DNA of 64,000 nt, from contig NZ_CP133111.1 in NCBI RefSeq assembly GCF_033001325.1, forward strand, positions 2,294,001 through 2,358,000, written 5' to 3'. The notes under the pieces are model-generated. The model did not search any database. It saw nothing but the letters and a program-made list of their open reading frames with translations, and was not told where the DNA came from. This document shows positions 1 through 64,000 of the stretch, piece by piece (positions within the stretch are counted from its first letter, which is position 1; every line of letters starts with the position of its first letter). This DNA is from Rhodopseudomonas sp. BAL398. GTDB taxonomy: Bacteria > Pseudomonadota > Alphaproteobacteria > Rhizobiales > Xanthobacteraceae. The position numbers and the translations under genes are program-made.

Positions 1-572
1 TCCTGCATCCGCGCCACCGCGTCGGCGCGTTCGCGCGGCGACAGATCGGAAATGAATTTCAGACTGGCGTTACGCTTGGCGTCGAGTTCGACCACCCGCG
101 CGGCATTGGCGTAGAACGGATCGAACCGGGTGAGGTCGTCGCGGACATCGTCCATCAGCACGGCGTAACGCGAGGTATGCGATCGGTGCGGCTCGTCGAT
201 CAGCATCCGGCCATAGGCGGTGCGATCGAACGGCGGCGCCTGCCGCCACGGCGCCGCGATCAACTGATAGTCGCCGAACACGCTCTTCCAGGCCGGCCGC
301 GAATGCGGCGGCTCGATCAGCGGATAGGCCAGATCGCGCAGGCTGCGTTCGTTGTCGGTCAGCTGAAATTGCGATGCGTGCAGCCCGACGCTGCCGGTCG
401 CCTCGGCGCCGATCCAGCGATGCATGTCGTCATTGACGAAATTCTGCCGGGTGCGACCGAAATCGCCGCCGCTGCAACCGCCAAGGGTCGCGCTCGCCAG
501 CAGCGCCACGGCCAGCTGCCAGACAGCCCCGCGATCTGTGTTGATCGGGGCCGGATAAGTATTCGCCGGCAT
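1..572 (-). CDS. Lipoprotein of unknown function, C-terminus beyond the left edge
   Basis: An open frame runs on the minus strand from an ATG at 572 to the left edge, 190 codons without a stop. The N-terminus has a hydrophobic stretch (AVWQLAVALLASATL) followed by a lipobox LGGC at about residues 30-33, so it should be a lipoprotein exported by Sec and acylated at that cysteine. The rest is soluble and unremarkable. Codon use is normal for the region and the opposite-strand reading frame looks like a shadow. I do not recognise a function. The end of the gene is missing, so length and C-terminal domains cannot be judged. Confidence 0.7.
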   Translation of the reverse strand, partial: MPANTYPAPINTDRGAVWQLAVALLASATLGGCSGGDFGRTRQNFVNDDMHRWIGAEATGSVGLHASQFQLTDNERSLRDLAYPLIEPPHSRPAWKSVFGDYQLIAAPWRQAPPFDRTAYGRMLIDEPHRSHTSRYAVLMDDVRDDLTRFDPFYANAARVVELDAKRNASLKFISDLSPRERADAVARMQ

Positions 573-589
573 CGAGGCGTTTCCCGCAA

Positions 590-790
590 TCAGGAACGGG
601 CCCTGCGACGTCGACCGCGGCGCGGCGCAGTCCCCTGCTCGGGTCCGCCCTCGCCATCGGATTCCGAATGGCGTTCGATCCGGACCACCGGCAGGATCAC
701 CACCGTGCCCCCGCCCTGGCGCGGCGCAACCATGGTTGACCCCGAGCGACGCGACGCCGCATCCGCTGGAAATTCAATGATGGTGCCCAT
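590..790 (-). CDS. Small conserved hypothetical protein
   Basis: A 66-residue protein starting MGTIIEFPADAASRR and ending in an arginine-rich tail (RRGRRRRARS). From memory, very similar small proteins beginning MGTIIEFP occur across Bradyrhizobium and Rhodopseudomonas; this is recollection, not a search. It lies directly upstream of the lipoprotein gene on the same strand, with its stop 18 bases before that start, so the two could be co-transcribed. There is no membrane segment or recognised domain. A CtrA-type box lies about 65 bases upstream of this start. Confidence 0.55.
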   Translation of the reverse strand: MGTIIEFPADAASRRSGSTMVAPRQGGGTVVILPVVRIERHSESDGEGGPEQGTAPRRGRRRRARS

Positions 791-854
791 TTCAGTTCTC
801 TCCGCGCCTATCGCCTCGGTCCGGCCGGCGCAGCCTCATTAAGGACAAGCATGG

Positions 855-869
855 TTAATGGCATGTTAA
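855..869. promoter_or_regulatory. CtrA-type box (TTAA-N7-TTAA)
   Basis: TTAA at 855-858 and TTAA at 866-869 are separated by exactly seven bases (TGGCATG), matching the core of the alphaproteobacterial cell-cycle regulator CtrA site TTAA-N7-TTAA(C). It sits between the divergent genes starting at 790 (minus) and 977 (plus) and could serve either. Regulation is inferred from the motif only. Confidence 0.45.
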
Positions 870-976
870 TGGTGGACAGCTTGCTCACCCGTTGCTCACC
901 CGATCGGCGGCGCTGTTACCCGGTCGCGGTCCGCGTCTTGCAAGGAACTTTCCGCAGCGTTAATGTTTTGGCTACC

Positions 977-1498
977 ATGGCGGATTTTCGGTTCACCAGT
1001 CCAGGCAACGCCGCCCCGCGCATCGGCTCACACCCGATTGCCATCGCGGCGGCAACGCTGATCCTGATCATCGTTGGGATCGTCGCGGTCATGGTGTGGC
1101 GCAACGCCAACGGCGGCCTGCCCGAGCAGGAGCGGATCACCAAGGCCCAGCTGATCCAGGCCCGGGTGGTCCAGGTCTCCGAAGAGATGCGGGCCAAGGC
1201 CAAGGGGCTCGAACAAGCCCAACAGCAGTCGATTGATCAGCTCCAGGTGATGCAGGATCAGCTCAAAGAGCTCCGCCAAGCGCTGGCGGCGGAACGGACC
1301 AAGACCAAGCAACTGTCGGACGAAGTCGTCAGCCTCACCGAAACGCTGGATGGACTGCGGCAATCCTTTGCCAGCACCCAAGCTTCCGAAGCCAAGCCAG
1401 CGCTACGCCGCAAGCCCGCGGCGCGGCAGAGCCGCAGCCATGGCACGAAATCACGCAGCGGCGCGGCGGCGCAAAAGCGCGGGAAGCCGCGCAGTTAG
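977..1498 (+). CDS. Membrane-anchored coiled-coil protein
   Basis: I place the start at ATG 977 (MADFRFTSPG), giving 173 residues; the longer upstream frame carries low-quality sequence. One transmembrane helix lies at about residues 20-41 (IAIAAATLILIIVGIVAVMVW). A long heptad-rich segment rich in Gln, Glu and Lys follows at about 52-130, predicted as a coiled coil, and then a very basic Ser/Arg/Lys tail. This is an inner-membrane protein with one pass and a coiled coil on one side. Function unknown; a structural or envelope role is possible. A CtrA-type box lies about 110 bases upstream. Confidence 0.7.
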   Translation: MADFRFTSPGNAAPRIGSHPIAIAAATLILIIVGIVAVMVWRNANGGLPEQERITKAQLIQARVVQVSEEMRAKAKGLEQAQQQSIDQLQVMQDQLKELRQALAAERTKTKQLSDEVVSLTETLDGLRQSFASTQASEAKPALRRKPAARQSRSHGTKSRSGAAAQKRGKPRS

Positions 1499-1624
1499 CC
1501 GAGCAGCGCCCCCTCCGGCCAGCAGAGCGTCTGGCGAAGCGAACTTTCTTGCCAAAAGAACTTAGGCTTAACCAATTCCGAGGATCGTCGCTCGCATTGC
1601 GGTGATCATTTTCAGGAGTTGGTA

Positions 1625-2677
1625 ATGCGTAAAGGTGTGGTTCTGGTTGCGGGCTGCAGCGTGCTGGCGGTCCTGATCGGACTGGGCGCAGGCCGTTCCT
1701 ATTTCAGCAGCAGACCGGTTGCGGTCGACACGCGGGCGACAGCCGGCCAGGCCGAATTGAGCACCGGGACGATCGCGTCGCGATGGCCTGGTGCGCCCGA
1801 AGCCGGTGACACGGCCACGGCGGCACCCAGCATCCAGCCCGTGGCCGCTACTGCCGCGCCCGCCAGGACTGACGTCGCCGCCACCGCTTGCGCCAATCCC
1901 GATGCGCTCGGCATTTCCAGGACCGTCGAGATCGACACCACCGGCGGACCGGGACTCGGCCTGTCGCAGTACAAGGATTACGATTTCCTGCAGCCCGGCG
2001 AAGTCGCCCTCACCTTCGACGACGGTCCGTGGCCGGTCAATACGCCGGCCGTGCTCGCAGCTCTGGCCCATCAATGCGTCAAGGCGGTGTTCTTCCCGAT
2101 CGGCAAGCACGCCTCCTGGCATCCCGAGATCCTCAAGCAGGTGGTGGCCCAGGGCCACACCATCGGCTCGCACACCTGGTCGCATCTCAATCTGGCGATC
2201 AAGCCGCTGGCCGAGGCCAAGGCCGAGATCGAGAAGGGCATCAGTTCGGTGGTGCGGGCCGCCGGTCGACCGACGGCGCCGTTCTTCCGCTTCCCGCAGC
2301 TGCGCCAGAATGCCGAGCTGAAAGCCTATCTGCGCGAGCGCAACATCTCGGCGTTCTCGATCGATGTCGATTCCGAAGATTTCCGGATCAAGAAGCCCGA
2401 GCAGCTCGTCGCCTCGACCATGGCAAAGCTGAAGAAGACCGGAAAAGGCATCATCCTGATGCACGACTTCCAGCATTCCACCGCATTGGCGCTGCCGGAG
2501 CTGCTGCTGCAGCTGAAAGCCGGCGGCTACAAAGTGGTGTTCATCACCGCCAAGGACCCGATCGTGACGCTACCGGAATACGACGTCGCGGTCGCCGCCG
2601 CGGCGCAGCCGGCGCGCGCCAGTAATACACGCCCAATCAGCAGCGTGATCCGCACCGTCGGCGGCGCTACCAACTAA
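1625..2677 (+). CDS. Polysaccharide deacetylase family protein (NodB homology domain)
   Basis: 350 residues. The start at ATG 1625 is supported by a Shine-Dalgarno AGGAG six bases upstream; a TTG two codons earlier is less likely. The N-terminus is a signal anchor (residues about 4-24). The catalytic domain begins near residue 125 and shows carbohydrate esterase 4 motifs: LTFDDGP (catalytic and metal Asp), SHTWSH (metal-binding H-x3-H), FFRFPQ, and ILMHD near the end. Members remove acetyl groups from N-acetylated sugars of peptidoglycan, chitin-like or capsule polymers in the periplasm. The substrate cannot be told from sequence. A strong hairpin follows the stop. Confidence 0.88.
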   Translation: MRKGVVLVAGCSVLAVLIGLGAGRSYFSSRPVAVDTRATAGQAELSTGTIASRWPGAPEAGDTATAAPSIQPVAATAAPARTDVAATACANPDALGISRTVEIDTTGGPGLGLSQYKDYDFLQPGEVALTFDDGPWPVNTPAVLAALAHQCVKAVFFPIGKHASWHPEILKQVVAQGHTIGSHTWSHLNLAIKPLAEAKAEIEKGISSVVRAAGRPTAPFFRFPQLRQNAELKAYLRERNISAFSIDVDSEDFRIKKPEQLVASTMAKLKKTGKGIILMHDFQHSTALALPELLLQLKAGGYKVVFITAKDPIVTLPEYDVAVAAAAQPARASNTRPISSVIRTVGGATN

Positions 2678-2701
2678 TCCACCAGGACGATCAGTACGGC
2701 G

Positions 2702-2728
2702 GGGTTCGGGCCATATTGGCCCGAACCC
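2702..2728 (+). terminator. Hairpin, probable terminator
   Basis: A perfect 11-base stem, GGGTTCGGGCC and GGCCCGAACCC, with a 5-base loop (ATATT) lies 24 bases after the polysaccharide deacetylase stop. It is followed only by a short ATTTACC, so the T tract is weak, but position and stem strength fit intrinsic termination. Confidence 0.65.
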
Positions 2729-2746
2729 ATTTACCAAGTATTTCCC

Positions 2747-2761
2747 TTAACGGCCTGTTAA
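2747..2761. promoter_or_regulatory. CtrA-type box (TTAA-N7-TTAA)
   Basis: TTAA at 2747-2750 and TTAA at 2758-2761 flank seven bases (CGGCCTG), a full match to the core of a CtrA site. It lies 51 bases upstream of the DUF2336 gene start, a position suited to direct control of its promoter. Inferred from motif and place. Confidence 0.5.
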
Positions 2762-2811
2762 ATCGACCGCGCTAGATTCTGGCGATAGTTCCTCAATCGC
2801 GCATCGCCCCC

Positions 2812-3789
2812 ATGACCGCACCACCGATGTTTCCGGGTTTCGACGGCTTGATGACGCTCTCGCGCCGCGAGGGCGTCGACATTCGTCCGACGCTGCTTCG
2901 CGTGCTGACCGATCTGTATGTCCAAAGCAGCGTCCATAGCATCGACGAGGAAAAGCAATTCGTCGAACTGACCTCGCGGCTGATCGACCAGGTCGACGAT
3001 GCGACCCGCGCCGCCGTGCGAGCCAGGCTCTCGATCTATCCGAACACCCCGAACGCGATCGCCCAGAGATTGTCGCTGCGCACCACCGCTCCCGGACAGC
3101 GCGTCCCGCAGGCCGAGCGGATCGAAGCGGCTGAACCAGCCGCCTCCCCGGCGAAGCCGCAATCCGACGCGCAGTTGCGCTCGTCGAACCTGACGATGCA
3201 GCCGGACGACGCCGCACAGATCAACGAGATGTTCTTTGCCGCCAGTTCCAGCGAGCGCACGACGATCCTGCACAATCTCGATGCCACACCGCTGAAGCCG
3301 GCGGCGCGGATCTATCCGCCGCGCGCGGCGCGCGCGATCGAGACCCTGCAAATGGCGGCGTTCGCGGCCGATGCGGAGAATTTCGTCCGCGAACTCGGCG
3401 ACGCGCTGATCCTGCCGGCCAAGGTCGCCGAGCGGGTGGCCAGCGATCCCGGCGGCGAACCGCTGGCCTGCGCGGCGAAAGCCCTCGGCATGGACGGCGA
3501 GTTGTTCGAGCGCGTGCTGATGTTCCTCGACCCCGCGCTCGGCGCGTCGGTCGATCGGGTATACCGGCTGTCGCGGCTCTACGACAATCTGAGCGAGCGC
3601 TCAGCTTTGATCATGCTGGCGGCATGGCGTGGCGCCACCGTGGCGGCGACCCGCGCCAAATATCGCTCGACCCTGCATGACGACGAGCGGCATCGCGCCC
3701 GCGCTTCGCAACCGCTGAGCCGGCCGACCGTACAGCCCGGCGCAAGCATTTTGCCGCGCACCGGCACCGGGCAGAAATCCGGAAGCTAG
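2812..3789 (+). CDS. DUF2336 domain-containing protein
   Basis: 325 residues, all-helical in character, with the DUF2336 pattern through residues about 15-280 (LTRLIDQVDDATRAAVRARLS; GEPLACAAKALGMDGELFERVLMFL; LSERSALIMLAAWRG). The family is common in Rhizobiales and Caulobacterales and is largely uncharacterised; HEAT-like helical repeats are suggested. No signal peptide or membrane segment. A CtrA-type box precedes the gene, which suggests a cell-cycle link, but this is inference. The stop codon TAG shares the palindrome CTAG with the stop of the convergent DUF1491 gene. A paralogue is encoded at 39065-40183. Confidence 0.8.
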   Translation: MTAPPMFPGFDGLMTLSRREGVDIRPTLLRVLTDLYVQSSVHSIDEEKQFVELTSRLIDQVDDATRAAVRARLSIYPNTPNAIAQRLSLRTTAPGQRVPQAERIEAAEPAASPAKPQSDAQLRSSNLTMQPDDAAQINEMFFAASSSERTTILHNLDATPLKPAARIYPPRAARAIETLQMAAFAADAENFVRELGDALILPAKVAERVASDPGGEPLACAAKALGMDGELFERVLMFLDPALGASVDRVYRLSRLYDNLSERSALIMLAAWRGATVAATRAKYRSTLHDDERHRARASQPLSRPTVQPGASILPRTGTGQKSGS

Positions 3790-4130
3790 TTTTTCGCCAG
3801 ATCGAGAAAGTGCCGGCCGGCTCTGTCCTCGATCTCGACGATCCAGACATCGGGATCGAAGCGGATTTCCTTGGCCAGTCGCTCCTCGATCGCCTGGTCG
3901 GCGACCGGCGTCGCCGAGACGGGCGTGAACACCCGCTCGAGCGGGCGTTCGTCATCGTAAGCGGTTTGCGGCGCCGGCATGTAGAGCATGGCAGTGCCGT
4001 CGAGCAGCGCGACTTTGATGAACACCGCGCCGGCGTCCTCGGCCCCGCGTCGGCAGACCGCGCCGAACACGCCTTCGGTCTGGCACCGTCGCAGATAGGC
4101 GGCGACCCAGATGCTACTTTTCAATCTCAT
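3786..4130 (-). CDS. DUF1491 family protein
   Basis: 114 residues, start MRLKSSIWVAAYLRRC, with the typical DUF1491 sequence: N-terminal KSxIWVxAYLRR, then GAVFIKV, and an acidic C-terminal part (RFDPDVWIVEIEDRAGRHFL). A small cytoplasmic protein found throughout alphaproteobacteria; function unknown. It is convergent with the DUF2336 gene and their stop codons overlap. Downstream of the peptidoglycan-binding gene on the same strand with a 33-base gap, so possibly the last gene of that unit. Confidence 0.85.
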   Translation of the reverse strand: MRLKSSIWVAAYLRRCQTEGVFGAVCRRGAEDAGAVFIKVALLDGTAMLYMPAPQTAYDDERPLERVFTPVSATPVADQAIEERLAKEIRFDPDVWIVEIEDRAGRHFLDLAKN

Positions 4131-4163
4131 GGATTCGACATTAGGCCAGCTGGGAAATCGATT

Positions 4164-4856
4164 CTAGTCGATCGGACGGCCGGTCATCGCGCTGAGCTCG
4201 CGCACCAGCCGGTCCGACATCTTGCCGGTCACCGGAATCCGGCGCGCGCGTTCGAACCGCTGGATTGCCGCCTGGGTATCGGAGCCGATCGTGCCGGTCG
4301 GCTTCAGCTGTCCGTAGCCGTAATCGGTCAAGGTGCGCTGCACCGCGGCGATCCGGCGCGACGATTGGATCATGTCGCCGAGTGGATCGTGCTGGGCTGA
4401 CGGGATCGGCGCCGGCGGCCGCGCCACCGGAATCGGCGCTGCCGGGGCGGCATTTGTCCGCATCAGAGCGGCGAGCGGATCGGCTTTGCGCGGCTCCGCC
4501 GCATGATGAATCTCGACGCTGCGCGGCTCGGCGGCGCTCGGCTGGGCCGCGGTCGGCTCGGGCCTTGTCGCCGCCACGGTCGGGCGCGGTCGCGGCAGCG
4601 GGCTTTCGGCCTCGGCCGCCAGCGGCAGCATGATGGTGGTGGTGCCGAACATCGGCGACGGATGGCGACCGGCCTGCATGAATATCGCGTTGGAGATGAT
4701 GGCCACCACGGCAGCCGACGCGATCATCGCCGCCACCAGATCCTTCGGGCTGCGCAGCAGCAGCCGCGCCACGATCCCGCGCTCGCTTTCGTCCATGATC
4801 GCGACCGGGCCGCCGCGGCGCGATCCGTCGGCTTTCTTGGTCTTGGTCTTAGGCAC
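4164..4856 (-). CDS. Peptidoglycan-binding domain membrane protein
   Basis: 230 residues. A basic cytoplasmic N-terminus (MPKTKTKKADGSRRGG) precedes one membrane helix at about residues 38-58, followed by a Pro/Ala-rich linker and a C-terminal peptidoglycan-binding_1 type domain (IAAVQRTLTDYGY, TIGSDTQAAIQRFERARRIPVTGKMSDRLVREL). It should be anchored in the inner membrane and touch the cell wall. Its start overlaps the end of the histidine kinase gene by 8 bases, so the two are translationally coupled and probably act in the same envelope or cell-cycle process. Confidence 0.8.
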   Translation of the reverse strand: MPKTKTKKADGSRRGGPVAIMDESERGIVARLLLRSPKDLVAAMIASAAVVAIISNAIFMQAGRHPSPMFGTTTIMLPLAAEAESPLPRPRPTVAATRPEPTAAQPSAAEPRSVEIHHAAEPRKADPLAALMRTNAAPAAPIPVARPPAPIPSAQHDPLGDMIQSSRRIAAVQRTLTDYGYGQLKPTGTIGSDTQAAIQRFERARRIPVTGKMSDRLVRELSAMTGRPID

Positions 4857-6678
4857 TCTTCTTCACCTGATAATCTTGAACCTGGGCCGCTGACGACGCC
4901 GGCGGATTGAGCGTCGCGATGTTGTTGTTCGGGGCCGGCCTGACGGCTGCCAGAGGCAACGTGACCGTGACGGTGGTGCCCTCGTCGATCTTGCTCTGGA
5001 CGTTGATCTCGCCGCCATGCAACGCGACCAGGCTCTTGACGATCGACAGGCCGAGCCCGGTGCCCTCGTGGCGGCGTTGATAGGTCTTGCCGGCCTGGAA
5101 GAACGGATTGCCGAGCCGCTTGAGATCATCCTCCGAAATGCCGACGCCGGTGTCGGTGACGCGCAGCGCCAGCCGCGTGCCGTCGACCGCGGCCGACACC
5201 GTGACGGTGCCGCCGCGCTCGGTGAACTTGATCGCATTCGACACCAGATTGAGCACGATCTGCCGGAACGCGCGCGGATCGCCATTGATCTGCGGCAGGT
5301 CCTCCGGCGCGCGGGTGACGAGCTCGATGTCGTTCTCGCGCGCCTTCAGCGCCAGCAGGTTGCAGCAATTCATCAATGCCGGGCGCGGCGCGAACGGCTC
5401 GGGCGCAATCTCGAAATTGCCCGACTCCATCTTCGACATGTCGAGAATGCCGTTCACCACGCTGAGCAGGTGCTGACCCGAATCATTGATCAGCTGCGCA
5501 TATTCCTTGCGGCGCTCCGCGGTGATCATCAGCGAGTCTTCCTGAACGATCATTTCCGAAAAGCCGATGATGGCGTTCAGCGGCGTGCGCAATTCATGGC
5601 TCATGGTGGCGAGGAAGCGGCTCTTCGCCGCGTCGGCGCGCGCGGCTTCGCCGCGGGCATCGGCCAGCGCCTGTTCCTGGTTCTTGCGGTCGGTGACGTC
5701 ACGCATCACCGCCACCACTTCGGCTTCGCCGGCGGCGACCTGATGGTTGGCCTGTTCGAGCGGTCGGCAACGCATTTCCAGCCAGATGAATTCCATCGGC
5801 GCGCCACGTCCGCGCTCGCCGCGGGGCAATTCGCGGCGCACCCGGAATTCGACGCTGCCGGCCTGACCACGCCCGGCGTCCGACAGCGCGGTCAGAAACG
5901 CCGGCCGGTCGGCAACATGGACGCGGTCGAACAGGCCATGCCCGATCAGCCGCGACGCGCTGGTGCCGAGCAGCGGCTCGACCGCGGGCGAGATGAACTG
6001 CACCGCGCCGTTGCGGCTGTGCCGCGAAATCACGTCGCTCATATTGCGCGCCAGCAGGCGGTAACGGCCCTCCTCGTCAGAGAGCAACGCCACGCTGATA
6101 CGCCCCAGCGATTCCGCGCCGAATGCAAGCACCGCCGCATAGAGCGTCGCCGTGGTGACGCCCAGCGCCATCAGCAGATTATGCTGGTCGACGTCAGCCA
6201 TCGACGCCGGCAGCATTCCAAAGTGATTGATTGCCATCAGCGCGACGATGCAGCTCAGCGACAGCGCCAACGCGAAGGCCACGACGCGACGCGACGCCGA
6301 TAGCGCGGCTTCGAGCGGCACCACGATCAGCCACACCACCGCGAACGATCCGATGCCGCCGGTGGTCACCGACACCACCATGATCAGACTGGTCAGCGCC
6401 AGCGACGACAACAGATGCGCGCTCTCGTAGCGGCCTGTTCGCGACAGGAAGTACGCCAGCAGGATCGGCGCGATCAGCCAGGCGAAGATGGCGACCTCGA
6501 TCGCGCTGGGAGCGCCGCGTAGCGCCAGATAGATAGGGAATGCCGCGAAGGCCGCGAGGCTTCCGATCAGCCGCGGTGCGATGAAGGCGCGATGCCGCGC
6601 GCTGGCCAGCGCATCGGACCGCGCCGACGGATGGAGTAGCGCATCAAGACATTCGTTGATGATTTTCGACACGGCCAA
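4849..6678 (-). CDS. PAS-domain sensor histidine kinase, DivJ/PleC (PdhS)-like
   Basis: 609 residues. The N-terminal third holds five or six membrane helices (about residues 30-190), then a PAS domain (about 205-330), a HisKA domain with MSHELRTPLNAIIGFSEMI (phosphoacceptor His), and an HATPase_c domain with the N box LNLVSNAIKF, G1 DTGVGI and G2 GTGLGLSIVK. The membrane-PAS-kinase layout and H box fit the DivJ/PleC/PdhS group that phosphorylates or dephosphorylates the response regulator DivK and so controls CtrA. The exact member is not certain. It overlaps the next gene by 8 bases. A CtrA-like half-site (TTAA-N7-CTAA, 6754-6768) lies upstream. Confidence 0.82.
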   Translation of the reverse strand: MAVSKIINECLDALLHPSARSDALASARHRAFIAPRLIGSLAAFAAFPIYLALRGAPSAIEVAIFAWLIAPILLAYFLSRTGRYESAHLLSSLALTSLIMVVSVTTGGIGSFAVVWLIVVPLEAALSASRRVVAFALALSLSCIVALMAINHFGMLPASMADVDQHNLLMALGVTTATLYAAVLAFGAESLGRISVALLSDEEGRYRLLARNMSDVISRHSRNGAVQFISPAVEPLLGTSASRLIGHGLFDRVHVADRPAFLTALSDAGRGQAGSVEFRVRRELPRGERGRGAPMEFIWLEMRCRPLEQANHQVAAGEAEVVAVMRDVTDRKNQEQALADARGEAARADAAKSRFLATMSHELRTPLNAIIGFSEMIVQEDSLMITAERRKEYAQLINDSGQHLLSVVNGILDMSKMESGNFEIAPEPFAPRPALMNCCNLLALKARENDIELVTRAPEDLPQINGDPRAFRQIVLNLVSNAIKFTERGGTVTVSAAVDGTRLALRVTDTGVGISEDDLKRLGNPFFQAGKTYQRRHEGTGLGLSIVKSLVALHGGEINVQSKIDEGTTVTVTLPLAAVRPAPNNNIATLNPPASSAAQVQDYQVKKSA

Positions 6679-7093
6679 TTTTTCTGCGCTCGCTCGTCAC
6701 AATCGACGGGACGGAACGCCCCCTTATCGTCGAGTCACCGTGTCAGAGCCGAATTAAGCGAACGCTAAGGCCCACGCGGCGCCGGCTGATCCCGGTGCAT
6801 TCGGGCTGTTTTGACGCTTTACGGCCCGGCTATTCGATACTGATGGTGAACGTAAGGTTTCAAAGTCCGGGGATATTATGGTTTCGAAATGGTGGCCACG
6901 CCAAAGCGTCGCTTCAAATTGCGCGAGCTGCATCAATCGAAAATTTACGGCGAATCGCATCGTTCGGCTTTTCCGCAAATCTTGCGTGAATTGAACCCGG
7001 CACGAAAAGGTCGCGTTTATCGACCGCTGCTAAGACCCGGTCGGATTGCGAGAGATCAATCGCAACGGGATAAAGGACGGACGGGGTCGCGAG
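6679..7093. other. Intergenic region, divergent promoters
   Basis: About 415 bases between the divergent histidine kinase and DUF5330 genes. It should hold both promoters. I see only a weak CtrA-like site, TTAA-N7-CTAA at 6754-6768, and no convincing small gene or strong hairpin. Confidence 0.4.
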
Positions 7094-7501
7094 ATGTTTT
7101 TTCTGCTTCGCATGGTGTTCTGGCTCGGGCTGGTGTTGGTGTTACTGCCGCGAGAGAAGTCGCCCGACACGGATAAACGTCCTCAGCTCGACGCGTCGGA
7201 GGCGGTCTCCGCGGCGACCGCGGCGGTGTTCGATATGAGCCAATTCTGCACCCGCCAGCCCGCGGCCTGCGAGGTCGGCGGCCAGGCCGCCAGCGCGATC
7301 GGTCATCGCGCCCAGGAGGGCGCGCGGAGATTGTACCAGATCATCACCGACAAGAAGTCGAACGATCACACCGGCTCGATCGGTCAGGTCGACCATGGCG
7401 ACGAGGCCTCGAGCGGTCTGGCGCCGCATGACACTTTGCTGCCCGAGGATTTGAAGGCGGAATGGCAGATGCCGATCGAGCATGCGGACGCCGCGAACTA
7501 G
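7094..7501 (+). CDS. DUF5330 domain-containing protein
   Basis: 135 residues from ATG 7094 (MFFLLRMVFWLGLVLVLLP), the usual start of this alphaproteobacterial family; the longer frame upstream is not typical. One N-terminal membrane segment (residues about 2-18) with a short cytoplasmic end, then a soluble part containing two cysteines in the segment FDMSQFCTRQPAACEVG, a conserved mark of the family. Exported or membrane-anchored; function unknown. Followed by sufE-like gene on the same strand after 128 bases. Confidence 0.75.
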   Translation: MFFLLRMVFWLGLVLVLLPREKSPDTDKRPQLDASEAVSAATAAVFDMSQFCTRQPAACEVGGQAASAIGHRAQEGARRLYQIITDKKSNDHTGSIGQVDHGDEASSGLAPHDTLLPEDLKAEWQMPIEHADAAN

Positions 7502-7629
7502 ATCGCGAGTGGAACTGACGAGTTTAGACCAATCGCCCAATTTCTGCGCTTTCGAGCCAGCGCGATCCCCTATATCTGTGGGGCTTGGTTCCGCCGCGGT
7601 GGAACCGCAGCGAACAGATGCGGATCACG

Positions 7630-8058
7630 ATGACGATTGACGAGATCAAGGACAATTTCGCGCTGCTGGAGGACTGGGACGATCGCTACCGTTATGTGAT
7701 CGAACTCGGCCGTACGCTCGATCCGATGCCGGAGGATGAGCATTCGGCGGCCAACAAGGTGCAGGGCTGCGCCAGCCAAGTCTGGCTGTCGCGTCAGCTG
7801 ACGCGCAACGACAAGGGCGAGCCGGTGCTCAGCTATCTGGGCGACAGCGACGCCCATATCGTGCGCGGGCTGATCGCCATCCTGCTGACGCTGTGCTCGG
7901 GCCGCACCCCGACCGACATTCTCGCCACCGAGCCCGCCGCCTTGTTCGACGAGCTCGGATTTGGCGAACATCTGACGCCGCAGCGCTCCAATGGATTGCG
8001 CGCGATGGTCGAGCGGATTCGCAACGACGCCCGCGAGACGCTGGCGGCCTCGACCTGA
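7630..8058 (+). CDS. sufE: SufE family cysteine desulfurase activator
   Basis: 142 residues from ATG 7630 (MTIDEIKDNF), the canonical start of alphaproteobacterial SufE; an ATG four codons earlier is possible. The catalytic cysteine is in VQGCASQVWL (about residue 53). SufE accepts persulfide sulfur from the desulfurase SufS and passes it to the SufBCD scaffold for iron-sulfur cluster assembly in the cytoplasm. Here it stands apart from any suf operon, which is common in Bradyrhizobiaceae. It converges on the DUF6456 gene with a gap of only seven bases. Confidence 0.88.
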   Translation: MTIDEIKDNFALLEDWDDRYRYVIELGRTLDPMPEDEHSAANKVQGCASQVWLSRQLTRNDKGEPVLSYLGDSDAHIVRGLIAILLTLCSGRTPTDILATEPAALFDELGFGEHLTPQRSNGLRAMVERIRNDARETLAAST

Positions 8059-8065
8059 GCCAAGC

Positions 8066-8677
8066 TCAGCGCGCGGCGACCTCGGCATCTTCGGCCATCC
8101 AGCTGCGCATCCGCGATTGCCCCTCGCCGCTCGGCTGTGCGATCCCGTAATGCCGCGCCAGCCGGTCGAGCGCCAATTGCAGCACGATCTTGCCCGACCG
8201 CGCCGGCCAGCCGCGCTCTCGTTCGACATCCTCGAGCCCGCGCAAGAAGCAGCAGACGTCGAGCAGGATCCCGGAGAATTCCGGACCGCAAGCCTGCAAC
8301 GCCAGCTGAACCCGCTGGCGCGAGGCCACCACCCAATCGGTCATCTCCCCGGCACCGGCGCCCGACCGTCCGGTCGGCGCGCCCCAGTTCGAGGTGACGC
8401 GCGGCGACAGGTTGCCGCGGGTGAAGTCGGCGCGCAGCCGTTCGCCGGCCGCGAACTGGTTCGGGGTGATCAGGCTGCGCCCGTCGCGACCCTTGCGCCG
8501 CGCCAGCCACGCCAGCGGACTCTCGCTGTCATTGACGGTGACACGGGCGACGCCATCGGCGGTCATGATCTCGCGCGTCGCCAGATCGAGGTGCCGCGCG
8601 CGAAAGCCGTCGATCTCCGCGGCGGGGTCGGCCTTGACGCGGCGCCGCGCGGTCTCCTTGCGGTCCTGACGTTTCAT
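8066..8677 (-). CDS. DUF6456 domain-containing protein
   Basis: 203 residues from ATG 8677 (MKRQDRKETARRRV). The C-terminal half matches the DUF6456 pattern: LITPNQFAAGERLRADF, then a helical domain with CGPEFSGILLDVCCFLRGLEDVERERGWPARSGKIVLQLALDRLARHYG. A soluble, probably DNA-associated protein of unknown role. Its ATG overlaps the TGA of the upstream gene by four bases (ATGA at 8674-8677), so it is translated with the DnaA-domain-like protein; the pair probably works together. Confidence 0.78.
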   Translation of the reverse strand: MKRQDRKETARRRVKADPAAEIDGFRARHLDLATREIMTADGVARVTVNDSESPLAWLARRKGRDGRSLITPNQFAAGERLRADFTRGNLSPRVTSNWGAPTGRSGAGAGEMTDWVVASRQRVQLALQACGPEFSGILLDVCCFLRGLEDVERERGWPARSGKIVLQLALDRLARHYGIAQPSGEGQSRMRSWMAEDAEVAAR

Positions 8678-9078
8678 CGCGCCGCCCTCCGCGAACAGGC
8701 GGATTGACCGGCATCGGCGCGGCACACCTGTTCCAGGGTCGCCAGCCGGCAATCGAGCCAGATGTCGTCGCGGCTATCCTCGACGACGCGGCAGGCATGG
8801 GCGACGGTGGTGCGATCGCGCCCGAAACAGCGGCCGATCGCCTCGAAGCCGAGCGCGAAGCCGACATGCGCGAGATACATCGCCACCTGCCGGGCGAATG
8901 CCACCCGTGGCGGTCCTCTTGTGGCGGCGGTTAGGGCGCCAGCGTCGAGATTGAAATCGGCGGCGACGCAGGCCACGACGAATTGGCAGATCAGCTCCGG
9001 CGTGGCCTGCAGCTCGCAAGCCTGCCGGGAACCAGACAGCTGGGAAGTCGAAGCGGTGATGGCAGCGGATTGGAACAT
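8674..9078 (-). CDS. Helix-turn-helix protein resembling DnaA domain IV
   Basis: 134 residues from ATG 9078 (MFQSAAITAS), preceded by GAGAGG as ribosome binding site. Residues about 55-110 look like the DnaA C-terminal DNA-binding domain: ARQVAMYLAHVGFALGFEAIGRCFGRDRTTVAHACRVVED, matching the RDRTTVxHA signature that reads DnaA boxes. There is no AAA+ ATPase domain, so it is not an initiator; it could compete at DnaA boxes or act as a transcription factor. Translationally coupled to the DUF6456 gene. Assignment of fold is good, role is inference. Confidence 0.78.
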   Translation of the reverse strand: MFQSAAITASTSQLSGSRQACELQATPELICQFVVACVAADFNLDAGALTAATRGPPRVAFARQVAMYLAHVGFALGFEAIGRCFGRDRTTVAHACRVVEDSRDDIWLDCRLATLEQVCRADAGQSACSRRAAR

Positions 9079-9195
9079 TGCGGGCCTCTCTAGGAATATT
9101 TTCACATATCCTAGACGGCATTCCAACCCCGGGGATAAGCATCCGCAGGAATTTTTTCAGGCCCCGGCGTCGGACCGGTCAGGCGCCATGGGTGA

Positions 9196-9609
9196 TTATT
9201 TCCGACGGCGACGCTGCTGTCCAAGTCCCATTTTCTTGGCGAGGTTGGACCGGGCCGCCGCGTAATTCGGTGCCACCATCGGGTAATCGGCCGGCAAACC
9301 CCATTTTTCGCGATATTGCTCCGGGGTCATCTTATACTGCGTCCGCAAATGCCGTTTCAGCGATTTGAAACGTTTGCCGTCTTCCAAACAGATCAGATAT
9401 TCGGGCGTCATCGACTTTTTCAGCGGCACCGCCGGCTTGACCGGCTCCACAGCGGGTTCGGCACTGCCGTTGGACACCCGCAGCAGCGCAGCATGAACTT
9501 GGCCGATCAATCCGGAAATGTCGGACGCCGGAACCGGATTATTGCTGACATAGGCCGACACAATATTGGCGGTCAATTCGATGAAACTTTTGCCTGAAAC
9601 ATCACTCAT
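9196..9609 (-). CDS. mucR: Ros/MucR family zinc-finger transcriptional regulator
   Basis: 137 residues from ATG 9609 ([24 protein letters not shown]). The N-terminal oligomerisation part and C-terminal Ros/MucR domain are clear: [26 protein letters not shown] with C-x2-D plus two histidines as the likely zinc ligands (MucR proteins often replace the second Cys by Asp), then [37 protein letters not shown]. MucR proteins are H-NS-like gene silencers controlling exopolysaccharide, motility and cell-cycle genes. It is transcribed alone. Confidence 0.9.
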
Positions 9610-9786
9610 CAAACGGGTCTTTCGAGACTCCGACCAGCCCACGTCATGGCTTTGCCACGCGACACCGATCGAAATCCAGCTTGTTGCTAAAAAATGGCGG
9701 ATCCATTGCGGGCGGATGACTCAGTCGACCACGCATTTACCCATACTATTTCAAATTTTACAGTCGCAGCAAGCTAGACCAACAGA

Positions 9787-10656
9787 CTATGGGCGCTGAT
9801 CGAGATGCGCGCGCAATTCTTCGATCGATGCGAAGCGCATCATTCCTTCCGGCATCTGCGCCTCGATCGATCCATCGGAGTACAGCGAATAGGCCATGCC
9901 ATCGACCACGCCGGATTTCAGCACGGTGACCTGGTCGATGTCCTCGTTCGCGGCCTGATCGAGCGGGGGAGCGGTTTCGCTCGCGGGCTCGGCGGGCGGC
10001 GCAAGTCCCCGGCGGTGCCCGGGATCGGCGCGCGGCCGCTCGATTTCCGGCCATGCCTCCTGGAATGTCAGCGGCAGCGTTCCGGCAGCCAAGGCAGGCG
10101 CGGGCTCGGCCGTATCGGATTTGCGATCACGCTCCTTGCGCGAGGTCGAGGCGAACAACAGGTTGCGCCGCGCCTTGGCCGGGGGCTCGGGCGCCGGTTC
10201 AACCGGCGGCTCCGGTTCAGGCGGCCGGGCGATCTCGCGCTGACGACCTCGATCGCGCGCGGCGGCCTCCTGCTGCCAGGGCGGCAGCGACGGTCCTGGA
10301 CCGGACGGAGCCGGAGATGCGACGTCGACGCGCGGCTCGACCGCGCGATCCCGAGCAAACAACACGCTGTCATTGCCGGCTGCCGGCGCCGGCATCTCCT
10401 CGGGAACCGCAAGCCGTGGCGCCAAAGGCATCCGTTCGGCCGATTCCACGACTTCGGCGGCGATCCCGGCGGCAATCAGCTTCAATTCGCGCAGCACGGC
10501 GGCCAGCGCGAGCAGGATGGCGCCGGTACCGATGGCGAACACGCCCGATATGATCAGGGTGTTGCCGAAGCTGAATTCCTTGACCGGAACGCCAAATGCG
10601 ATCGCAACGACGCCAGCCAACAGAAAGGCTATTCCCGCCAGCAACAGCAACATCAT
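9787..10656 (-). CDS. Conserved membrane protein, Bradyrhizobiaceae type
   Basis: 289 residues. Two N-terminal membrane helices (about residues 3-20 and 30-54, the second with a helical continuation), then a long low-complexity Pro/Ala/Glu/Arg linker (about 75-235), and a short well-ordered C-terminal module (VLKSGVVDGMAYSLYSDGSIEAQMPEGMMRFASIEELRAHLDQ). The C-terminal module resembles one I have seen on several Bradyrhizobium membrane proteins; function unknown. Transcribed divergently from the aldolase gene. Confidence 0.7.
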   Translation of the reverse strand: MMLLLLAGIAFLLAGVVAIAFGVPVKEFSFGNTLIISGVFAIGTGAILLALAAVLRELKLIAAGIAAEVVESAERMPLAPRLAVPEEMPAPAAGNDSVLFARDRAVEPRVDVASPAPSGPGPSLPPWQQEAAARDRGRQREIARPPEPEPPVEPAPEPPAKARRNLLFASTSRKERDRKSDTAEPAPALAAGTLPLTFQEAWPEIERPRADPGHRRGLAPPAEPASETAPPLDQAANEDIDQVTVLKSGVVDGMAYSLYSDGSIEAQMPEGMMRFASIEELRAHLDQRP

Positions 10657-11050
10657 TCTCTACTCCACTCTCCGTAGCTTGGACTACGGCCGTCATTGCA
10701 ACGATAACGTCATCTTGTCCGGATCGGCAATTGCCATTCCGGATTGCAAACAACTTGTTCTTGCAGCCTTCCGCCGCTCGCTCAGCACGAAAGGCAGGCC
10801 GCGCGGCAGGGTAGTCGCATTTGCGTGATGCCGCCACGCTGCTGCGGGCTTATCCCGCGTCGTCGTGACCGCGCATTGTTCCGCGCTGCGGCATCAGGCC
10901 CTGGACAAGACGGCGCCGCGGGACAGCAAGACGTCCGGCTGAGCCCGGTTTGGCAAACATGACTGCCCCGCCGCTGCGGCGGCTTGCTGCGAAGCAATCG
11001 CAGGACTAGGCTATAATGTGAAAATAACACCATCAGGGAAGGAAACGACA
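10657..11050. other. Intergenic region, divergent promoters
   Basis: 394 bases between the divergent membrane-protein and aldolase genes. Short frames on both strands look like GC-rich chance frames. There is a hairpin CCGCCG-CTG-CGGCGG at 10968-10982 and a promoter-like TATAAT downstream of it. No RNA gene recognised. Confidence 0.4.
11012..11017 (+). promoter_or_regulatory. Possible -10 element for the aldolase gene
   Basis: A perfect TATAAT at 11012-11017 lies 33 bases before the aldolase ATG, which would give a leader of about 27 bases. The candidate -35 (TTGCTG, 10984-10989) is 22 bases away, longer than usual, so the promoter call rests mainly on the -10. Confidence 0.35.
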
Positions 11051-11830
11051 ATGTCGCCAGCCGAAGCGCGGTTGAAGGAAGTGCCGTCGGAGATGACCGA
11101 GGCCGAATGGGCCCAGCGGGTCAATCTCGCCGCCTGTTACCGGCTGGTCGCCTATTACGGCTGGGACGATCTGGTCGACACCCATATTTCCGCGCGCGTC
11201 CCCGGACCGGACCATCACTTCCTGATCAATCCCTACGGGCTGATGTTCGACGAGATCACCGCCTCGAGCCTGGTCAAGGTCGACCTCGACGGCAATCAGC
11301 TGACCCAGAGCGATTACAAGATCAACCCCGCCGGCTTCACCATCCATTCCGCGGTCCACGAGGTCCGCGAGGACGCCGGCTGCGTGATGCATCTGCACAC
11401 CCCGGACGGCACCGCGGTGGCGAGCTGTATGGAAGGTCTGCTGCCGCTGAACCAGACCGCGCATTTCGTCACCGGCGACCTCGCCTATCACGATTATGAA
11501 GGCGTCGCGCTCGATCATGATGAGCGGCCGCGGCTGCAGCGCGACCTCGGCACCCACAACCACATGCTGCTGCGCAATCACGGCACGCTGACGGTCGGCC
11601 GCTCGGTGGCCTCGGCATTCGAGCGGATGTATCATCTGGAGCGCGCCTGCACGATGCAGGTTCGCACCCGGATGCTGGGCCCGACCGCCTATCCGATCGA
11701 GAATATCGTGGTCGACAAGAACCACAATCTGATCGCCAATCAGGACGCGATGGATCTGCGCTCGACCAAGCTGGTATGGCCGCCGCTGCTACGCAAGCTC
11801 GACCGGATCGATCCGAGCTATCGGAATTGA
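11051..11830 (+). CDS. Class II aldolase/adducin family protein
   Basis: 259 residues from ATG 11051, with AAGGA eight bases upstream. The class II aldolase fold is shown by NLAACYRLVAYYGWDDLVDTHISARV, the metal-binding histidines in VMHLHTPDG and the third in LLRNHGTLTVG. Members are zinc-dependent aldolases or decarboxylases acting on sugar phosphates, or substrate-binding homologues; this subgroup with the N-terminal EAEWAQRVNLAACYRL is usually annotated only as class II aldolase. Cytoplasmic. The substrate cannot be predicted. A strong terminator follows. Confidence 0.85.
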   Translation: MSPAEARLKEVPSEMTEAEWAQRVNLAACYRLVAYYGWDDLVDTHISARVPGPDHHFLINPYGLMFDEITASSLVKVDLDGNQLTQSDYKINPAGFTIHSAVHEVREDAGCVMHLHTPDGTAVASCMEGLLPLNQTAHFVTGDLAYHDYEGVALDHDERPRLQRDLGTHNHMLLRNHGTLTVGRSVASAFERMYHLERACTMQVRTRMLGPTAYPIENIVVDKNHNLIANQDAMDLRSTKLVWPPLLRKLDRIDPSYRN

Positions 11831-11883
11831 TTTTCGCGCGGATCTGATTTAGCTTCGCGCTACATACCTCTACACGCCGATTC

Positions 11884-11916
11884 AAAACGCCGCCCAATTC
11901 CGGGCGGCGTTTTTGC
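11884..11916. terminator. Rho-independent terminator, probably bidirectional
   Basis: AAACGCCGCCC and GGGCGGCGTTT form a perfect 11-base stem around a six-base loop (AATTCC), flanked by A-rich sequence on the left and TT on the right. It sits between the plus-strand aldolase gene and the end of the minus-strand iron locus and could stop both. Confidence 0.85.
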
Positions 11917-11948
11917 GGGTCGGTGCTACGGCGGCGGCCACCCTATCG

Positions 11949-12239
11949 CTACCGCGGCTCTCGGGCGCCGAACCGAGCGTAGCCGATCAGCGCGCAATAC
12001 ACGACGCTGGCGGCCAGCGTGGTGAGCCCGCTGAACATGACCAGGCCAAGGCCCCAGCCCTGCCGGCCGACGAGCAGGCCGAGCACGATCAGCAGCGCGG
12101 CTCCGCCGGCGGCGCGCAGCAGACGGGTCGCGGCCGGCGCCAGCGGCCGGCCGACCAGTTCGCGCTGCTGGCGGCGCGTGGCCAGCACCAAGGCGGCGAA
12201 TCCGACAAGGCAAAGCGCGAAGGCGAGCGCCTGGTTCAT
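11949..12239 (-). CDS. DUF3325 domain-containing small membrane protein
   Basis: 96 residues from ATG 12239 (MNQALAFALCLVGFAALVLATRRQQRELVG). Three hydrophobic helices fill most of the protein. DUF3325 proteins are found almost only next to PepSY and DUF3649 proteins in TonB-dependent siderophore loci, as here. Its ATG overlaps the PepSY stop by four bases (12236-12239). Probably part of an inner-membrane complex serving iron release or uptake; no biochemical role is known to me. Confidence 0.8.
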   Translation of the reverse strand: MNQALAFALCLVGFAALVLATRRQQRELVGRPLAPAATRLLRAAGGAALLIVLGLLVGRQGWGLGLVMFSGLTTLAASVVYCALIGYARFGAREPR

Positions 12240-13873
12240 CGCGCGCCCTCCCCGGAAGCCAGCGCAACCGTCGGGGATCGCTGCGTGCTGGATCGAACCC
12301 CGGCGCCGTGCCGGGCGGTGCGCAGCGCCAGCACGGCGTGCAGCAATGCGAGCGCCCAGCACATTAGATCGACCCCCGCAAACACCCAGTCGCCGTCAGC
12401 CAGGCTGCGCCACAGTGGACGCGCTGTGGTGAGCGCATTCAGAATCGGCAGCAAGCCCAGCAACACGGCGGCGCCCCAGAGTTGCTCGACCCAGGCCGAC
12501 CTCGCCGGGCGCAGCAGCGCGTGCAGCAGCGTCGCCGCCCAGACGATGAAGAACGCGTTGATCTCCCAACCGGCGCGCGCCGGCAACGCCACCGGCAGCA
12601 GCCGGTTCGCCCATAGGAACCCGGTCATGGCCACCGACAGGCCGGCGATGGTGGCGATATTCAGCCGCTCGACCAGACGGAACCCGATATGCGGCCGATG
12701 CGGATCGGGCAGCTTCTGCCGGCGCTTCACCGTCCACATCACCAGCCCGGTACCGACCATCGCGGTGCCCATCAGGCTGACCAGGAAATACAGCCATCGC
12801 ATGACGGTGTCGCTGAAGCGGCCGAGATGCAGCCCGTACAGCACGCCGCGGGTCTCGGCGGCTGCCCCGACGTGATCATGCACCGCCAGCAACTCGCCGG
12901 TGGTGCCGTCGAATTCCATGGATTGGGGACTCATCGACACGCGGCTTGCATCCGCCCGCGTTACCGCCACGCGTGCGGCGGCGTCGCCAGGGTGAACGGC
13001 GTTGACCCGGCCGATCGCATCGTGGCCCCAGCGCTGCTGCGCCTGCCGCACCATCGCCTCGACCGATGCCAGCGGTACCGGCTGGCCGCTCGGCTTGCCC
13101 GGCTGGAGGAAAGCGCTGAGCTCGGCGGCGAGCTGCTGGCGCTCGGCCGGCGTCTTGAACGCCGCGCGCTCGCCCCACGGCATGTACAACGCCATCAGGG
13201 TCACCAGGCCGGTATAGGTGATCATCGCATGAAACGGCAGCCCGAACACCGACAATGCGTTATGCGCATCGAGCCAGGAGCGTTGCCCCTTGCCCCAGCG
13301 GAAGGTGAAGAAGTCGACAAAGATCTTCTTGTGAGTGATCACGCCGGCGACGATGGCAACAAGCATGAACATCGCGGCAACTCCCGCGAGCAACCGGCCC
13401 CACAGCACCGGCATGTAGTAGAACTGAAAATGGAAGCGATAGAAGAAATCCCCACCCAGCGTGTCGCGCGACGACACGCTGTGGCCGGTCGCGGGATCGA
13501 AGTGGCCCTCGGCAAAGCCGCGGCGACCGGGGCCACGGGTGGCGCCGAGCCAAAACGCGTAGACGCTGTTGTTCCGCGCGTCGGGCAGCCGCAGGCTCCA
13601 TTGCGAGGCACCGGGCGCGATAATGCCGAGTTCGTCCGCAACGCGCTGCGCCACCACCGCCTGATCGGGAAGCTGCTGCAGGCGCGGCAGCTCCGGCCGC
13701 ATCCATTGCGACAGCTCGTCCTTGAAATACGACACCGTGCCGGTGAGGAACATGGCATAGAGGATCCAGCCGAGCAGCAGGCCCGCCCAGGTATGCAGGC
13801 CGGACATGCTCTGGCGGATGCCACGGCCGGCACCGCGCGGATCGTCTTCCACCTCGACGCCTCGGCCGGTCAT
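12236..13873 (-). CDS. PepSY-associated transmembrane protein, siderophore locus
   Basis: 545 residues from ATG 13873 (MTGRGVEVEDD). PepSY-associated TM layout: first helix after LHTWAGLLLGWILYAMFLTGTVSYFKDELSQWM, periplasmic PepSY part, further helices with histidines that could bind haem (FHFQFYYMP, LDAHNALSVFGLPFHAMITYTG, LHLGRFSDTVMRWLYFLVSLMGTAMVGTGLVMWTVKRR). Relatives in TonB-receptor loci are thought to act as ferric-siderophore reductases or membrane redox proteins; here inferred. ATGA overlaps tie it to the DUF3649 gene before it (13870-13873) and the DUF3325 gene after it. Confidence 0.85.
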   Translation of the reverse strand: MTGRGVEVEDDPRGAGRGIRQSMSGLHTWAGLLLGWILYAMFLTGTVSYFKDELSQWMRPELPRLQQLPDQAVVAQRVADELGIIAPGASQWSLRLPDARNNSVYAFWLGATRGPGRRGFAEGHFDPATGHSVSSRDTLGGDFFYRFHFQFYYMPVLWGRLLAGVAAMFMLVAIVAGVITHKKIFVDFFTFRWGKGQRSWLDAHNALSVFGLPFHAMITYTGLVTLMALYMPWGERAAFKTPAERQQLAAELSAFLQPGKPSGQPVPLASVEAMVRQAQQRWGHDAIGRVNAVHPGDAAARVAVTRADASRVSMSPQSMEFDGTTGELLAVHDHVGAAAETRGVLYGLHLGRFSDTVMRWLYFLVSLMGTAMVGTGLVMWTVKRRQKLPDPHRPHIGFRLVERLNIATIAGLSVAMTGFLWANRLLPVALPARAGWEINAFFIVWAATLLHALLRPARSAWVEQLWGAAVLLGLLPILNALTTARPLWRSLADGDWVFAGVDLMCWALALLHAVLALRTARHGAGVRSSTQRSPTVALASGEGAR

Positions 13874-14154
13874 CGCGCGCCCCACCAAGCCAGCGGCAAC
13901 AGCGCGAGCACCACGACGACGAGCCCCGTCCAGGCCTTTGCAGCGCTACGCACAGCGAACACCCAGATCACCGCGCCGGCATAGACCGCGAAGCTCGCGA
14001 GTTGGCCGACTAGCACGGCTTGCGGTCGGCCGATCGGCAATGCCAGCACGGCCACGCTGACCAACGCAGCCAGCGCGTAGCCGCCGACCAGGGCGGCGAC
14101 GATGCGCGAGATCAGCGGGACCGTCGAGCGCGCCCGGTGGACGAGCGAGGTCAT
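13870..14154 (-). CDS. DUF3649 domain-containing small membrane protein
   Basis: 94 residues from ATG 14154 (MTSLVHRARSTVPLISRIVAALVGGYALAALVSVAVLALP). Three membrane helices. DUF3649 accompanies PepSY and DUF3325 proteins in iron-acquisition operons. Overlaps by four bases with the DUF4198 gene upstream (14151-14154) and with the PepSY gene downstream, so the four genes should be translated as a chain. Confidence 0.82.
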   Translation of the reverse strand: MTSLVHRARSTVPLISRIVAALVGGYALAALVSVAVLALPIGRPQAVLVGQLASFAVYAGAVIWVFAVRSAAKAWTGLVVVVLALLPLAWWGAR

Positions 14155-14867
14155 CGACCGGGCGTTGCCGCCGGACCCGGCGGAATCGGCGGCAAGCCGT
14201 CGGGCTTCACATAGGTGACGGTCGTGGCATAGCTCACGGCGTCGTACTTCTCTCCCGCCCGCTCGCCCGCGGTGCGATCGTTGACGCTGACTTCGGCGAC
14301 ATAGAGCCCCTTCCACGGCATCTCGAAACTGACGAGACCCTGCTCGTCGGTATGCGCCTCCTTGGTCCAGCCCGATTGCGTCGTCAGTGCCACCTTGGTC
14401 TTCGGCTTGGGCTGATCCTTGAACACCAGCTTGAATTGCCCCGCCTTGCCGGTCGGTACCAGGTCGAGTGTCAGTTTCGGCTGCTGGGCGGAGAAATCCG
14501 TGATCAGGCGCGCGGCCGGATGGAACCAGTTGCGAACCTCCTTGTCCTGCTGCTTCCAGGTGTAGAGCGGGTAGTTCGCATCCTCGGCGACGATGCTGTC
14601 GCCCGCCTTGGCGGCGAACGGCAGCGTGAAGCCGGTCGCGGTCTTGGCAGCGTCGGCCGACTGCTCGCCTTTCGCGGCGATCAGCGTGGCGGTCGGCTTG
14701 CCGAATTTGTCGAGCAGGCCCGGCGAGGCTTCGCGCAAATTCTCGCCGAACTCGCCGAACCGCACCACTGCGCTCTGCCCGTCCGCCTGCTCGATCCAGA
14801 TCTGATGCGCCTGCGCGGACGTCGCCACGCCGAACAACGCGATCAGTGCGAGAGAGAGTTTTTTCAT
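14151..14867 (-). CDS. DUF4198 periplasmic protein
   Basis: 238 residues with a clear Sec signal peptide (MKKLSLALIALFGVATSAQA|HQ). DUF4198 features: mature N-terminus HQIWIEQ, then a beta-rich body with VRFGEFGENLREASPGLLDKF and repeated strands, and GLVSFEMPWKGLYVAEVSVND. The family is related to NikM-type and metal-transport accessory proteins and often sits beside TonB receptors. It should act in the periplasm, perhaps binding metal or helping the receptor. First gene of the coupled chain after the receptor gene; 81 bases separate them. Confidence 0.82.
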   Translation of the reverse strand: MKKLSLALIALFGVATSAQAHQIWIEQADGQSAVVRFGEFGENLREASPGLLDKFGKPTATLIAAKGEQSADAAKTATGFTLPFAAKAGDSIVAEDANYPLYTWKQQDKEVRNWFHPAARLITDFSAQQPKLTLDLVPTGKAGQFKLVFKDQPKPKTKVALTTQSGWTKEAHTDEQGLVSFEMPWKGLYVAEVSVNDRTAGERAGEKYDAVSYATTVTYVKPDGLPPIPPGPAATPGR

Positions 14868-14902
14868 GTCGGCACCTCGTTAGCGTCCTATTGAAACATG
14901 CT

Positions 14903-14927
14903 CATGCCCGGCGCGAGGCCGGGCATG
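14903..14927. terminator. Intercistronic hairpin between receptor and DUF4198 genes
   Basis: CATGCCCGGC and GCCGGGCATG pair perfectly (10 bases) around GCGAG, in the 81-base gap. In the plus direction it ends in CATGACG, like the outer arms of the repeat at 26180-26288. Read on the minus strand there is no T run, so it may stabilise or attenuate the message rather than end it. Confidence 0.5.
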
Positions 14928-14948
14928 ACGCGTCGATGGTCGCAACGA

Positions 14949-17243
14949 TCAGAAATCGAACGCTGCAGAAAGAACGTAGGTGCGTGGCGCCCCCACGGTG
15001 ACGTAGGTGCCAGTGGTCAGCCAATAATTCTCGCCGGTGACATTCTCGATATTGGCGCGGAACGTGACCGGCTTGCCGGTGAGCGCGGTCGTGGTGTAGC
15101 GCGCGCCGATGTCGAGCCGGGTCCAGGCCGGAAACTTTACCGTGTTGGCGGTGGTGAGATAGGAGCTTCCGGTGTGGATCACCCGACCGTTGAGCGAGAG
15201 ACCCCGGACCCACGGCGTATCCCAGTCGAGGCTGGCGGAGAGCGTCGTCCCCGGTACGCCGGCGGCATCGTTGCCGCGTTGCGACGCGATGCTCGGGTTG
15301 GTCAGTTCGGGCTTGATGAAGGTCGCACTGACCATGCCGCGCAGGCCCGGCAGCAACAGGCCGTAGGCGTTCAGTTCCACGCCGCGGTTGCGCTGCTCGC
15401 CGTCATAGGCCAGCGAACCAAGGGTTCCGCCCGACGTCCGGATCGAGTTCGGCCGCATGATCTGAAACACTGCCGCGGTGGTGGTGATCATACCCCAATC
15501 GACCTTGACGCCCGCTTCCTGCTGCTTCGACTTGTAGGGCGCGAGCACCTCGCCGACGTTGTCGTAACCGGCACCGACGATGGTGCCGCGGGTGAGGCCT
15601 TCGGCGTAGTTCGCATACAGCGAGACGTTGCGCCAGGGCTTGACGACGATGCCGGCCAGCGGCGTCGTCGCGCTGGTGTCGTAGCCACTGGTGAACGCAC
15701 CGGTGCTGGTGCTGAAGCTGTCCACCTTCACGTTCTGCTGGCGGACGCCGAGCGTGAGCAGCACCGACTCGTTCAGAAACGACATCGTGTCGACGACCGC
15801 GGCGCTGGTCAGGGTCGATTCGGACGCGAGCTGCGGGTCTGTCCGCGCCGCCGTGATCGCAGGAAGCGGCGACGGGTTGTAGATGTTCGACGCCGCCCTG
15901 TTGCCTGTAATGTAAGCATTGCCGGCCTCCTGATAGAAGCCGGTATAGGCGACGTTCACCTTGTGGTTGATGAAGCCGGTGTCGAACTGCGAGCGGAAGC
16001 CGGCATTGCCGCTGACGGTCTTGGTGTAGGAGTCGTAGTAGTTGTTCTGCACCGTGAAGTTGCCGAGCGCGTCGACGGCGACGGCCGACGACGGGAAGGT
16101 CTGATCGTTGGTGCCGTCGCGATAGCCGACGCCGGCATAGGCCGTCAGCCAGCTGGTCAGGTCGTATTCGAAACCCGTCGCGATGGTATTATCCTTCTGG
16201 CGAAGTTTCGTGCCGGGATACCAGTTGCTACGCGCATCGGGCGCGGCCGGAATCGAGGTCAGTGTCGACAGCAGGCTGATCTGCGGACGGAAATTGTCGG
16301 TGTTGTCGTTCTGCGAGATCGCATCGAGCGTCCAACGCAGCCGGTCGCCGCGATAGTCGATCGCCAGCGCGCCCAGGCCGGACCGGAAATTCCCGTCCTC
16401 GATCGAGGCCTCGCCGTTGCGGCCGACGCCGTTGAAGCGGACGCCCCACTCCTTGTTGGCGCCGAAGCGCCGGCTGGTCTCCAAATGCAGGCCGTAATTG
16501 GCCCCGCTCATGAAGAACGGCGTCAGGCGCGAGAAATCGGTCTCGGTGGCGCGCTTGGTGACGATGTTGATGCCGCCGCCGACGGTGCCGCTCGGCGCGA
16601 TGCCGTTGATCAACGCGCCGGGGCCCTTGAGCAGTTCGATCCGCTCGATGATCTGCGCCGGGATGCGCTGCGACGACGACAGCCCGTAGAGGCCGTTGAG
16701 GCCGACGTCGGTGGCATTCACGGGGAAGCCGCGAATGACGAAGGTGTCGTCGAAGCCGTTGCTGCCGGTGCTGGTCCGCACCGACGCATCGTTGATCAGC
16801 GTGTCGGCCGCGGTGCGCGCCTGCTGGTCCTCGATCAATTGCGAGGTGTAGTTCACCGTCGAGAACGGCGTATCCATCACGCTGGTGGAGCCGAGTAGGC
16901 CGAGCGTTCCGCCCTGCGCCACCTGACCGCCCGCATAGGCCGGCGCGGGAATTCCGATCGTTCGCGTCGTCCCCAAAGTGGTCGCCGGCGCGACCGGCTC
17001 GGGAGGCCGCTCGTTCCGCCGCGGCGCGACGCGGGCGGAACGCCGCGGGGTACCGCGAGGCCGAACGGCGCGCGTCGTCCGCGCTCTCTGCTGCGGCGCA
17101 TCGACGGACACCGGCGGCAACACGCGTGGCTCTGTGCTCTGCGCCGCGCTCGGCGACGCCGTCATTGCAGTCAGGCACATCGACACGACGCTCGTCGCGA
17201 CGCCGAAGCACCAACGGTTTTTGTTGTTCTTGAAATTTTTCAC
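14949..17243 (-). CDS. TonB-dependent siderophore receptor
   Basis: 764 residues from GTG 17243, with GGGGACG seven bases upstream. Signal peptide to about residue 35 (SPSAAQ), a long Arg/Pro-rich linker that may carry the TonB box region, plug domain (about 110-230; DTPFSTVNYTSQLIEDQQARTAADTL, FVIRGFPVN, RIELLKGPGALINGIAPSGTVGGGINIVTKRA) and 22-strand barrel ending YVLSAAFDF with terminal Phe. This is the siderophore-receptor subfamily of ferric hydroxamate type (FhuA/FcuA-like). It lies in the outer membrane and imports ferric siderophore using TonB energy. First of a locus with DUF4198, DUF3649, PepSY and DUF3325 genes. Probable iron-responsive half-sites lie upstream. Confidence 0.9.
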   Translation of the reverse strand: MKNFKNNKNRWCFGVATSVVSMCLTAMTASPSAAQSTEPRVLPPVSVDAPQQRARTTRAVRPRGTPRRSARVAPRRNERPPEPVAPATTLGTTRTIGIPAPAYAGGQVAQGGTLGLLGSTSVMDTPFSTVNYTSQLIEDQQARTAADTLINDASVRTSTGSNGFDDTFVIRGFPVNATDVGLNGLYGLSSSQRIPAQIIERIELLKGPGALINGIAPSGTVGGGINIVTKRATETDFSRLTPFFMSGANYGLHLETSRRFGANKEWGVRFNGVGRNGEASIEDGNFRSGLGALAIDYRGDRLRWTLDAISQNDNTDNFRPQISLLSTLTSIPAAPDARSNWYPGTKLRQKDNTIATGFEYDLTSWLTAYAGVGYRDGTNDQTFPSSAVAVDALGNFTVQNNYYDSYTKTVSGNAGFRSQFDTGFINHKVNVAYTGFYQEAGNAYITGNRAASNIYNPSPLPAITAARTDPQLASESTLTSAAVVDTMSFLNESVLLTLGVRQQNVKVDSFSTSTGAFTSGYDTSATTPLAGIVVKPWRNVSLYANYAEGLTRGTIVGAGYDNVGEVLAPYKSKQQEAGVKVDWGMITTTAAVFQIMRPNSIRTSGGTLGSLAYDGEQRNRGVELNAYGLLLPGLRGMVSATFIKPELTNPSIASQRGNDAAGVPGTTLSASLDWDTPWVRGLSLNGRVIHTGSSYLTTANTVKFPAWTRLDIGARYTTTALTGKPVTFRANIENVTGENYWLTTGTYVTVGAPRTYVLSAAFDF

Positions 17244-17261
17244 TCAACGTCCCCAGTTCAT

Positions 17262-17492
17262 TCACGACGCGTGACTAGGGGATCGAAATTGAGGGGGCAA
17301 CGGACCCAGTTTAGAATCCGTTGACGCAATCGCCATCTGCTGCATCACGCCAACGACGACAGCCGCGACGATTAGAACGACTCCAATCGCGCCGGCGGCA
17401 AGATCGTTCGACGCGATCGGCGCAGCGCGATCTGCAAAAGGACTGAAAACTCTTGCGCGCCCGCGCGTTCTAAGCCGCGCAGCGCGAAGCAA
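17262..17492 (-). CDS. Possible small membrane protein (doubtful)
   Basis: A 76-residue frame with one hydrophobic segment (LAAGAIGVVLIVAAVVVGVM). It ends 18 bases before the siderophore receptor start and would be first in that unit. Against it: no family is recognised, there is no clear ribosome binding site, and several TTAGAA-type half-sites that look regulatory lie inside it. It may be only the promoter region. Confidence 0.22.
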   Translation of the reverse strand: MLRAARLRTRGRARVFSPFADRAAPIASNDLAAGAIGVVLIVAAVVVGVMQQMAIASTDSKLGPLPPQFRSPSHAS

Positions 17493-17527
17493 TCAGATTG
17501 CCTCGCACCGTGGTCGGACTTAGAACG
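17310..17527. promoter_or_regulatory. Cluster of TTAGAA/TTCTAA half-sites, possible Irr-type control
   Basis: Four half-sites occur upstream of the siderophore receptor: TTTAGAAT (17310-17317), ATTAGAACG (17371-17379), CGTTCTAAG (17466-17474) and CTTAGAACG (17519-17527). The last two are a perfect 9-base inverted pair 44 bases apart. They recall halves of the iron control element bound by Irr (TTTAGAA...TTCTAAA), but none is a full element, so the call is tentative. The 360 bases 17244-17603 hold nothing else clear. Confidence 0.35.
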
Positions 17528-17603
17528 ATTCCGCATTTACGCGGTTATGGGGTACCGCGAAAACGGCTCGCGTCGTGCGAGGTGACGCTATGACGCGGCC
17601 AGC

Positions 17604-19010
17604 TCACCGCGGCGCGACCGCCAAGGCATCGATAATCCGCGCCCACGACCTGATGCCCTTGTGGAAGCTTTGCAGGTCGTATTTTTCGTTGGGCGAATGG
17701 ATATTGTCGTCATCCAGCCCGAAGCCGACCAGCAGCGTATCGACGCCGAGCGTGCGCTTGAAATCGGCGACGATCGGGATCGAGGCGCCGGAGCCGATCA
17801 GCAGCGCGTCCTTGCCCCATTCGTCGGTCAGCGCGCGCTTGGCCGCCGCCAGCGGCTTCATGTTCCAGTCGAGCGCGATCGCCGGCGCGTTGGAGTGATC
17901 GAGGAATTCGGCGCTGCAGTCGCCCGGTAGCTGCGCGGTGACAAAGGCGCGGAAGGCGTCGCGGATCTTCGCTGGGTCCTGCCCCTCGACAATGCGGAAC
18001 GAGACTTTCGCCGAGGCTTCCGCGGCTATCACCGTCTTGGAGCCCTCACCGATATAGCCGCCGACGATGCCGTTGATGTCGCAAGTGGGGCGCGACGAGA
18101 TCTGCTCGATCAGCAGCCGGTCATCCTCGCCGGCCGGAATCGACAGCCCGATCGGCTTGAGAAAACTCTCGGCCGTGAGATTCAGCTTTTTCCACTGCTC
18201 CAGGATTTCGGGCGGCAGATCCTTCACGCCGTCGTAGAAGCCCGGGATGGTGATGCGGCCATGCGCGTCATGCAGCCCGCCGAGAATCCGCGTCAGCACC
18301 CGGATCGGATTCTGCGCGCCGCCGCCGAAAATGCCGGAATGCAGATCGCGGTTGGCGGCCTTGATCTTGACTTCCTCATAGACCAGCCCGCGCAGCGAGG
18401 TGGTAATCGCCGGCGTGTTCGGGTCCCACATTCCGGTGTCGCAGACCAGTGCGAAGTCGGCGGCGAGATCGGTCTTGTTGGCCTCGAGGAACGCCACGAA
18501 GTTCTTCGAGCCGACCTCCTCCTCGCCCTCGATGACGATGGTGAGATCGAACGGCAGCGAACCGGTCACCGCCACCCAGGCGCGGCAGGCCTCGACGAAG
18601 GTCGAGAGCTGACCCTTGTCGTCCTGCGCGCCGCGCGCGACGATGATCTTGCGGCCATCGGCATGGTCGGTCACCACCGGCTCGAATGGCGGCCTATTCC
18701 ACAGCTCCAGCGGATCGACCGGCTGCACGTCGTAATGACCATAGAACAGCGCGTGCGGCCGCTTTCCAGTGTTGCCCTTGGCCTTGGCGACGATCGCCGG
18801 ATGGCCGGCGGTCGGCTTCACCTCGGCGGCGAAATCCAACGATGTAAAGTCGGCGGCCAGATGCGCGGCGGCGGCCTTGCAGTCGGCGGCGAAGGCCGGA
18901 TCGGCCGAGATCGACTTGATCCGCAGCAGCGTGAACAGCCGCTGCAGCGAATGATCGAAATCGGCGTCGACGCGGTCGAGCACCGCTTGCAGTGGCGAGG
19001 TCGTGGACAT
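17604..19010 (-). CDS. M20 family dipeptidase (metallopeptidase)
   Basis: 468 residues from ATG 19010 (MSTTSPLQAVLDRVDADFDHSLQRL). Two-domain M20 layout: metal-binding HYDVQP, GAQDDKGQL (bridging Asp), IEGEEEVGSKNF (catalytic and metal Glu), CDTGMWD, and a lid domain starting GLVYEEVKIKAANRDLHSGIFGG (dimerisation, LHSG). The GGYIGEGSKTVI segment is typical of carnosinase-like or CNDP-type dipeptidases. Cytoplasmic, acts on small peptides with two zinc or manganese ions. Transcribed alone; ends just before short frames of no interest. Confidence 0.9.
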   Translation of the reverse strand: MSTTSPLQAVLDRVDADFDHSLQRLFTLLRIKSISADPAFAADCKAAAAHLAADFTSLDFAAEVKPTAGHPAIVAKAKGNTGKRPHALFYGHYDVQPVDPLELWNRPPFEPVVTDHADGRKIIVARGAQDDKGQLSTFVEACRAWVAVTGSLPFDLTIVIEGEEEVGSKNFVAFLEANKTDLAADFALVCDTGMWDPNTPAITTSLRGLVYEEVKIKAANRDLHSGIFGGGAQNPIRVLTRILGGLHDAHGRITIPGFYDGVKDLPPEILEQWKKLNLTAESFLKPIGLSIPAGEDDRLLIEQISSRPTCDINGIVGGYIGEGSKTVIAAEASAKVSFRIVEGQDPAKIRDAFRAFVTAQLPGDCSAEFLDHSNAPAIALDWNMKPLAAAKRALTDEWGKDALLIGSGASIPIVADFKRTLGVDTLLVGFGLDDDNIHSPNEKYDLQSFHKGIRSWARIIDALAVAPR

Positions 19011-19037
19011 TGGAGTTTCCTTGCGTGAGCTGGTTAC

Positions 19038-19138
19038 AGCATGATCCCGAAAAGTGGATCCCGGTTTTCGGAAGAGATCATGCTCAAACAACAAGCTAGA
19101 GCGGGATGACGATTCGAGGATAAGTCATCCTGCTCTAG
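19038..19138. repeat. Palindromic intergenic repeat, also terminator of the HerA-like gene
   Basis: Two palindromes in tandem. First, AGCATGATC (19038-19046) and GATCATGCT (19076-19084) flank CCGAAAAGTGGATCCCGGTT-like sequence. Second, CTAGAGCGGGATGAC (19096-19110) and GTCATCCTGCTCTAG (19124-19138) form a 15-base stem with one mismatch. The second stem contains the TAG stop of the HerA-like gene and is followed, on the minus strand, by T-rich CTTGTTGTTTG, a terminator overlapping the stop. The first is of a type often repeated in Rhizobiales, from memory. A related element is at 34019-34124. Confidence 0.6.
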
Positions 19139-20745
19139 CGACGTAGCAAGCCGCCGAGCGCGCCGCGCACGATGGCGCGGCCGACCGAGCCGCCGAGCGC
19201 GCCGCCCATTGATTTTCCCAGATCGGCGACGATGCCGCCGACCACTTTGTTGGTGACCGTGCGGGTGACATCGCGCGCGATCACCTGCCCGGTCGAGAGC
19301 TTGCCGCGCGGCGTGTTGGTGCCGAAGATGGTGCCGACGATCGAGCCGATCTGCCCGAGAATGCCGCCTTCGGCGGGCGCGTTGCCGCCGGTCGCCGCGT
19401 TCTGATCGATGCGGGCCAGCAGTTTTTCGTAGGCGGATTCGGAATCGATGGCGGTATCGTATTTGCCCTTTACCGGGCTCGCATTGATGATCGCCTGGCG
19501 CTCGTCCGGCGTGACCGGCCCGATCCGTGCCGACGGCGGCCGGATCATGACGCGCTCGACCATCGCCGGCGTGCCATTGCCTTCCAGAAACGACACCAGC
19601 GCTTCGCCGGTGCCGAGCTCGGTGATGACTGTCGCGGTATCGAGCTTGGGGTTCGGCCGGAAGGTCTGCGCCGCGGCGGCGACCGCCTTCTGGTCGCGCG
19701 GCGTGAACGCCCGCAGCGCGTGCTGCACGCGGTTGCCGAGCTGGGCCAGCACCTTGTCCGGCACGTCGATCGGATTTTGCGTCACGAAATAGACCCCGAC
19801 GCCCTTGGAGCGGATCAGCCGCACCACCTGTTCGATCTTGTCGAGCAGCGGTTTCGGCGCATCATTGAACAACAGGTGCGCCTCGTCGAAAAAGAACACC
19901 AGCTTGGGCTTGGCCGGATCGCCAACCTCGGGCAGTTCCTCGAACAGTTCCGACAGCATCCACAGCAAGAAAGTCGCGTAAAGCCGCGGGTTCGACATCA
20001 GCTTGTCGGCGACCAGGATATTGACGATTCCGCGCCCGTCGCGGTCGGTGCGCATGAAGTCCTGCAATTGCAGCGCCGGCTCGCCGAAGAATTTGGCGCC
20101 GCCCTGATTTTCCAGAACCAGCAGCTGGCGCTGGATGGTGCCGACGGTCTGCTTGGTGACGTTGCCGAGCGCTTGCGCGGCCTGACGAATGTCGGCGTTG
20201 ACGTCGCCATTTTCGGCTACCTTCTGCGCGATCGGCACGATGGCGTCGAGCACCGCGCGCAGATCCTTCATGTCGATCAACGGCAGGCCCATGTCGTCGG
20301 CGACCCGGAAGGCGACATTGAGCACGCCTTCCTGCACGTCGTTGAGATCGAGCATCCGCGACAGCAGCAGCGGTCCCATCTCGGTGGCGGTGGCGCGCAC
20401 CGGATGGCCCTGCTCGCCGAACACGTCCCAGAACACCGTGGAGAATTGGTCAGGTTGAAATGTCAGCCCCATCGACTTAGCGCGCTTGAGGATGAAGTCC
20501 TTGGCGACGCCGACCTCGGCGATGCCCGAAAGGTCGCCCTTGATGTCGGCGGCGAACACCGGCACGCCGGCGCGCGCGAAGCCTTCCGCCATCACCTGCA
20601 GCGACACCGTCTTTCCCGTGCCGGTCGCGCCGGTCACCAGACCGTGGCGATTGGCGAGACCCAACGTCAGCCAGGCCGGTTGCTGGTCCTTGCCGATGAA
20701 GAGCCTATCGTCGGTATCGCCGATACCCGTCTCGGTCGTCGTCAT
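19135..20745 (-). CDS. HerA-like ATPase, DUF853 family
   Basis: 536 residues from ATG 20745, with GGAGA upstream. The N-terminal HerA-like ATPase has Walker [11 protein letters not shown] (about residue 39), Walker [14 protein letters not shown], and arginine-finger-like region [22 protein letters not shown], which are typical of the DUF853 group (NPr family ATPases). The C-terminal part is a Gly-rich region with repeated GG motifs ([24 protein letters not shown]). Probable DNA-translocase-like ATPase; the physiological role of DUF853 proteins is unknown. Cytoplasmic. Transcribed alone, between the dipeptidase and the small protein at 21074. Confidence 0.85.
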
Positions 20746-21073
20746 CGTATCTCCGCACGTCAGCCGCAGGGCCGCGAAGCGTCCCGCCGCGGCCATATCC
20801 TGCACATCGGTTGCATCTGTTCAACGAGGATTGCAATCGAAACCGACAACAAGAACTAAATTCACGATACAAATTCCATTCAATTCGCGATGCAAAAACC
20901 CGCTGCGCGGCGCGGATCGCGTCATGCTTTGGCATTGTTGCAACAGTCGCGATGCGATGATGCCGAATCGATCCGGCGCACGCGACCGTCGCTTGTGTTT
21001 CGCTTCACGTCGGATCAGGATAAATCCACGATCAAGATCCGGTCAAAACCGGCAGCGTTGCGGCGGGGGCGTT
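20746..21073. other. Intergenic region, divergent promoters
   Basis: About 330 bases between the HerA-like gene and the small protein gene at 21074. AT content rises near 20830-20880 (AACTAAATTC, ACAAATTCC), as expected for promoters. No gene, RNA or strong hairpin recognised. Confidence 0.4.
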
Positions 21074-21442
21074 ATGGACGAGTTGGTTGAGCGGCTGGCC
21101 CTTAAGGCCGGCTTGGAGAAAGCTGTTGCCGGAAAGACGATCGGCATCATTCTCGGTTTCCTTCGCAGCGAAGGACCGCCCGACCAGGTTCAAGCACTGA
21201 TCGATACTATTCCGGGCGCAGAAGCCGCGATCGATTCCGCAGGCGCGACACGCGGCGGGATCGGCCGGCTGATGGGCGGCGGCGTTATGGCGCTCGGCGC
21301 CAAGCTGATGGGCCTAGGCCTCGGCGTGGCAGATATTCAGAATGTCGCGCGTGAACTTTTCAAGTTCGGACGTGACAAAATCGGGGCCGACCAAATGAGC
21401 GCGATCATATCCGGCACACCAGGCCTGCGGCAATTTACCTGA
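21074..21442 (+). CDS. Small protein, DUF2267/DUF2780-like
   Basis: 122 residues from ATG 21074, preceded by GGGGGC. Sequence: MDELVERLALKAGLEKAVAGKTI, LGFLRSEGPPDQVQALIDTIPGAEAAI, then a Gly-rich patch (GGIGRLMGGGVMALGAKLMGLGLG) and a helical C-terminus. The pattern of two helical halves about a glycine patch resembles DUF2780/DUF2267 proteins. No signal peptide. Function unknown. Followed by the DUF4332 gene after 34 bases, perhaps one unit. Confidence 0.6.
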   Translation: MDELVERLALKAGLEKAVAGKTIGIILGFLRSEGPPDQVQALIDTIPGAEAAIDSAGATRGGIGRLMGGGVMALGAKLMGLGLGVADIQNVARELFKFGRDKIGADQMSAIISGTPGLRQFT

Positions 21443-21476
21443 ATTCCATTTCTTGAACCTTTGTACTTAGAGAACC

Positions 21477-21884
21477 ATGACATATTCCATCTCCAAGATC
21501 GACGGCATCACGGCCGCCGCCGCCACCAAGTTGAAATCGACTGGAATCCGCACGACGGACGCATTGCTCGAGGCCGCCAAGACCGTGAGGGGCCGCAAGG
21601 AACTGGCCGCCAAGACCGGCATCACCGAACAACAATTACTGGAATGGGCCAATATCGCCGATTGCATGCGGGTTCCCGGCATGGGCAAGGCCAAGGCCAA
21701 GCTGCTGCGCGCCGCCGGCGTCGCCACGCTGCGCGAATTCACCCATCGCAACCCGTCCCGTCTGGCGCAACACATGAAAGACGCCAACACCACGCGCAAG
21801 CTGGTGCGGGTCCTGCCTTCGGAAAAATCGGTCGGGCAACTGATCGAAAAGGCCCGCAAGCTGCCCCTGAAGATCAGCTACTAA
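21477..21884 (+). CDS. DUF4332 domain protein (helix-hairpin-helix type)
   Basis: 135 residues. Two helix-hairpin-helix-like repeats are visible: ISKIDGITAAAATKLKSTGIRTTDALLEAAKT and MRVPGMGKAKAKLLRAAGVATLREFTHRNPSRLAQHM, the DUF4332 pattern. The family resembles non-specific DNA- or nucleotide-binding modules of ribosomal or repair proteins. Cytoplasmic, role unknown. It precedes folP on the same strand with a short gap. Confidence 0.82.
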   Translation: MTYSISKIDGITAAAATKLKSTGIRTTDALLEAAKTVRGRKELAAKTGITEQQLLEWANIADCMRVPGMGKAKAKLLRAAGVATLREFTHRNPSRLAQHMKDANTTRKLVRVLPSEKSVGQLIEKARKLPLKISY

Positions 21885-21947
21885 CGGGTCCCGCGGCCCT
21901 TGCCGACCCGCTTGACTCCGATGCGCCGACCGCGCAAAGCGCTGCGC

Positions 21948-22799
21948 ATGACCGCAAATACGTCCATCGAGCCCGCGGAACCGGATCATCCGCCGCTGCG
22001 GGCGCTGCTGACGCAGCCGCTCCCGGCGGTGATGGGCGTGCTCAATATCACCCCGGACTCGTTCTCCGACGGCGGCCAGTTCCTGGCGCCCGAACCCGCT
22101 CTGGAGCAGGCGCGCCGGATGATCGCGCAGGGCGCGGACATCATCGATATCGGCGCCGAATCCACCCGGCCCTATGGCGATCAACGGCCGGTCTCCGCCG
22201 AACAGGAATTGCAGCGGCTGCGGCCGGTGCTGGCGCAGGTCGTGGCGCTCGGGACGCCGGTATCGATCGACAGCATGAAGGCCGACATCGTGGCGTGGGC
22301 GCTGGATGCGGGCGCGGCGATCGCCAACGACGTCTGGGGCCTGCAGCGCGATCCGCAGATGGCGGCGGTCGTCGCCTCGCGCGGCGCCCCGGTGATCGTC
22401 ATGCACAACCGCGATGCGGTCGATCCGGCGCTGGATATCATCGCCGACATCAAGGCATTTTTCGAGCGCTCGCTGCGGATCGCCGCGCAGGCCGGAATCG
22501 CGCGCGACAACATCGTGCTCGATCCCGGGATCGGCTTCGGCAAGACCCCGGAGCAAAGCATGATGACGCTGGCGCGGCTCGCCGAATTACGCGACTTCGG
22601 CCTGCCGCTGCTGGTCGGCGCGTCGCGCAAGCGTTTTATCAGCACGGTGTCGCCGTCGGAGCCGCAAGACCGGCTCGGCGGCTCGATCGCCGCGCATCTG
22701 ATCGCCGCGCGCCATGGCGCGCGGATCATTCGCACCCATGACGTGGCGCAGACCGCGCAAGCGCTGCGGGTCGCCAGGGCCATCGAGGACCAGCAATGA
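21948..22799 (+). CDS. folP: Dihydropteroate synthase
   Basis: 283 residues from ATG 21948 (MTANTSIEPAEPDHPPLRALL); an earlier in-frame ATG at 21900 adds an arginine-rich tail and is less likely. Signature motifs: MGVLNITPDSFSDGGQF, IDIGAESTRP, DPGIGFGKTPEQ, LVGASRKRFI. It joins 6-hydroxymethyl-dihydropterin pyrophosphate with 4-aminobenzoate, the sulfonamide target step of folate synthesis. The stop overlaps the ATG of folB by four bases (ATGA at 22796-22799), and folK follows, giving a compact folate operon. Confidence 0.96.
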   Translation: MTANTSIEPAEPDHPPLRALLTQPLPAVMGVLNITPDSFSDGGQFLAPEPALEQARRMIAQGADIIDIGAESTRPYGDQRPVSAEQELQRLRPVLAQVVALGTPVSIDSMKADIVAWALDAGAAIANDVWGLQRDPQMAAVVASRGAPVIVMHNRDAVDPALDIIADIKAFFERSLRIAAQAGIARDNIVLDPGIGFGKTPEQSMMTLARLAELRDFGLPLLVGASRKRFISTVSPSEPQDRLGGSIAAHLIAARHGARIIRTHDVAQTAQALRVARAIEDQQ

Positions 22800-23176
22800 A
22801 CGACACCATCTTCATCAAGGGCCTGGTGATCCATGCGCGCCACGGCGTGATGGAACACGAGACCGAAGTCGGCCAGCGCTTCGTGATCGACCTCGAACTG
22901 ACCGTCGACCTCGCGGAATCCTCGCGCACCGACCGGCTCGCCGACACCGTGTCCTATTCCAACGTGGTGGCGAGCGCGACCGCGGCGTTCAAGGATGCCA
23001 ATTACCGGCTGCTGGAACGCGCAGCCGGCGCCGTCGCCGACGCCATTCTGGTGGCGTTTCCGCGCATCGATGCGGTCAAGGTCACGGTGCACAAGCCGCA
23101 CGCCCCGATCGCGGCGATCTTCGACGATGTCGGCGTGATCCTCAGCCGCAGCCGAGAGCAGCCGTCGCATGGCTGA
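22796..23176 (+). CDS. folB: Dihydroneopterin aldolase
   Basis: 126 residues, MNDTIFIKGLVIHARHGVMEHETEVGQRFVIDLELTVD. The FolB motif HARHGVMEHE with catalytic residues is intact, and the rest (DTVSYSNVV, RLLERAAGAVADAILVAFP, VKVTVHKPHAPI) is canonical, length normal. It converts dihydroneopterin to 6-hydroxymethyl-dihydropterin and glycolaldehyde. It overlaps folP by four bases and folK by eight (23169-23176). Confidence 0.95.
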   Translation: MNDTIFIKGLVIHARHGVMEHETEVGQRFVIDLELTVDLAESSRTDRLADTVSYSNVVASATAAFKDANYRLLERAAGAVADAILVAFPRIDAVKVTVHKPHAPIAAIFDDVGVILSRSREQPSHG

Positions 23177-23663
23177 GGTCTTGATCGCGCTCGGCGGCAA
23201 TGTCGGCGACGTCCGCGCGACGTTTCGCAAGGCGATCTCCAATATCTGCGGCATGACCCAGGCGGCGCTGCTGGCGCGCTCGTCGGACTACGCCACGCCG
23301 CCCTGGGGCGACGAGAGCCAGGCCCGCTTCGTCAACGCCTGCATCGAAATCGACACCAGCCTCGATCCGCACGCGCTGCTGTTCACGCTGCACAAGATCG
23401 AGAAGAAGTTCGGCCGCGACCGCGCCAACGAGACCCGCTGGGGCCCGCGCACGCTCGATCTCGATCTGCTCGCCTATGACGACGTCACGCTCGACAAGCC
23501 GGAACTGACGCTGCCGCATCCGCGGTTGTTCGACCGCGCCTTCGTGCTGGTGCCGCTGGCTGAGATCGCCCCGGACCGGATGATTGCCGGCCAGACCCCG
23601 CTTCAAGCGCTGGCGAAACTGTCGCGCGCCGGGATCGAGCGGCTGCCCGATCTCGACAGCTAG
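23169..23663 (+). CDS. folK: 2-amino-4-hydroxy-6-hydroxymethyldihydropteridine pyrophosphokinase
   Basis: 164 residues. HPPK motifs: IALGGNVGD at the start, and RWGPRTLDLDLLAYDD in the middle, with HPRLFDRAFVLVPLAEIAP. It transfers pyrophosphate from ATP to 6-hydroxymethyl-dihydropterin to make the substrate of FolP. Last gene of the fol operon; overlaps folB by eight bases. Confidence 0.95.
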   Translation: MAEVLIALGGNVGDVRATFRKAISNICGMTQAALLARSSDYATPPWGDESQARFVNACIEIDTSLDPHALLFTLHKIEKKFGRDRANETRWGPRTLDLDLLAYDDVTLDKPELTLPHPRLFDRAFVLVPLAEIAPDRMIAGQTPLQALAKLSRAGIERLPDLDS

Positions 23664-23757
23664 CCTTTTGGCCCAAAACAACCGTTTGGCTTGAGCCTCG
23701 CTACGTGGCATTTTCGGCCCAAACAGACCACAACGCCCCGGGAGCGATTTTCCAGCA

Positions 23758-25659
23758 ATGCCCACTGCAACTCAAGAGCCTGCACCCCAAGCGCCTGTTG
23801 CCAACCCAGAGCTCCGGCTCGCCGCCGACTTCGCGCCTGCGAGCTATGATGATTGGCGCAAGCTGGTCGACGGCGTCCTCAAAGGTGCGCCGTTCGAGAA
23901 GCTGATCAGCAAGACCTATGACGGCGTCAAGATCCAGCCGATCTATCCGCGCGCCAAGGATGCCTCACCGATCGCCGGACGGGCCGCGGCGCCGTGGCAG
24001 ATCATGCAGCGGATCGACCATCCGGAGGCCGCCAAGGCCAATGCGCAGGCGCTGCACGATCTGGAAAACGGCGCCAACGGCCTGACCCTGGTATTCGCCG
24101 GCGCCAATGGCGCGCGCGGCTTCGGCCTGCCCGCCACCGAGGAGGCCGTCGCCAAGGTGCTGGATGGCGTGTTGCTCGATGCCGGGATCGCGATCGAATT
24201 GCAGGTCGGGCCGCAGGCGCGGATGGCGGCGATCTACCTCGCCGAGCTGATCAAGCAGCGCGGCATCGATCCGGCCAGTTGCGAGATCCGGTTCGGGCTC
24301 GATCCGATCGGCGCCTGCGCGGTGTGGGGCTCCAGCGCCTATAATTGGTGGGAGATCGCCCCGGCCTTCACCGACGCGATCAAGAAGGTCGCGGGCGCCG
24401 GCTTCAAGGGCCCGTTCGCGGTCGCCGATGGCCGCGTCATCCACGATGCCGGCGGCTCGGAAGTGCAGGAACTGGCTTATGTGCTCGCTGTCGGCGTGGC
24501 CTATCTGCGCGCGCTGGACGACGCCAATGTGCCGCTCGATGCCGCGCGCGGCATGATCTATGCCCGGCTCAGCGCCGATGCCGACCAGTTCCTGACGCTG
24601 GCGAAATTCCGCGCCCTGCGGCTGCTCTGGGCGCGGATCGAGGAAGGCTGCGGCCTGACGCCGAAGCCGCTGTTCATCGCCGCCGAAACCGCGTGGCGGA
24701 TGCTGACCCAGCGCGACCCTTACGTGAACATGCTGCGCGCCACGGTGGCGACCTTCTCGGCCGGGCTCGGCGGCGCCAATTCGATCAGTGTGCTGCCGCA
24801 CACTTTCGCGCTCGGCCTGCCCGACGCCTTTGCGCGCCGCGCCGCGCGCAACACCCAGCTGGTGCTGCTGGAGGAATCCAACCTCGCCAAGGTCGCCGAT
24901 CCGGCCGCCGGCTCCGGCGGCATCGAGGCGCTGACCCAGGAATTGTGCACGGCCGCCTGGGCCCAATTCCAGGAGATCGAGACCGCCGGCGGCGCGTTCC
25001 AGGCGATCGGCAACAATCTGATCCAGCCCAAGGTCGCCGCCACCCGCGCGGCCAGGCAGGCCGCGATCGCCAAGCGCCGCGACGTCTTGACCGGCGCCAG
25101 CGAGTTCCCCAACCTGCACGAGGCCCGCGCCATCGTGCTGAAGATCAAGCCGGTCGCCACCGGTCCTTACGGCAAGGACAAGATCAAGTTCAACGCGCTG
25201 GAGCCAATCCGGCTGGCGGTGCCGTTCGAAGCGTTGCGCGACAAGTCCGACCACCTGCTGGCGCGCAAGGGCGCACGACCCAAGGTGTTTCTCGCCAGCC
25301 TCGGCACCGCGGCGGATTTCACCGCCCGCGCCGGCTTCGCCAAGAGTTTCTTCGAGACCGGCGGCATCGAGGCGATCGACACCGAGGGGTTCGCCGACCC
25401 CGACGCCCTGGCCGCCGCCTTCACCGCCTCGGGCGCGGCGCTGGTCTGCCTGTGCTCCTCCGACAAGTTCTATGCCGGCCATGCCGCCGCCGCGGCCAGC
25501 GCGCTCAAGGCGGCAGGCGCCAAACATATCTATCTGGCCGGCCGGCCCGGCGAGCTGGAAGCGCAGCTGCGCCAAGCCGGCGTGCAGGACTTCATCTTTG
25601 CCGGCGGCGACGCGCTGGCGCTGCTGAACGCCGCCTATCAGCAGATCGAAGCAGCATGA
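23758..25659 (+). CDS. mutA: Methylmalonyl-CoA mutase small (beta) subunit
   Basis: 633 residues. MCM_alpha-type fold without the cobalamin-coordinating DxHxxG: the C-terminal flavodoxin-like domain reads KVFLASLGTAADFTARAGFAKSFFETGGIEAIDTEGFAD with no His, as in MutA. The N-terminal TIM barrel is present (AVWGSSAYNWWEIAPAFTDAI, FVNACIEI-like elements absent, ANSISVLPHTFALGLPDAFARRAARNTQL). Together with MutB at 26304 it forms the heterodimer that interconverts succinyl-CoA and methylmalonyl-CoA, used for propionate and branched-chain catabolism and for ethylmalonyl-type routes. Its stop overlaps the ATG of the GFA gene. Confidence 0.9.
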   Translation: MPTATQEPAPQAPVANPELRLAADFAPASYDDWRKLVDGVLKGAPFEKLISKTYDGVKIQPIYPRAKDASPIAGRAAAPWQIMQRIDHPEAAKANAQALHDLENGANGLTLVFAGANGARGFGLPATEEAVAKVLDGVLLDAGIAIELQVGPQARMAAIYLAELIKQRGIDPASCEIRFGLDPIGACAVWGSSAYNWWEIAPAFTDAIKKVAGAGFKGPFAVADGRVIHDAGGSEVQELAYVLAVGVAYLRALDDANVPLDAARGMIYARLSADADQFLTLAKFRALRLLWARIEEGCGLTPKPLFIAAETAWRMLTQRDPYVNMLRATVATFSAGLGGANSISVLPHTFALGLPDAFARRAARNTQLVLLEESNLAKVADPAAGSGGIEALTQELCTAAWAQFQEIETAGGAFQAIGNNLIQPKVAATRAARQAAIAKRRDVLTGASEFPNLHEARAIVLKIKPVATGPYGKDKIKFNALEPIRLAVPFEALRDKSDHLLARKGARPKVFLASLGTAADFTARAGFAKSFFETGGIEAIDTEGFADPDALAAAFTASGAALVCLCSSDKFYAGHAAAAASALKAAGAKHIYLAGRPGELEAQLRQAGVQDFIFAGGDALALLNAAYQQIEAA

Positions 25660-26120
25660 CCCAGACCGTCAAACCCCTGTTGACCGGCGGCTGCCAATGC
25701 GGCGCGATCCGCTTTGCGCTGACAGCTGCGCCGTTGCGGATCACGATCTGCCATTGCCGGATGTGCCAGAAGGCCACCGGCGCGCCATTTGCGTCGCTGG
25801 CCGAAGTGGCACGGGAGAATTTCGCCTGGACTCATGGCAAGCCGGCTTCGTTCCGCTCCTCCTCGATCGCCGAGCGCGATTTCTGCAAGGCCTGCGGCAC
25901 GCCGCTGAGCTACCGCCAGAACGAGGGCAGCAGCATCGAGATCATGACCGGCGCGTTCGACCGCCCCGACCGGGTGGTGCCGACGGTGCAGCTCGGCGCC
26001 GAATCCCGGCTCGGCTGGGTCGGCTCCATCGCCAATCTGCCCAGCAAGACCACGCAGCAGATCTACGGAACCGAGAAACTGGCGCAGGTCTTCAGCTATC
26101 AGCAGCCGGATCATGACTGA
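25656..26120 (+). CDS. GFA family protein (glutathione-dependent formaldehyde-activating enzyme-like)
   Basis: 154 residues from ATG 25656, which overlaps the mutA stop (ATGA). The GFA/CENP-V zinc-binding fold is shown by LLTGGCQCGAIRFALTAAPLRITICHCRMCQKATGAPFASLAEV (C-x-C and C-H-C-x2-C zinc ligands) and FCKACGTPLSYRQNEGSSIEIMTG. The Gfa founding member was thought to join glutathione with formaldehyde, but most relatives have unknown roles. Its place between mutA and mutB may be by chance. The 3-prime end precedes a palindromic repeat. Confidence 0.88.
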   Translation: MTQTVKPLLTGGCQCGAIRFALTAAPLRITICHCRMCQKATGAPFASLAEVARENFAWTHGKPASFRSSSIAERDFCKACGTPLSYRQNEGSSIEIMTGAFDRPDRVVPTVQLGAESRLGWVGSIANLPSKTTQQIYGTEKLAQVFSYQQPDHD

Positions 26121-26179
26121 GCCCCGGCCCAATGACGATGTGTCGCTTATCTGATATGATTGATGTTCCAACAACAGCC

Positions 26180-26288
26180 CGTCATGCCCGGGCGAAGGCG
26201 CGAAGCGCAGCTTCGCAACTGAAGTCCCGGGTATCCACGTCTTTCGTGGATCAAGACGTGGATGGCCGGGACGAGCCCGGCCATGACG
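26180..26288. repeat. Palindromic intergenic repeat
   Basis: Outer arms CGTCATG (26180-26186) and CATGACG (26282-26288), joined with CCCGGGC-type arms, plus an inner hairpin ATCCACG-TCTTT-CGTGGAT (26233-26251). It fills the gap between the GFA gene and mutB. Similar palindromic elements ending in CATGACG are common in Bradyrhizobiaceae in my memory; the 10-base stem at 14903-14927 shares the arm sequence. Confidence 0.6.
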
Positions 26289-26303
26289 GCAGAGGCAAAT
26301 AGC

Positions 26304-28460
26304 ATGAGCAAGATTCCGAATTTCGCCGATCTCGCATTCCGCAACGCGGCCGCTTCGCCCGCGGTCGGCCAGACCGAGCCGTGGCTGACGCCCGAAGGCA
26401 TCCTGGTCAAGCCGGGCTACACCGAGGCCGACCTCGACGGCATCGACTTCCTTGAGACCTGGCCCGGCATCGCGCCGTTTCTGCGCGGCCCCTACCCGAC
26501 TATGTATGTCAATCAGCCCTGGACCATCCGGCAATATGCCGGCTTCTCCACCGCGGAAGATTCCAACGCGTTCTATCGCCGCAACCTTGCCGCCGGCCAG
26601 AAGGGCCTGTCGGTGGCGTTCGATCTCGCCACCCATCGCGGCTATGATTCCGATCATCCGCGCGTCACCGGCGATGTCGGCATGGCGGGCGTCGCGATCG
26701 ATTCGATCTACGACATGCGCACGCTGTTCTCCGGCATTCCGCTCGACCAGATGAGCGTGTCGATGACCATGAACGGCGCGGTGCTGCCGATTCTGGCGCT
26801 CTACGTCGCCGCCGCCGAGGAACAGGGCGTGCCGCCGGAAAAACTCACCGGGACGATTCAGAACGACATTCTGAAAGAGTTCATGGTGCGCAACACCTAT
26901 ATCTATCCGCCGGCGCCCTCGATGCGGATCATCTCCGACATCTTCGCCTACACCTCGCAGAAGATGCCGAAATACAATTCGATTTCGATTTCCGGCTATC
27001 ACATGCAGGAAGCCGGTGCCACGCAGGATCTCGAGCTGGCCTATACGCTGGCCGACGGCGTCGAATATCTGCGCGCCGGCCTTGCCGCCGGCATCGACGT
27101 CGACCGCTTTGCGCCAAGGCTGTCGTTCTTCTGGGCGATCGGCATGAACTTCTTCATGGAAGTCGCCAAGATGCGCGCGGCGCGGCTGCTGTGGGCGAAG
27201 CTGCTGACCCAGTTCAATCCGCAAAATCCGAAATCGCTGAGCCTGCGCACCCATTGCCAGACCTCGGGCTGGTCGCTGACGGCGCAGGACGTCTACAACA
27301 ATGTGATGCGCACCACCATCGAGGCGATGGCCGCCACCCAAGGCCACACCCAGTCGCTGCACACCAACGCGCTCGACGAGGCCCTCGCCCTGCCGACCGA
27401 TTTCTCGGCGCGGATCGCTCGTAATACGCAATTATTCCTGCAGCAGGAAAGCGGCACCAACCGGATCATCGATCCATGGGGCGGCTCCTACTATGTCGAA
27501 CGGCTGACCCACGATCTGGCGACAAAAGCCTGGGGCCACATCCAGGAAGTCGAGGCGCTGGGCGGCATGGCCAAGGCGATCGAAGCCGGCGTGCCGAAGC
27601 TGCGCATCGAGGAAGCCTCGGCCAAGACCCAGGCGCGGATCGACGCCGGGCGGCAATCGGTGATCGGCGTCAACAAGTACAAGCCGGTCGACGAAGCGCC
27701 GATCGACGTGCTCAAGGTCGAGAACTCGACGGTGCGGCGGCTGCAGATCGACAAGCTGAAGCGGCTGAAGAGCGACCGCAGCCAGGCCGATGTCGACGCC
27801 GCGCTCAACGCGCTGACCCGCTCGGCCACCGAAGGCAATGGCAATCTGCTGGCGCTGGCGATCGACGCGGCGCGAGCCAAGGCGACCGTCGGCGAAATCT
27901 CCGACGCGCTGGAGAAGGTCTATGGCCGCCACCGCGCCGAGATCCGCTCGATCAGCGGCGTCTACAAACGGGAGACCGCGACGATGTCGAACCGGGTGGA
28001 AAAGGTGCAGGCGCTGATCGACGCCTTCGAGGACGCCGAGGGCCGTCGCCCGCGCATCCTGGTCGCCAAGATCGGCCAGGACGGCCATGACCGCGGCCAG
28101 AAGGTGATCGCCTCGGCCTTCGCCGATATCGGCTTCGACGTCGATATCGGGCCCCTGTTCGCCACCGCCGACGAAGCCGCCAGGCAGGCGGTGGAAAACG
28201 ACGTGCATATTCTCGGCGTCTCGTCGCTGGCCGCCGCGCATCTGTCCGCAGTGCCGGAGCTGAAGGCGGCGCTGAAGAAGCAGGGTCGCGAGGACATCAT
28301 GATCATCATCGGCGGCGTGGTGCCGCCGCAGGATTACGAAGCGCTGTACCAGGCCGGCGCCGAGGCGATCTTCCCGCCCGGCACCGTGATTGCGGACGCC
28401 GCCGAGGAGCTGATCCACAAGCTCAATGCAAGATTGGGACATAGCGAGGCGGCGGAGTAG
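26304..28460 (+). CDS. mutB: Methylmalonyl-CoA mutase large (alpha) subunit
   Basis: 718 residues from ATG 26304 ([23 protein letters not shown]). N-terminal TIM barrel with [48 protein letters not shown], the catalytic region [16 protein letters not shown], and the C-terminal cobalamin-binding domain with the DxHxxG lower-ligand motif in [23 protein letters not shown] and [25 protein letters not shown]. Enzyme of propionate/methylmalonyl-CoA metabolism, cytoplasmic, needs adenosylcobalamin. Its chaperone meaB is downstream at 29996. The short spacing to mutA is broken by the GFA gene and a repeat. Confidence 0.95.
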
Positions 28461-28494
28461 CTGCCCGCCTCAAACTTATGTGGCGATATGAGCA

Positions 28495-28809
28495 ATGACC
28501 GACCTCGCAGACATCTCCTTGGATTCGATCCTTGCCAAGCTTCGCGCGCGTTCCGGCGAGTTGCGGCAACAGGGCGTCGGACGGCTGTTTGTGTTCGGTT
28601 CGCGGGCGCGCGGCGATCATAGGCCGGACAGCGACCTTGATGTGCTGGTGGAGCTTTCCCCCGATCACAAGCTGACCTGGAAGACGCTGCTGGACATCGG
28701 TGCCATTTGCGAGGAAGCCACCGGCATTCCGACCCAGGTCACGCTTCGCGACGGATTGAAACCGCGCATCGCCGAACGCATCGCCGACGACCTGAGCGAG
28801 GTGATCTGA
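28495..28809 (+). CDS. Minimal nucleotidyltransferase (MNT), partner of HEPN protein
   Basis: 104 residues. Nucleotidyltransferase motif GSRARGDHRPDSDLDVLVEL, the G-S-x10-D-x-D pattern of the minimal NTases (MntA-like). In HEPN/MNT systems the MNT protein acts as antitoxin by adding AMP to the HEPN RNase. Its stop shares a base with the HEPN start (TGATG, 28807-28811), so the two form one unit. It stands between mutB and the genes leading to meaB, as an inserted pair. Confidence 0.85.
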   Translation: MTDLADISLDSILAKLRARSGELRQQGVGRLFVFGSRARGDHRPDSDLDVLVELSPDHKLTWKTLLDIGAICEEATGIPTQVTLRDGLKPRIAERIADDLSEVI

Positions 28810-29153
28810 TGCCGCCGACCCTGGAAGACCGGCTTCGGGATGTCCTTGAAGGCATTTCGGACATCGATGAATTGCTTGCCGGCCGTGACCTGAATGCATT
28901 TCGCGCTGACAAAACGCTACGCGCGGCAACCGAGCGATATCTCGAAATCGTTTGCGAAGCGGCACGCAAGATTCCGGATCACGTCAAGCAGGAGGGGGCG
29001 GAGATCGATTGGCGCAAAATGACCAATTTCGCCAATCTGCTCCGGCATGCCTATCACTCGACGAAAGTCGAGACTGTCTGGGACATCATCCAGAATCACC
29101 TCCCACTTCTAAAATCATTCGTCGAACGCCAGATCGTTGGATCCTTGAAATAA
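28809..29153 (+). CDS. HEPN family protein (DUF86, HepT-like)
   Basis: 114 residues from ATG 28809. HepT-like sequence with a tyrosine-rich four-helix layout: ERYLEIVCEAARKIP, IDWRKMTNFANLLRHAYHSTKVETVWDIIQNHLPLL. The RNase motif R-x4-6-H appears as LRHAYH. HepT toxins are ribonucleases silenced by the MNT partner. The short sequence RHAYH is near the usual motif position. Coupled to the MNT gene. Whether it is active is not shown by sequence. Confidence 0.83.
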   Translation: MPPTLEDRLRDVLEGISDIDELLAGRDLNAFRADKTLRAATERYLEIVCEAARKIPDHVKQEGAEIDWRKMTNFANLLRHAYHSTKVETVWDIIQNHLPLLKSFVERQIVGSLK

Positions 29154-29202
29154 TCTCATATCAGATCTGGTTATAATCTCCTCTCAAGCCTCGGTGCTCG
29201 AA

Positions 29203-30009
29203 ATGACCTCCGCCGCGCGGACTCCCTTATCGCTCGTTCTTATTAGTTTCCTGTTCGTCGTTCCCGCCTTCGCGGCCGACCCGACACCAGATTTTTCTGT
29301 CAAGACCAAGGCGTTCGACGGCAGCGTCGTGCTCGATGCCGGGATCAAGGCCGACCCGGCGCTGGCGGCCGATGATCTTGCCGAGGGCAAGAAGTGGATC
29401 GCCCAGAACAAGATCGACGCCGAGCAGGAGTACAAGGACGACCGCAAATCGTTCAGCAACGGGCCCTGGACCTATGAGCGCAAATACGCGATCCGCTCGG
29501 TGGTCGGCGACCGCTATGTCAGCATCCTGCGATCCGATTACAGCAACACCGGCGGCGCCCATCCCAATTCCGACGTCGACACCATCCTGTGGGACAAGAG
29601 CAGCGCCAAGCGCATCAGCATCCGGCCGTTCTTCACCGAGACCGCCGATGGCGGGCCGACGCTGACCGCCATCGCCGCCAGCATTCTGGGGTCGCTGAAG
29701 GCCGAGAAGGCGGCGCGCGGCGCCGACGCCGGCGACACCGACTACGTCAAGAGCATCCAGCCCACATTGCTGAAACTCGGCGCGGTGACGCTGGCGCCCT
29801 CGACCGAGGCCGGCAAGAGTTCGGGCCTTGCCTTCCACTATCCGCCCTATGCGGTCGGCGCCTATGCGGAGGGCAGCTATCTGGCCTTCGTGCCGTGGGA
29901 GAAGCTGAAACCCTATCTGACGCCGGAAGGCGTGGCGATCTTCGGCGGCGCGCGGCCCAAAGCGGACGAAGGCGACAAAGGCGACAAGGGCGGCGATGCC
30001 CCCAAATAG
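29203..30009 (+). CDS. DUF3298 domain-containing exported protein
   Basis: 268 residues from ATG 29203. A signal peptide ([19 protein letters not shown]) leads to a DUF4163/DUF3298 type body: [65 protein letters not shown] and [38 protein letters not shown], with the GGAHP signature of the RsiV-like domain family. Periplasmic, often described as lysozyme-inhibitor-like or RsiV-related, but role unknown. It overlaps the meaB start by 14 bases, so co-translation is likely. Confidence 0.75.
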
Positions 30010-30982
30010 GCCGATCGCGATCACCGCCTTGGCGGACGATGTCCGCGCCGGCTCCCGCGCGGCGCTGGCGCGCGCCATTACGCTGATCGAGAGCCGCCGC
30101 GCCGATCACCAGGCCGCGGCGCGCGATCTGGTGCAGGCGCTGCTGCCGCGCACCGGCCAGGCGCTGCGGGTCGGCATCACCGGCTCGCCCGGCGTCGGCA
30201 AATCGACCACGATCGACGCGCTCGGCATGTATCTGATCGACCAGGGCCACAAGGTCGCGGTGCTGGCGGTCGATCCGTCCTCGGCGCGCACCGGCGGGTC
30301 GATCCTCGGCGACAAGACCCGGATGGCGCGGCTGTCGGGCGAGGACAACGCCTTCATCCGCCCTTCGCCGTCTTCCGGCACGCTGGGCGGCGTCGCGGCC
30401 AAAACCCGCGAGGCGATGTTGCTGTGCGAGGCGGCGGGCTTCGACGTGGTGCTGGTGGAAACCGTCGGCATCGGCCAGTCCGAGACCGCGGTCTGCGACA
30501 TGACCGATTTCTTTCTGGCTTTGATGCTGCCCGGCGCCGGCGACGAATTGCAGGGCATCAAGAAGGGCCTGGTCGAACTCGCCGACATGATCGCGATCAA
30601 CAAGGCCGACGGCGACAATGTCGCGCGCGCCAATCTGACGGCGGCGGAATATCGCGGCGCGCTGCATATCCTGACCCCGCGCTCCGAGCATTGGCACCCG
30701 CCGGTGCTGACCTATTCGGGACTGACCGGCGCCGGCATCGCCGAGCTGTGGCACAAGATCGTCGCGCACCGCATCGCGATGCAGGCCTGCGGCGATTTCG
30801 CATCGCGGCGCCGCGAGCAACAGGTCAAATGGATGTGGACCATGCTGGACGATCGCTGGAAGGCAAGGCTGCGCGCCGATCCGGCGATCCGCGCCAAGGT
30901 GAAATCCACCGAATCCGCGGTCGCCGACGGAGGGGTCAGCCCGGCGCTCGGCGCCGATCAGATCGCCGGACTGCTGGCGTGA
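29996..30982 (+). CDS. meaB: Methylmalonyl-CoA mutase-associated GTPase MeaB
   Basis: 328 residues. ArgK/MeaB G domain: Walker [41 protein letters not shown], and [12 protein letters not shown] (NKxD). MeaB is a G-protein chaperone that gates cobalamin transfer to, and protects, methylmalonyl-CoA mutase. Fits the mutAB genes 1.5 kb upstream. It overlaps the preceding DUF3298 gene. The following region contains no plausible gene. Confidence 0.94.
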
Positions 30983-31571
30983 GCGACGGGGCCGGCATCG
31001 CACCCTGCGGATGACGCCGACGCCATCTGTATCGAATGTCAAACAGCCACGACGAAACCGGGACGCGCTTGCGCAATCTCGCGGCTCCGCTGAGCCCGAG
31101 CTGTGGCAGGGACCGCCCCGATGAGGGGCGGGGGCGCGCCGCGCGGCGCGAGGATGGAGCTTCGCGATCGGCTATGGGCCAATCGCGTATCGCCTTGCGG
31201 CGCGCCCCGCAGGCCGGCGAACCGGCCTGGCATTTCGCGGCGATTTTGGGCCTCGGGACCGTGCTTCCGGGCGCAGGCGCGATGCCGTTGCACCGCTTGA
31301 TCCAGGCGGTTTCCCGCCCTTCGCCTGTGCCGCGTCCAGCCAACTAACAAGTGGCAGGCTCTCCTAGTGGAGCCGGACGGCGACCCAAGGCCTCCCGGGG
31401 CGTGGTTGCGAGCCACGACGCGCAGGACGCCGCATCGACCTTGACGGGAGCCTCCCGCCGCGGCCAGCATGGATGCGGATCGCTCCGCATCGCTCTGTCC
31501 CGCTTCACAAGCGCCCTCGAGAAGCGCCCCTCACGGACAGGACGTTTAGGAAAATAATCGGATTAGGAATA
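30983..31571. repeat. Hairpin-rich non-coding element, possible repeat or RNA
   Basis: 589 bases without a convincing gene: frames exist in both strands but none has a ribosome binding site, a known family or normal composition. Strong hairpins are CCGCCCC-GATGA-GGGGCGG (31113-31131), CAGGCCGG-CGAA-CCGGCCTG (31210-31229), CGTGG-TTGCGAG-CCACG (31401-31417) and GATGCGGA-TCGC-TCCGCATC (31472-31491). From memory, similar sequence is found many times in Bradyrhizobiaceae genomes as chance-named hypothetical proteins. It ends just upstream of the pyroglutamyl peptidase gene. Confidence 0.5.
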
Positions 31572-32216
31572 TTGTCAAGCCCCCTCCGCATCCTGATTAC
31601 CGGCTTCGGGCCGTTCCCCGGGGCGCCGTATAATCCGACGCCGGCGCTGGTGGCGCGGCTGATGCGGCTGCGGCGGCCGGCCTTCGCCGAGGTCGAGCGC
31701 GTCAGCCACATCTTCCCGGTCAGCTATCGCGCGGTTGACAGCGAGCTACCGGCGCTGCTGGCGCGACACAGGCCGGATGCGCTGCTGATGTTCGGGCTGG
31801 CGGCGCGCACGTCCTATCTGCGGGTCGAGACCCGCGCCCGCAATGCCGTCACCATGCTGTGGCCCGACGCCGAACAGAGCAAGCTGCGCACCGCCTCGAT
31901 CGAGCCCGGCGCCGGCGCGCAAATGTTCGGCCCGCATACCCAGCGCCTGCTGCGCGCCGCCCGCGCCACCGGAATCGACGCCCGCGCCTCCCGCGACGCC
32001 GGACGCTATCTGTGCAACTATCTGAGCTGGCGCGCGATCGAGGCCACCGCCCGGCCCGACGGGCCTCGGCTGGCGACTTTCGTGCACGTGCCGGCAGTGG
32101 CGCGCGATCCGACGCCCCAGACCGCCGGGCGGATCAGCGCCGAGCAGCTGGTCGATGCCGGCGAGGCGCTGCTGCTCGAATTGGTCAAGTTGAGCCGCCG
32201 CACGGCCAAGGATTGA
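31572..32216 (+). CDS. pcp: Pyrrolidone-carboxylate peptidase (peptidase C15)
   Basis: About 214 residues, using TTG 31572 as a tentative start (AGGA four bases upstream); the open frame continues further upstream into the non-coding element. Family marks: LRILITGFGPFPGAPYNPT, catalytic Glu in LAARTSYLRVETRARNA, catalytic Cys in DAGRYLCNYLSWRAI, and catalytic His in TFVHVPAV. It removes N-terminal pyroglutamate from peptides, cytoplasmic. It lacks a long C-terminal tail, as usual in alphaproteobacterial members. The start is uncertain. Confidence 0.82.
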   Translation: MSSPLRILITGFGPFPGAPYNPTPALVARLMRLRRPAFAEVERVSHIFPVSYRAVDSELPALLARHRPDALLMFGLAARTSYLRVETRARNAVTMLWPDAEQSKLRTASIEPGAGAQMFGPHTQRLLRAARATGIDARASRDAGRYLCNYLSWRAIEATARPDGPRLATFVHVPAVARDPTPQTAGRISAEQLVDAGEALLLELVKLSRRTAKD

Positions 32217-32341
32217 ACCACCATTCGACGACGAGCAGCCATCCCGCAGCGAGGGTTGTGCGGCGCAATATATTGCCTCACCTAAGGTATCGCCCCACCG
32301 CCGCTCATGGTGCCATTTCACCGACACCGAAGGACTCTTGT

Positions 32342-33592
32342 GTGACAGACGTGAACGCCGACGCCTGGGTGTCATCGACCCATCGCCCGATGGGATTTCC
32401 CGAATTCGTCCTGATCGTCGCCTGCATCATGGCGCTGAATCCGCTGGCGATGGACATGATGCTGCCGGCGTTGCCGCAGATCGGCTCGGTGTTCAACATC
32501 GCTTCCGGCAATCGGCTGCAGGGCGTGCTGTCGGCCTTCATGATCGGCTTCGGCGTCGGCCAGTTCGTCATCGGGCCACTGTCGGATCGCTATGGCCGGC
32601 GGCCGATCCTGCTCGCCGGCATGGTGGTCTATACCATCGCCAGCGTGCTGGCGGTCGTCGCCCCCTCCTTCGAGACCCTGCTGATCGCCCGCGTGGCGCA
32701 GGGGCTCGGCACCGCGGCGACCCGGGTGATCGCGGTGTCGATCGTCCGCGATTGCTATGCGGGACGCCGCATGGCCAGCGTGATGTCGCTGGTGATGATG
32801 ATCTTCATCGCGGTGCCGGTGCTCGCGCCGGCGCTCGGCCAGGTGGTGATGCTGGCCGTGCAATGGCGCGGCATTTTCGTCTGCCTGATGATCTATGGCC
32901 TGCTCGCGCTGCTGTGGTGCGCATGGCGACTGCCCGAAACCCTGCCGGCGTCCGAACGCAAATCGCTGGCTCTACGCGACGTGCTGAGCGCGTTCCGCCA
33001 CACCCTGACCAACCGCCAGACGCTGGGCTATGCGCTGGCGGCCGGCGGCATCCAGGGCACGCTGTTCGCCTATGTGTTCGAGTCGCAGCAGGTGTTTACC
33101 CAGATCTATCATCTCGGCCATTATTTCCCGCTGGCCTTCGCGGCGATCGCGATCGGCATCGCGCTGGCGGGCTTTCTCAACGCGCGCTTCGTCGGCCGGC
33201 TCGGGATGCGGGTGATCTCGCACGGCGCGCTATGCATGTATGTCGTCGTGGTCAGCGTGATGCTGGTGGCGGCGCGCCACGGCCAGGTCTGGTTTCCGCT
33301 CTACATGGTGCTGTCGGCGCTCAGCATGTTCGGCTTCGGGCTGATGTTCGCCAATTTCACCGCATTGGCGATGGAGCCGCAGGGCCATATCGCCGGCACC
33401 GCGTCGTCGCTGTTCGGCTCGATCACCACGCTGCTCGGCATCGCCATCGGCTACACCATCGGCCAGGATTTCGACGGCACACTGCTGCCCTTCGCCACCG
33501 GCTCGTTGCTGTGCACCCTGGCGACGCTGGCGGTGGTGATGTTCGTCGAAAAGGGCCGACTGTTTCATCCTCACCGGCCCGCGCAAAGCTGA
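32342..33592 (+). CDS. MFS efflux transporter, Bcr/CflA family
   Basis: 416 residues from GTG 32342, with GAAGGA seven bases upstream. Twelve membrane helices. Bcr/CflA features: first helix PLAMDMMLPALPQIGSVFNI, motif A GPLSDRYGRRPILLAGMVVY, AVPVLAPALGQVV in helix 5 (motif C-like), and the C-terminal half with FESQQVFTQIYHLGHYFPLAFAAIAIGI. Proton-driven export of drugs or sulfonamides; the true substrate is unknown. Transcribed alone. Confidence 0.88.
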   Translation: MTDVNADAWVSSTHRPMGFPEFVLIVACIMALNPLAMDMMLPALPQIGSVFNIASGNRLQGVLSAFMIGFGVGQFVIGPLSDRYGRRPILLAGMVVYTIASVLAVVAPSFETLLIARVAQGLGTAATRVIAVSIVRDCYAGRRMASVMSLVMMIFIAVPVLAPALGQVVMLAVQWRGIFVCLMIYGLLALLWCAWRLPETLPASERKSLALRDVLSAFRHTLTNRQTLGYALAAGGIQGTLFAYVFESQQVFTQIYHLGHYFPLAFAAIAIGIALAGFLNARFVGRLGMRVISHGALCMYVVVVSVMLVAARHGQVWFPLYMVLSALSMFGFGLMFANFTALAMEPQGHIAGTASSLFGSITTLLGIAIGYTIGQDFDGTLLPFATGSLLCTLATLAVVMFVEKGRLFHPHRPAQS

Positions 33593-33679
33593 CCGCCGAA
33601 TTGCTGCATTGCATTTTTGGGGGACGATATGAACTCCCGGACGGATATAGCGTTTAGCTTCCCAAGCGGAGGTTTTTCG

Positions 33680-33934
33680 ATGCCGTATGCTTTGTTCTGC
33701 GACGATGCCAAGGTCAGCAAGACCTACCCGACCAAGGACAATGTGTGGGAACACGCCAAGGAAAGCGGGTTGGTGATCGATATCGCGCCAACCGACGACA
33801 AGCCGACGTCAAGTCAGGCGCTTGACAATGGTTATGAAATTCGCGCCTGCCGGCCGGATCCCGGGGAAAACCCCGAAAAGAATGAGCGCGACGCCCATGC
33901 GCAGCGGGATTTTCAAGTCCCCGCCAGTTCGTGA
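33680..33934 (+). CDS. Small conserved hypothetical protein
   Basis: 84 residues from ATG 33680 (MPYALFCDDAKVSKTYPTKDNVWEHAKESGLV), with GGAGG seven bases upstream deciding the start. The short N-terminus and the acidic C-terminus (DNGYEIRACRPDPGENPEKNE) recall a small Bradyrhizobiaceae family of unknown function. No membrane segment. Cytoplasmic. Confidence 0.7.
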   Translation: MPYALFCDDAKVSKTYPTKDNVWEHAKESGLVIDIAPTDDKPTSSQALDNGYEIRACRPDPGENPEKNERDAHAQRDFQVPASS

Positions 33935-34018
33935 CGTCGCCACCCGGTTAACCCTAGCGTCAAACATCGCGCTGCGCGCTGCAGCGCCCGCGTCACCGCG
34001 CCGGCATTTCTGCGCTAA

Positions 34019-34124
34019 TTAGAGCGTTTTCGAGCGAAGTGGGTACCGGTTCGCGTGAAGAAAACGCGTCAAAACAAGAATCTTGAGCTCCGGTTCTGAT
34101 CTATCAGAACCGGATTTGCTCTAA
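34019..34124. repeat. Palindromic intergenic repeat with short inverted ends
   Basis: A 106-base element bounded by TTAGAGC (34019-34025) and GCTCTAA (34118-34124). Inside are GCGTTTTC (34024-34031) and GAAAACGC (34059-34066), an imperfect copy of a GAAGTGGGTACCGGTTCGCG type segment, and a hairpin CCGGTTCTGAT-CT-ATCAGAACCGG (34090-34113). Related by core sequence (GTGGGTACCGG against GTGGATCCCGG) to the element at 19038-19084. Seemingly a small repeat of the MITE or REP type. Confidence 0.6.
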
Positions 34125-34154
34125 TCCGCAGATAGCAGCCGGAGCGCGCGACCC

Positions 34155-35507
34155 ATGATCAGCCGACGGCATTTTTTCGCCGCATCCGCCGGCGCGGTGG
34201 CGCTGTCGGCGGCGCCGCTGCGGGCGGCGCCTTTGACCTCGCGCCTTGGCCGCGACGCCAGCCATTATGGCGTGCGGCCCGACAGCCCGGACGACCAGAC
34301 CGCGGCTTTGCAGCGCGCGATCGACGCGTCGGCGCGAGCGCGTCAGCCCTTGGCATTGCCGCCCGGCCATTACCGCACCGGCCTGCTGCGGCTCTCCGCC
34401 GGCTCGCAACTGATCGGCGTGCGCGGCGCGACGACACTGATCTTCACCGGCGGGGCGTCGCTGTTCGAAAGCCAGGGCGCCGACGCCATCGGCCTGTCCG
34501 GCCTCACGCTGGACGGCGCCGATATCAAGCTGCCGACAAGGCGCGGGCTGGTGCATTGCCTGCAAGGCCGCGAATTGCGCATCGAGGACTGCGTCCTGAC
34601 CAATAGCGGCGGCAGTGGGATCTGGCTGGAGAATGTCGCAGGCCAGATCAGCGGCAACACGCTGACCGGCATCGCGGTGACCGGCGTGGTGTCGTTCGAC
34701 GCCAAGGGGCTGACGGTGGCGCGCAACACGATTCTTGGCACCAACGACAATGGCATCGAGATCCTGCGCAGCGCGATCGGCGACGACGGCAGCATCGTCA
34801 CCGGCAACCGCATCGAGGACATCAAGGCCGGGCCCGGCGGCTCCGGACAATACGGCAACGCCATCAACGCGTTTCGCGCCGGCAATGTCATCGTCAGCGG
34901 CAACCGGATCAAGAATTGCGATTATTCCGCCGTGCGCGGCAATTCGGCCTCCAACATCCAGATCACCGGCAACAGCGTCAGCGGCGTCCGCGAGGTGGCG
35001 CTGTATTCGGAATTCGCCTTCGAGGGCGCGGTGATCGCCAACAACACGGTCGACGGCGCGGCGGTCGGCGTCTCGGTGTGCAATTTTAATGTCGGCGGCC
35101 GGCTCAGCGTGGTGCAGGGCAATATCATCCGCAATCTGTTGCCGAAGCGCCCGATCGGCACCGCGCCCGACGACGACGCCGGGATCGGCATCTATGTCGA
35201 GGCCGATACCGCGGTGACCGGCAATGTGATCGAGAATGCGCCATCCTTCGGCATCGTCGCCGGCTGGGGCAAATATCTGCGCGACGTCGCCATCACCGGC
35301 AATGTGATCCGTAAGGCCTTTGTCGGGATCGGCGTCTCGGTGGCGGACGGCGCCGGCACCGCGCTGGTCGGCGACAATACTATCGCGGAAACGCCGCGCG
35401 GCGCGGTGATCGGCCTCGACCATGCCAAGCCGGTCACCCCCGACCTCACCGCCGCGGGCGCGGTGCGCTACAAGCAGATCGCGCTCGGCACCAACGCGGT
35501 GCGGTGA
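34155..35507 (+). CDS. TIGR03808 family Tat-exported repeat protein
   Basis: 450 residues. Twin-arginine signal at the start (SRRHFFAASAGAVALSAAPLRAA), then a right-handed parallel beta-helix with repeated turns such as GNTLTGIAVTGVV, GNRIEDI, GNRIKNCDYSAVRGNS, GNSVSGVREVALYSEF, GNIIRNL and GNVIENAPSFGIVAG. The family is confined to Rhizobiales and has no known activity; pectate-lyase-like sugar binding or cleavage is possible. It converges on the TIGR03809 gene (35563), its usual companion. Tat export suggests folding before transport. Confidence 0.88.
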   Translation: MISRRHFFAASAGAVALSAAPLRAAPLTSRLGRDASHYGVRPDSPDDQTAALQRAIDASARARQPLALPPGHYRTGLLRLSAGSQLIGVRGATTLIFTGGASLFESQGADAIGLSGLTLDGADIKLPTRRGLVHCLQGRELRIEDCVLTNSGGSGIWLENVAGQISGNTLTGIAVTGVVSFDAKGLTVARNTILGTNDNGIEILRSAIGDDGSIVTGNRIEDIKAGPGGSGQYGNAINAFRAGNVIVSGNRIKNCDYSAVRGNSASNIQITGNSVSGVREVALYSEFAFEGAVIANNTVDGAAVGVSVCNFNVGGRLSVVQGNIIRNLLPKRPIGTAPDDDAGIGIYVEADTAVTGNVIENAPSFGIVAGWGKYLRDVAITGNVIRKAFVGIGVSVADGAGTALVGDNTIAETPRGAVIGLDHAKPVTPDLTAAGAVRYKQIALGTNAVR

Positions 35508-35562
35508 CGCCATAACAAGCCGCGCAGCCGAACCAGATCGCCCGCGGGTCGGCTGCTAAACG

Positions 35563-36036
35563 CTAGAAGGCGTTGCGCAGCAGCGGATAGCGCTGCTGCA
35601 ACAGCTCGGGATCGAGCGCCAGCTGCCATGATTCCTGGTCCACCCGCCCGTTTGCCGGTGCCGGCACCGTCGCTTCCGGCCGCGGTTCGAAGGTCGGAGC
35701 TTGGCGGGCCCGGGAGTTGTCCGCAGCAATCCTGATCGGGCGGCGCTCGGGCGGTTCCGGCAGCGCGATGGCGCGCGGCGGCAAGGTCGAGCGGCGACCA
35801 AGCCAGGACAGATCGATCGGCCGGTTGTCCGGCGATGCTTCGCTATTGAGCAGGCCCTGCCAGGTTTGCACGGCCTGTTTGGCTTCCCTGATGTTCTCGA
35901 GGAACGCCGCCTCGCCGAAAAAGCGCTGCCAGCGGCCGGTCTCGAACAGTTCGGTGAGGTAGTCCAGGCGCTGTTCAGCAAGCGTACACCACCGCTCGAT
36001 GATGAGCCGGCCACGCGCCGCGTCGGTCAATTGCAT
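35563..36036 (-). CDS. TIGR03809 family protein
   Basis: 157 residues from ATG 36036 (MQLTDAARGRLIIERWCTLAEQRLDYLTELFETGRWQRFF). N-terminal helical domain to about residue 65 (EAAFLENIREAKQAVQTWQGLL), then a Pro/Arg-rich linker and a short C-terminal motif (DQESWQLALDPELLQQRYPLLRNAF). It is a member of the family that accompanies TIGR03808; function unknown. Cytoplasmic by sequence. A CtrA-like site with one mismatch (TTAA-N7-TTAC, 36111-36125) lies 75 bases upstream. Confidence 0.85.
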   Translation of the reverse strand: MQLTDAARGRLIIERWCTLAEQRLDYLTELFETGRWQRFFGEAAFLENIREAKQAVQTWQGLLNSEASPDNRPIDLSWLGRRSTLPPRAIALPEPPERRPIRIAADNSRARQAPTFEPRPEATVPAPANGRVDQESWQLALDPELLQQRYPLLRNAF

Positions 36037-36518
36037 AATGATTAGTCCGCCAGAGGAGGGACAGACGCGGACGCAACACAACGAATCGATTTAAATGTAG
36101 GTAGATATTGTTAACAAAAGTTTACCACGTCCAGCTGGCGGCTTTACGAAGCCAATAGGCGCGTGACCCGCGATGGCAACGGGCGCCCGCGCCATGGCTC
36201 CGCAAGGAGCCGCGGCGGCGCGGCGCCGGCGGATCACGACCTCAGGTTGTGAAGATGGGTGGTGCCGATCGCCCGAAGGGTTCGCCGAGTCGGCGCAGCG
36301 ACGGCACAACGAGAGACCCGCCCGGGGGGACAGCCGGGCGGGTCAAGCCATATTGGCGCCGGATGGATGGGCGCTCGCGCCGATACAGCCTCGTCGGGCG
36401 GGATGATTTCCGCTCCCACCTCTATTGGTATTGAGACCAACGCAAAACGTTCAAACCGGTTGCCGAATTTTTTCAGGTCGAGATGCAAAACCGTTGCGCC
36501 GCAGCGCTCCCCGCCGCG
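36037..36518. other. Intergenic region
   Basis: About 480 bases between the TIGR03809 gene and the anti-sigma factor gene. It holds a CtrA-like site (36111-36125) and one strong hairpin at 36315-36344 (given separately). Short frames on both strands look like chance. Confidence 0.4.
36315..36344 (-). terminator. Hairpin, possible terminator
   Basis: GACCCGCCCGG (36315-36325) and CCGGGCGGGTC (36334-36344) pair perfectly over 11 bases around an eight-base loop. It is about 175 bases downstream of the anti-sigma gene on the minus strand. No T run follows either way, so the terminator call is weak. Confidence 0.35.
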
Positions 36519-37223
36519 CTACGGCGCCGGCAAGGCAAGGCTGACGGCTTGTTCGTCCCGCAGCCTGTTGACCAGTTCGGTCAGGTCCTGCTGCGGTGGC
36601 TCGGGAAATTGCAGCTTGAAGATGCCGCCCTTGCTGCTGTCGATCACCGAGGCGCGGTAGCGGTCCAGCAACGCGGCGATCTCGGCGGCGCGCGCGTCGG
36701 GCGCGAAGCGAACGAAGACCCGCGGCGCCGGCGCGGCGCCAAGGCTGCGGGTGATGGGCGCTGGCGCGTGCGTCGTCTGCGGCTGAACCGAGGCGTGCCG
36801 GACGGCTGCCGTCGGCGGCCAGGCCAGCATCGCGCCGATCAGGGTGGCCTGCAGCAGCAGGGCAAACCCGGCCAGCGCGGCCGACCAGGCCAGCGCCCGC
36901 GGCGACAGGCCGGCGAAAAAACCCGCGAACCGTCGCGGGAGCCCGCTCGCCGCCGCCGTGCCGCGCGGCGGCTCGGCGTCGATGGCGGCGAACAATTTCT
37001 GCATCACCCCTGGCGAGGGCGCACCGAGGCCGTCATTGAGGGCGATGATCGCGGCGTGTTCCTCCTGGATCAGCGCGTATTGCCTGGCCAGAGCGGGATC
37101 GCGTGCGATTGCATCATCGACGCGGCGGCGATCACGGGGATTCAAACGATCGGCGGCGCGCCAAGGCAATAGCGCCTCGATCTCCCCGGGATCCTGCTCC
37201 GGCATTTTCTTGCTCGTTGCCAT
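36519..37223 (-). CDS. Anti-sigma factor (membrane), partner sigma decayed
   Basis: 234 residues from ATG 37223 (a GTG one codon earlier is possible). N-terminal helical part typical of cytoplasmic anti-sigma domains (DPGEIEALLPWRAADRLNPRDRRRVDDAIARDPALARQYA), one membrane helix at about residues 112-133 (ALAWSAALAGFALLLQATLIGAML), and a periplasmic C-terminus (RVFVRFAPDARAAEIAALLDRYRASVIDSSKGGIFKLQF). Its ATG overlaps the TGA of the decayed ECF sigma gene by one base (TGATG), the usual sigma/anti-sigma coupling. With no intact partner it may be unused or bind another sigma. Confidence 0.8.
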   Translation of the reverse strand: MATSKKMPEQDPGEIEALLPWRAADRLNPRDRRRVDDAIARDPALARQYALIQEEHAAIIALNDGLGAPSPGVMQKLFAAIDAEPPRGTAAASGLPRRFAGFFAGLSPRALAWSAALAGFALLLQATLIGAMLAWPPTAAVRHASVQPQTTHAPAPITRSLGAAPAPRVFVRFAPDARAAEIAALLDRYRASVIDSSKGGIFKLQFPEPPQQDLTELVNRLRDEQAVSLALPAP

Positions 37224-37449
37224 CACGGCCAGCCTCGCTCCACGCCGGCTGCCCGCAGCAGTTCGGCCAATTTCCTGCGCGCCTCGAACGGGCGCGTCGT
37301 CACGGCGTTCTCGGGAATTCGAACGATCGGGGCGACCTCCCCGACCGATTTGCCGTGGTCACAAGATCGACGATGACCCGATACTCTGGCGCAAGCGCAC
37401 TCAGCCAGTTCCGCAACGCGTCACCCCTATCTTCGTTCTGGGCCACCAC
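37223..37449 (-). pseudogene. Remnant of an ECF sigma factor gene
   Basis: Only the C-terminal third is readable, in two frames. From 37449 to about 37361 the minus strand gives VVAQNEDRGDALRNWLSALAPEYRVIVDLV. After a frame change near 37360 it continues DHGKSVGEVAPIVRIPENAVTTRPFEA and RRKLAELLRAAGVERGWP to TGA at 37223. This is sigma region 4 of an ECF sigma factor. The shift and the odd residues (TTRPFEARRK for the usual KTRMFYARKK) suggest decay; in-frame stops precede 37449. The rest of the gene is not recognisable up to 37878. Confidence 0.6.
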
Positions 37450-37878
37450 GCATCACTCGGCCTATGATTTCCTGGCCATCTCGCAAGGTTGGTCGGCTCG
37501 GGCCGGCGGAAGGTTCGAAAGACAAAAGCAAATTCTTGATGTTAGCCGATCGGCCGGCGCCGATATGTGCTGTGCGGCATAGAACTGATCGTCGGTGCTG
37601 CTGGCCACAGCTGCCTATCGCCGACTTGCGACCTGGATGGCGCCCGGACCAGCCATGCCCCGCTTGGCGCCGGGTTCCATTAAGGGATTGTGCGACATAA
37701 CGGCATTTTTCACGGCCGCAGGTCCGGCGCCGCTGCCGCCGCCTCCGCAAAAGGATATTTTAATAGGTAAAACAATGCGGTAATCCTGCCAATCGGCACC
37801 CCGTCACCTCCGGAAAGATACGAAACCTAAATGCTTCGCGATTAGATTTCACGCTCTGTTTCGACCTCGCGGGGGCCC
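37450..37878. other. Intergenic region, decayed sequence
   Basis: About 430 bases with short chance frames on both strands. It should have held the N-terminal part of the ECF sigma gene, but I cannot read any region 2 sequence. The promoter of the downstream diguanylate cyclase gene must be at the right end. Confidence 0.4.
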
Positions 37879-39024
37879 ATGGGCACGACGGCCGCACTTG
37901 CTGGCGCCATTGCAGACGAACTCGACGGCGGCGCCAAGGTGCGAACGCTGGCGGTTCGCGCACGCCGGAGCCAACAGCGTCGGCAGATGCTCGACCTCAT
38001 CGGTCTCAGCTATGTGATCGATGCCTGCATCCTGCTGATCTACGCCTATGCCGGAACCGTGCCGACGGCGGCGGGCCCGGCCTTCGCGGCTTGCGGCCTG
38101 ATCACCGTGGCGGGCTTCATCGCGCTGTCCGAATCCGGGATCAGCGAGCGTTTCCGCGACCACTACTGCGTGGTTCAGCAGGCGACGGTCAGTCTGGTGA
38201 TCATGCTGGCCTTCGCTTACGCCATCCCGCAGGTCGGCTTCATGTTCCTGTGCACGCTGTTCGTGGTGTTCAGCTTCAGTTCGCTGCGATCAACCGCCCG
38301 CCAGACCGCCGTGGTGTGGACCGTGACGACCGTGGCGCTGGCTGGGCTGTTCATGCTGACCGACCGGCCATTCGCGATGCCGTTCGGCTCGCCGTCGGAA
38401 CGGCTCGCCACCGCGCTGGTCTTCGCCCTCACCATCGGGCGCTGCATGTATATCGGAATGCTGTCCAGCAAGTTGCGGGACACGCTGTACAAGCGCGGCC
38501 TCAAGCTCAAGGAGGCCTATGAGCGGATCGAGCAGCTCGCCGAACTCGACGAGTTGACCGGCTCGTTCAACCGCCGCTGCATCATGCGTATGCTCGACAG
38601 CGAGATCATGCAGGCCGAACGCACCGAAGCTACGCTGTCGGTGGCGTTGATCGATCTCGACCTGTTCAAGCAAATCAACGACACCCACGGCCACCCCACC
38701 GGCGACGAGGTGCTGCGCACCTTCGCCATCACCATCTTCGCCAATATCCGCAACATCGATAAGTTCGGACGCTATGGCGGCGAGGAATTTCTGCTGGTGA
38801 TGCCCAACACCTCGAACGACGAGGCCGTTGACATGCTCGAGCGGCTGCGCGCGATCGTCGCGGAGTTGGACTGGAGCGCATTCTCGGTCGGCATGAGCGT
38901 CACGATCTCGGCGGGGGTCGCCACCCTGGCGGCTGACGAGTCGCCCGATGCCATTCTCGCCCGCGCCGACAACGCGCTCTACGCCGCCAAAAACCGGGGG
39001 CGAAACCGGATTGCAAGCGCCTGA
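37879..39024 (+). CDS. Membrane diguanylate cyclase (GGDEF)
   Basis: 381 residues. Five to six membrane helices occupy about residues 40-200 (YVIDACILLIYAYAGTV, VSLVIMLAFAYAIPQVGFMFLCTLFVVF). The GGDEF domain follows: LDELTGSFNRR, LIDLDLFKQINDTHGHPTGDEVLR, active-site RYGGEEFLLVMP. The inhibitory I-site RxxD is present five residues before GGEEF (RNIDKFGRYGGEEF). It makes cyclic di-GMP from two GTP and is probably feedback controlled. The membrane part resembles no known sensor. A DUF2336 gene follows on the same strand. Confidence 0.88.
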   Translation: MGTTAALAGAIADELDGGAKVRTLAVRARRSQQRRQMLDLIGLSYVIDACILLIYAYAGTVPTAAGPAFAACGLITVAGFIALSESGISERFRDHYCVVQQATVSLVIMLAFAYAIPQVGFMFLCTLFVVFSFSSLRSTARQTAVVWTVTTVALAGLFMLTDRPFAMPFGSPSERLATALVFALTIGRCMYIGMLSSKLRDTLYKRGLKLKEAYERIEQLAELDELTGSFNRRCIMRMLDSEIMQAERTEATLSVALIDLDLFKQINDTHGHPTGDEVLRTFAITIFANIRNIDKFGRYGGEEFLLVMPNTSNDEAVDMLERLRAIVAELDWSAFSVGMSVTISAGVATLAADESPDAILARADNALYAAKNRGRNRIASA

Positions 39025-39064
39025 AGAAAACAGACGCAGTTAAATGATGCTCTAGGACAGGGTG

Positions 39065-40183
39065 ATGAGTTCGCGACCGAATAATTCCGCAAAGGATCTG
39101 CTCGACGATTTGCAGACCACGTTGGCGCACGGCACCGTGGCGCGCCGGGTCGAAACCCTGCGCCGCGTCACCGACCTGTTCGTCGACGGCGTCGCCCATT
39201 ATTCCGAAGACCAGGTCGCGGTGTTCGACGACGTCTTCGACGCCCTGGTCGCGCAGATCGAAACTCAGGCCAAGGCCCTGCTCGCGCGACGTCTCGCGCC
39301 GATCGCCAAGGCGCCGCCGCGGATCATCCGTCAGCTGGCGTTCGAGGACAAAATCGAAGTCGCCGCTCCCGTTCTGTCGCAATCCGAGCAACTCGACGAT
39401 CACACGTTGATCGCCAATGCGCGCAGCAAGAGCCAGAGCCACATGCTGGCGATTTCGATCCGGCACCAGCTGAGCGGCGCCGTGACCGACGTGCTGGTCG
39501 AACTCGGCAACGAGGAAGTCGTCCACAGCACCCTCAACAATCCCGGTGCGGAGTTCTCCGACAACGGCTATTCCGCGCTGGTCGCACGCGCCGAAACCAA
39601 TGACGAGATCGCGCTCGATCTCGGGCTGCGGCCGTCGATCCCCCGCGCGCAATTCCTGAAACTGATCGCGGTGGCCTCGGCATCGGTGCGCTCGCGGCTG
39701 GAAGCCGCCAATCCCACCGCGGCCGCCGACGTGACCAGGGCGGTCCGGCAGGCCACCCGGCTGGCACGCTCGGCTCCCGGCGCGATCAGCCGCGAGACCA
39801 CCATCGCCCACGGTCTGGTGCGTTCGCTGTATGAAGACGGCAGGCTCGACGAGAACATGATCGCGAATTTCATCGAGAACCGGAAGTTCGACGAGACCAA
39901 CGCGGCGATCGCCTGCCTCACCCATGTCACGGTGGATTCCGCCGAAACCATGATGGTGGAATCCCGTGACGAAGGCGTGCTGATCCTGGCCAAGATCGCG
40001 GGCCTGTCATGGTCGGTGGTCAGGGCGCTGATCGAGATGCGCGACGAAATCGCGGGACAGCAATCGCCCGACCTCGACGAGTGCCGCGACATCTATGAGC
40101 GGCTGCGGACCTCGACCGCGCAGCAGGTGCTGCGCTTTCACCGGATGCAGCAGAGCGCCGCGGCGACGGCGCCGGCGGCGTGA
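39065..40183 (+). CDS. DUF2336 domain-containing protein
   Basis: 372 residues from ATG 39065, with AGGACAGGG upstream. DUF2336 layout: LDDLQTTLAHGTVARRVETLRRVTDLFVDGVAHYSEDQVAVFDDVFDALV, IRHQLSGAVTDVLVELGNEEVVHSTLNNPGAEFSDNGYSALVARAE, NFIENRKFDETNAAIACLTHV. Helical, cytoplasmic, function unknown. It follows a diguanylate cyclase gene by 40 bases, so a link to cyclic di-GMP signalling is possible but unproven. Paralogue of the gene at 2812. Confidence 0.83.
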   Translation: MSSRPNNSAKDLLDDLQTTLAHGTVARRVETLRRVTDLFVDGVAHYSEDQVAVFDDVFDALVAQIETQAKALLARRLAPIAKAPPRIIRQLAFEDKIEVAAPVLSQSEQLDDHTLIANARSKSQSHMLAISIRHQLSGAVTDVLVELGNEEVVHSTLNNPGAEFSDNGYSALVARAETNDEIALDLGLRPSIPRAQFLKLIAVASASVRSRLEAANPTAAADVTRAVRQATRLARSAPGAISRETTIAHGLVRSLYEDGRLDENMIANFIENRKFDETNAAIACLTHVTVDSAETMMVESRDEGVLILAKIAGLSWSVVRALIEMRDEIAGQQSPDLDECRDIYERLRTSTAQQVLRFHRMQQSAAATAPAA

Positions 40184-40202
40184 TCCGCCGACGCCAACCT
40201 GA

Positions 40203-42377
40203 CTACCATCGCGCCTTGATGCCGGCATAGATCGCCCGACCGCTGCCCGGCTCGAACAGCGCCGATCCGGCATTGGCCCGGTCGATGATGCTGGCGGAGG
40301 CGATATAGGCCTTGTTGGCGATGTTGCGGGCCTCGATATAGCCCGAATAGGTGCCGCCATTGTCGACCCCGGCCTTCAATCCGATCAGCGCGTAGGGTTC
40401 GGTCTTCAGGGTGTTGGCGCTGTCGACGAAATAGGACTGCGGCACCCATTCGAGGTTCGGGCCGATATAGAAGCCGTTCGGGTGTTTGTAGAGTAGCTCG
40501 GCGCGCAGATAGTGCCGCGGCGCGCCGGGCAGCAGATTGTCGCCAAAACGGGCGTCGTTGTCGAAGCGGAAATCGTTCAGCGTGTAGGCCAGGTTGAGCC
40601 AGATCTTGTCCGGCGCCGGGCCGTGCTCGAACAGGCCTTTGAAGATCGTCGCGCCCAGCGCCGCCTCGATGCCCTGATGCACGGTGCGGTCGGCATTGGT
40701 GACGTTGCAATTGCCGAACGCGCTGTAGAGACAGAGCAGCTCGTCCTTGATCTCGGCACGGTAGCCGGTCAGCTCCCAGGTCAGGTCGGGCCGCTTGCCG
40801 CGGGTGCCGATCTCATAGGTCGTGGCACGCTGCGGCCGGATACTGGTGAAGGGAATCGTCGGGATCCCCTGCCCCGACGAGCTTTCGCCGAAGCTCGGCG
40901 CCTCGGCGCTACGCGAGATATTGCCGAACGCCTGCCAGCTTGGATCGATATCCCACAGCAAGCCGGCTTTCGGGCTCCACAGATCGAACGAGGTCGATCC
41001 CGATTGATCGCCGTCGGCGAGGAAACGGTCGCGCCGGTCGCGGCCGGCATGCAGAAACTGGGCGCCGGCCACCGCCGCCACGCTCGGCAGGACGTAGAAC
41101 GAATCCTCCAGATAGAGCGAGGTATTCTTCGAGCGGTCGATCGACGACGACGCCAGCGCGCCCTTGCTGCCGGCGACATTGACATATTGCTTGTTGTCGA
41201 TCCGGCCGTTGACGACGTTCACGCCGGCGATCAGCACGTTGCGGAAGCCGCCGAGGTAGCGATCGTCCGTCAGCTTGGCGAAGCCGCCATAATCCTCGTA
41301 GTGATAGTCGAGCCATTGGAAGATCGGATGCATCAGATGGCGGTCGAGGCCGAACACGCCGAAATCGACCGTGGTGTTTTCGAAGCGGATGGTGGTCTTG
41401 TTGGCCAGCCGCACGGTGTCGATGTTGCGCTGCTGATCGAGCGCGATATTGCCGGCCGCGGCCGTCTGCGGCGAGCTCAGCGCCGCGTCCTTGGTGACGG
41501 AGCCAGGAATGCGCTGCCGTACATTGTTGGCGTTGAGATAGAAGCGCGTCTCGATGTCGGGCGAGATCTGGTAGCCGACATTGCCGCTGAAGCGCGTGGC
41601 ATGGCCGTCGCTGTGATCGCGAAAGCCTTCGGCGGCCTGGGTCGAGGCGGTGGCGAAGCCGTCCCAGGCGCCGTTGCTGCCGCCGGCGCTGGCCTGCAGG
41701 CGGCGAAATCCGAACGCGCCAGCGTCGACGCTGACGCCGTTGACGAATGGATCGCGCCCGCTCGGGGTGACGAAATTGATCGCACCGCCCAGCGAATTGG
41801 CGCCGAACTGCAAGGCGTTGCCGCCCTTGTAGACCGCGACATATTTATACGCGGTGGCATCGATCTCCTGGAAGTCGCCATAGCCGTCGGCGGTGTTGAT
41901 CGGGATGCCGTCCATATAGAGCTGCACGCCGCGCAGATGGAAATTGCGCGATAGGCTGGAGCCGCGGATCGACAATCTTGTGTCATCGCCCCATTTCGGC
42001 TGCGCGAACACGCCCGGCACGTAGTCGAGCACGTCCTTGATGGTGTTGGCGACGGTTGAGTTTTTATAGGCCTCGGCGGGCACCAGCGCGACGCCGCCCG
42101 GCGTCTGCCGGATCTCGCGGATCGCCTGCTGCACGGTAAGCACGGTGAGCGCCGGCCCCCGCGCCGCCTCATTCGCCGATGACGCCACCGGCGCAGCGGT
42201 AGGACGGGCTACCCGCGCGCCACGCGCGGGCCGCGCGGTAGACGGCCGGCTCTGCGGCGCGACCACCGTCATGACGGGCAGTTCTTGCTGCCGGGTCTGT
42301 GCCGATCCGGAAGCCGGCACGAGGATGGCGGCGGAGGCGAGCAGGACGCCGCGCAGCCGGAGTGAAATGGACAGCAT
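40203..42377 (-). CDS. TonB-dependent receptor, copy 1 of a tandem pair
   Basis: 724 residues from ATG 42377 (MLSISLRLRGVLLASAAILVPASGSAQ), with GGGAG upstream. Signal peptide to about residue 27. Plug domain: LTVQQAIREIRQTPGGVALVPAEAYKN, STVANTIKDVLDYVPGVFAQPKWGDDTRLSIRGSSLSRNFHLRGVQLYMDGIPIN, FGANSLGGAINFVTPSGRDP. The barrel ends RAIYAGIKARW. It is of the FecA/iron-complex type, ligand unknown. Paralogous to the next gene upstream (42517-44661), as shown by shared segments such as MHPIFQWLDY and SPKAGLLWDIDPSWQ. No PepSY or TonB gene nearby. Confidence 0.88.
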   Translation of the reverse strand: MLSISLRLRGVLLASAAILVPASGSAQTRQQELPVMTVVAPQSRPSTARPARGARVARPTAAPVASSANEAARGPALTVLTVQQAIREIRQTPGGVALVPAEAYKNSTVANTIKDVLDYVPGVFAQPKWGDDTRLSIRGSSLSRNFHLRGVQLYMDGIPINTADGYGDFQEIDATAYKYVAVYKGGNALQFGANSLGGAINFVTPSGRDPFVNGVSVDAGAFGFRRLQASAGGSNGAWDGFATASTQAAEGFRDHSDGHATRFSGNVGYQISPDIETRFYLNANNVRQRIPGSVTKDAALSSPQTAAAGNIALDQQRNIDTVRLANKTTIRFENTTVDFGVFGLDRHLMHPIFQWLDYHYEDYGGFAKLTDDRYLGGFRNVLIAGVNVVNGRIDNKQYVNVAGSKGALASSSIDRSKNTSLYLEDSFYVLPSVAAVAGAQFLHAGRDRRDRFLADGDQSGSTSFDLWSPKAGLLWDIDPSWQAFGNISRSAEAPSFGESSSGQGIPTIPFTSIRPQRATTYEIGTRGKRPDLTWELTGYRAEIKDELLCLYSAFGNCNVTNADRTVHQGIEAALGATIFKGLFEHGPAPDKIWLNLAYTLNDFRFDNDARFGDNLLPGAPRHYLRAELLYKHPNGFYIGPNLEWVPQSYFVDSANTLKTEPYALIGLKAGVDNGGTYSGYIEARNIANKAYIASASIIDRANAGSALFEPGSGRAIYAGIKARW

Positions 42378-42466
42378 CAGTTGCTCCCAGCAAAAGTGAG
42401 GGATTGAACAAGGCGAGCGAATGGCATCGCGACGCCGCGCGTCAGGCGAGCGGCGACCGCGGCACC

Positions 42467-42490
42467 GGTGATGATGGTGATGGTGATGGA
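42467..42490. repeat. Short GATGGT tandem repeat between the receptor genes
   Basis: The gap between the two TonB receptor genes contains GGTGATGATGGTGATGGTGA, a run of about four trinucleotide-to-hexanucleotide units. It looks like a simple sequence repeat. The reading in one minus-strand frame is polyhistidine, but no gene can be defended there. Confidence 0.5.
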
Positions 42491-42516
42491 GGGCGTTGCG
42501 TTCGACACGAGCGGCC

Positions 42517-44661
42517 TCACAACCGGTAGCGCAGGCCGCCATAGATGGCGCGGCCGGTGCCGGGATTGAACAGCTCCATCGTCGGCGTGGCCCGTCCGAC
42601 GGTGATGGTGGTCGAGATGTAGCGGGTGTCGAGCAGGTTGCGCGCCTCGACATAGCCGGACCAGCCGATGCCGCGGTCGTAGCCGATCTTGAAGTTCAAC
42701 AGCGCGTAGGGGTCGACCGTCAGGGTGTTGGCGTTGTCGGAGAAGAACGCCTGCGGCATCCACTCGACATTCGGGCCGGCATAGAAGCCGTTCGGATTCT
42801 TGTACATCACCTCGGCGCGGAGGAGGTGCGGCGGCGCGCCCGGCAGTCGGTTGTTGCCCCATGCCGGATCGTTGTCGAAGCGGAAGTCGCTATAGGTGTA
42901 GCTGGCGTTGAACCAGACGCGATCCTCTTGAGCGAACACTGATTTGAGGAACGCGACGCCGAATCCCGCCTCGACGCCCTGATGCACGGTGCGGTCGGCA
43001 TTCACCACCGAACAGGGAGAGTATGGCCCGGTGGTCAGGCATTGCAGCTCGTTGTGCAAGCTGGCGTAGTAAAGCGCGACGTCCCTCCGGCGGCCGCGGG
43101 TGCCGATCTCATAGGTCGTCGCGGTCTGGGCGTTGATGTTGGTGCTCGCCGGCGTCGCAAAGGTGGTGACGTCGAAGGTCGGGACCTCGGCGCTGCGCGA
43201 CACATTGGCGAACACCTGCCATGTCGGATCGACGTCCCACAGCAGGCCCAGCTTTGGGCTGAAGATGTCGTAGCTGCGGCTGCCCGACTGGTCGCCGTCG
43301 GTGAGAAAGCGATCCTGCTGGTTGCGAACGGCGTGGAGGAACTGGCCGCCGACGACGGCGGCCACGCTCGGCAGAAAATAGAACGAGTTTTCCCCGTAGG
43401 CCGACAGGTTCTCCGACTTCCAGATGTAGGACGAGGCGAGCGGCCCCTTCACGGCGCCGTCGAGATTGACATATTGGTCGATGTCGATGGTGCCGTTGTG
43501 CAGATTGACGCCGGTGACCAGCCTGTTGCGGTGGCCGCCGATCAGGCGGTCATCGGCCGCCCGGACAAAGGCGCCATAGTCCAGCGCCTTGAAATCGAGC
43601 CACTGGAAGATCGGATGCATGACGTGGCGGTCGAGGCCGAACAGGCCGAAATCGACCGTGGTGTTGTCGAAGCGCAGCGTGGTCTTGTTGGCCAGACGCA
43701 GCGAGTCGATGTTGCGCTGCTGGTCCTGCCGCACGAATTCCGGGTTCGCGGCACGCGGCGAATTCAGCGCCGCGTCCTTGGTCACCTCGCCGGGAATCTC
43801 GGCGCGCCAGCGGCCGGCGTTGAGGTAGAACCGGGTTTCGGCATCGGGCGAGAAGCGATAGCCGATATTGGCGTTCAGCCGCTCCGAATCGGTCTTGCTG
43901 TGGTCGCGATAGCCGTCCTCGCGCTGCGCCGAGGCGGTGACGAACCAGTCCGCCGGGCCGGCCACGCCGCCGGTGCTGGCCTGGGTCTTGACGTAGCCGA
44001 AGCTGCCGGCGTCGATCCGGCTGTCGAACGCCGAGGCGTCGCGGCCGGTCGGCATCACGAAGTTGATGGCGCCGCCGAGCGAATTGGCGCCGAAGCGCAG
44101 CGCGTTGGCGCCCTTGTAGACCTCGACGTAGCGGTACGCGGTCGGATCGACCTCGAACAGATCGAACAACCCGTCCGCGGTGTTGAGCGGCATACCGTCC
44201 ATGAAGACATTGATGCCGCGGTTGCCGTAGTTGCGCGTCAGCCCGGAGCCGCGGATCGAGACGCGGCCGTCCGGTCCCCATCTGGTCTGGATCAGCATGC
44301 CCGGCACCCAGCCCAGCGCGTCCTTGATGGTGCTGGCCGGGCTGTTCTTGAATTCGGTGGCGGGCACGAGCGCAACGCCGCCCGGTGTCTGCTGGATCTC
44401 GCGCAGCGCCTGCCGCGCGGTGAGCACGGTCAGTGACGCCGCGCGCTCATTCGCCGATGACGCCACCGGTGCAGCGGCAGGACGAATTGCGCTCGCCGCC
44501 GGCGCCGGGCGACGGGCCACGGCGCGACTGGACTGCGGAGCCTGCACGACGATGGTGGGCAGCGGTTCGGGCGAACCCGTTTGAGCCTGGGCCACAACGG
44601 ACACCAGGCTCGCGGCTGACGCCAGCACGAGGCTGCGCAGCCGCAAGGATGCGGACGACAT
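42517..44661 (-). CDS. TonB-dependent receptor, copy 2 of a tandem pair
   Basis: 714 residues from ATG 44661. Signal peptide ending near VAQAQ. Plug: LREIQQTPGGVALVPATEFKNSPASTIKDALGWVPGMLIQTRWGPDGRVSIRGSGLTRNYGNRGINVFMDGMPLNTADGLFDLFEVD, FGANSLGGAINFVMPTG. Barrel ends GTGRAIYGGLRYRL. Similar to the copy at 40203-42377 along its whole length (LRFDNTTVDFGLFGLDRHVMHPIFQWLDF in place of the DRHLMHPIFQ version). It lies 139 bases upstream of it on the same strand. Probable metal-complex uptake. The DUF2946 gene precedes it by 56 bases. Confidence 0.88.
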   Translation of the reverse strand: MSSASLRLRSLVLASAASLVSVVAQAQTGSPEPLPTIVVQAPQSSRAVARRPAPAASAIRPAAAPVASSANERAASLTVLTARQALREIQQTPGGVALVPATEFKNSPASTIKDALGWVPGMLIQTRWGPDGRVSIRGSGLTRNYGNRGINVFMDGMPLNTADGLFDLFEVDPTAYRYVEVYKGANALRFGANSLGGAINFVMPTGRDASAFDSRIDAGSFGYVKTQASTGGVAGPADWFVTASAQREDGYRDHSKTDSERLNANIGYRFSPDAETRFYLNAGRWRAEIPGEVTKDAALNSPRAANPEFVRQDQQRNIDSLRLANKTTLRFDNTTVDFGLFGLDRHVMHPIFQWLDFKALDYGAFVRAADDRLIGGHRNRLVTGVNLHNGTIDIDQYVNLDGAVKGPLASSYIWKSENLSAYGENSFYFLPSVAAVVGGQFLHAVRNQQDRFLTDGDQSGSRSYDIFSPKLGLLWDVDPTWQVFANVSRSAEVPTFDVTTFATPASTNINAQTATTYEIGTRGRRRDVALYYASLHNELQCLTTGPYSPCSVVNADRTVHQGVEAGFGVAFLKSVFAQEDRVWFNASYTYSDFRFDNDPAWGNNRLPGAPPHLLRAEVMYKNPNGFYAGPNVEWMPQAFFSDNANTLTVDPYALLNFKIGYDRGIGWSGYVEARNLLDTRYISTTITVGRATPTMELFNPGTGRAIYGGLRYRL

Positions 44662-44717
44662 GGACGTACTCCGACAACGATATGACGAGGATGCGGTTTG
44701 CGCCGAGGCGCGGATCG

Positions 44718-45119
44718 TCAGATCAGTCGCGGAGGGCCGCGGGCACGATGGCTGCGGGGGCGTTCATTGGCAACGAACGGCGCCGCGAAGGCGGCAACAG
44801 GCGCAATGGCCACCGCGACGCGATCGAACGCCAGCGCGATCGTCGGCGGCAACGCCACAGCGACGTGATTGCTGACGCAGAGCGGGCATCGAACGGCGGC
44901 CGGCTTGCCGGACTTCTGCGCGTCGCCGGGCAACGCCGCCGCATTGGCGCTGTTGAAGCAAAGCTCATGACTGGCGGCGAGCGCGGTCGGCGACAGCGTG
45001 GCCAGCAACGCGCTGGACAGGATCACGTTGAGAACAAGCGCATAGGCGGCGGCAAAAGCCGCAGCCGACCCGATCATTCGTTTACGCTGAAATGGTCCCA
45101 AGGCACCCGTCCCCACCAT
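44718..45119 (-). CDS. DUF2946 domain-containing protein
   Basis: 133 residues from ATG 45119; an internal ATG at 45077 (MIGSAAAFAAAYAL) is also possible. One N-terminal membrane segment (AAAFAAAYALVLNVILSSALLATL), then a cysteine-bearing part with RCPLCVSNHV, and another hydrophobic stretch with APVAAFAAPFVANERPR. DUF2946 proteins occur next to copper and TonB-receptor genes; a role in metal handling is likely, inferred. First gene of the TonB receptor group, 56 bases from the next start. Confidence 0.75.
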   Translation of the reverse strand: MVGTGALGPFQRKRMIGSAAAFAAAYALVLNVILSSALLATLSPTALAASHELCFNSANAAALPGDAQKSGKPAAVRCPLCVSNHVAVALPPTIALAFDRVAVAIAPVAAFAAPFVANERPRSHRARGPPRLI

Positions 45120-45198
45120 GTGGCTAGCATGGCGGACGTGCGAGTCAATGTCATTTGCGGAATGCCACCAAGAAACACTTCAAGGAGCACGGCCGCGG

Positions 45199-45843
45199 TC
45201 AGTAACGCAGCCATCTGGCGCCGGCCAGCGCGCCGATGGCGGCCACCAATGCGGTGGCCAGCGTGTACCAGGTCGCCACGAACAGCGGCGAATCGTCATT
45301 GCAATGCGCGGCATAGAGCGTCGCCGCCAGTCCCGCGGACAAGATTCCGGCCAGCGCACCGGCCAGCGCCGGTTTGGCCGGCGCGCCGCGGCGCAAGGCG
45401 ATCAGCACTGCCGCCAACAATGGCAGCGACAGCAACGGGATCAAGCTCAGGCACAGCATCGCATTATTGCCGATCAGCCGCGCCATCATCGGCTTGCGCT
45501 GCGGCAGCATCATCTCGGCGCCGATCGCCAGCGCCAGGATTGCGACGGGAGTGAGCAGCAGCAGGATCCAGCGATGCGCCGAGGCTTCGGGCCGCGACAG
45601 ATGCAGGCTCACCGCCAGCGCCGACAGCGCCAGCGCCAGCGTCACCACGAATTTCAGATCGAAGAACGGATTATGCATCGCCGTCATGATGTCGGGGCGC
45701 AGGCCGACCGTCGACAGCAGCATCGCCGCCGCCACCGGGATCGCCACCAGCAGCGCCGCCGCCAGTGTGGCGCCGACCGGCCGCGCGCGATGCCCGGCAT
45801 CGGCCGCCAGCGTCTGAATCAACCTGTCCGTGTCCATGCTCAT
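45199..45843 (-). CDS. nrsF: NrsF family anti-sigma factor (DUF1109)
   Basis: 214 residues from ATG 45843 (MSMDTDRLIQTLAADAGHRARPVGATLAAALLVAIPV). Six membrane helices with the DUF1109 pattern (HNPFFDLKFVVTLALALSALAVSLHLSRPE, RLIGNNAMLCLSLIPLLSLPLLAAVLIALRRGAP, GILSAGLAATLYAAHCNDDSPLFVATWYTLATALVAAIGALAGARW). NrsF proteins hold ECF sigma factors such as SigF at the membrane and release them under oxidative or other stress. Its ATG overlaps the upstream sigma gene stop (ATGA, 45840-45843). Cys in TLYAAHCND may sense redox, an inference. Confidence 0.87.
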   Translation of the reverse strand: MSMDTDRLIQTLAADAGHRARPVGATLAAALLVAIPVAAAMLLSTVGLRPDIMTAMHNPFFDLKFVVTLALALSALAVSLHLSRPEASAHRWILLLLTPVAILALAIGAEMMLPQRKPMMARLIGNNAMLCLSLIPLLSLPLLAAVLIALRRGAPAKPALAGALAGILSAGLAATLYAAHCNDDSPLFVATWYTLATALVAAIGALAGARWLRY

Positions 45844-46385
45844 GCCGATCTCAATTTGGCCGCGAGCGCCGACAGACCGCGATGCAACGCGACCCGCACG
45901 GCGCCCTCGCTCATCGATAGCCTGGCCGCGGTGGCCTTGATCGACGCGCTCTCCACCGCGATCGATTGCAGCACGTCGCGTTGCCGCGGCGGCAGCGCCT
46001 GAAGATGCTTGGCGACCTCGCCGGCCGGCAAGGTCTCGGCCACCGGCTCGCTCGGGATCGTCTCGGCGAAATCGTCGATGTTGACGAACACCCGCCGGCC
46101 GCGACGGCGCAGCGCATCGATCAGCTTGTTGCGCGCGATCGCGAACAGCCACGGCGCGAACGGCGCTTCCGGGTCCCAGGTCTGTCGTTTCAGGTGCACG
46201 GCCAACAGAATATCTTGCACAATGTCCTCGGATTGATCGATCGGCTGCCCGGCCCGCGCCAGCCCGCGGCGCGCACCGGCCCGCAGCACCGGCGCGACAG
46301 CCTTGAGCAGGCGGTGATACGCGCCCGTGTCCCCAGCATTCGCCGCCCGCATCAGGTCGGTCCACTCGTTGTCACGTCCGCGCAC
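45840..46385 (-). CDS. RNA polymerase sigma factor of ECF type (SigF-like, NrsF partner)
   Basis: 181 residues from GTG 46385, preceded by AGGAG six bases upstream, which decides the start. Region 2: EDIVQDILLAVHLKRQTWDPEAPFAPWLFAIARNKLIDALRRRGRR; region 4: LQALPPRQRDVLQSIAVESASIKATAARLSMSEGAVRVALHRGLSALAAKL. The partner NrsF gene follows with a four-base overlap, so this is a sigF-nrsF pair. Such pairs answer metal or oxidative stress in Caulobacter and relatives. Location near the TonB/DUF2946 genes is notable but a direct link is unproven. Confidence 0.88.
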   Translation of the reverse strand: MRGRDNEWTDLMRAANAGDTGAYHRLLKAVAPVLRAGARRGLARAGQPIDQSEDIVQDILLAVHLKRQTWDPEAPFAPWLFAIARNKLIDALRRRGRRVFVNIDDFAETIPSEPVAETLPAGEVAKHLQALPPRQRDVLQSIAVESASIKATAARLSMSEGAVRVALHRGLSALAAKLRSA

Positions 46386-46664
46386 ACGTGCTCCTGATAG
46401 CCAGTTCGGCTGGATTGCCCGAACGTTACCGACATCGCGCCCGATCACGTGATTGTGAAATCAAGCCCGATCTCGGCCGGCGACACATATGCCCCTCGGC
46501 AGCCGCCTGACGTCCATAGCATCGTTCCACCGGCCGCATCCATCCTCGCCGGGCTGTGCCGCGTTTTTGCCGTGGATCGACGAAGATTCCCCTTGTTTCG
46601 GCCGCGCTGATGCCACGCCGCGCGGTCTCTGTTCGCGCTTGGGACTGGGCAAGAGGAGTTTGCC

Positions 46665-47330
46665 ATGAACATCAAAGCCAGCGGGCACGCGGCATTGATC
46701 ATCGCGGCTGGATTATGGGTTGGTCTGGCCGGCCCGATGCAGATCACCGCCAGCGCGGCGGCGTCACCGGACAGCGCTCAGGCAGCCAAGGACGGCCGCG
46801 CCAGCGCTGCGAGCGCAACCCGGCCCGTCGCCAAGAAAAGCGTCAAGAAAGCCGTCAAGCATTCACGCCGTCATCGCAACAAGGCTGCCTCGGCGAAGCC
46901 GGCAAAGGCCGTCGCGAGCAAGCCCGAAACGCCGGACGCCAAGGCCGGACCGGCCGCCACAACCGCACAATTGCCCGCCGCGATCGCCGACGCCAAGGCG
47001 GAACTGCCGGCCGCCGACGCTCCCGCGGTGCCCGAACCGGCGGCCGAGCTCGTAGCCAATGAAGGTGACGTCGCGCCAACCACCCAACCGCTCGGGACGG
47101 CGCCGGCCAGTGCCGAAATCGTCCCCCCCGACCAGCTCAACGCCATCGATCTGGCGGCCAGCGACGACAAGGCCGGCCCGGTCGCCCAATCGGACAGCTC
47201 CACCGCAGAGGTCAAAGCAGCCACCGACGACAGCAGCGCCTGGAGCCAATCCTCGCTGATCGGCAAGATCTTCATCGCTTTCGGCGGGTTGCTGACGCTG
47301 GCCTCCGCAGTGCGGATGTTCGTCGCTTAG
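46665..47330 (+). CDS. Ala/Lys-rich membrane protein, unknown function
   Basis: 221 residues from ATG 46665, with AGGAG upstream. Signal peptide (IIAAGLWVGLAGPMQITASA), then a long low-complexity part rich in Ala, Lys, Pro and Glu (ARPVAKKSVKKAVKHSRRHRNKAASAKPAKA; PAADAPAVPEPAAELVANEG), and a C-terminal membrane segment (GKIFIAFGGLLTLASAVRMFVA). No family is recognised; the basic repeats may bind polyanions. Codon use is normal for the region. Divergent from the sigma factor gene, with 279 bases between them. Confidence 0.65.
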   Translation: MNIKASGHAALIIAAGLWVGLAGPMQITASAAASPDSAQAAKDGRASAASATRPVAKKSVKKAVKHSRRHRNKAASAKPAKAVASKPETPDAKAGPAATTAQLPAAIADAKAELPAADAPAVPEPAAELVANEGDVAPTTQPLGTAPASAEIVPPDQLNAIDLAASDDKAGPVAQSDSSTAEVKAATDDSSAWSQSSLIGKIFIAFGGLLTLASAVRMFVA

Positions 47331-47421
47331 AGGTGAGCCAAGATCGCCCAGCTTGAACCCGGTGCCGGCAGCGGGCACATTGCGCGGGGTCGCGAACGGC
47401 CGCGCAGCTTGGGAATGACAC

Positions 47422-48201
47422 ATGGGCAGCTACGAATACATCATCGTCGAACGTCAGGGCGCGGTCGGCATCCTCAAACTCAACCGGCCGAAGCAGCTCA
47501 ATGCGCTGTCGTTCGGCGTGTTCGGCGAGATCGCCGCGGCGATCGACGATCTCGAGGCTGACGATGCGATCGGCTGCATCCTTCTGACCGGCAGCGACAA
47601 GGCGTTCGCCGCCGGCGCCGACATCAAGGAGATGCAGCCGAAAACCTTCATCGACATGTTCAACAACGACTTCACCGGCATCGGCGGCGACCGCGTCGCC
47701 AAATGCCGCAAGCCGACGATCGCGGCGGTCGGCGGCTATGCGCTGGGCGGCGGCTGCGAATTGGCGATGATGTGCGACATCATCATTGCGGCCGACACTG
47801 CCAAATTCGGCCAGCCGGAAATCTCGCTCGGCACCATTCCGGGCATCGGCGGCACGCAGCGCCTGACCCGCGCGATCGGCAAGTCGAAGGCGATGGATCT
47901 GTGCCTGACCGGCCGGATGATGGATGCCGCCGAGGCCGAGCGCGCCGGGCTGGTCAGCCGCATCGTGCCCGCCGACAAGCTCATGGAGGAAGCCGTCGCC
48001 ATCGCCGACAAGATCGCCGCAATGTCGCGGCCGGCGGCCGAGATGGCGAAAAGCGCAGTCAACCGCGCCCTCGAGACCACTTTGACGGAAGGCCTCGCGG
48101 TCGAACGCGACCTATTCCATGCCACCTTCGCGCTGGAGGATCGTGCCGAAGGGATGGCGGCCTTCATTGAGAAGCGCAAACCGCACAACAAGAACCGCTG
48201 A
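47422..48201 (+). CDS. Enoyl-CoA hydratase (crotonase family)
   Basis: 259 residues. Crotonase fold with [11 protein letters not shown] (oxyanion and substrate loop), and [56 protein letters not shown]. The two catalytic glutamates (GGCELA and QPEISLG) are present. It hydrates trans-2-enoyl-CoA in beta-oxidation or aromatic degradation. It is preceded by GGGAATGAC and stands alone, near the unknown Ala/Lys-rich gene. Confidence 0.93.
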
Positions 48202-48241
48202 GACGCGCTGACCCAGTTGCTGACCGCGCGCTTCGTCGCGG

Positions 48242-48556
48242 TCAGTGCAGCTTATGGCAATGATCCGACGCTGCCAGCGACGGCGACCTGAGGCCGCCGA
48301 CATAGCGCGGCATCGCCGCTCGCTCATGACACATCTGGATCTGCTTGGGCGGAAATGCCGGACCGCGCAGCTTGGTAACCACCCCGGCGCTGTCGCCCAA
48401 GGCGCGGCCGGTCGCAACGCAGATAAAATGCTGCTGCGAGCAGGCCAGACAGAACACCGCCTCATAGGTCAGCCGATCGCCCGACACGGGCTCGGCCAGC
48501 CATGTCTGCGTCATCAGACCGTTTTGCGGGCATCGGTAAACTAATAAAGTAGCCAT
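48242..48556 (-). CDS. Small conserved hypothetical protein with Cys pairs
   Basis: 104 residues from ATG 48556 (MATLLVYRCPQNGLMTQTWLAEPVSGDRLTYEAVFCLACSQQHFICVATGRALGD). Cys pairs C9-x and CLAC may bind zinc. From memory, a small Bradyrhizobium family begins MATLLVYRCPTTG and is short; here an extra C-terminal tail (KQIQMCHERAAMPRYVGGLRSP) follows. Function unknown, cytoplasmic. Confidence 0.65.
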   Translation of the reverse strand: MATLLVYRCPQNGLMTQTWLAEPVSGDRLTYEAVFCLACSQQHFICVATGRALGDSAGVVTKLRGPAFPPKQIQMCHERAAMPRYVGGLRSPSLAASDHCHKLH

Positions 48557-48780
48557 GTTTGAAGCTTCGCATGCCCCGGTGGTGACGAGGTTGACGCACG
48601 TCAATCCAGCTCTGCGTTCAATTGCCGCGAAATTCGTCGTATTTCTGTCGCGTTCCGAGCGCGGCGCAATCGACATGGAGAAATCGTTAACCTCGTAATT
48701 CTACGCGGTACAAAGTTGGTTCAATGTTAGTGCTTGGGGCCCAAACACTTAGCCTGGCAAGTGGTCCGCAGGGTCTTCCA

Positions 48781-49649
48781 ATGACGACAACCATGTCAGG
48801 CTCTGACACGCGGCGTGGCGGCGCTGATCCGTCGCGCCCATCCGGCTGGCTCGCCGGCCTGATCGCGAGCGCGATGCTGCTCGGCCTTGCGGCCAGTGAG
48901 GCGCGTGCCGTCACGCTGCGCACCGGCGGAACGGGCGCCGCGATCGGCATGCTGGAGCGACTGGGCACCGCCTTCACCGCGCGCAATCCCGACATCACCC
49001 TCGAGGTCATTCCCGGCCTCGGCAGCTCGGGCAGCATTGCCGCCGTGGTCGACGGCGCGCTGGATTTCGCGGTCGCGGGCCGCGCGCTGAAACCCGAAGA
49101 GGCGGGCAAAGCCCTGACCTCGACGCTCATGGCCCGCACCCCTTTCGGGCTGGTGAGTTCGCATCCCGCCCCCGGCAACATCGCCAGCCGTGACGTCGCG
49201 GCCTTGTTCGTCAATCCGTCCGCGACCTGGCCGGACGGCACCAGGGTTCGCGTCATTCTGCGCCCGAAAAGCGAAGCCGACACCGCCAATCTGGGCGCCG
49301 CCTTTCCGGGGATGGCGGCGGCCATCGTCGCGCTCCGGGACCGCCACGAGCTTCCCGTCGCGACCACCGATCAGGACAATGTGAGGATCGCCGCGCAGAT
49401 CGAGGGTTCGCTCACCGCGGTCAGCCTGTCGCAGATGGTGACCGAGGCGCCCGATCTGCATTTCCTGTCGATCGATGGCGTCGAACCGACCCTGGAGAAT
49501 CTTCGGCGCGGCGACTACCCCTTCGTCAAGAATTTCACCATCGTATTCCCGGCGCGCCGCTCCGCCGCCCTCGACCGTTTCGTCGCATTTCTGCGCTCGC
49601 CCGAGGGCGCAATGGTGCTGAACGCCAGCGGCAGCCTCGCCGTTCAGCC

Positions 49650-49653
<4 letters not shown>
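48781..49653 (+). CDS. Periplasmic substrate-binding protein, PstS/ModA-like
   Basis: 290 residues from ATG 48781 (MTTTMSGSD). Signal peptide around LIASAMLLGLAASEARA. Mature part reads VTLRTGGTGAAIGMLERLGTAFTARNPDITLEVIPGLGSSGSIAAVVDGALDFAVAGRALKPEE, in the style of phosphate or tungstate/molybdate binding proteins, with FPARRSAALDRFVAFLRSPEGAMVL at the end. No permease or ATPase gene is next to it. Instead its stop overlaps the ATG of a GGDEF-EAL gene (ATGA, 49650-49653), so it may sense a ligand for that protein rather than feed a transporter. Confidence 0.82.
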
Positions 49654-52022
<2,369 letters not shown>

Positions 52023-52064
52023 GATTCTGAGCGGAAAAGAGACCACTCAAATCAAAGTTGATTT

Positions 52065-52172
52065 CGTCATTGCGAGCCGAGGACGGCGCGCAGCGCCGTC
52101 CGACAGCGACGCAATCCAGGGACATCAAGCAGGGACTGGATTGCTTCGTCGCAAGCGCTCCTCGCAATGACG
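52065..52172. repeat. Palindromic intergenic repeat, CGTCATTGCGAG family, copy A
   Basis: Outer arms CGTCATTGCGAG (52065-52076) and CTCGCAATGACG (52161-52172), with middle GCAATCCAGG and GGATTGCTTCG arms. Copies B-D are at 52249-52296 (half), 59428-59508 and 62889-62974. It lies between the GGDEF-EAL gene end and pioC end. Palindromic, so it can form a long stem; probably a REP/MITE family of the genus, from memory. Confidence 0.75.
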
Positions 52173-52248
52173 ACCTTGTAGGCCTCGTTTTGTTGATCGC
52201 TTTTTCCGTCAGGCTCCGAGAGGCTCGACCAAAGAACGTCTGCCGCCC

Positions 52249-52296
52249 CTGGATTGCTTGCCATCCGACGGCGCCGCGCGCCGGCCCGCAATGACG
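52249..52296. repeat. Half copy of the CGTCATTGCGAG repeat, copy B
   Basis: CTGGATTGCTTG (52249-52260) to CGCAATGACG (52287-52296) is a degenerate right half of the repeat family. It adjoins copy A. The rest of the 430-base gap 52023-52454 holds the hairpin beside pioC and no gene. Confidence 0.55.
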
Positions 52297-52423
52297 AGCA
52301 ATTGGCCAGATCTATTGCTTTTCTGCTTTGGTCGGATTTTGACGTGGCGCGTCGGCTCTTCCGAATATTGCCGCCACACCGTCCTGACATCAACGATCAG
52401 CCCATGCTCAACCGGCAAGAGCC

Positions 52424-52447
52424 GCGCCGGCCAGACCCGGCCGGCGC
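52424..52447 (-). terminator. Hairpin downstream of pioC, probable terminator
   Basis: GCGCCGGCC (52424-52432) and GGCCGGCGC (52439-52447) form a nine-base stem with a six-base loop, seven bases after the pioC stop on the minus strand. No T run follows. Position fits the end of the pio message. Confidence 0.5.
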
Positions 52448-52454
52448 GCGCTCG

Positions 52455-52742
52455 TCACGCCTTCTTGGCGTAGAGCCGGCAATAGCCACTCGGGCTGATC
52501 GAGCCCTCGACCGTGATGCAAGAACTCGGCGGTTTGAATTGACGGCAGGTCGCGCAGCTCTTGCCGCCACTGGGCGAAGTCTGGTAGCCCGCGTCGCGCT
52601 GCGACGCTTTCTTCGCCACCTGAGCCTCGACCGCCGTCGCGGCAACGCCGAACAACGCCGCCGCACCGGCGGCGTAGGCACCGCGTCGCAGCAGGCGACG
52701 CCGGCTCAACGCATCATTGCTGAGGTGTGATGGATGTTTCAT
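52455..52742 (-). CDS. pioC: PioC, high-potential iron-sulfur protein
   Basis: 95 residues from ATG 52742, with GGGAGG eight bases upstream. Twin-arginine leader (SRRRLLRRGAYAAGAAALFGVAATAVEA) for export of the folded [4Fe-4S] protein. The four cluster cysteines are in the C-terminal part: SCATC (C-x2-C), then a third Cys in PPSSC eight residues on, and the fourth in SGYC twelve residues after that. HiPIPs carry electrons in the periplasm; PioC delivers electrons from the outer-membrane PioAB complex to the photosynthetic reaction centre in Rhodopseudomonas. Last gene of pioABC; 156 bases after pioB. Confidence 0.93.
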   Translation of the reverse strand: MKHPSHLSNDALSRRRLLRRGAYAAGAAALFGVAATAVEAQVAKKASQRDAGYQTSPSGGKSCATCRQFKPPSSCITVEGSISPSGYCRLYAKKA

Positions 52743-52898
52743 TGCTGTTTTCCTCCCTTGGATTGACGATCGCGATGAATTCGACGCGCGGACATGCTGC
52801 CGCCGCCGAAGGAAGGCCGATGCCGCGGACGCACCGCCCCATCGGACCTCTTGCTGTCAGCGGCGCGCGCGATCAGGCGCCCCGCCGATTTCTTCGGC

Positions 52899-55325
52899 CT
52901 ACCATTTGGCGTTGAGCGACAGCTGCACGAATTGCGCGTCGTAGTTCGGGTTGGTGGCCCCCATCTCGATCAAACGCGAGATCGACGTATCGCTGACATA
53001 GAGGTATGGCGACATCAGCTCCTGTTGCCAGTTCTCCACCTTGTTGCGCTCCCAGATGTAGCGGAGCTTGACATAGACCTCGCCGGCCCAGCCGAGTTTG
53101 GTGACAATCGACGGATCAACGGTATGCTTGAGCGTGGCGTCGAGCCGCTGAAAATTGGTCTTGACTGTCGGAAATCCCGAGCACGGCACGGCGCCGCAAG
53201 ACGCCATCGCAAAATCGCGGTATGGCGCGAAGGTCCAATCCTCGTCGGAGAGCGAGATCGAGTAGCCGAGTTTGAGATCGAGCGAGCCCGGGATCAGTTC
53301 GACATTTCCAGCAACGATGACGGTGTTGACCGCCTCGCCGGTATGGCTGATGAAGGCGTTGGTGACCGCCGGAAACGTCGTGTTATCGACCGAGTTGTTG
53401 ATAGTGCCGCTGCCGACCAGGTCGCGATCGAACTCCTCGCGCATATAGGACACCGAGATCGAGTTTCCGGGCCGGAACGTATAGGTGGTATCGAGCCCGA
53501 CATTCCAAGAATTGTTCTTGCGCAGCCCGAAGAAATTCGGATCGTCGGCGTAGTCTTCGAAGCGCAACCCGCCGGTCGGCGACAAGACCAGCCCCTTCAG
53601 AATCGTATTCTCGAACGGCGTCAGGTCGACCATCAGATTGGCCTTGGTCTGATCGCGATCGGCCATGTCGAATTTGCGCATGCGGAAATTGGTGACCTGG
53701 GTGCCGGCCGGATCGGTCCAGACATATTGCGCCAAGGCCTGGCCGTCATATTTGTTGTAGCGCCGCTGCGAATATTGCAGGCTGGATCGCAGGGTGATGA
53801 TATCGGAGGCCCTGAAATCGGCGGTGCCGCGGCCGATGAATTCATTGGTGACGTTGACGTCGCGGCGGGTGCGGTCCCATCGTTCCCAACCGAAGCTCGA
53901 CCCCAGCGTCGCCCATTTGGTCGGCCGCCATTGCAGCTCTTCGCCGGCGTTCTGCTTGGTGTAGGAATAGGCGAGCGATCGCCGCGGCCCGCCCGCGGCA
54001 CGATACAACCCGCCGGCCAGTGTCTGCGAAGAATCTTCGACGGTGTAGCTTGGCAGCAGCAATTCGGGGGTCTGGTTGTCGCTGTCATAGATCCGGTAAC
54101 GGGTCGTGGCGCGCCATTCCGGCGAGAACGGAATCATCAGGCTGGTGTTGTACAGCAGGTTATTGATCTCGCCGTTCAGGCTGGTGGCGGGCAAGCCTGC
54201 GGTGGTGAAGGCCGCCGTGCCGCTCGGCAGATAGATGTTGGTATTGGAGGTGAACGGCATGAACGGATCGTTCTGCCGCATCGTGGTGTATTGCAACGTG
54301 CTGTTCCAGCGCGCCTTGCGGGGCAGATCGATTCCGCTTGTGACCACCGCGTTATAGGCCTCGTTACTCGGCGCCAGGCTGACGCGGGCAAATTGCGGAT
54401 AGGAGGCTCGGGTCGCTGCGGTGCTGCTGTCGTAGAACGGATTCTGCACCGTGAACGAGTTGAAGCTGTTGTCGAACACCGACACACCGCCGCCGATATT
54501 GATGTTGAAATGGCCGCCCCACGGCGTCGGCCCGAAATACTGGCCGTTGAGCTTGCCGATCTGGGTGGTGTCGTCGATCGGACGCGGCATCTGCACCTGC
54601 TGCATCGCCGCGAACGAGCCCATTACCACGCCGGCGGTCTGGATTCCCTCGCGCTTCTCATGCGAATAGCTGGCCTTGACGTCGACATTTTGATTGGGAG
54701 TCCAGCGATAGGCGACGGTGCCCTTGTCGCGGCGGATGCCGACATCGATGGTGTTGAATTTTCCCGCCAGGGCATTGGTGACCATCGCCTTGCCGGCGGC
54801 GTCGGCGCCGACGGTGGAGCCTGGAATCTGCACCGAAGTCGTCAGCGCGTTGCTGCCGACGCCGTGCCAGATGCTCTGCGCGCTGGTGCTGTAGAGGTGC
54901 GGAATCTGGTCCCAGATCAGCGTCAAGTAATGTTCGCCGGTCTTCGACGCGTCGAAAATGTAACGCTGGTTGTTGTTGCCAAGATTGTCGGCCTGCAATT
55001 CGCCGGCGTAGATGCCGTCCTTGCCCTGCGCGCTGAGGCGCAGATATTCGGCATAGGGCCCGGGCGGGATGTCGCCGTATTCCTCGAATTTCGAGCGGTT
55101 GTTGCGATTGTCGTTGCCCGCGCTGGTCGGCGTCACCCAGGGCGAGGCCGATTTCGGCGGCCGCTTGATAAAGGCGCGCCAGCCGACATCGATCTCGCCC
55201 GAATACTCATAGCCCTCCGGCTCGGCCCCGATATCGGCGGGTGGATCGGCCGTGGCATCGGCCGCGTTGGCACCGACCGGCACCGTCAATGCCGCCGCCA
55301 GCAGCAGTCTGTAGGTGATCGTCAT
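52899..55325 (-). CDS. pioB: PioB, outer-membrane porin of the MtrB/PioB family
   Basis: 808 residues from ATG 55325, with AGGGGGG upstream. Signal peptide to about residue 21 (LLLAAALTVPVGANA). The rest is a large beta-barrel with alternating strands, e.g. GSLDLKLGYSISLSDEDW, VYVKLRYIWERNKVENWQQEL, and the last strand FVQLSLNAKW ending in aromatic Trp, the usual outer-membrane signal. MtrB/PioB porins hold a decaheme cytochrome inside the barrel so electrons cross the outer membrane. It lacks the N-terminal CxxC of MtrB. Second gene of pioABC, 91 bases after pioA. Confidence 0.92.
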   Translation of the reverse strand: MTITYRLLLAAALTVPVGANAADATADPPADIGAEPEGYEYSGEIDVGWRAFIKRPPKSASPWVTPTSAGNDNRNNRSKFEEYGDIPPGPYAEYLRLSAQGKDGIYAGELQADNLGNNNQRYIFDASKTGEHYLTLIWDQIPHLYSTSAQSIWHGVGSNALTTSVQIPGSTVGADAAGKAMVTNALAGKFNTIDVGIRRDKGTVAYRWTPNQNVDVKASYSHEKREGIQTAGVVMGSFAAMQQVQMPRPIDDTTQIGKLNGQYFGPTPWGGHFNINIGGGVSVFDNSFNSFTVQNPFYDSSTAATRASYPQFARVSLAPSNEAYNAVVTSGIDLPRKARWNSTLQYTTMRQNDPFMPFTSNTNIYLPSGTAAFTTAGLPATSLNGEINNLLYNTSLMIPFSPEWRATTRYRIYDSDNQTPELLLPSYTVEDSSQTLAGGLYRAAGGPRRSLAYSYTKQNAGEELQWRPTKWATLGSSFGWERWDRTRRDVNVTNEFIGRGTADFRASDIITLRSSLQYSQRRYNKYDGQALAQYVWTDPAGTQVTNFRMRKFDMADRDQTKANLMVDLTPFENTILKGLVLSPTGGLRFEDYADDPNFFGLRKNNSWNVGLDTTYTFRPGNSISVSYMREEFDRDLVGSGTINNSVDNTTFPAVTNAFISHTGEAVNTVIVAGNVELIPGSLDLKLGYSISLSDEDWTFAPYRDFAMASCGAVPCSGFPTVKTNFQRLDATLKHTVDPSIVTKLGWAGEVYVKLRYIWERNKVENWQQELMSPYLYVSDTSISRLIEMGATNPNYDAQFVQLSLNAKW

Positions 55326-55416
55326 GTCCAGCCCCCCTCACCAAGATTGACGCGTTGTCGTTTCATCCCTGTTGTTGGCATCGCGAGAGACGGCCGCGCT
55401 GGCCGCTCGCGACACG

Positions 55417-57342
55417 TCAGCGGTGCCACCGCGATCCCGATGGCGCGTTCGATCCGTGAATGTTGGTGTGACAATTCTGACAGGCGTTGCCGACCGCGTA
55501 GCGCAGCGTCGCCGCGCCCAGACCCGGCTGGTTATGCGGGTTGGTGTGGCACTGCTGGCACAGCCGTTGCCGGGCGACGACGAGAAGCGATTCGTGGTTC
55601 GATCCGTGCGGCTCGTGGCAGTTCAGACAATTCTCGCGCACCGGCGGATGCTCGAACAGGAACGGTCCGCGCTTGTCGGCGTGACACTGGAAGCAGGTGT
55701 CGTTGATCGTGGCTTCCTTGAGCAGCTTCTCGGTCGGGCTGCCGTGCGGATTGTGGCAATTGGCGCAGGTGATCTTGTCCTCGCGGATCGGCATGTGCGA
55801 GGTGCGCTGCGCCTGCGCCTTGCGGTCCTTGTGGCACTGGAAGCAGGTATCCATCACCTTCTCGGTCTTCAGCTGCTTGTGCAGCGACACCTTGCGCATC
55901 ACGGTGTGGCAATTGACGCAGGCCAGTCCGCGGGTCTCGTGCGGCGAGCCCTGCCAATAGGTCTGATCGCTCTTCTCGTGACAGGTCAGGCAGACGCCGT
56001 TGTAGTCGGCGACGTCGACGCCGCGGCTGTCATTGAGCCGGAACGAGCGGATGCCGCCCTTTTCCCGACCGCCACCGCCATTGACATGGGCGGAGCCGGG
56101 ACCGTGGCAGGTCTCGCACTCCATCTTGCCTTGCGGCGTCACCTTGCCGGACTTGATGGTGCGGCCCATCACGGTCAGCTGGAATTCATCGAACAGGCCG
56201 GCGTGACAGGTCTCGCACGGCTTGGAGCCGACGAAGTAGCGTCCCAGCGGATCGCCCGGCGCCGGCGCCACCATCGGCGCGCGAGTCCCCGTGCCGCCGG
56301 ACGTCTGCCGTTGCTTCTGCACCGCGATCAGCACCGGCCTGGTTTGATCGCCCCTGGCGGACAGGATATCGACGAAATTGAACTGCGGCGCGGTCTCCGG
56401 ATTGGGATCGAGATCTTCCAGCGCCACCCAGGTTTTGACGATCTCCTGCTCGCTGCTCGCCTGGCCGCGGCTCGGCGCGCCCGCCGCTGGCGCGACCTCC
56501 GGCATCACCGCGACGAAATCCGGCTGGCGCGTCGCCCGGTCTTGGCGAGCGCGCAGGCTGTGCTGGGCGTGAAAATGCAGGATGCGTTGCTCGGCCGTCG
56601 TCGCCGCCTTCATCGCCAGGATGACGCGGCTGTATTCGGCGATCTGCTTGATCGCCAAATTGGTGGGAAGCTCGAGCCGCGGCGGACCGTCATGCTGGGT
56701 GATGAAGCGCGAGAGCCCGTGCGTCGCGCCAAGTGGTGCGCCGTGCGCGACGCCAAGTGTCGCGCCATGGATCGACCCGCCATGCCCGGCGTCACCGCCC
56801 CCTCGCTGCGTGAAGCCGGCATGGGCGGCCGCCGCAGCCGCCGAGCCATAGCCGGGCGCGATCGGCGAGAAATTGGACGTCGCGCCGGCAGGGCTCAAGG
56901 CGCGGCGGGCATAGTCGGCGAGTGCGGCGACATCCGGATCGAGCGGCGCGGCAATCGTCGGCGTGAAATCGAGCAGGCCATTGTGGCTGGTCGGCTCCGA
57001 CGCGAAGTCGGTCGCGATCTGGCCCGCCGCCATCGGCTTGACTTGGTCACCTGCGTCGGCCGGAACCGGCAGCGTCCACAGCGCCACAATGGTCGCTGCC
57101 AACAACCAGCCGCCGGCAAGCTTGCCAATGAGGGAGCTGCTCGTTGTGATCCGACTGACGGTAATCCGGCTGAACAACCGCGGCCGATCTTGCGTCGTCG
57201 TCGACGAATAAGGTTTGAACGAACCAAGCTTGCACGGATCGGGCTTGTTGATCGCGTCGGGCTCGACCGCCCCACGCTCCACCGAGCCACGATTCATCTC
57301 CGGCGCGCCACATCGTGACGCGGCCCGCCGAGAGCCCCCCAT
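55417..57342 (-). CDS. pioA: PioA, decaheme c-type cytochrome
   Basis: 641 residues from ATG 57342, with GGGGGGAT six bases upstream; a later ATG at 57297 or a TTG codon near residue 56 could also start it. A single hydrophobic segment lies at about residues 75-95 (AGGWLLAATIVALWTLPVPADA), then an N-terminal extension absent from MtrA/DmsE. Ten CxxCH motifs are seen: C376, C409, C451, C475, C500, C526, C550, C572, C595, C621. Each H follows. It takes electrons from Fe(II) or a surface and sends them inward. The extension contains a Gly/His-rich stretch at about 185-210. Controlled probably by FixK. Confidence 0.93.
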   Translation of the reverse strand: MGGSRRAASRCGAPEMNRGSVERGAVEPDAINKPDPCKLGSFKPYSSTTTQDRPRLFSRITVSRITTSSSLIGKLAGGWLLAATIVALWTLPVPADAGDQVKPMAAGQIATDFASEPTSHNGLLDFTPTIAAPLDPDVAALADYARRALSPAGATSNFSPIAPGYGSAAAAAAHAGFTQRGGGDAGHGGSIHGATLGVAHGAPLGATHGLSRFITQHDGPPRLELPTNLAIKQIAEYSRVILAMKAATTAEQRILHFHAQHSLRARQDRATRQPDFVAVMPEVAPAAGAPSRGQASSEQEIVKTWVALEDLDPNPETAPQFNFVDILSARGDQTRPVLIAVQKQRQTSGGTGTRAPMVAPAPGDPLGRYFVGSKPCETCHAGLFDEFQLTVMGRTIKSGKVTPQGKMECETCHGPGSAHVNGGGGREKGGIRSFRLNDSRGVDVADYNGVCLTCHEKSDQTYWQGSPHETRGLACVNCHTVMRKVSLHKQLKTEKVMDTCFQCHKDRKAQAQRTSHMPIREDKITCANCHNPHGSPTEKLLKEATINDTCFQCHADKRGPFLFEHPPVRENCLNCHEPHGSNHESLLVVARQRLCQQCHTNPHNQPGLGAATLRYAVGNACQNCHTNIHGSNAPSGSRWHR

Positions 57343-57364
57343 CGCAATCCCCCCCAGATCACAA

Positions 57365-57379
57365 CACGCTCGCAGCGTG
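57365..57379 (-). promoter_or_regulatory. Small hairpin in the pioA leader
   Basis: CACGCT (57365-57370) and AGCGTG (57374-57379) form a six-base stem around CGC, 23 to 37 bases before the pioA ATG and just outside its ribosome binding site. It may modulate translation. Confidence 0.35.
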
Positions 57380-57382
57380 CTT

Positions 57383-57406
57383 AACTAACTACCAGGCTAG
57401 TTAGTT
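57383..57406. promoter_or_regulatory. Perfect 9+9 dyad upstream of pioA
   Basis: AACTAACTA (57383-57391) and TAGTTAGTT (57398-57406) are perfect inverted repeats around the six bases CCAGGC. If transcription starts about 41.5 bases after the centre of the FixK box, the start falls near 57388 and the dyad spans about -18 to +5, over the core promoter. It looks like an operator for an unknown regulator. No known match in my memory. Confidence 0.5.
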
Positions 57407-57422
57407 CGCAGAGCGGCGATCA

Positions 57423-57436
57423 TTGATCGACATCAA
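57423..57436 (-). promoter_or_regulatory. FixK/FNR-type box of the pio operon
   Basis: TTGATCGACATCAA matches perfectly the palindrome TTGAT-N4-ATCAA bound by FixK and other CRP/FNR regulators. It is 81 bases upstream of the pioA ATG, centre 57429.5. FixK control of the pio operon has been reported for Rhodopseudomonas palustris TIE-1, consistent with higher expression without oxygen. Confidence 0.8.
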
Positions 57437-57941
57437 ATCGTTATCCTCTGCGACAATTTGACATGCGATTAAGCGATGTTTTCAGACCGACAGGCTGGTT
57501 TTCACTGCAAGTAATCACCGCCGGTCCGAACAGTCACCAGGACCGCCCGCCCTCGCCGCCGCGCCGGCGCCCCGCAGCAGACCAAAGCAACCGGCAAGTA
57601 ATCGACGCCAACGAATGACGGAACGCAAAGCACGGCGAGCCGCGTTGTTTGGCATTTACGCTGATGATCGGCCGTGACAAGCCGTCCCAGGCGCCGGCGA
57701 TCATGGCCGCAGGCGAGGCAAGACATCGGCGGTAATAACAACCGAGGCTACGCGGTTCGACGCGACTGCGCCGCGCTGCAGTGCGAAACGATGCGATCAG
57801 CACCAGCGACTCGGACTAAGCACGTCCTCGCCGCCGAAAATTGGCGACCAACCGGCGATTGCCAAGGCGGCGCGACGATCCGACGATCGCCAAGGCGGCG
57901 CGACGATTCGGTCGCGGCGGTGCCGCCGCCGGCCGGACCTG
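57437..57941. other. Intergenic region upstream of pioA
   Basis: About 505 bases between the FixK box and the end of the CoA-transferase gene. Short frames are chance. A tandem repeat is present: GCCAAGGCGGCGCGACGAT occurs at 57861-57879 and again at 57889-57907, a 28-base period. No RNA gene recognised. Confidence 0.4.
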
Positions 57942-59336
57942 TTAGCGCGACGGCCAGCGCGGCGGATGGCTGCCGAGCGGGACCGCGGGGCGTTCCCACC
58001 GCGCCGGCGTCCGCGACAGAACCGCCGCATGGCGCACAGCTGATAGCACGCCGAAGCCGGACTCCATCTGGTCGACAAAGCCGCTCGTCGCCTCGGGCTT
58101 GATGTCGTCGGCGGCAAGGCCATCTGTGAGCCGTCCCATCTCCCACAGCCATTGGCCGGTGCGCGCCAGCGACACCTGGACATGCCAGCTGCCGCCCTCG
58201 CGCGCCTGGCGCGCCTTCGCCATCATCGCGCCCAGCGCCATCAGATAGCCGGTGGCGTGGTCGAGGATCTGCGCCGGCAATTCCTTCGGCCCGGCGACGC
58301 CCGCCGCCTGCCCCTCGGCGTGATTGAACCCGGTGGCGCATTGCACCAGCGAGTCGAAGCCGCGGCGCTGTGCCCATGGTCCGGTTCGGCCATAGGCCGA
58401 CAGCGACACATAGACGATGCCGGGACTGATCGTTGCCGCGTCCTGCGGCGCAAAGCCGAGCGCCGCGAGCGCCTGCGGACGATAGGCTTGCGAGAACATA
58501 TCGGCGTCCTTGAGCAGGTCGCGCAGCGTGGCGCGGCCGGGCTCGGTTTTGAGATCGGCAAAGCAGGACAGCTTGCCGCGGCCGGTGTCGATGCTGAGCC
58601 ACGGGATCGCCGGCAGATCCGGACCCGAGACCAGCATGACATCGGCGCCATGCGCCGCCAGGGTGCGCCCGGCGACGGGGCCGGCGATCACCCGCGACAG
58701 ATCGAGCACGCGCAATCCGGACAACGGCCGCTCCCCGGCCGGCCATGGTTTTGGCGCGGCCTCGCCGATCTTCTCGATCTCGATCAATGGCAGCGCATCC
58801 AGCGCCGCAGCCTGCGGCAGCGCCTGCCATTCGTCGCGCGAGCGCATCAGCGCCACCACGCCGCCGGCCGCATAGGCCGTGGTCTCGAAGGCTACGCCGT
58901 CCCATCGCATCAGCGCGGCCTGCACCGCGTCGCGCTCCGGCGCGCAGTCGAGCACACGGCAGACGGCGTCGCGATGCTGCGGAAAATTGGTGTGCAGACG
59001 GACGTAGCGCCCGCCGCCGACCTGATAGACGCCGGCGATCGGATCCCACAGCGGCGGCGGCGGATCGCCATCGCGGCGCAGATAGCGCTCGGAGCGGCAT
59101 TCCACCACGGCGTGGCGCATGTCGACCGCGACCTGCTGCGATGGCCCGCCGCGCAGCCGCCCGATCTCCGCGGCCGCCAGCCCCGCCGCGGCGATCGAGA
59201 CCTGGGCCGCAGCACCGACCCGGAACGACGACGGCAATTGCGGCTCCGCGCCGGTCAGCGTCACGGCATCGAGCGCCGCGGCGTCGCCGCCGACGGAAGC
59301 CCAGAGATCGGCGAGCAGGTCGTGTGGGCTTTGCAT
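57942..59336 (-). CDS. CaiB/BaiF family CoA-transferase
   Basis: 464 residues from ATG 59336. Type III CoA-transferase layout: LSGLRVLDLSRVIAGPVAGRTLAAHGADVMLVSGPD, then FADLKTEPGRATLRDLLKDADMFSQAYRPQALAALGFAPQDAATISPGIVYVSLSAYGRTGPWAQRRGFDSLVQCATGF and the C-terminal GYLMALGAMMAKARQAREGGSWHVQVSLARTGQWL. The catalytic Asp typical of formyl-CoA transferases is not evident from the usual place. It moves CoA between acids and acyl-CoA; the substrate is unknown. It stands alone. Confidence 0.82.
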   Translation of the reverse strand: MQSPHDLLADLWASVGGDAAALDAVTLTGAEPQLPSSFRVGAAAQVSIAAAGLAAAEIGRLRGGPSQQVAVDMRHAVVECRSERYLRRDGDPPPPLWDPIAGVYQVGGGRYVRLHTNFPQHRDAVCRVLDCAPERDAVQAALMRWDGVAFETTAYAAGGVVALMRSRDEWQALPQAAALDALPLIEIEKIGEAAPKPWPAGERPLSGLRVLDLSRVIAGPVAGRTLAAHGADVMLVSGPDLPAIPWLSIDTGRGKLSCFADLKTEPGRATLRDLLKDADMFSQAYRPQALAALGFAPQDAATISPGIVYVSLSAYGRTGPWAQRRGFDSLVQCATGFNHAEGQAAGVAGPKELPAQILDHATGYLMALGAMMAKARQAREGGSWHVQVSLARTGQWLWEMGRLTDGLAADDIKPEATSGFVDQMESGFGVLSAVRHAAVLSRTPARWERPAVPLGSHPPRWPSR

Positions 59337-59427
59337 GAGATGATCCGATGAATTGGTGGCAGACTATAGCGCAGCGGGGTTGTCCTGCGAGAGCTATCAG
59401 CAACTTTCGACCGCCGCCAAAACATAG

Positions 59428-59508
59428 CGTCATTGCGAGCGAAGCGAAGCAATCCAGAGCCGCAAGCACAGACTGGATTGCGTCGTCGCTTCGCTCCTCG
59501 CAATGACG
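59428..59508. repeat. Palindromic intergenic repeat, CGTCATTGCGAG family, copy C
   Basis: CGTCATTGCGAG (59428-59439) and CTCGCAATGACG (59497-59508) with GCGAAGCAATCCAG and GATTGCGTCGTCGC inner arms, 81 bases. It ends seven bases before the dnaE2 stop at 59516, so it lies in the terminator position. Confidence 0.75.
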
Positions 59509-59515
59509 CCGTCCC

Positions 59516-62500
59516 TCAGTGAAAATCCCGCGACGGCGGCAGGATGCGGACGTCGCGCGGGTGGCGGATTCGCTGCGCCGGATTGTCGGGATGCTCGCGG
59601 CGGTCGTCATTGAGCGGCTCGATCAGTGCCGGCCCGGTGGGGATCGCCGGCCGCGCCGCCAGATTGTCGGACAAGCGCGCCATCTCGAAACTGCGATCGC
59701 TCATCCGCTCGGCGACCAGATGCACCACGCCTTCGGGGCTGGCCTGGATTCGGCCCTCGACCAGCAGCAGCCGCGCGCCCATCACCTCCTTGCGAAATTT
59801 TTCCATCACGCTCGGCCACACCACCACATTGGCGATCCCGGTCTCGTCTTCCAGCGTCATGAAGATCACGCCCTTGGCGCTGCCCGGCCGCTGTCGCACC
59901 AGCACCACGCCGGCGCAGCGCAGCCGCCGTCCGTTGCTACGCATCGCGGAGACGCTGCGGCAGGTGACAACCTTTTCGGCATCGAACATCGCGCGCAAGA
60001 ATTCCATCGGATGGCCTTTCAGCGACAGCCGGACGGTCTGATAATCGGCCACCACATGTTCGGCGACCGGCATCTGCGGCAAGGGTTGCGCCGCCTCATC
60101 CGGCTGCTCGCGCGCGGCAGCCGCCTCGAACAGCGGCAGCGCCACGTCGTCGGGCAGCCGCCGCACCGCCCATAGCGCGGCGCGGCGGTCGAGCCCGAGC
60201 GAGCGGAACGCATCGGCATCCGCCAGCAGGATCAGCGCCCGCTTCGGCAAGGCGGTGGCGCGGGCGAATTGCTCCAGCGACGTGAACGGCCCCCGCGCCC
60301 GCGCCGCTTCGATACGCGCGGCCCAGTCCTCCGCTGCCGGCTTGCCGGCGGCGCGCCGCGCCCGCTCCTCGTCGGGATCGGCCCAGACGAAGCCGTCGAT
60401 CTGGCGGAAGCCGAGACGCAGCGCGCAATACTTGCCGCAGCGTTCCTCCAGCGTGGACTGGCCGTGGCTGAAGCCGATATCGACCGGGCGCACCGTGACG
60501 CCATTGGCACGGGCATCGCCGACGATCTGCGCCGGCGCGTAGAATCCCATCGGCTGCGAATTCAGCAGCCCGCAGCAGAACGCGTCGGGATGAAAATGCT
60601 TCAGCCAGGACGAGACATAGACCAATTGGGCGAAGCTCGCGGCGTGGCTTTCCGGAAAGCCGTAGCTGCCGAACCCCTTGATCTGCTCGAAGCAGTTTTG
60701 CGCGAATGCCGGGTCGTAGCCGCGCGCCACCATATTGCTGACCATGCGGGCCTCGAAGCTGCCGATGGTGCCGACATTGCGGAACGTCGCCATCGCCCGG
60801 CGCAGCCCGTTGGCCTGCTCCGGGGTGAATTTCGCCGCCTCGATCGCGATCCGCATCGCCTGTTCCTGAAACAGCGGCACGCCGAGGGTCTTGTGCAGCA
60901 CTTTGCGCAACTCATCCTTGTCGCCGTGCAGCGGCGACGGCGACGGATACTCGACCTTTTCGAGATTGTTTCGCCGCCGCAAGTAAGGATGCACCATGTC
61001 GCCCTGGATCGGCCCCGGCCGCACGATCGCGACCTCGATCACCAGATCGTAGAACCGGCGTGGCTTCAGCCGCGGCAGCATGTTCATCTGCGCCCGGCTC
61101 TCGACCTGGAACACGCCGAGCGATTCGCCCCGGCACAGCATGTCGTAGACCGCCGGCACCTCGCGCGGCACGCTCGCCAGCTCCCACCATTCGGCCTTGT
61201 GATCGGCGATCAGGTCGAAGCATTTGCGGATGCAGGTCAGCATGCCGAGCGCCAGCACGTCGACCTTCATCATCTTCAACGTGTCGATGTCGTCCTTGTC
61301 CCATTCGATGAAGGTGCGGTCTTCCATCGCCGCATTGCCGATCGGCACATAGCTGTCGAGCCGGTCCTGGGTCAGCACATAGCCGCCGACATGCTGCGAC
61401 AGATGCCGCGGAAATTCGAGCAGTTCGGCGGCCAGCTCCACCGCGCGGGCGATCATCGGATTGTGCGGATCGAGCCCGGCCTGCCTGATCTGGGTCTCGT
61501 TGAGGCCGGGCCCCCAGCTGCCCCACACCGTATCGGCCAGCGCCGCGGTGACGTCCTCGCTCAGCCCCAGCGCCTTGCCGACGTCGCGGATCGCCGAGCG
61601 CGGGCGATAATGGATCACGGTGGCGACGATGGCAGCGCGGTGGCGGCCGTAGCGGCGATAGACATATTGCATCACCTCCTCGCGGCGGATGTGCTCGAAA
61701 TCGACGTCGATGTCGGGCGGCTCCAACCGCTCCTTGGAGATGAAGCGCTCGAACAACAGGTCGATCTCGGCCGGATTGACCGCGGTGATGCCGAGCACGT
61801 AGCACACCGCAGAATTCGCCGCCGAGCCCCGGCCCTGGCACAGGATATTCTGCGAACGGGCGAAGCGGACGATGTCGTGCACGGTGAGGAAGTAATGCGC
61901 GTAGCGCAGCTTGCGGATCAACCGCAGCTCCTTGCGCAGCACCTTCTTGGTGCGCGGCGGAATCCGCGCCGGAAATGCCTGATGCGCGCCGGACCAGGTC
62001 AGGTCCTCGAGATGCCGCTGCGCCGTCTTGCCGGCCGGCACCGGCTCGTCGGGATATTGATATTTCAGCTGATCCAGCGAGAACGCTATCCGATCGGCAA
62101 AGCGCATGGTTTCGGCGATCGCGTCTGGGGCGTCGCGAAACAGCCGAAGCATCTCTTGCGCCGGCTTGAGGTGGCGCTCGGCATTGGCCTCGAGCCGCTT
62201 GCCGATAGTGTCGATACTGGCCTTCTCGCGGATGCAGCTCAGCACGTCCTGCAACGGCCGGCGATCGGGGTGATGATACAGCACCTCGTTGCTGGCCAGC
62301 AGCGGCACGCCGGCGGTGACGGCGAGGCGCTGCAGGCGGGCCAGCCGCCGGCGGTCGTCGCCGCGATACAACAGGCTGGCGCCGAGCCAGACCCCGTCGG
62401 CGCGGCTTTGCCGCAACTGCGCCAGCACGTCGAGTGCCGCGGTGTTGTCGAAGCGATGCGGCAGCGCCAGCACCAGCAACTGGCCCTCCGCATAGGCCAG

Positions 62501-62857
62501 CAGATCGGCCAGCGTCAGGTGGCATTCGCCCTTGCCGGCCAGGCGCTTGCCATGGGTCAGCAGCTGGCACAGCCGGCCATAGGCGGCGCGGTCGCGCGGA
62601 TAGGCCAGGATGTCCGGCGTGCCGTCGCAAAACACCAGCCGCGACCCGATCAGCAGTTTCGGTTTGGATTGGAGTTCGGGATCGTCGAGCGCCTTGTAGG
62701 CGCGGACCACGCCGGCCAGCGTGTTGCGGTCGGCGATGCCGATCGCGGCCAGCCCCAGCACGGCGGCCTCGTGGACATAGTCCTGCGGATGCGAACCACC
62801 GCGCAGGAAGGAGAAATTGGTGGTGACGCCGATCTCCGCATAGGCCGGGGCGCTCAT
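59516..62857 (-). CDS. dnaE2: Error-prone DNA polymerase III alpha DnaE2 (ImuC)
   Basis: 1113 residues. N-terminal PHP domain (PAYAEIGVTTNFSFLRGGSHPQDYVHEAAVLGLAAIGIADRNTLAGVVRAY), finger/palm with CQGRGSAANSAVCYVLGITAVNPAEIDLLFERFISKERLEPPDIDVDFEH (catalytic Asp pair), SHAASFAQLVYVSSWLKHFHPDAF, and OB fold near the end (LRCAGVVLVRQRPGSAKGVIFMTLEDETGIANVVVWP). DnaE2 is the SOS-induced mutasome polymerase acting with ImuA and ImuB. Preceded by imuB; the two are separated by a palindromic repeat. No clear LexA box was read, since the imuA promoter is outside the window. Confidence 0.95.
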   Translation of the reverse strand: MSAPAYAEIGVTTNFSFLRGGSHPQDYVHEAAVLGLAAIGIADRNTLAGVVRAYKALDDPELQSKPKLLIGSRLVFCDGTPDILAYPRDRAAYGRLCQLLTHGKRLAGKGECHLTLADLLAYAEGQLLVLALPHRFDNTAALDVLAQLRQSRADGVWLGASLLYRGDDRRRLARLQRLAVTAGVPLLASNEVLYHHPDRRPLQDVLSCIREKASIDTIGKRLEANAERHLKPAQEMLRLFRDAPDAIAETMRFADRIAFSLDQLKYQYPDEPVPAGKTAQRHLEDLTWSGAHQAFPARIPPRTKKVLRKELRLIRKLRYAHYFLTVHDIVRFARSQNILCQGRGSAANSAVCYVLGITAVNPAEIDLLFERFISKERLEPPDIDVDFEHIRREEVMQYVYRRYGRHRAAIVATVIHYRPRSAIRDVGKALGLSEDVTAALADTVWGSWGPGLNETQIRQAGLDPHNPMIARAVELAAELLEFPRHLSQHVGGYVLTQDRLDSYVPIGNAAMEDRTFIEWDKDDIDTLKMMKVDVLALGMLTCIRKCFDLIADHKAEWWELASVPREVPAVYDMLCRGESLGVFQVESRAQMNMLPRLKPRRFYDLVIEVAIVRPGPIQGDMVHPYLRRRNNLEKVEYPSPSPLHGDKDELRKVLHKTLGVPLFQEQAMRIAIEAAKFTPEQANGLRRAMATFRNVGTIGSFEARMVSNMVARGYDPAFAQNCFEQIKGFGSYGFPESHAASFAQLVYVSSWLKHFHPDAFCCGLLNSQPMGFYAPAQIVGDARANGVTVRPVDIGFSHGQSTLEERCGKYCALRLGFRQIDGFVWADPDEERARRAAGKPAAEDWAARIEAARARGPFTSLEQFARATALPKRALILLADADAFRSLGLDRRAALWAVRRLPDDVALPLFEAAAAREQPDEAAQPLPQMPVAEHVVADYQTVRLSLKGHPMEFLRAMFDAEKVVTCRSVSAMRSNGRRLRCAGVVLVRQRPGSAKGVIFMTLEDETGIANVVVWPSVMEKFRKEVMGARLLLVEGRIQASPEGVVHLVAERMSDRSFEMARLSDNLAARPAIPTGPALIEPLNDDRREHPDNPAQRIRHPRDVRILPPSRDFH

Positions 62858-62888
62858 ATAAGCCTCCTCAAATATGAGCAGTTCAATT

Positions 62889-62974
62889 CGTCATTGCGAG
62901 CGTAGCGAAGCAATCCAGGGGCTCAGTGCACGACGCTCCTGGATTGCTTCGTCGCTTCGCTCCTCGCAATGACG
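62889..62974. repeat. Palindromic intergenic repeat, CGTCATTGCGAG family, copy D
   Basis: CGTCATTGCGAG (62889-62900) and CTCGCAATGACG (62963-62974), with GCGAAGCAATCCAGG and CCTGGATTGCTTCGTCGC inner arms. It lies between imuB (ends 62987) and dnaE2 (starts 62857), inside the mutasome operon. Together with copy C it brackets dnaE2. Confidence 0.78.
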
Positions 62975-62986
62975 TTGAGGGAGTGC

Positions 62987-64000
62987 TCATGCGAACAGCC
63001 CGTGCATGAACCAGTTCGGCTGGCCGGCGGATGCCTCGACCTCGCGGCCGTAGAGGCCGTCGCGATACAGCCAGAACCGCAACCCGGTCTCGTCCTCGAC
63101 GCGGAAGTAATCGCGGGTCAACGCCGCGCCGTCGGCGCGCCACCATTCCATCGCGACGCGCTCGGGGCCTTCGGCGCGCACCACCGCGTGGTGGGCGCGG
63201 CGCCAGCGGAATTGCGCCGGCGGGCCGTCCGGTACCCCGGCGATCACCTGGATCGGCTCCGGATGTTCGAACAGCCGCAGCGGCCGCAGCGGCGGTTCGT
63301 CGGCGATGCGCGCCGGCCACACCGCCTGCGCGGCGGCGGTCAGATGCCGCTGCGCCGACAGCGCCAGCGCGGCGCGCTCCGGAATGTGGGTGTCCTGCGG
63401 CAGATGCACCACGACGCGGCGGGGGCCGAGCCGCGCCGCGAGGCGGTCGAGCAACGCCGCCAGCTCATCATTGTCGTGCACATGGGCGTCGAGATCGCTT
63501 TGCTGCTGCACCACGATCTCGGTGCGGCTGGCGGACAGCCGGATCAGATCGAAGCCGAAGCCGGGATCGAGCGGGTCGGCGATGGCGGCGAGCCGCTCGG
63601 CGAACAGCCGGTCGATCATCGCCGCCTTGGTGACCGGCTGGCCGGTGTCGACCGCGATGGTGCGTACCGCGCCGTCGGTGCGGAAGAAACTGGCCTGCAA
63701 GCGCCGCGCGCCCTTGCCCTGGCGGTCCATCGCGGCGACCAGCATCTGCGCCAGACCAGACAGCGTCGCGACGATCACGCCGTCGGTGGCGATGGGCTCG
63801 GCGAAGCGTTTTTCCACGATGTAGTCCGGCAGCGGCTGGCGCGGCGAGATCGGCGCCTCGCTTTGCCCCAGCGCCTGCTCCAGCCGCGCGGTGAAGGCGG
63901 CGCCGAACCGCGCGGTGATCTCGTGGCGGGCGCGCGACGCGACGTCGCCGATGCTCTTCAACCCGGCGCGGCGCAGCCCGCCGACGATCGCCGCATCGAC
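62987..64000 (-). CDS. imuB: ImuB, Y-family-like polymerase homologue, N-terminus beyond the right edge
   Basis: The last 338 codons are in the window; the frame stays open to the right edge, so the protein extends further. Features: DAAIVGGLRRAGLKSIGDVASRARHEITARFGAAFTARLEQALGQSEAPISPRQPLPDYIVEKRFAEPIATDGVIVATLSGLAQML, helix-hairpin-helix-like thumb and little-finger parts of a DinB/UmuC homologue, and the C-terminal RRAHHAVVRAEGPERVAMEWWRADGAALTRDYFRVEDETGLRFWLYRDGLYG, the ImuB C-terminal region. ImuB lacks catalytic residues and bridges ImuA, DnaE2 and the clamp. Context (dnaE2 downstream) supports the call. Confidence 0.92.
   Translation of the reverse strand, partial: VDAAIVGGLRRAGLKSIGDVASRARHEITARFGAAFTARLEQALGQSEAPISPRQPLPDYIVEKRFAEPIATDGVIVATLSGLAQMLVAAMDRQGKGARRLQASFFRTDGAVRTIAVDTGQPVTKAAMIDRLFAERLAAIADPLDPGFGFDLIRLSASRTEIVVQQQSDLDAHVHDNDELAALLDRLAARLGPRRVVVHLPQDTHIPERAALALSAQRHLTAAAQAVWPARIADEPPLRPLRLFEHPEPIQVIAGVPDGPPAQFRWRRAHHAVVRAEGPERVAMEWWRADGAALTRDYFRVEDETGLRFWLYRDGLYGREVEASAGQPNWFMHGLFA

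Follow-up and report, generated by a model that had tools for sequence, protein, structure and literature searches.

Between meaB and pcp, the window (the whole stretch of 64,000 nt from Rhodopseudomonas sp. BAL398 analyzed here) carries one copy of a non-coding RNA (ncRNA) gene at 31025-31578, oriented on the minus strand and convergent with meaB. Similarity among the aligned copies of this gene begins at a -35 box and ends just past the 11-mer GCTGTTTGACA (31047-31037), which gives the element limits of ~31025-31578. The predicted RNA itself (31025..31544, minus strand) spans ~520 nt from the promoter to just past this 11-mer, a boxA sequence, where we place its putative 3' end; in other subfamilies the predicted RNA is shorter. 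An initial annotation of the stretch had drawn the element at 30983-31571. An element is indeed present there, but the unit is the one delimited above, and 30983-31024 is 3' flank without conserved sequence. The same annotation had the pcp reading frame entering the element, which holds only for an upstream extension of the open reading frame (ORF): the pcp start that agrees with relatives is a TTG at 31572 (31572-31574). pcp probably begins at this codon, in the -35 region of the divergent ncRNA promoter, and would thus directly adjoin an inserted promoter.

The ncRNA promoter, of the sigma-70 type, spans 31578-31551. Its -35 box, TTGACA (31573..31578, minus strand), is conserved in the aligned copies and overlaps the likely pcp start codon; its -10 box, TATTTT (31551..31556, minus strand), reads TATATT in most copies (GATTATATTCCTA). 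Across the alignment, TTGAC is followed after 16-18 nt by a TATATT-like box and then by CCTA. When both strands of 30800-31800 were scanned, this was the sole promoter-like site (10/12 matches; 0.1 expected in shuffles), and a strict form of the pattern was detected in 48 of 90 copies, versus 1 on the reverse strand. Judging from promoter spacing, transcription is predicted to start at ~31544. At paired positions of the RNA, G-U cells outnumbered A-C cells (190 versus 51), which identifies the minus strand as the RNA strand. From these sequence features, the gene is very probably transcribed from the minus strand as a free RNA. A second promoter type, with CTTATCCCC..TTAYAATG or a near variant instead of TTGACA, was seen at L022, L034, L140, and L066 and in the copies of genome G571, and it recurs across families. 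No terminator-like site was found when 30800-31800 was scanned for intrinsic terminators. A palindromic repeat, GTCCCGGGCGCGATGCGGC...GCCGCTTCGCAGAACCGGGACCC, lies within ~60 nt on the 3' side of the copies L002, L004, L007, L023, L030, and L066, and it may end or protect ncRNA transcripts.

The center of the RNA is a multi-branched core of ~195 nt (P2-P7; 31238..31433, minus strand) that contains an invariant CCGGAAG hairpin region and an ACTA loop. Covariance model R2 recognized this core as its single match in the window (156.8 bits, E 5e-28). In a MAFFT alignment of 49 sequences, the consensus fold of the core comprised 46 pairs, 30 of them with double changes, and its covariation score was 0.436, versus 0.162 for shuffles (sd 0.007; 0/500 as high); sliding the structure along the alignment gave scores of 0.05-0.10. 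Double changes occurred in 4/4 helix pairs of the 7-bp hairpin at the tip of P3 (31401..31417, minus strand). A full-length alignment of 48 copies contained nine helices, each with 4 to 7 pairs showing compensatory changes, and added three elements to the core fold. The first is P1, a 5' stem-loop domain (CCTGTCC..GAGGGGCGC..GGGACAG; 31495..31541, minus strand), in which 97% of cells were paired and 5/8 pairs had compensatory changes among the 48 full-length copies. The second is P8, a long 3' helix (31131..31208, minus strand) that joins GGGGCGCGCCGCAAGGCG (31191-31208) with CGCGCCGCGCGGCGCGCCCC (31131-31150) through 17 pairs (95% of cells paired) and is conserved in the relatives L138, L140, and G571. 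The last hairpin (CTCGGGCTC..GAGCCGCGAG; 31078..31100, minus strand) was paired in 87% of cells and had 2 pairs with compensatory changes. Folding of the predicted minus-strand RNA (31022-31549) compared with shuffles gave z = -3.2, with 1/100 shuffles as good.

The four strong hairpins from which the initial annotation had started are all present, and they fall into two groups. The P3 tip hairpin and the hairpin 3' of P8 (31113..31131, minus strand; 7-bp stem, CCGCCCC..GGGGCGG, with no T run after it) are included in the general fold. The other two are subfamily extensions, each of 8 bp on the minus strand: a UUCG-loop hairpin (CGAA on the plus strand; 31210..31229), which is an insertion in close relatives (L001-L004 and L010) that most copies do not have, and a hairpin outside the general fold (31472..31491), which is found in the longer subfamily and not in the shorter one. 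The suggestion of a structured RNA, for which covariance modeling of the hairpins had been proposed as a check, is thus borne out by strong covariation, a lack of compensating base changes is excluded, and the window element almost certainly belongs to a real structured ncRNA family.

The covariation also bears on whether the locus encodes a protein. Long GC-rich ORFs run on both strands, and either a 143-aa minus-strand or a 103-aa plus-strand ORF could represent an unannotated gene. However, even the best-preserved frame spanned the core without interruption in at most 19 of the 49 relatives, in keeping with the earlier impression that these frames make no sense as proteins. Core lengths fall in all three modulo 3 values, such that indels do not keep the frame, and base-paired positions covary. 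Protein coding is therefore extremely unlikely and, given the covariation and the lack of a conserved frame, ruled out in practice. The element accounts for one source of spurious hypothetical-protein calls, as well as of assembly breaks, in genomes of this group. Known RNA families were likewise rejected. The region 30000-32500 of the window had no match at E <= 1 to any of the 4227 families of Rfam 15, among them the covariance models of GOLLD, ROOL, OLE, and raiA. When eight loci with relatives were compared with Rfam, only miRNA and snoRNA matches were returned, at scores far under threshold (27-49 bits, cut-offs 59-200), and no gathering threshold was reached. A guide RNA that pairs with rRNA was also considered and discarded: the longest complement to the rRNA operon, 11 nt, does not exceed chance (random mean, 11.4).

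The gene is repeated in its own genome, where the covariance model detected 14 core copies; with two related elements that have a different core, at least 16 scattered copies are present. A blastn search gave nine long copies, 70-100% identical, in addition to matches confined to the core. In genomes for which all 150 candidates were scored, core copies numbered 14 (own genome), 17, 17, 18, 20, and 48 (G080), and the sister species G001 had 11 copies by the covariance model. Across the GTDB family, the core was present in 79 of 150 genomes and 32 of 47 genera, with named matches in Afipia, Tardiphaga, Rhodopseudomonas, Pseudolabrys, Rhodoplanes, and Pseudorhodoplanes; no core match was obtained in five genomes of one genus of this family with 7-9 Mb genomes. 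Beyond this family, 4 genomes of the order had clear but diverged relatives, and one of these genomes had 8 copies. A class-wide sample yielded no member beyond the own genome at low sensitivity, with only 8 candidates scored per genome. The suspicion of a widespread repeat is thereby upheld, with 14 to 48 core copies per genome, and a single-copy element in the family is excluded. Near identity in many Bradyrhizobiaceae, which had been suggested at the outset, was overstated: outside the genus, sequences that match the window copy are ~65-87% identical to it.

Two further elements of the own genome, L066 and L067 (G000:C1 ~1905500-1906050 and ~2665300-2665880), are near-identical to each other and have the same 5' P1 domain and 3' boxA combined with a different core, one that escapes both covariance models, R1 and R2. 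They constitute a modular variant of the ncRNA family. P1 is kept in these variants and in the relatives from other families.

Neighbors of the copies are unrelated housekeeping genes (those for Ku, an M24 peptidase, RF3, Hsp33, EPSP synthase, and others), and genes on the 3' side of the RNA are mostly convergent. This setting indicates a free-standing RNA gene rather than a leader or riboswitch, and no consistent co-directional gene class was found among the neighbors that would suit a leader, a riboswitch, or a neighbor-specific regulator. No tRNAs were found in 29 loci and phages gave no blastn match, and a tRNA- or phage-linked ornate RNA was rejected on these grounds. At the window locus, a cis-regulatory leader or antisense RNA acting on meaB or pcp would fit the overlap of the promoter with the pcp start codon and the antisense orientation that any read-through transcript would have relative to meaB. 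However, each copy has unrelated, mostly convergent neighbors, the meaB-pcp pair occurs without the RNA in the relatives examined, and conservation stops at the end of the RNA rather than at a gene. We consider regulation of the neighbors in cis very unlikely.

Comparison with relatives points to a gain at this locus. In the sister species, meaB and pcp are not separated by the stretch 30983..31583; the gap between them is 2 nt in G001, where the meaB stop and pcp start nearly overlap, and 5 nt in G028. Since these genes nearly touch in the sister species, the window copy represents a lineage-specific gain. The meaB-pcp gap of G040 and G064 holds other sequence, and no ncRNA was found at this place in the relatives inspected. 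In G064 (L261), the gap is filled by long imperfect inverted repeats (GTTCGCAAGTCCGTAA.., CGAAGTTCGC..), another insertion at the same spot. A second copy, at the Ku-M24 locus, has no counterpart at the orthologous position of G001 and G046, such that an empty site was found in relatives at both tested loci. Within its own genome, the window copy has two paralogues at 88-90% identity, and the best G001 copy reaches 82%; these closer own-genome paralogues suggest duplication within the lineage. In G571 and G080, copies have blocks in common in mosaic patterns, which suggest recombination between copies.

The mobile element that had also been proposed for the region is supported in part: in sister genomes, neither the window copy nor one other tested copy is found at the orthologous site. 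The main rival to an RNA gene family is a selfish or non-autonomous mobile element that is incidentally transcribed, the fold of which serves its own spread (for example, with a protein supplied in trans) and the boxA of which helps the transcript to escape Rho or to reach downstream sequence. Lineage-specific presence at the two tested loci, 14 to 48 copies per genome, unrelated neighbors, and the many copies that sit at contig ends of draft assemblies would all fit such an element. However, inspection of copies against the empty site revealed no terminal inverted repeat or target duplication at the unit ends, the hallmarks of insertion sequences and MITEs, and no transposase or reverse transcriptase was seen among the neighbors scanned. 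Moreover, 6 of the 14 copy positions in the own genome are common to the sister species G001. No blastn match was found in phages or in plasmids, and a plasmid-borne element was rejected on the latter ground; two exact patterns were absent from viral contigs, although diverged copies would escape such patterns. Unlike decaying repeats, most copies have kept fold, promoter, and boxA intact over deep divergence. With no transposase or repeats and 6/14 common positions, the elements look like a dispersed RNA gene family, and we rate the selfish element as rather unlikely.

The distribution of the copies along the chromosome was considered with regard to a nucleoid- or chromosome-organizing RNA or repeat, the copies of which would act in place as dispersed sites or local scaffolds. 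The 48 copies of G080 are more evenly spaced on the 8.19-Mb chromosome (G080:C1) than random (CV 0.59 versus 0.97; 0/4000 simulations), and one of three other genomes leans likewise (G064, P 0.04). However, this evenness test was chosen after looking at the data and was not significant in the own genome (G000) or in G492. The promoter, G-U pairs, and boxA indicate a transcribed product, and copy number differs between relatives, contrary to what fixed sites would require. An organizing role is therefore improbable.

The 3' end of the RNA carries the boxA GCTGTTTGACA (31037..31047, minus strand), the exact sequence that the two rrn operons of the same genome have as their leader boxA. The genome contains 13 exact sites for this 11-mer and none for its reversed control: eight of the sites are at the 3' ends of core-bearing ncRNAs, two in the rrn leaders, two at the ends of the variant elements, and one within a gene. 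Among 87 family loci, GCTGTTTGA followed the core on the same strand at 53 and on the opposite strand at 0 (expected, 0.08), and the strict boxA pattern was not found in the remaining 34. In G080, boxA is retained even though the core has strongly diverged. No boxA was seen in the relatives from other families (G571 and L138-L140), which makes it a trait of this GTDB family; together with the 34/87 family loci that do not have it, this means that boxA cannot be the ancestral function of the core.

Both rrn boxA sites are located in the leader transcript, where boxA belongs to the Nus-SuhB antitermination system; the rrn promoter lies ~160 nt before them, and 16S follows after ~235-245 nt. In contrast to this 5' leader position, the ncRNA boxA stands at the 3' end with no rRNA after it, and most copies continue past it as TTGAATC, unlike the rrn leader. 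Given its 3' position, it could not help elongation through the upstream RNA. The alternative that the 3' GCTGTTTGACA serves as the -35 box for an additional promoter was rejected: the copies looked at have no -10 box after it, and the rrn sites sit inside the leader, downstream of the promoter. We think it somewhat more likely than not that the 3' element is a working boxA.

Together, these data show dispersed ncRNA genes in the order of Rhodopseudomonas, with their own promoter, a ~195-nt core, a 3' helix, and, mostly, a 3' boxA in the GTDB family. To account for them, we propose that RNA polymerase would initiate at 31544 and that the RNA would fold co-transcriptionally and be released free. 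NusB and NusE (ribosomal protein S10) would bind the ncRNA boxA as they do the rRNA leader boxA, and the RNA, dosed by many gene copies, would act in trans on rRNA transcription or maturation. The simplest trans route would be to compete for, or to hold, NusB/S10/SuhB whenever S10 supply does not match rRNA output. Copies would spread via whole-gene duplication and be partly homogenized by recombination between them. The involvement of NusB/S10 and the action in trans are proposed because GCTGTTTGACA is identical to the rrn leader boxA and on the basis of published boxA/NutL work: when present in a non-ribosomal transcript, an rRNA-derived boxA recruits the Nus/SuhB complex, and NutL-containing transcripts titrate Nus factors and reduce rRNA expression (PMC4807359).

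We put this explanation as a whole, from dispersed RNA genes through NusB/S10 binding to trans action on rRNA, at slightly under an even chance. As the likeliest function, we infer that the RNA forms a ribonucleoprotein and, via boxA, binds or titrates NusB/NusE(S10). That a trans effect on the rRNA/Nus system would be the main function of the RNA is doubtful. The Nus/boxA proposal does not account for the core, the most conserved part. A bolder version would cast the family as a new class of large multicopy RNA with a 3' rRNA antitermination signal, forming a dose-tuned NusB/S10 hub that links ribosomal-protein supply to rRNA synthesis and has a sensing or catalytic core; this version we regard as unlikely. 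If the RNA is transcribed as predicted, its 3' boxA would provide a concrete, testable link to ribosome synthesis.

In general character, the family resembles the ornate orphan RNAs of bacteria, GOLLD, ROOL, OLE, and the raiA motif/ModT, which are large, highly structured, free-standing, and deeply conserved (PMC12286853 and PMC11706538). The window family differs from them in its 14-48 copies per genome, its 3' boxA, and its lack of an Rfam match, and the tRNA-adjacent or phage-borne setting of GOLLD-like RNAs is not its own. Trans-encoded sRNAs of the BjrC series (Madhugiri 2012, cited in PMC4842269) come from the same broad Bradyrhizobium/Rhodopseudomonas lineage and likewise are ncRNAs that lie between genes and have promoters of their own, a likeness by description only. 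No earlier description of the family was found in open-access papers, a scope outside which the 2012 sRNA study of this lineage falls. By Rfam and the open literature thus delimited, the ncRNA represents a new class of large RNA, which high copy number and a 3' boxA separate from known ornate RNAs. If transcribed as predicted, it would constitute a family of large structured RNAs that Rfam does not include, with up to 48 genes, in a host group that includes the laboratory phototroph genus Rhodopseudomonas and the genus Afipia. Such high gene dosage combined with strict structural conservation is unusual for bacterial RNA other than rRNA and tRNA.

The copies are also reminiscent of REP/BIME repeats in being dispersed, hairpin-rich, intergenic, and often located at convergent gene ends. 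However, REP sequences are short palindromes of 20-40 bp (PMC3733652), whereas the ncRNA is a unit of ~550 bp with a promoter, a multi-branched covarying fold, and a boxA. A separate interspersed repeat of ~109 bp was observed at L003 (~2139-2247); G001 and G046 contain dozens of copies of it that are 78-94% identical.
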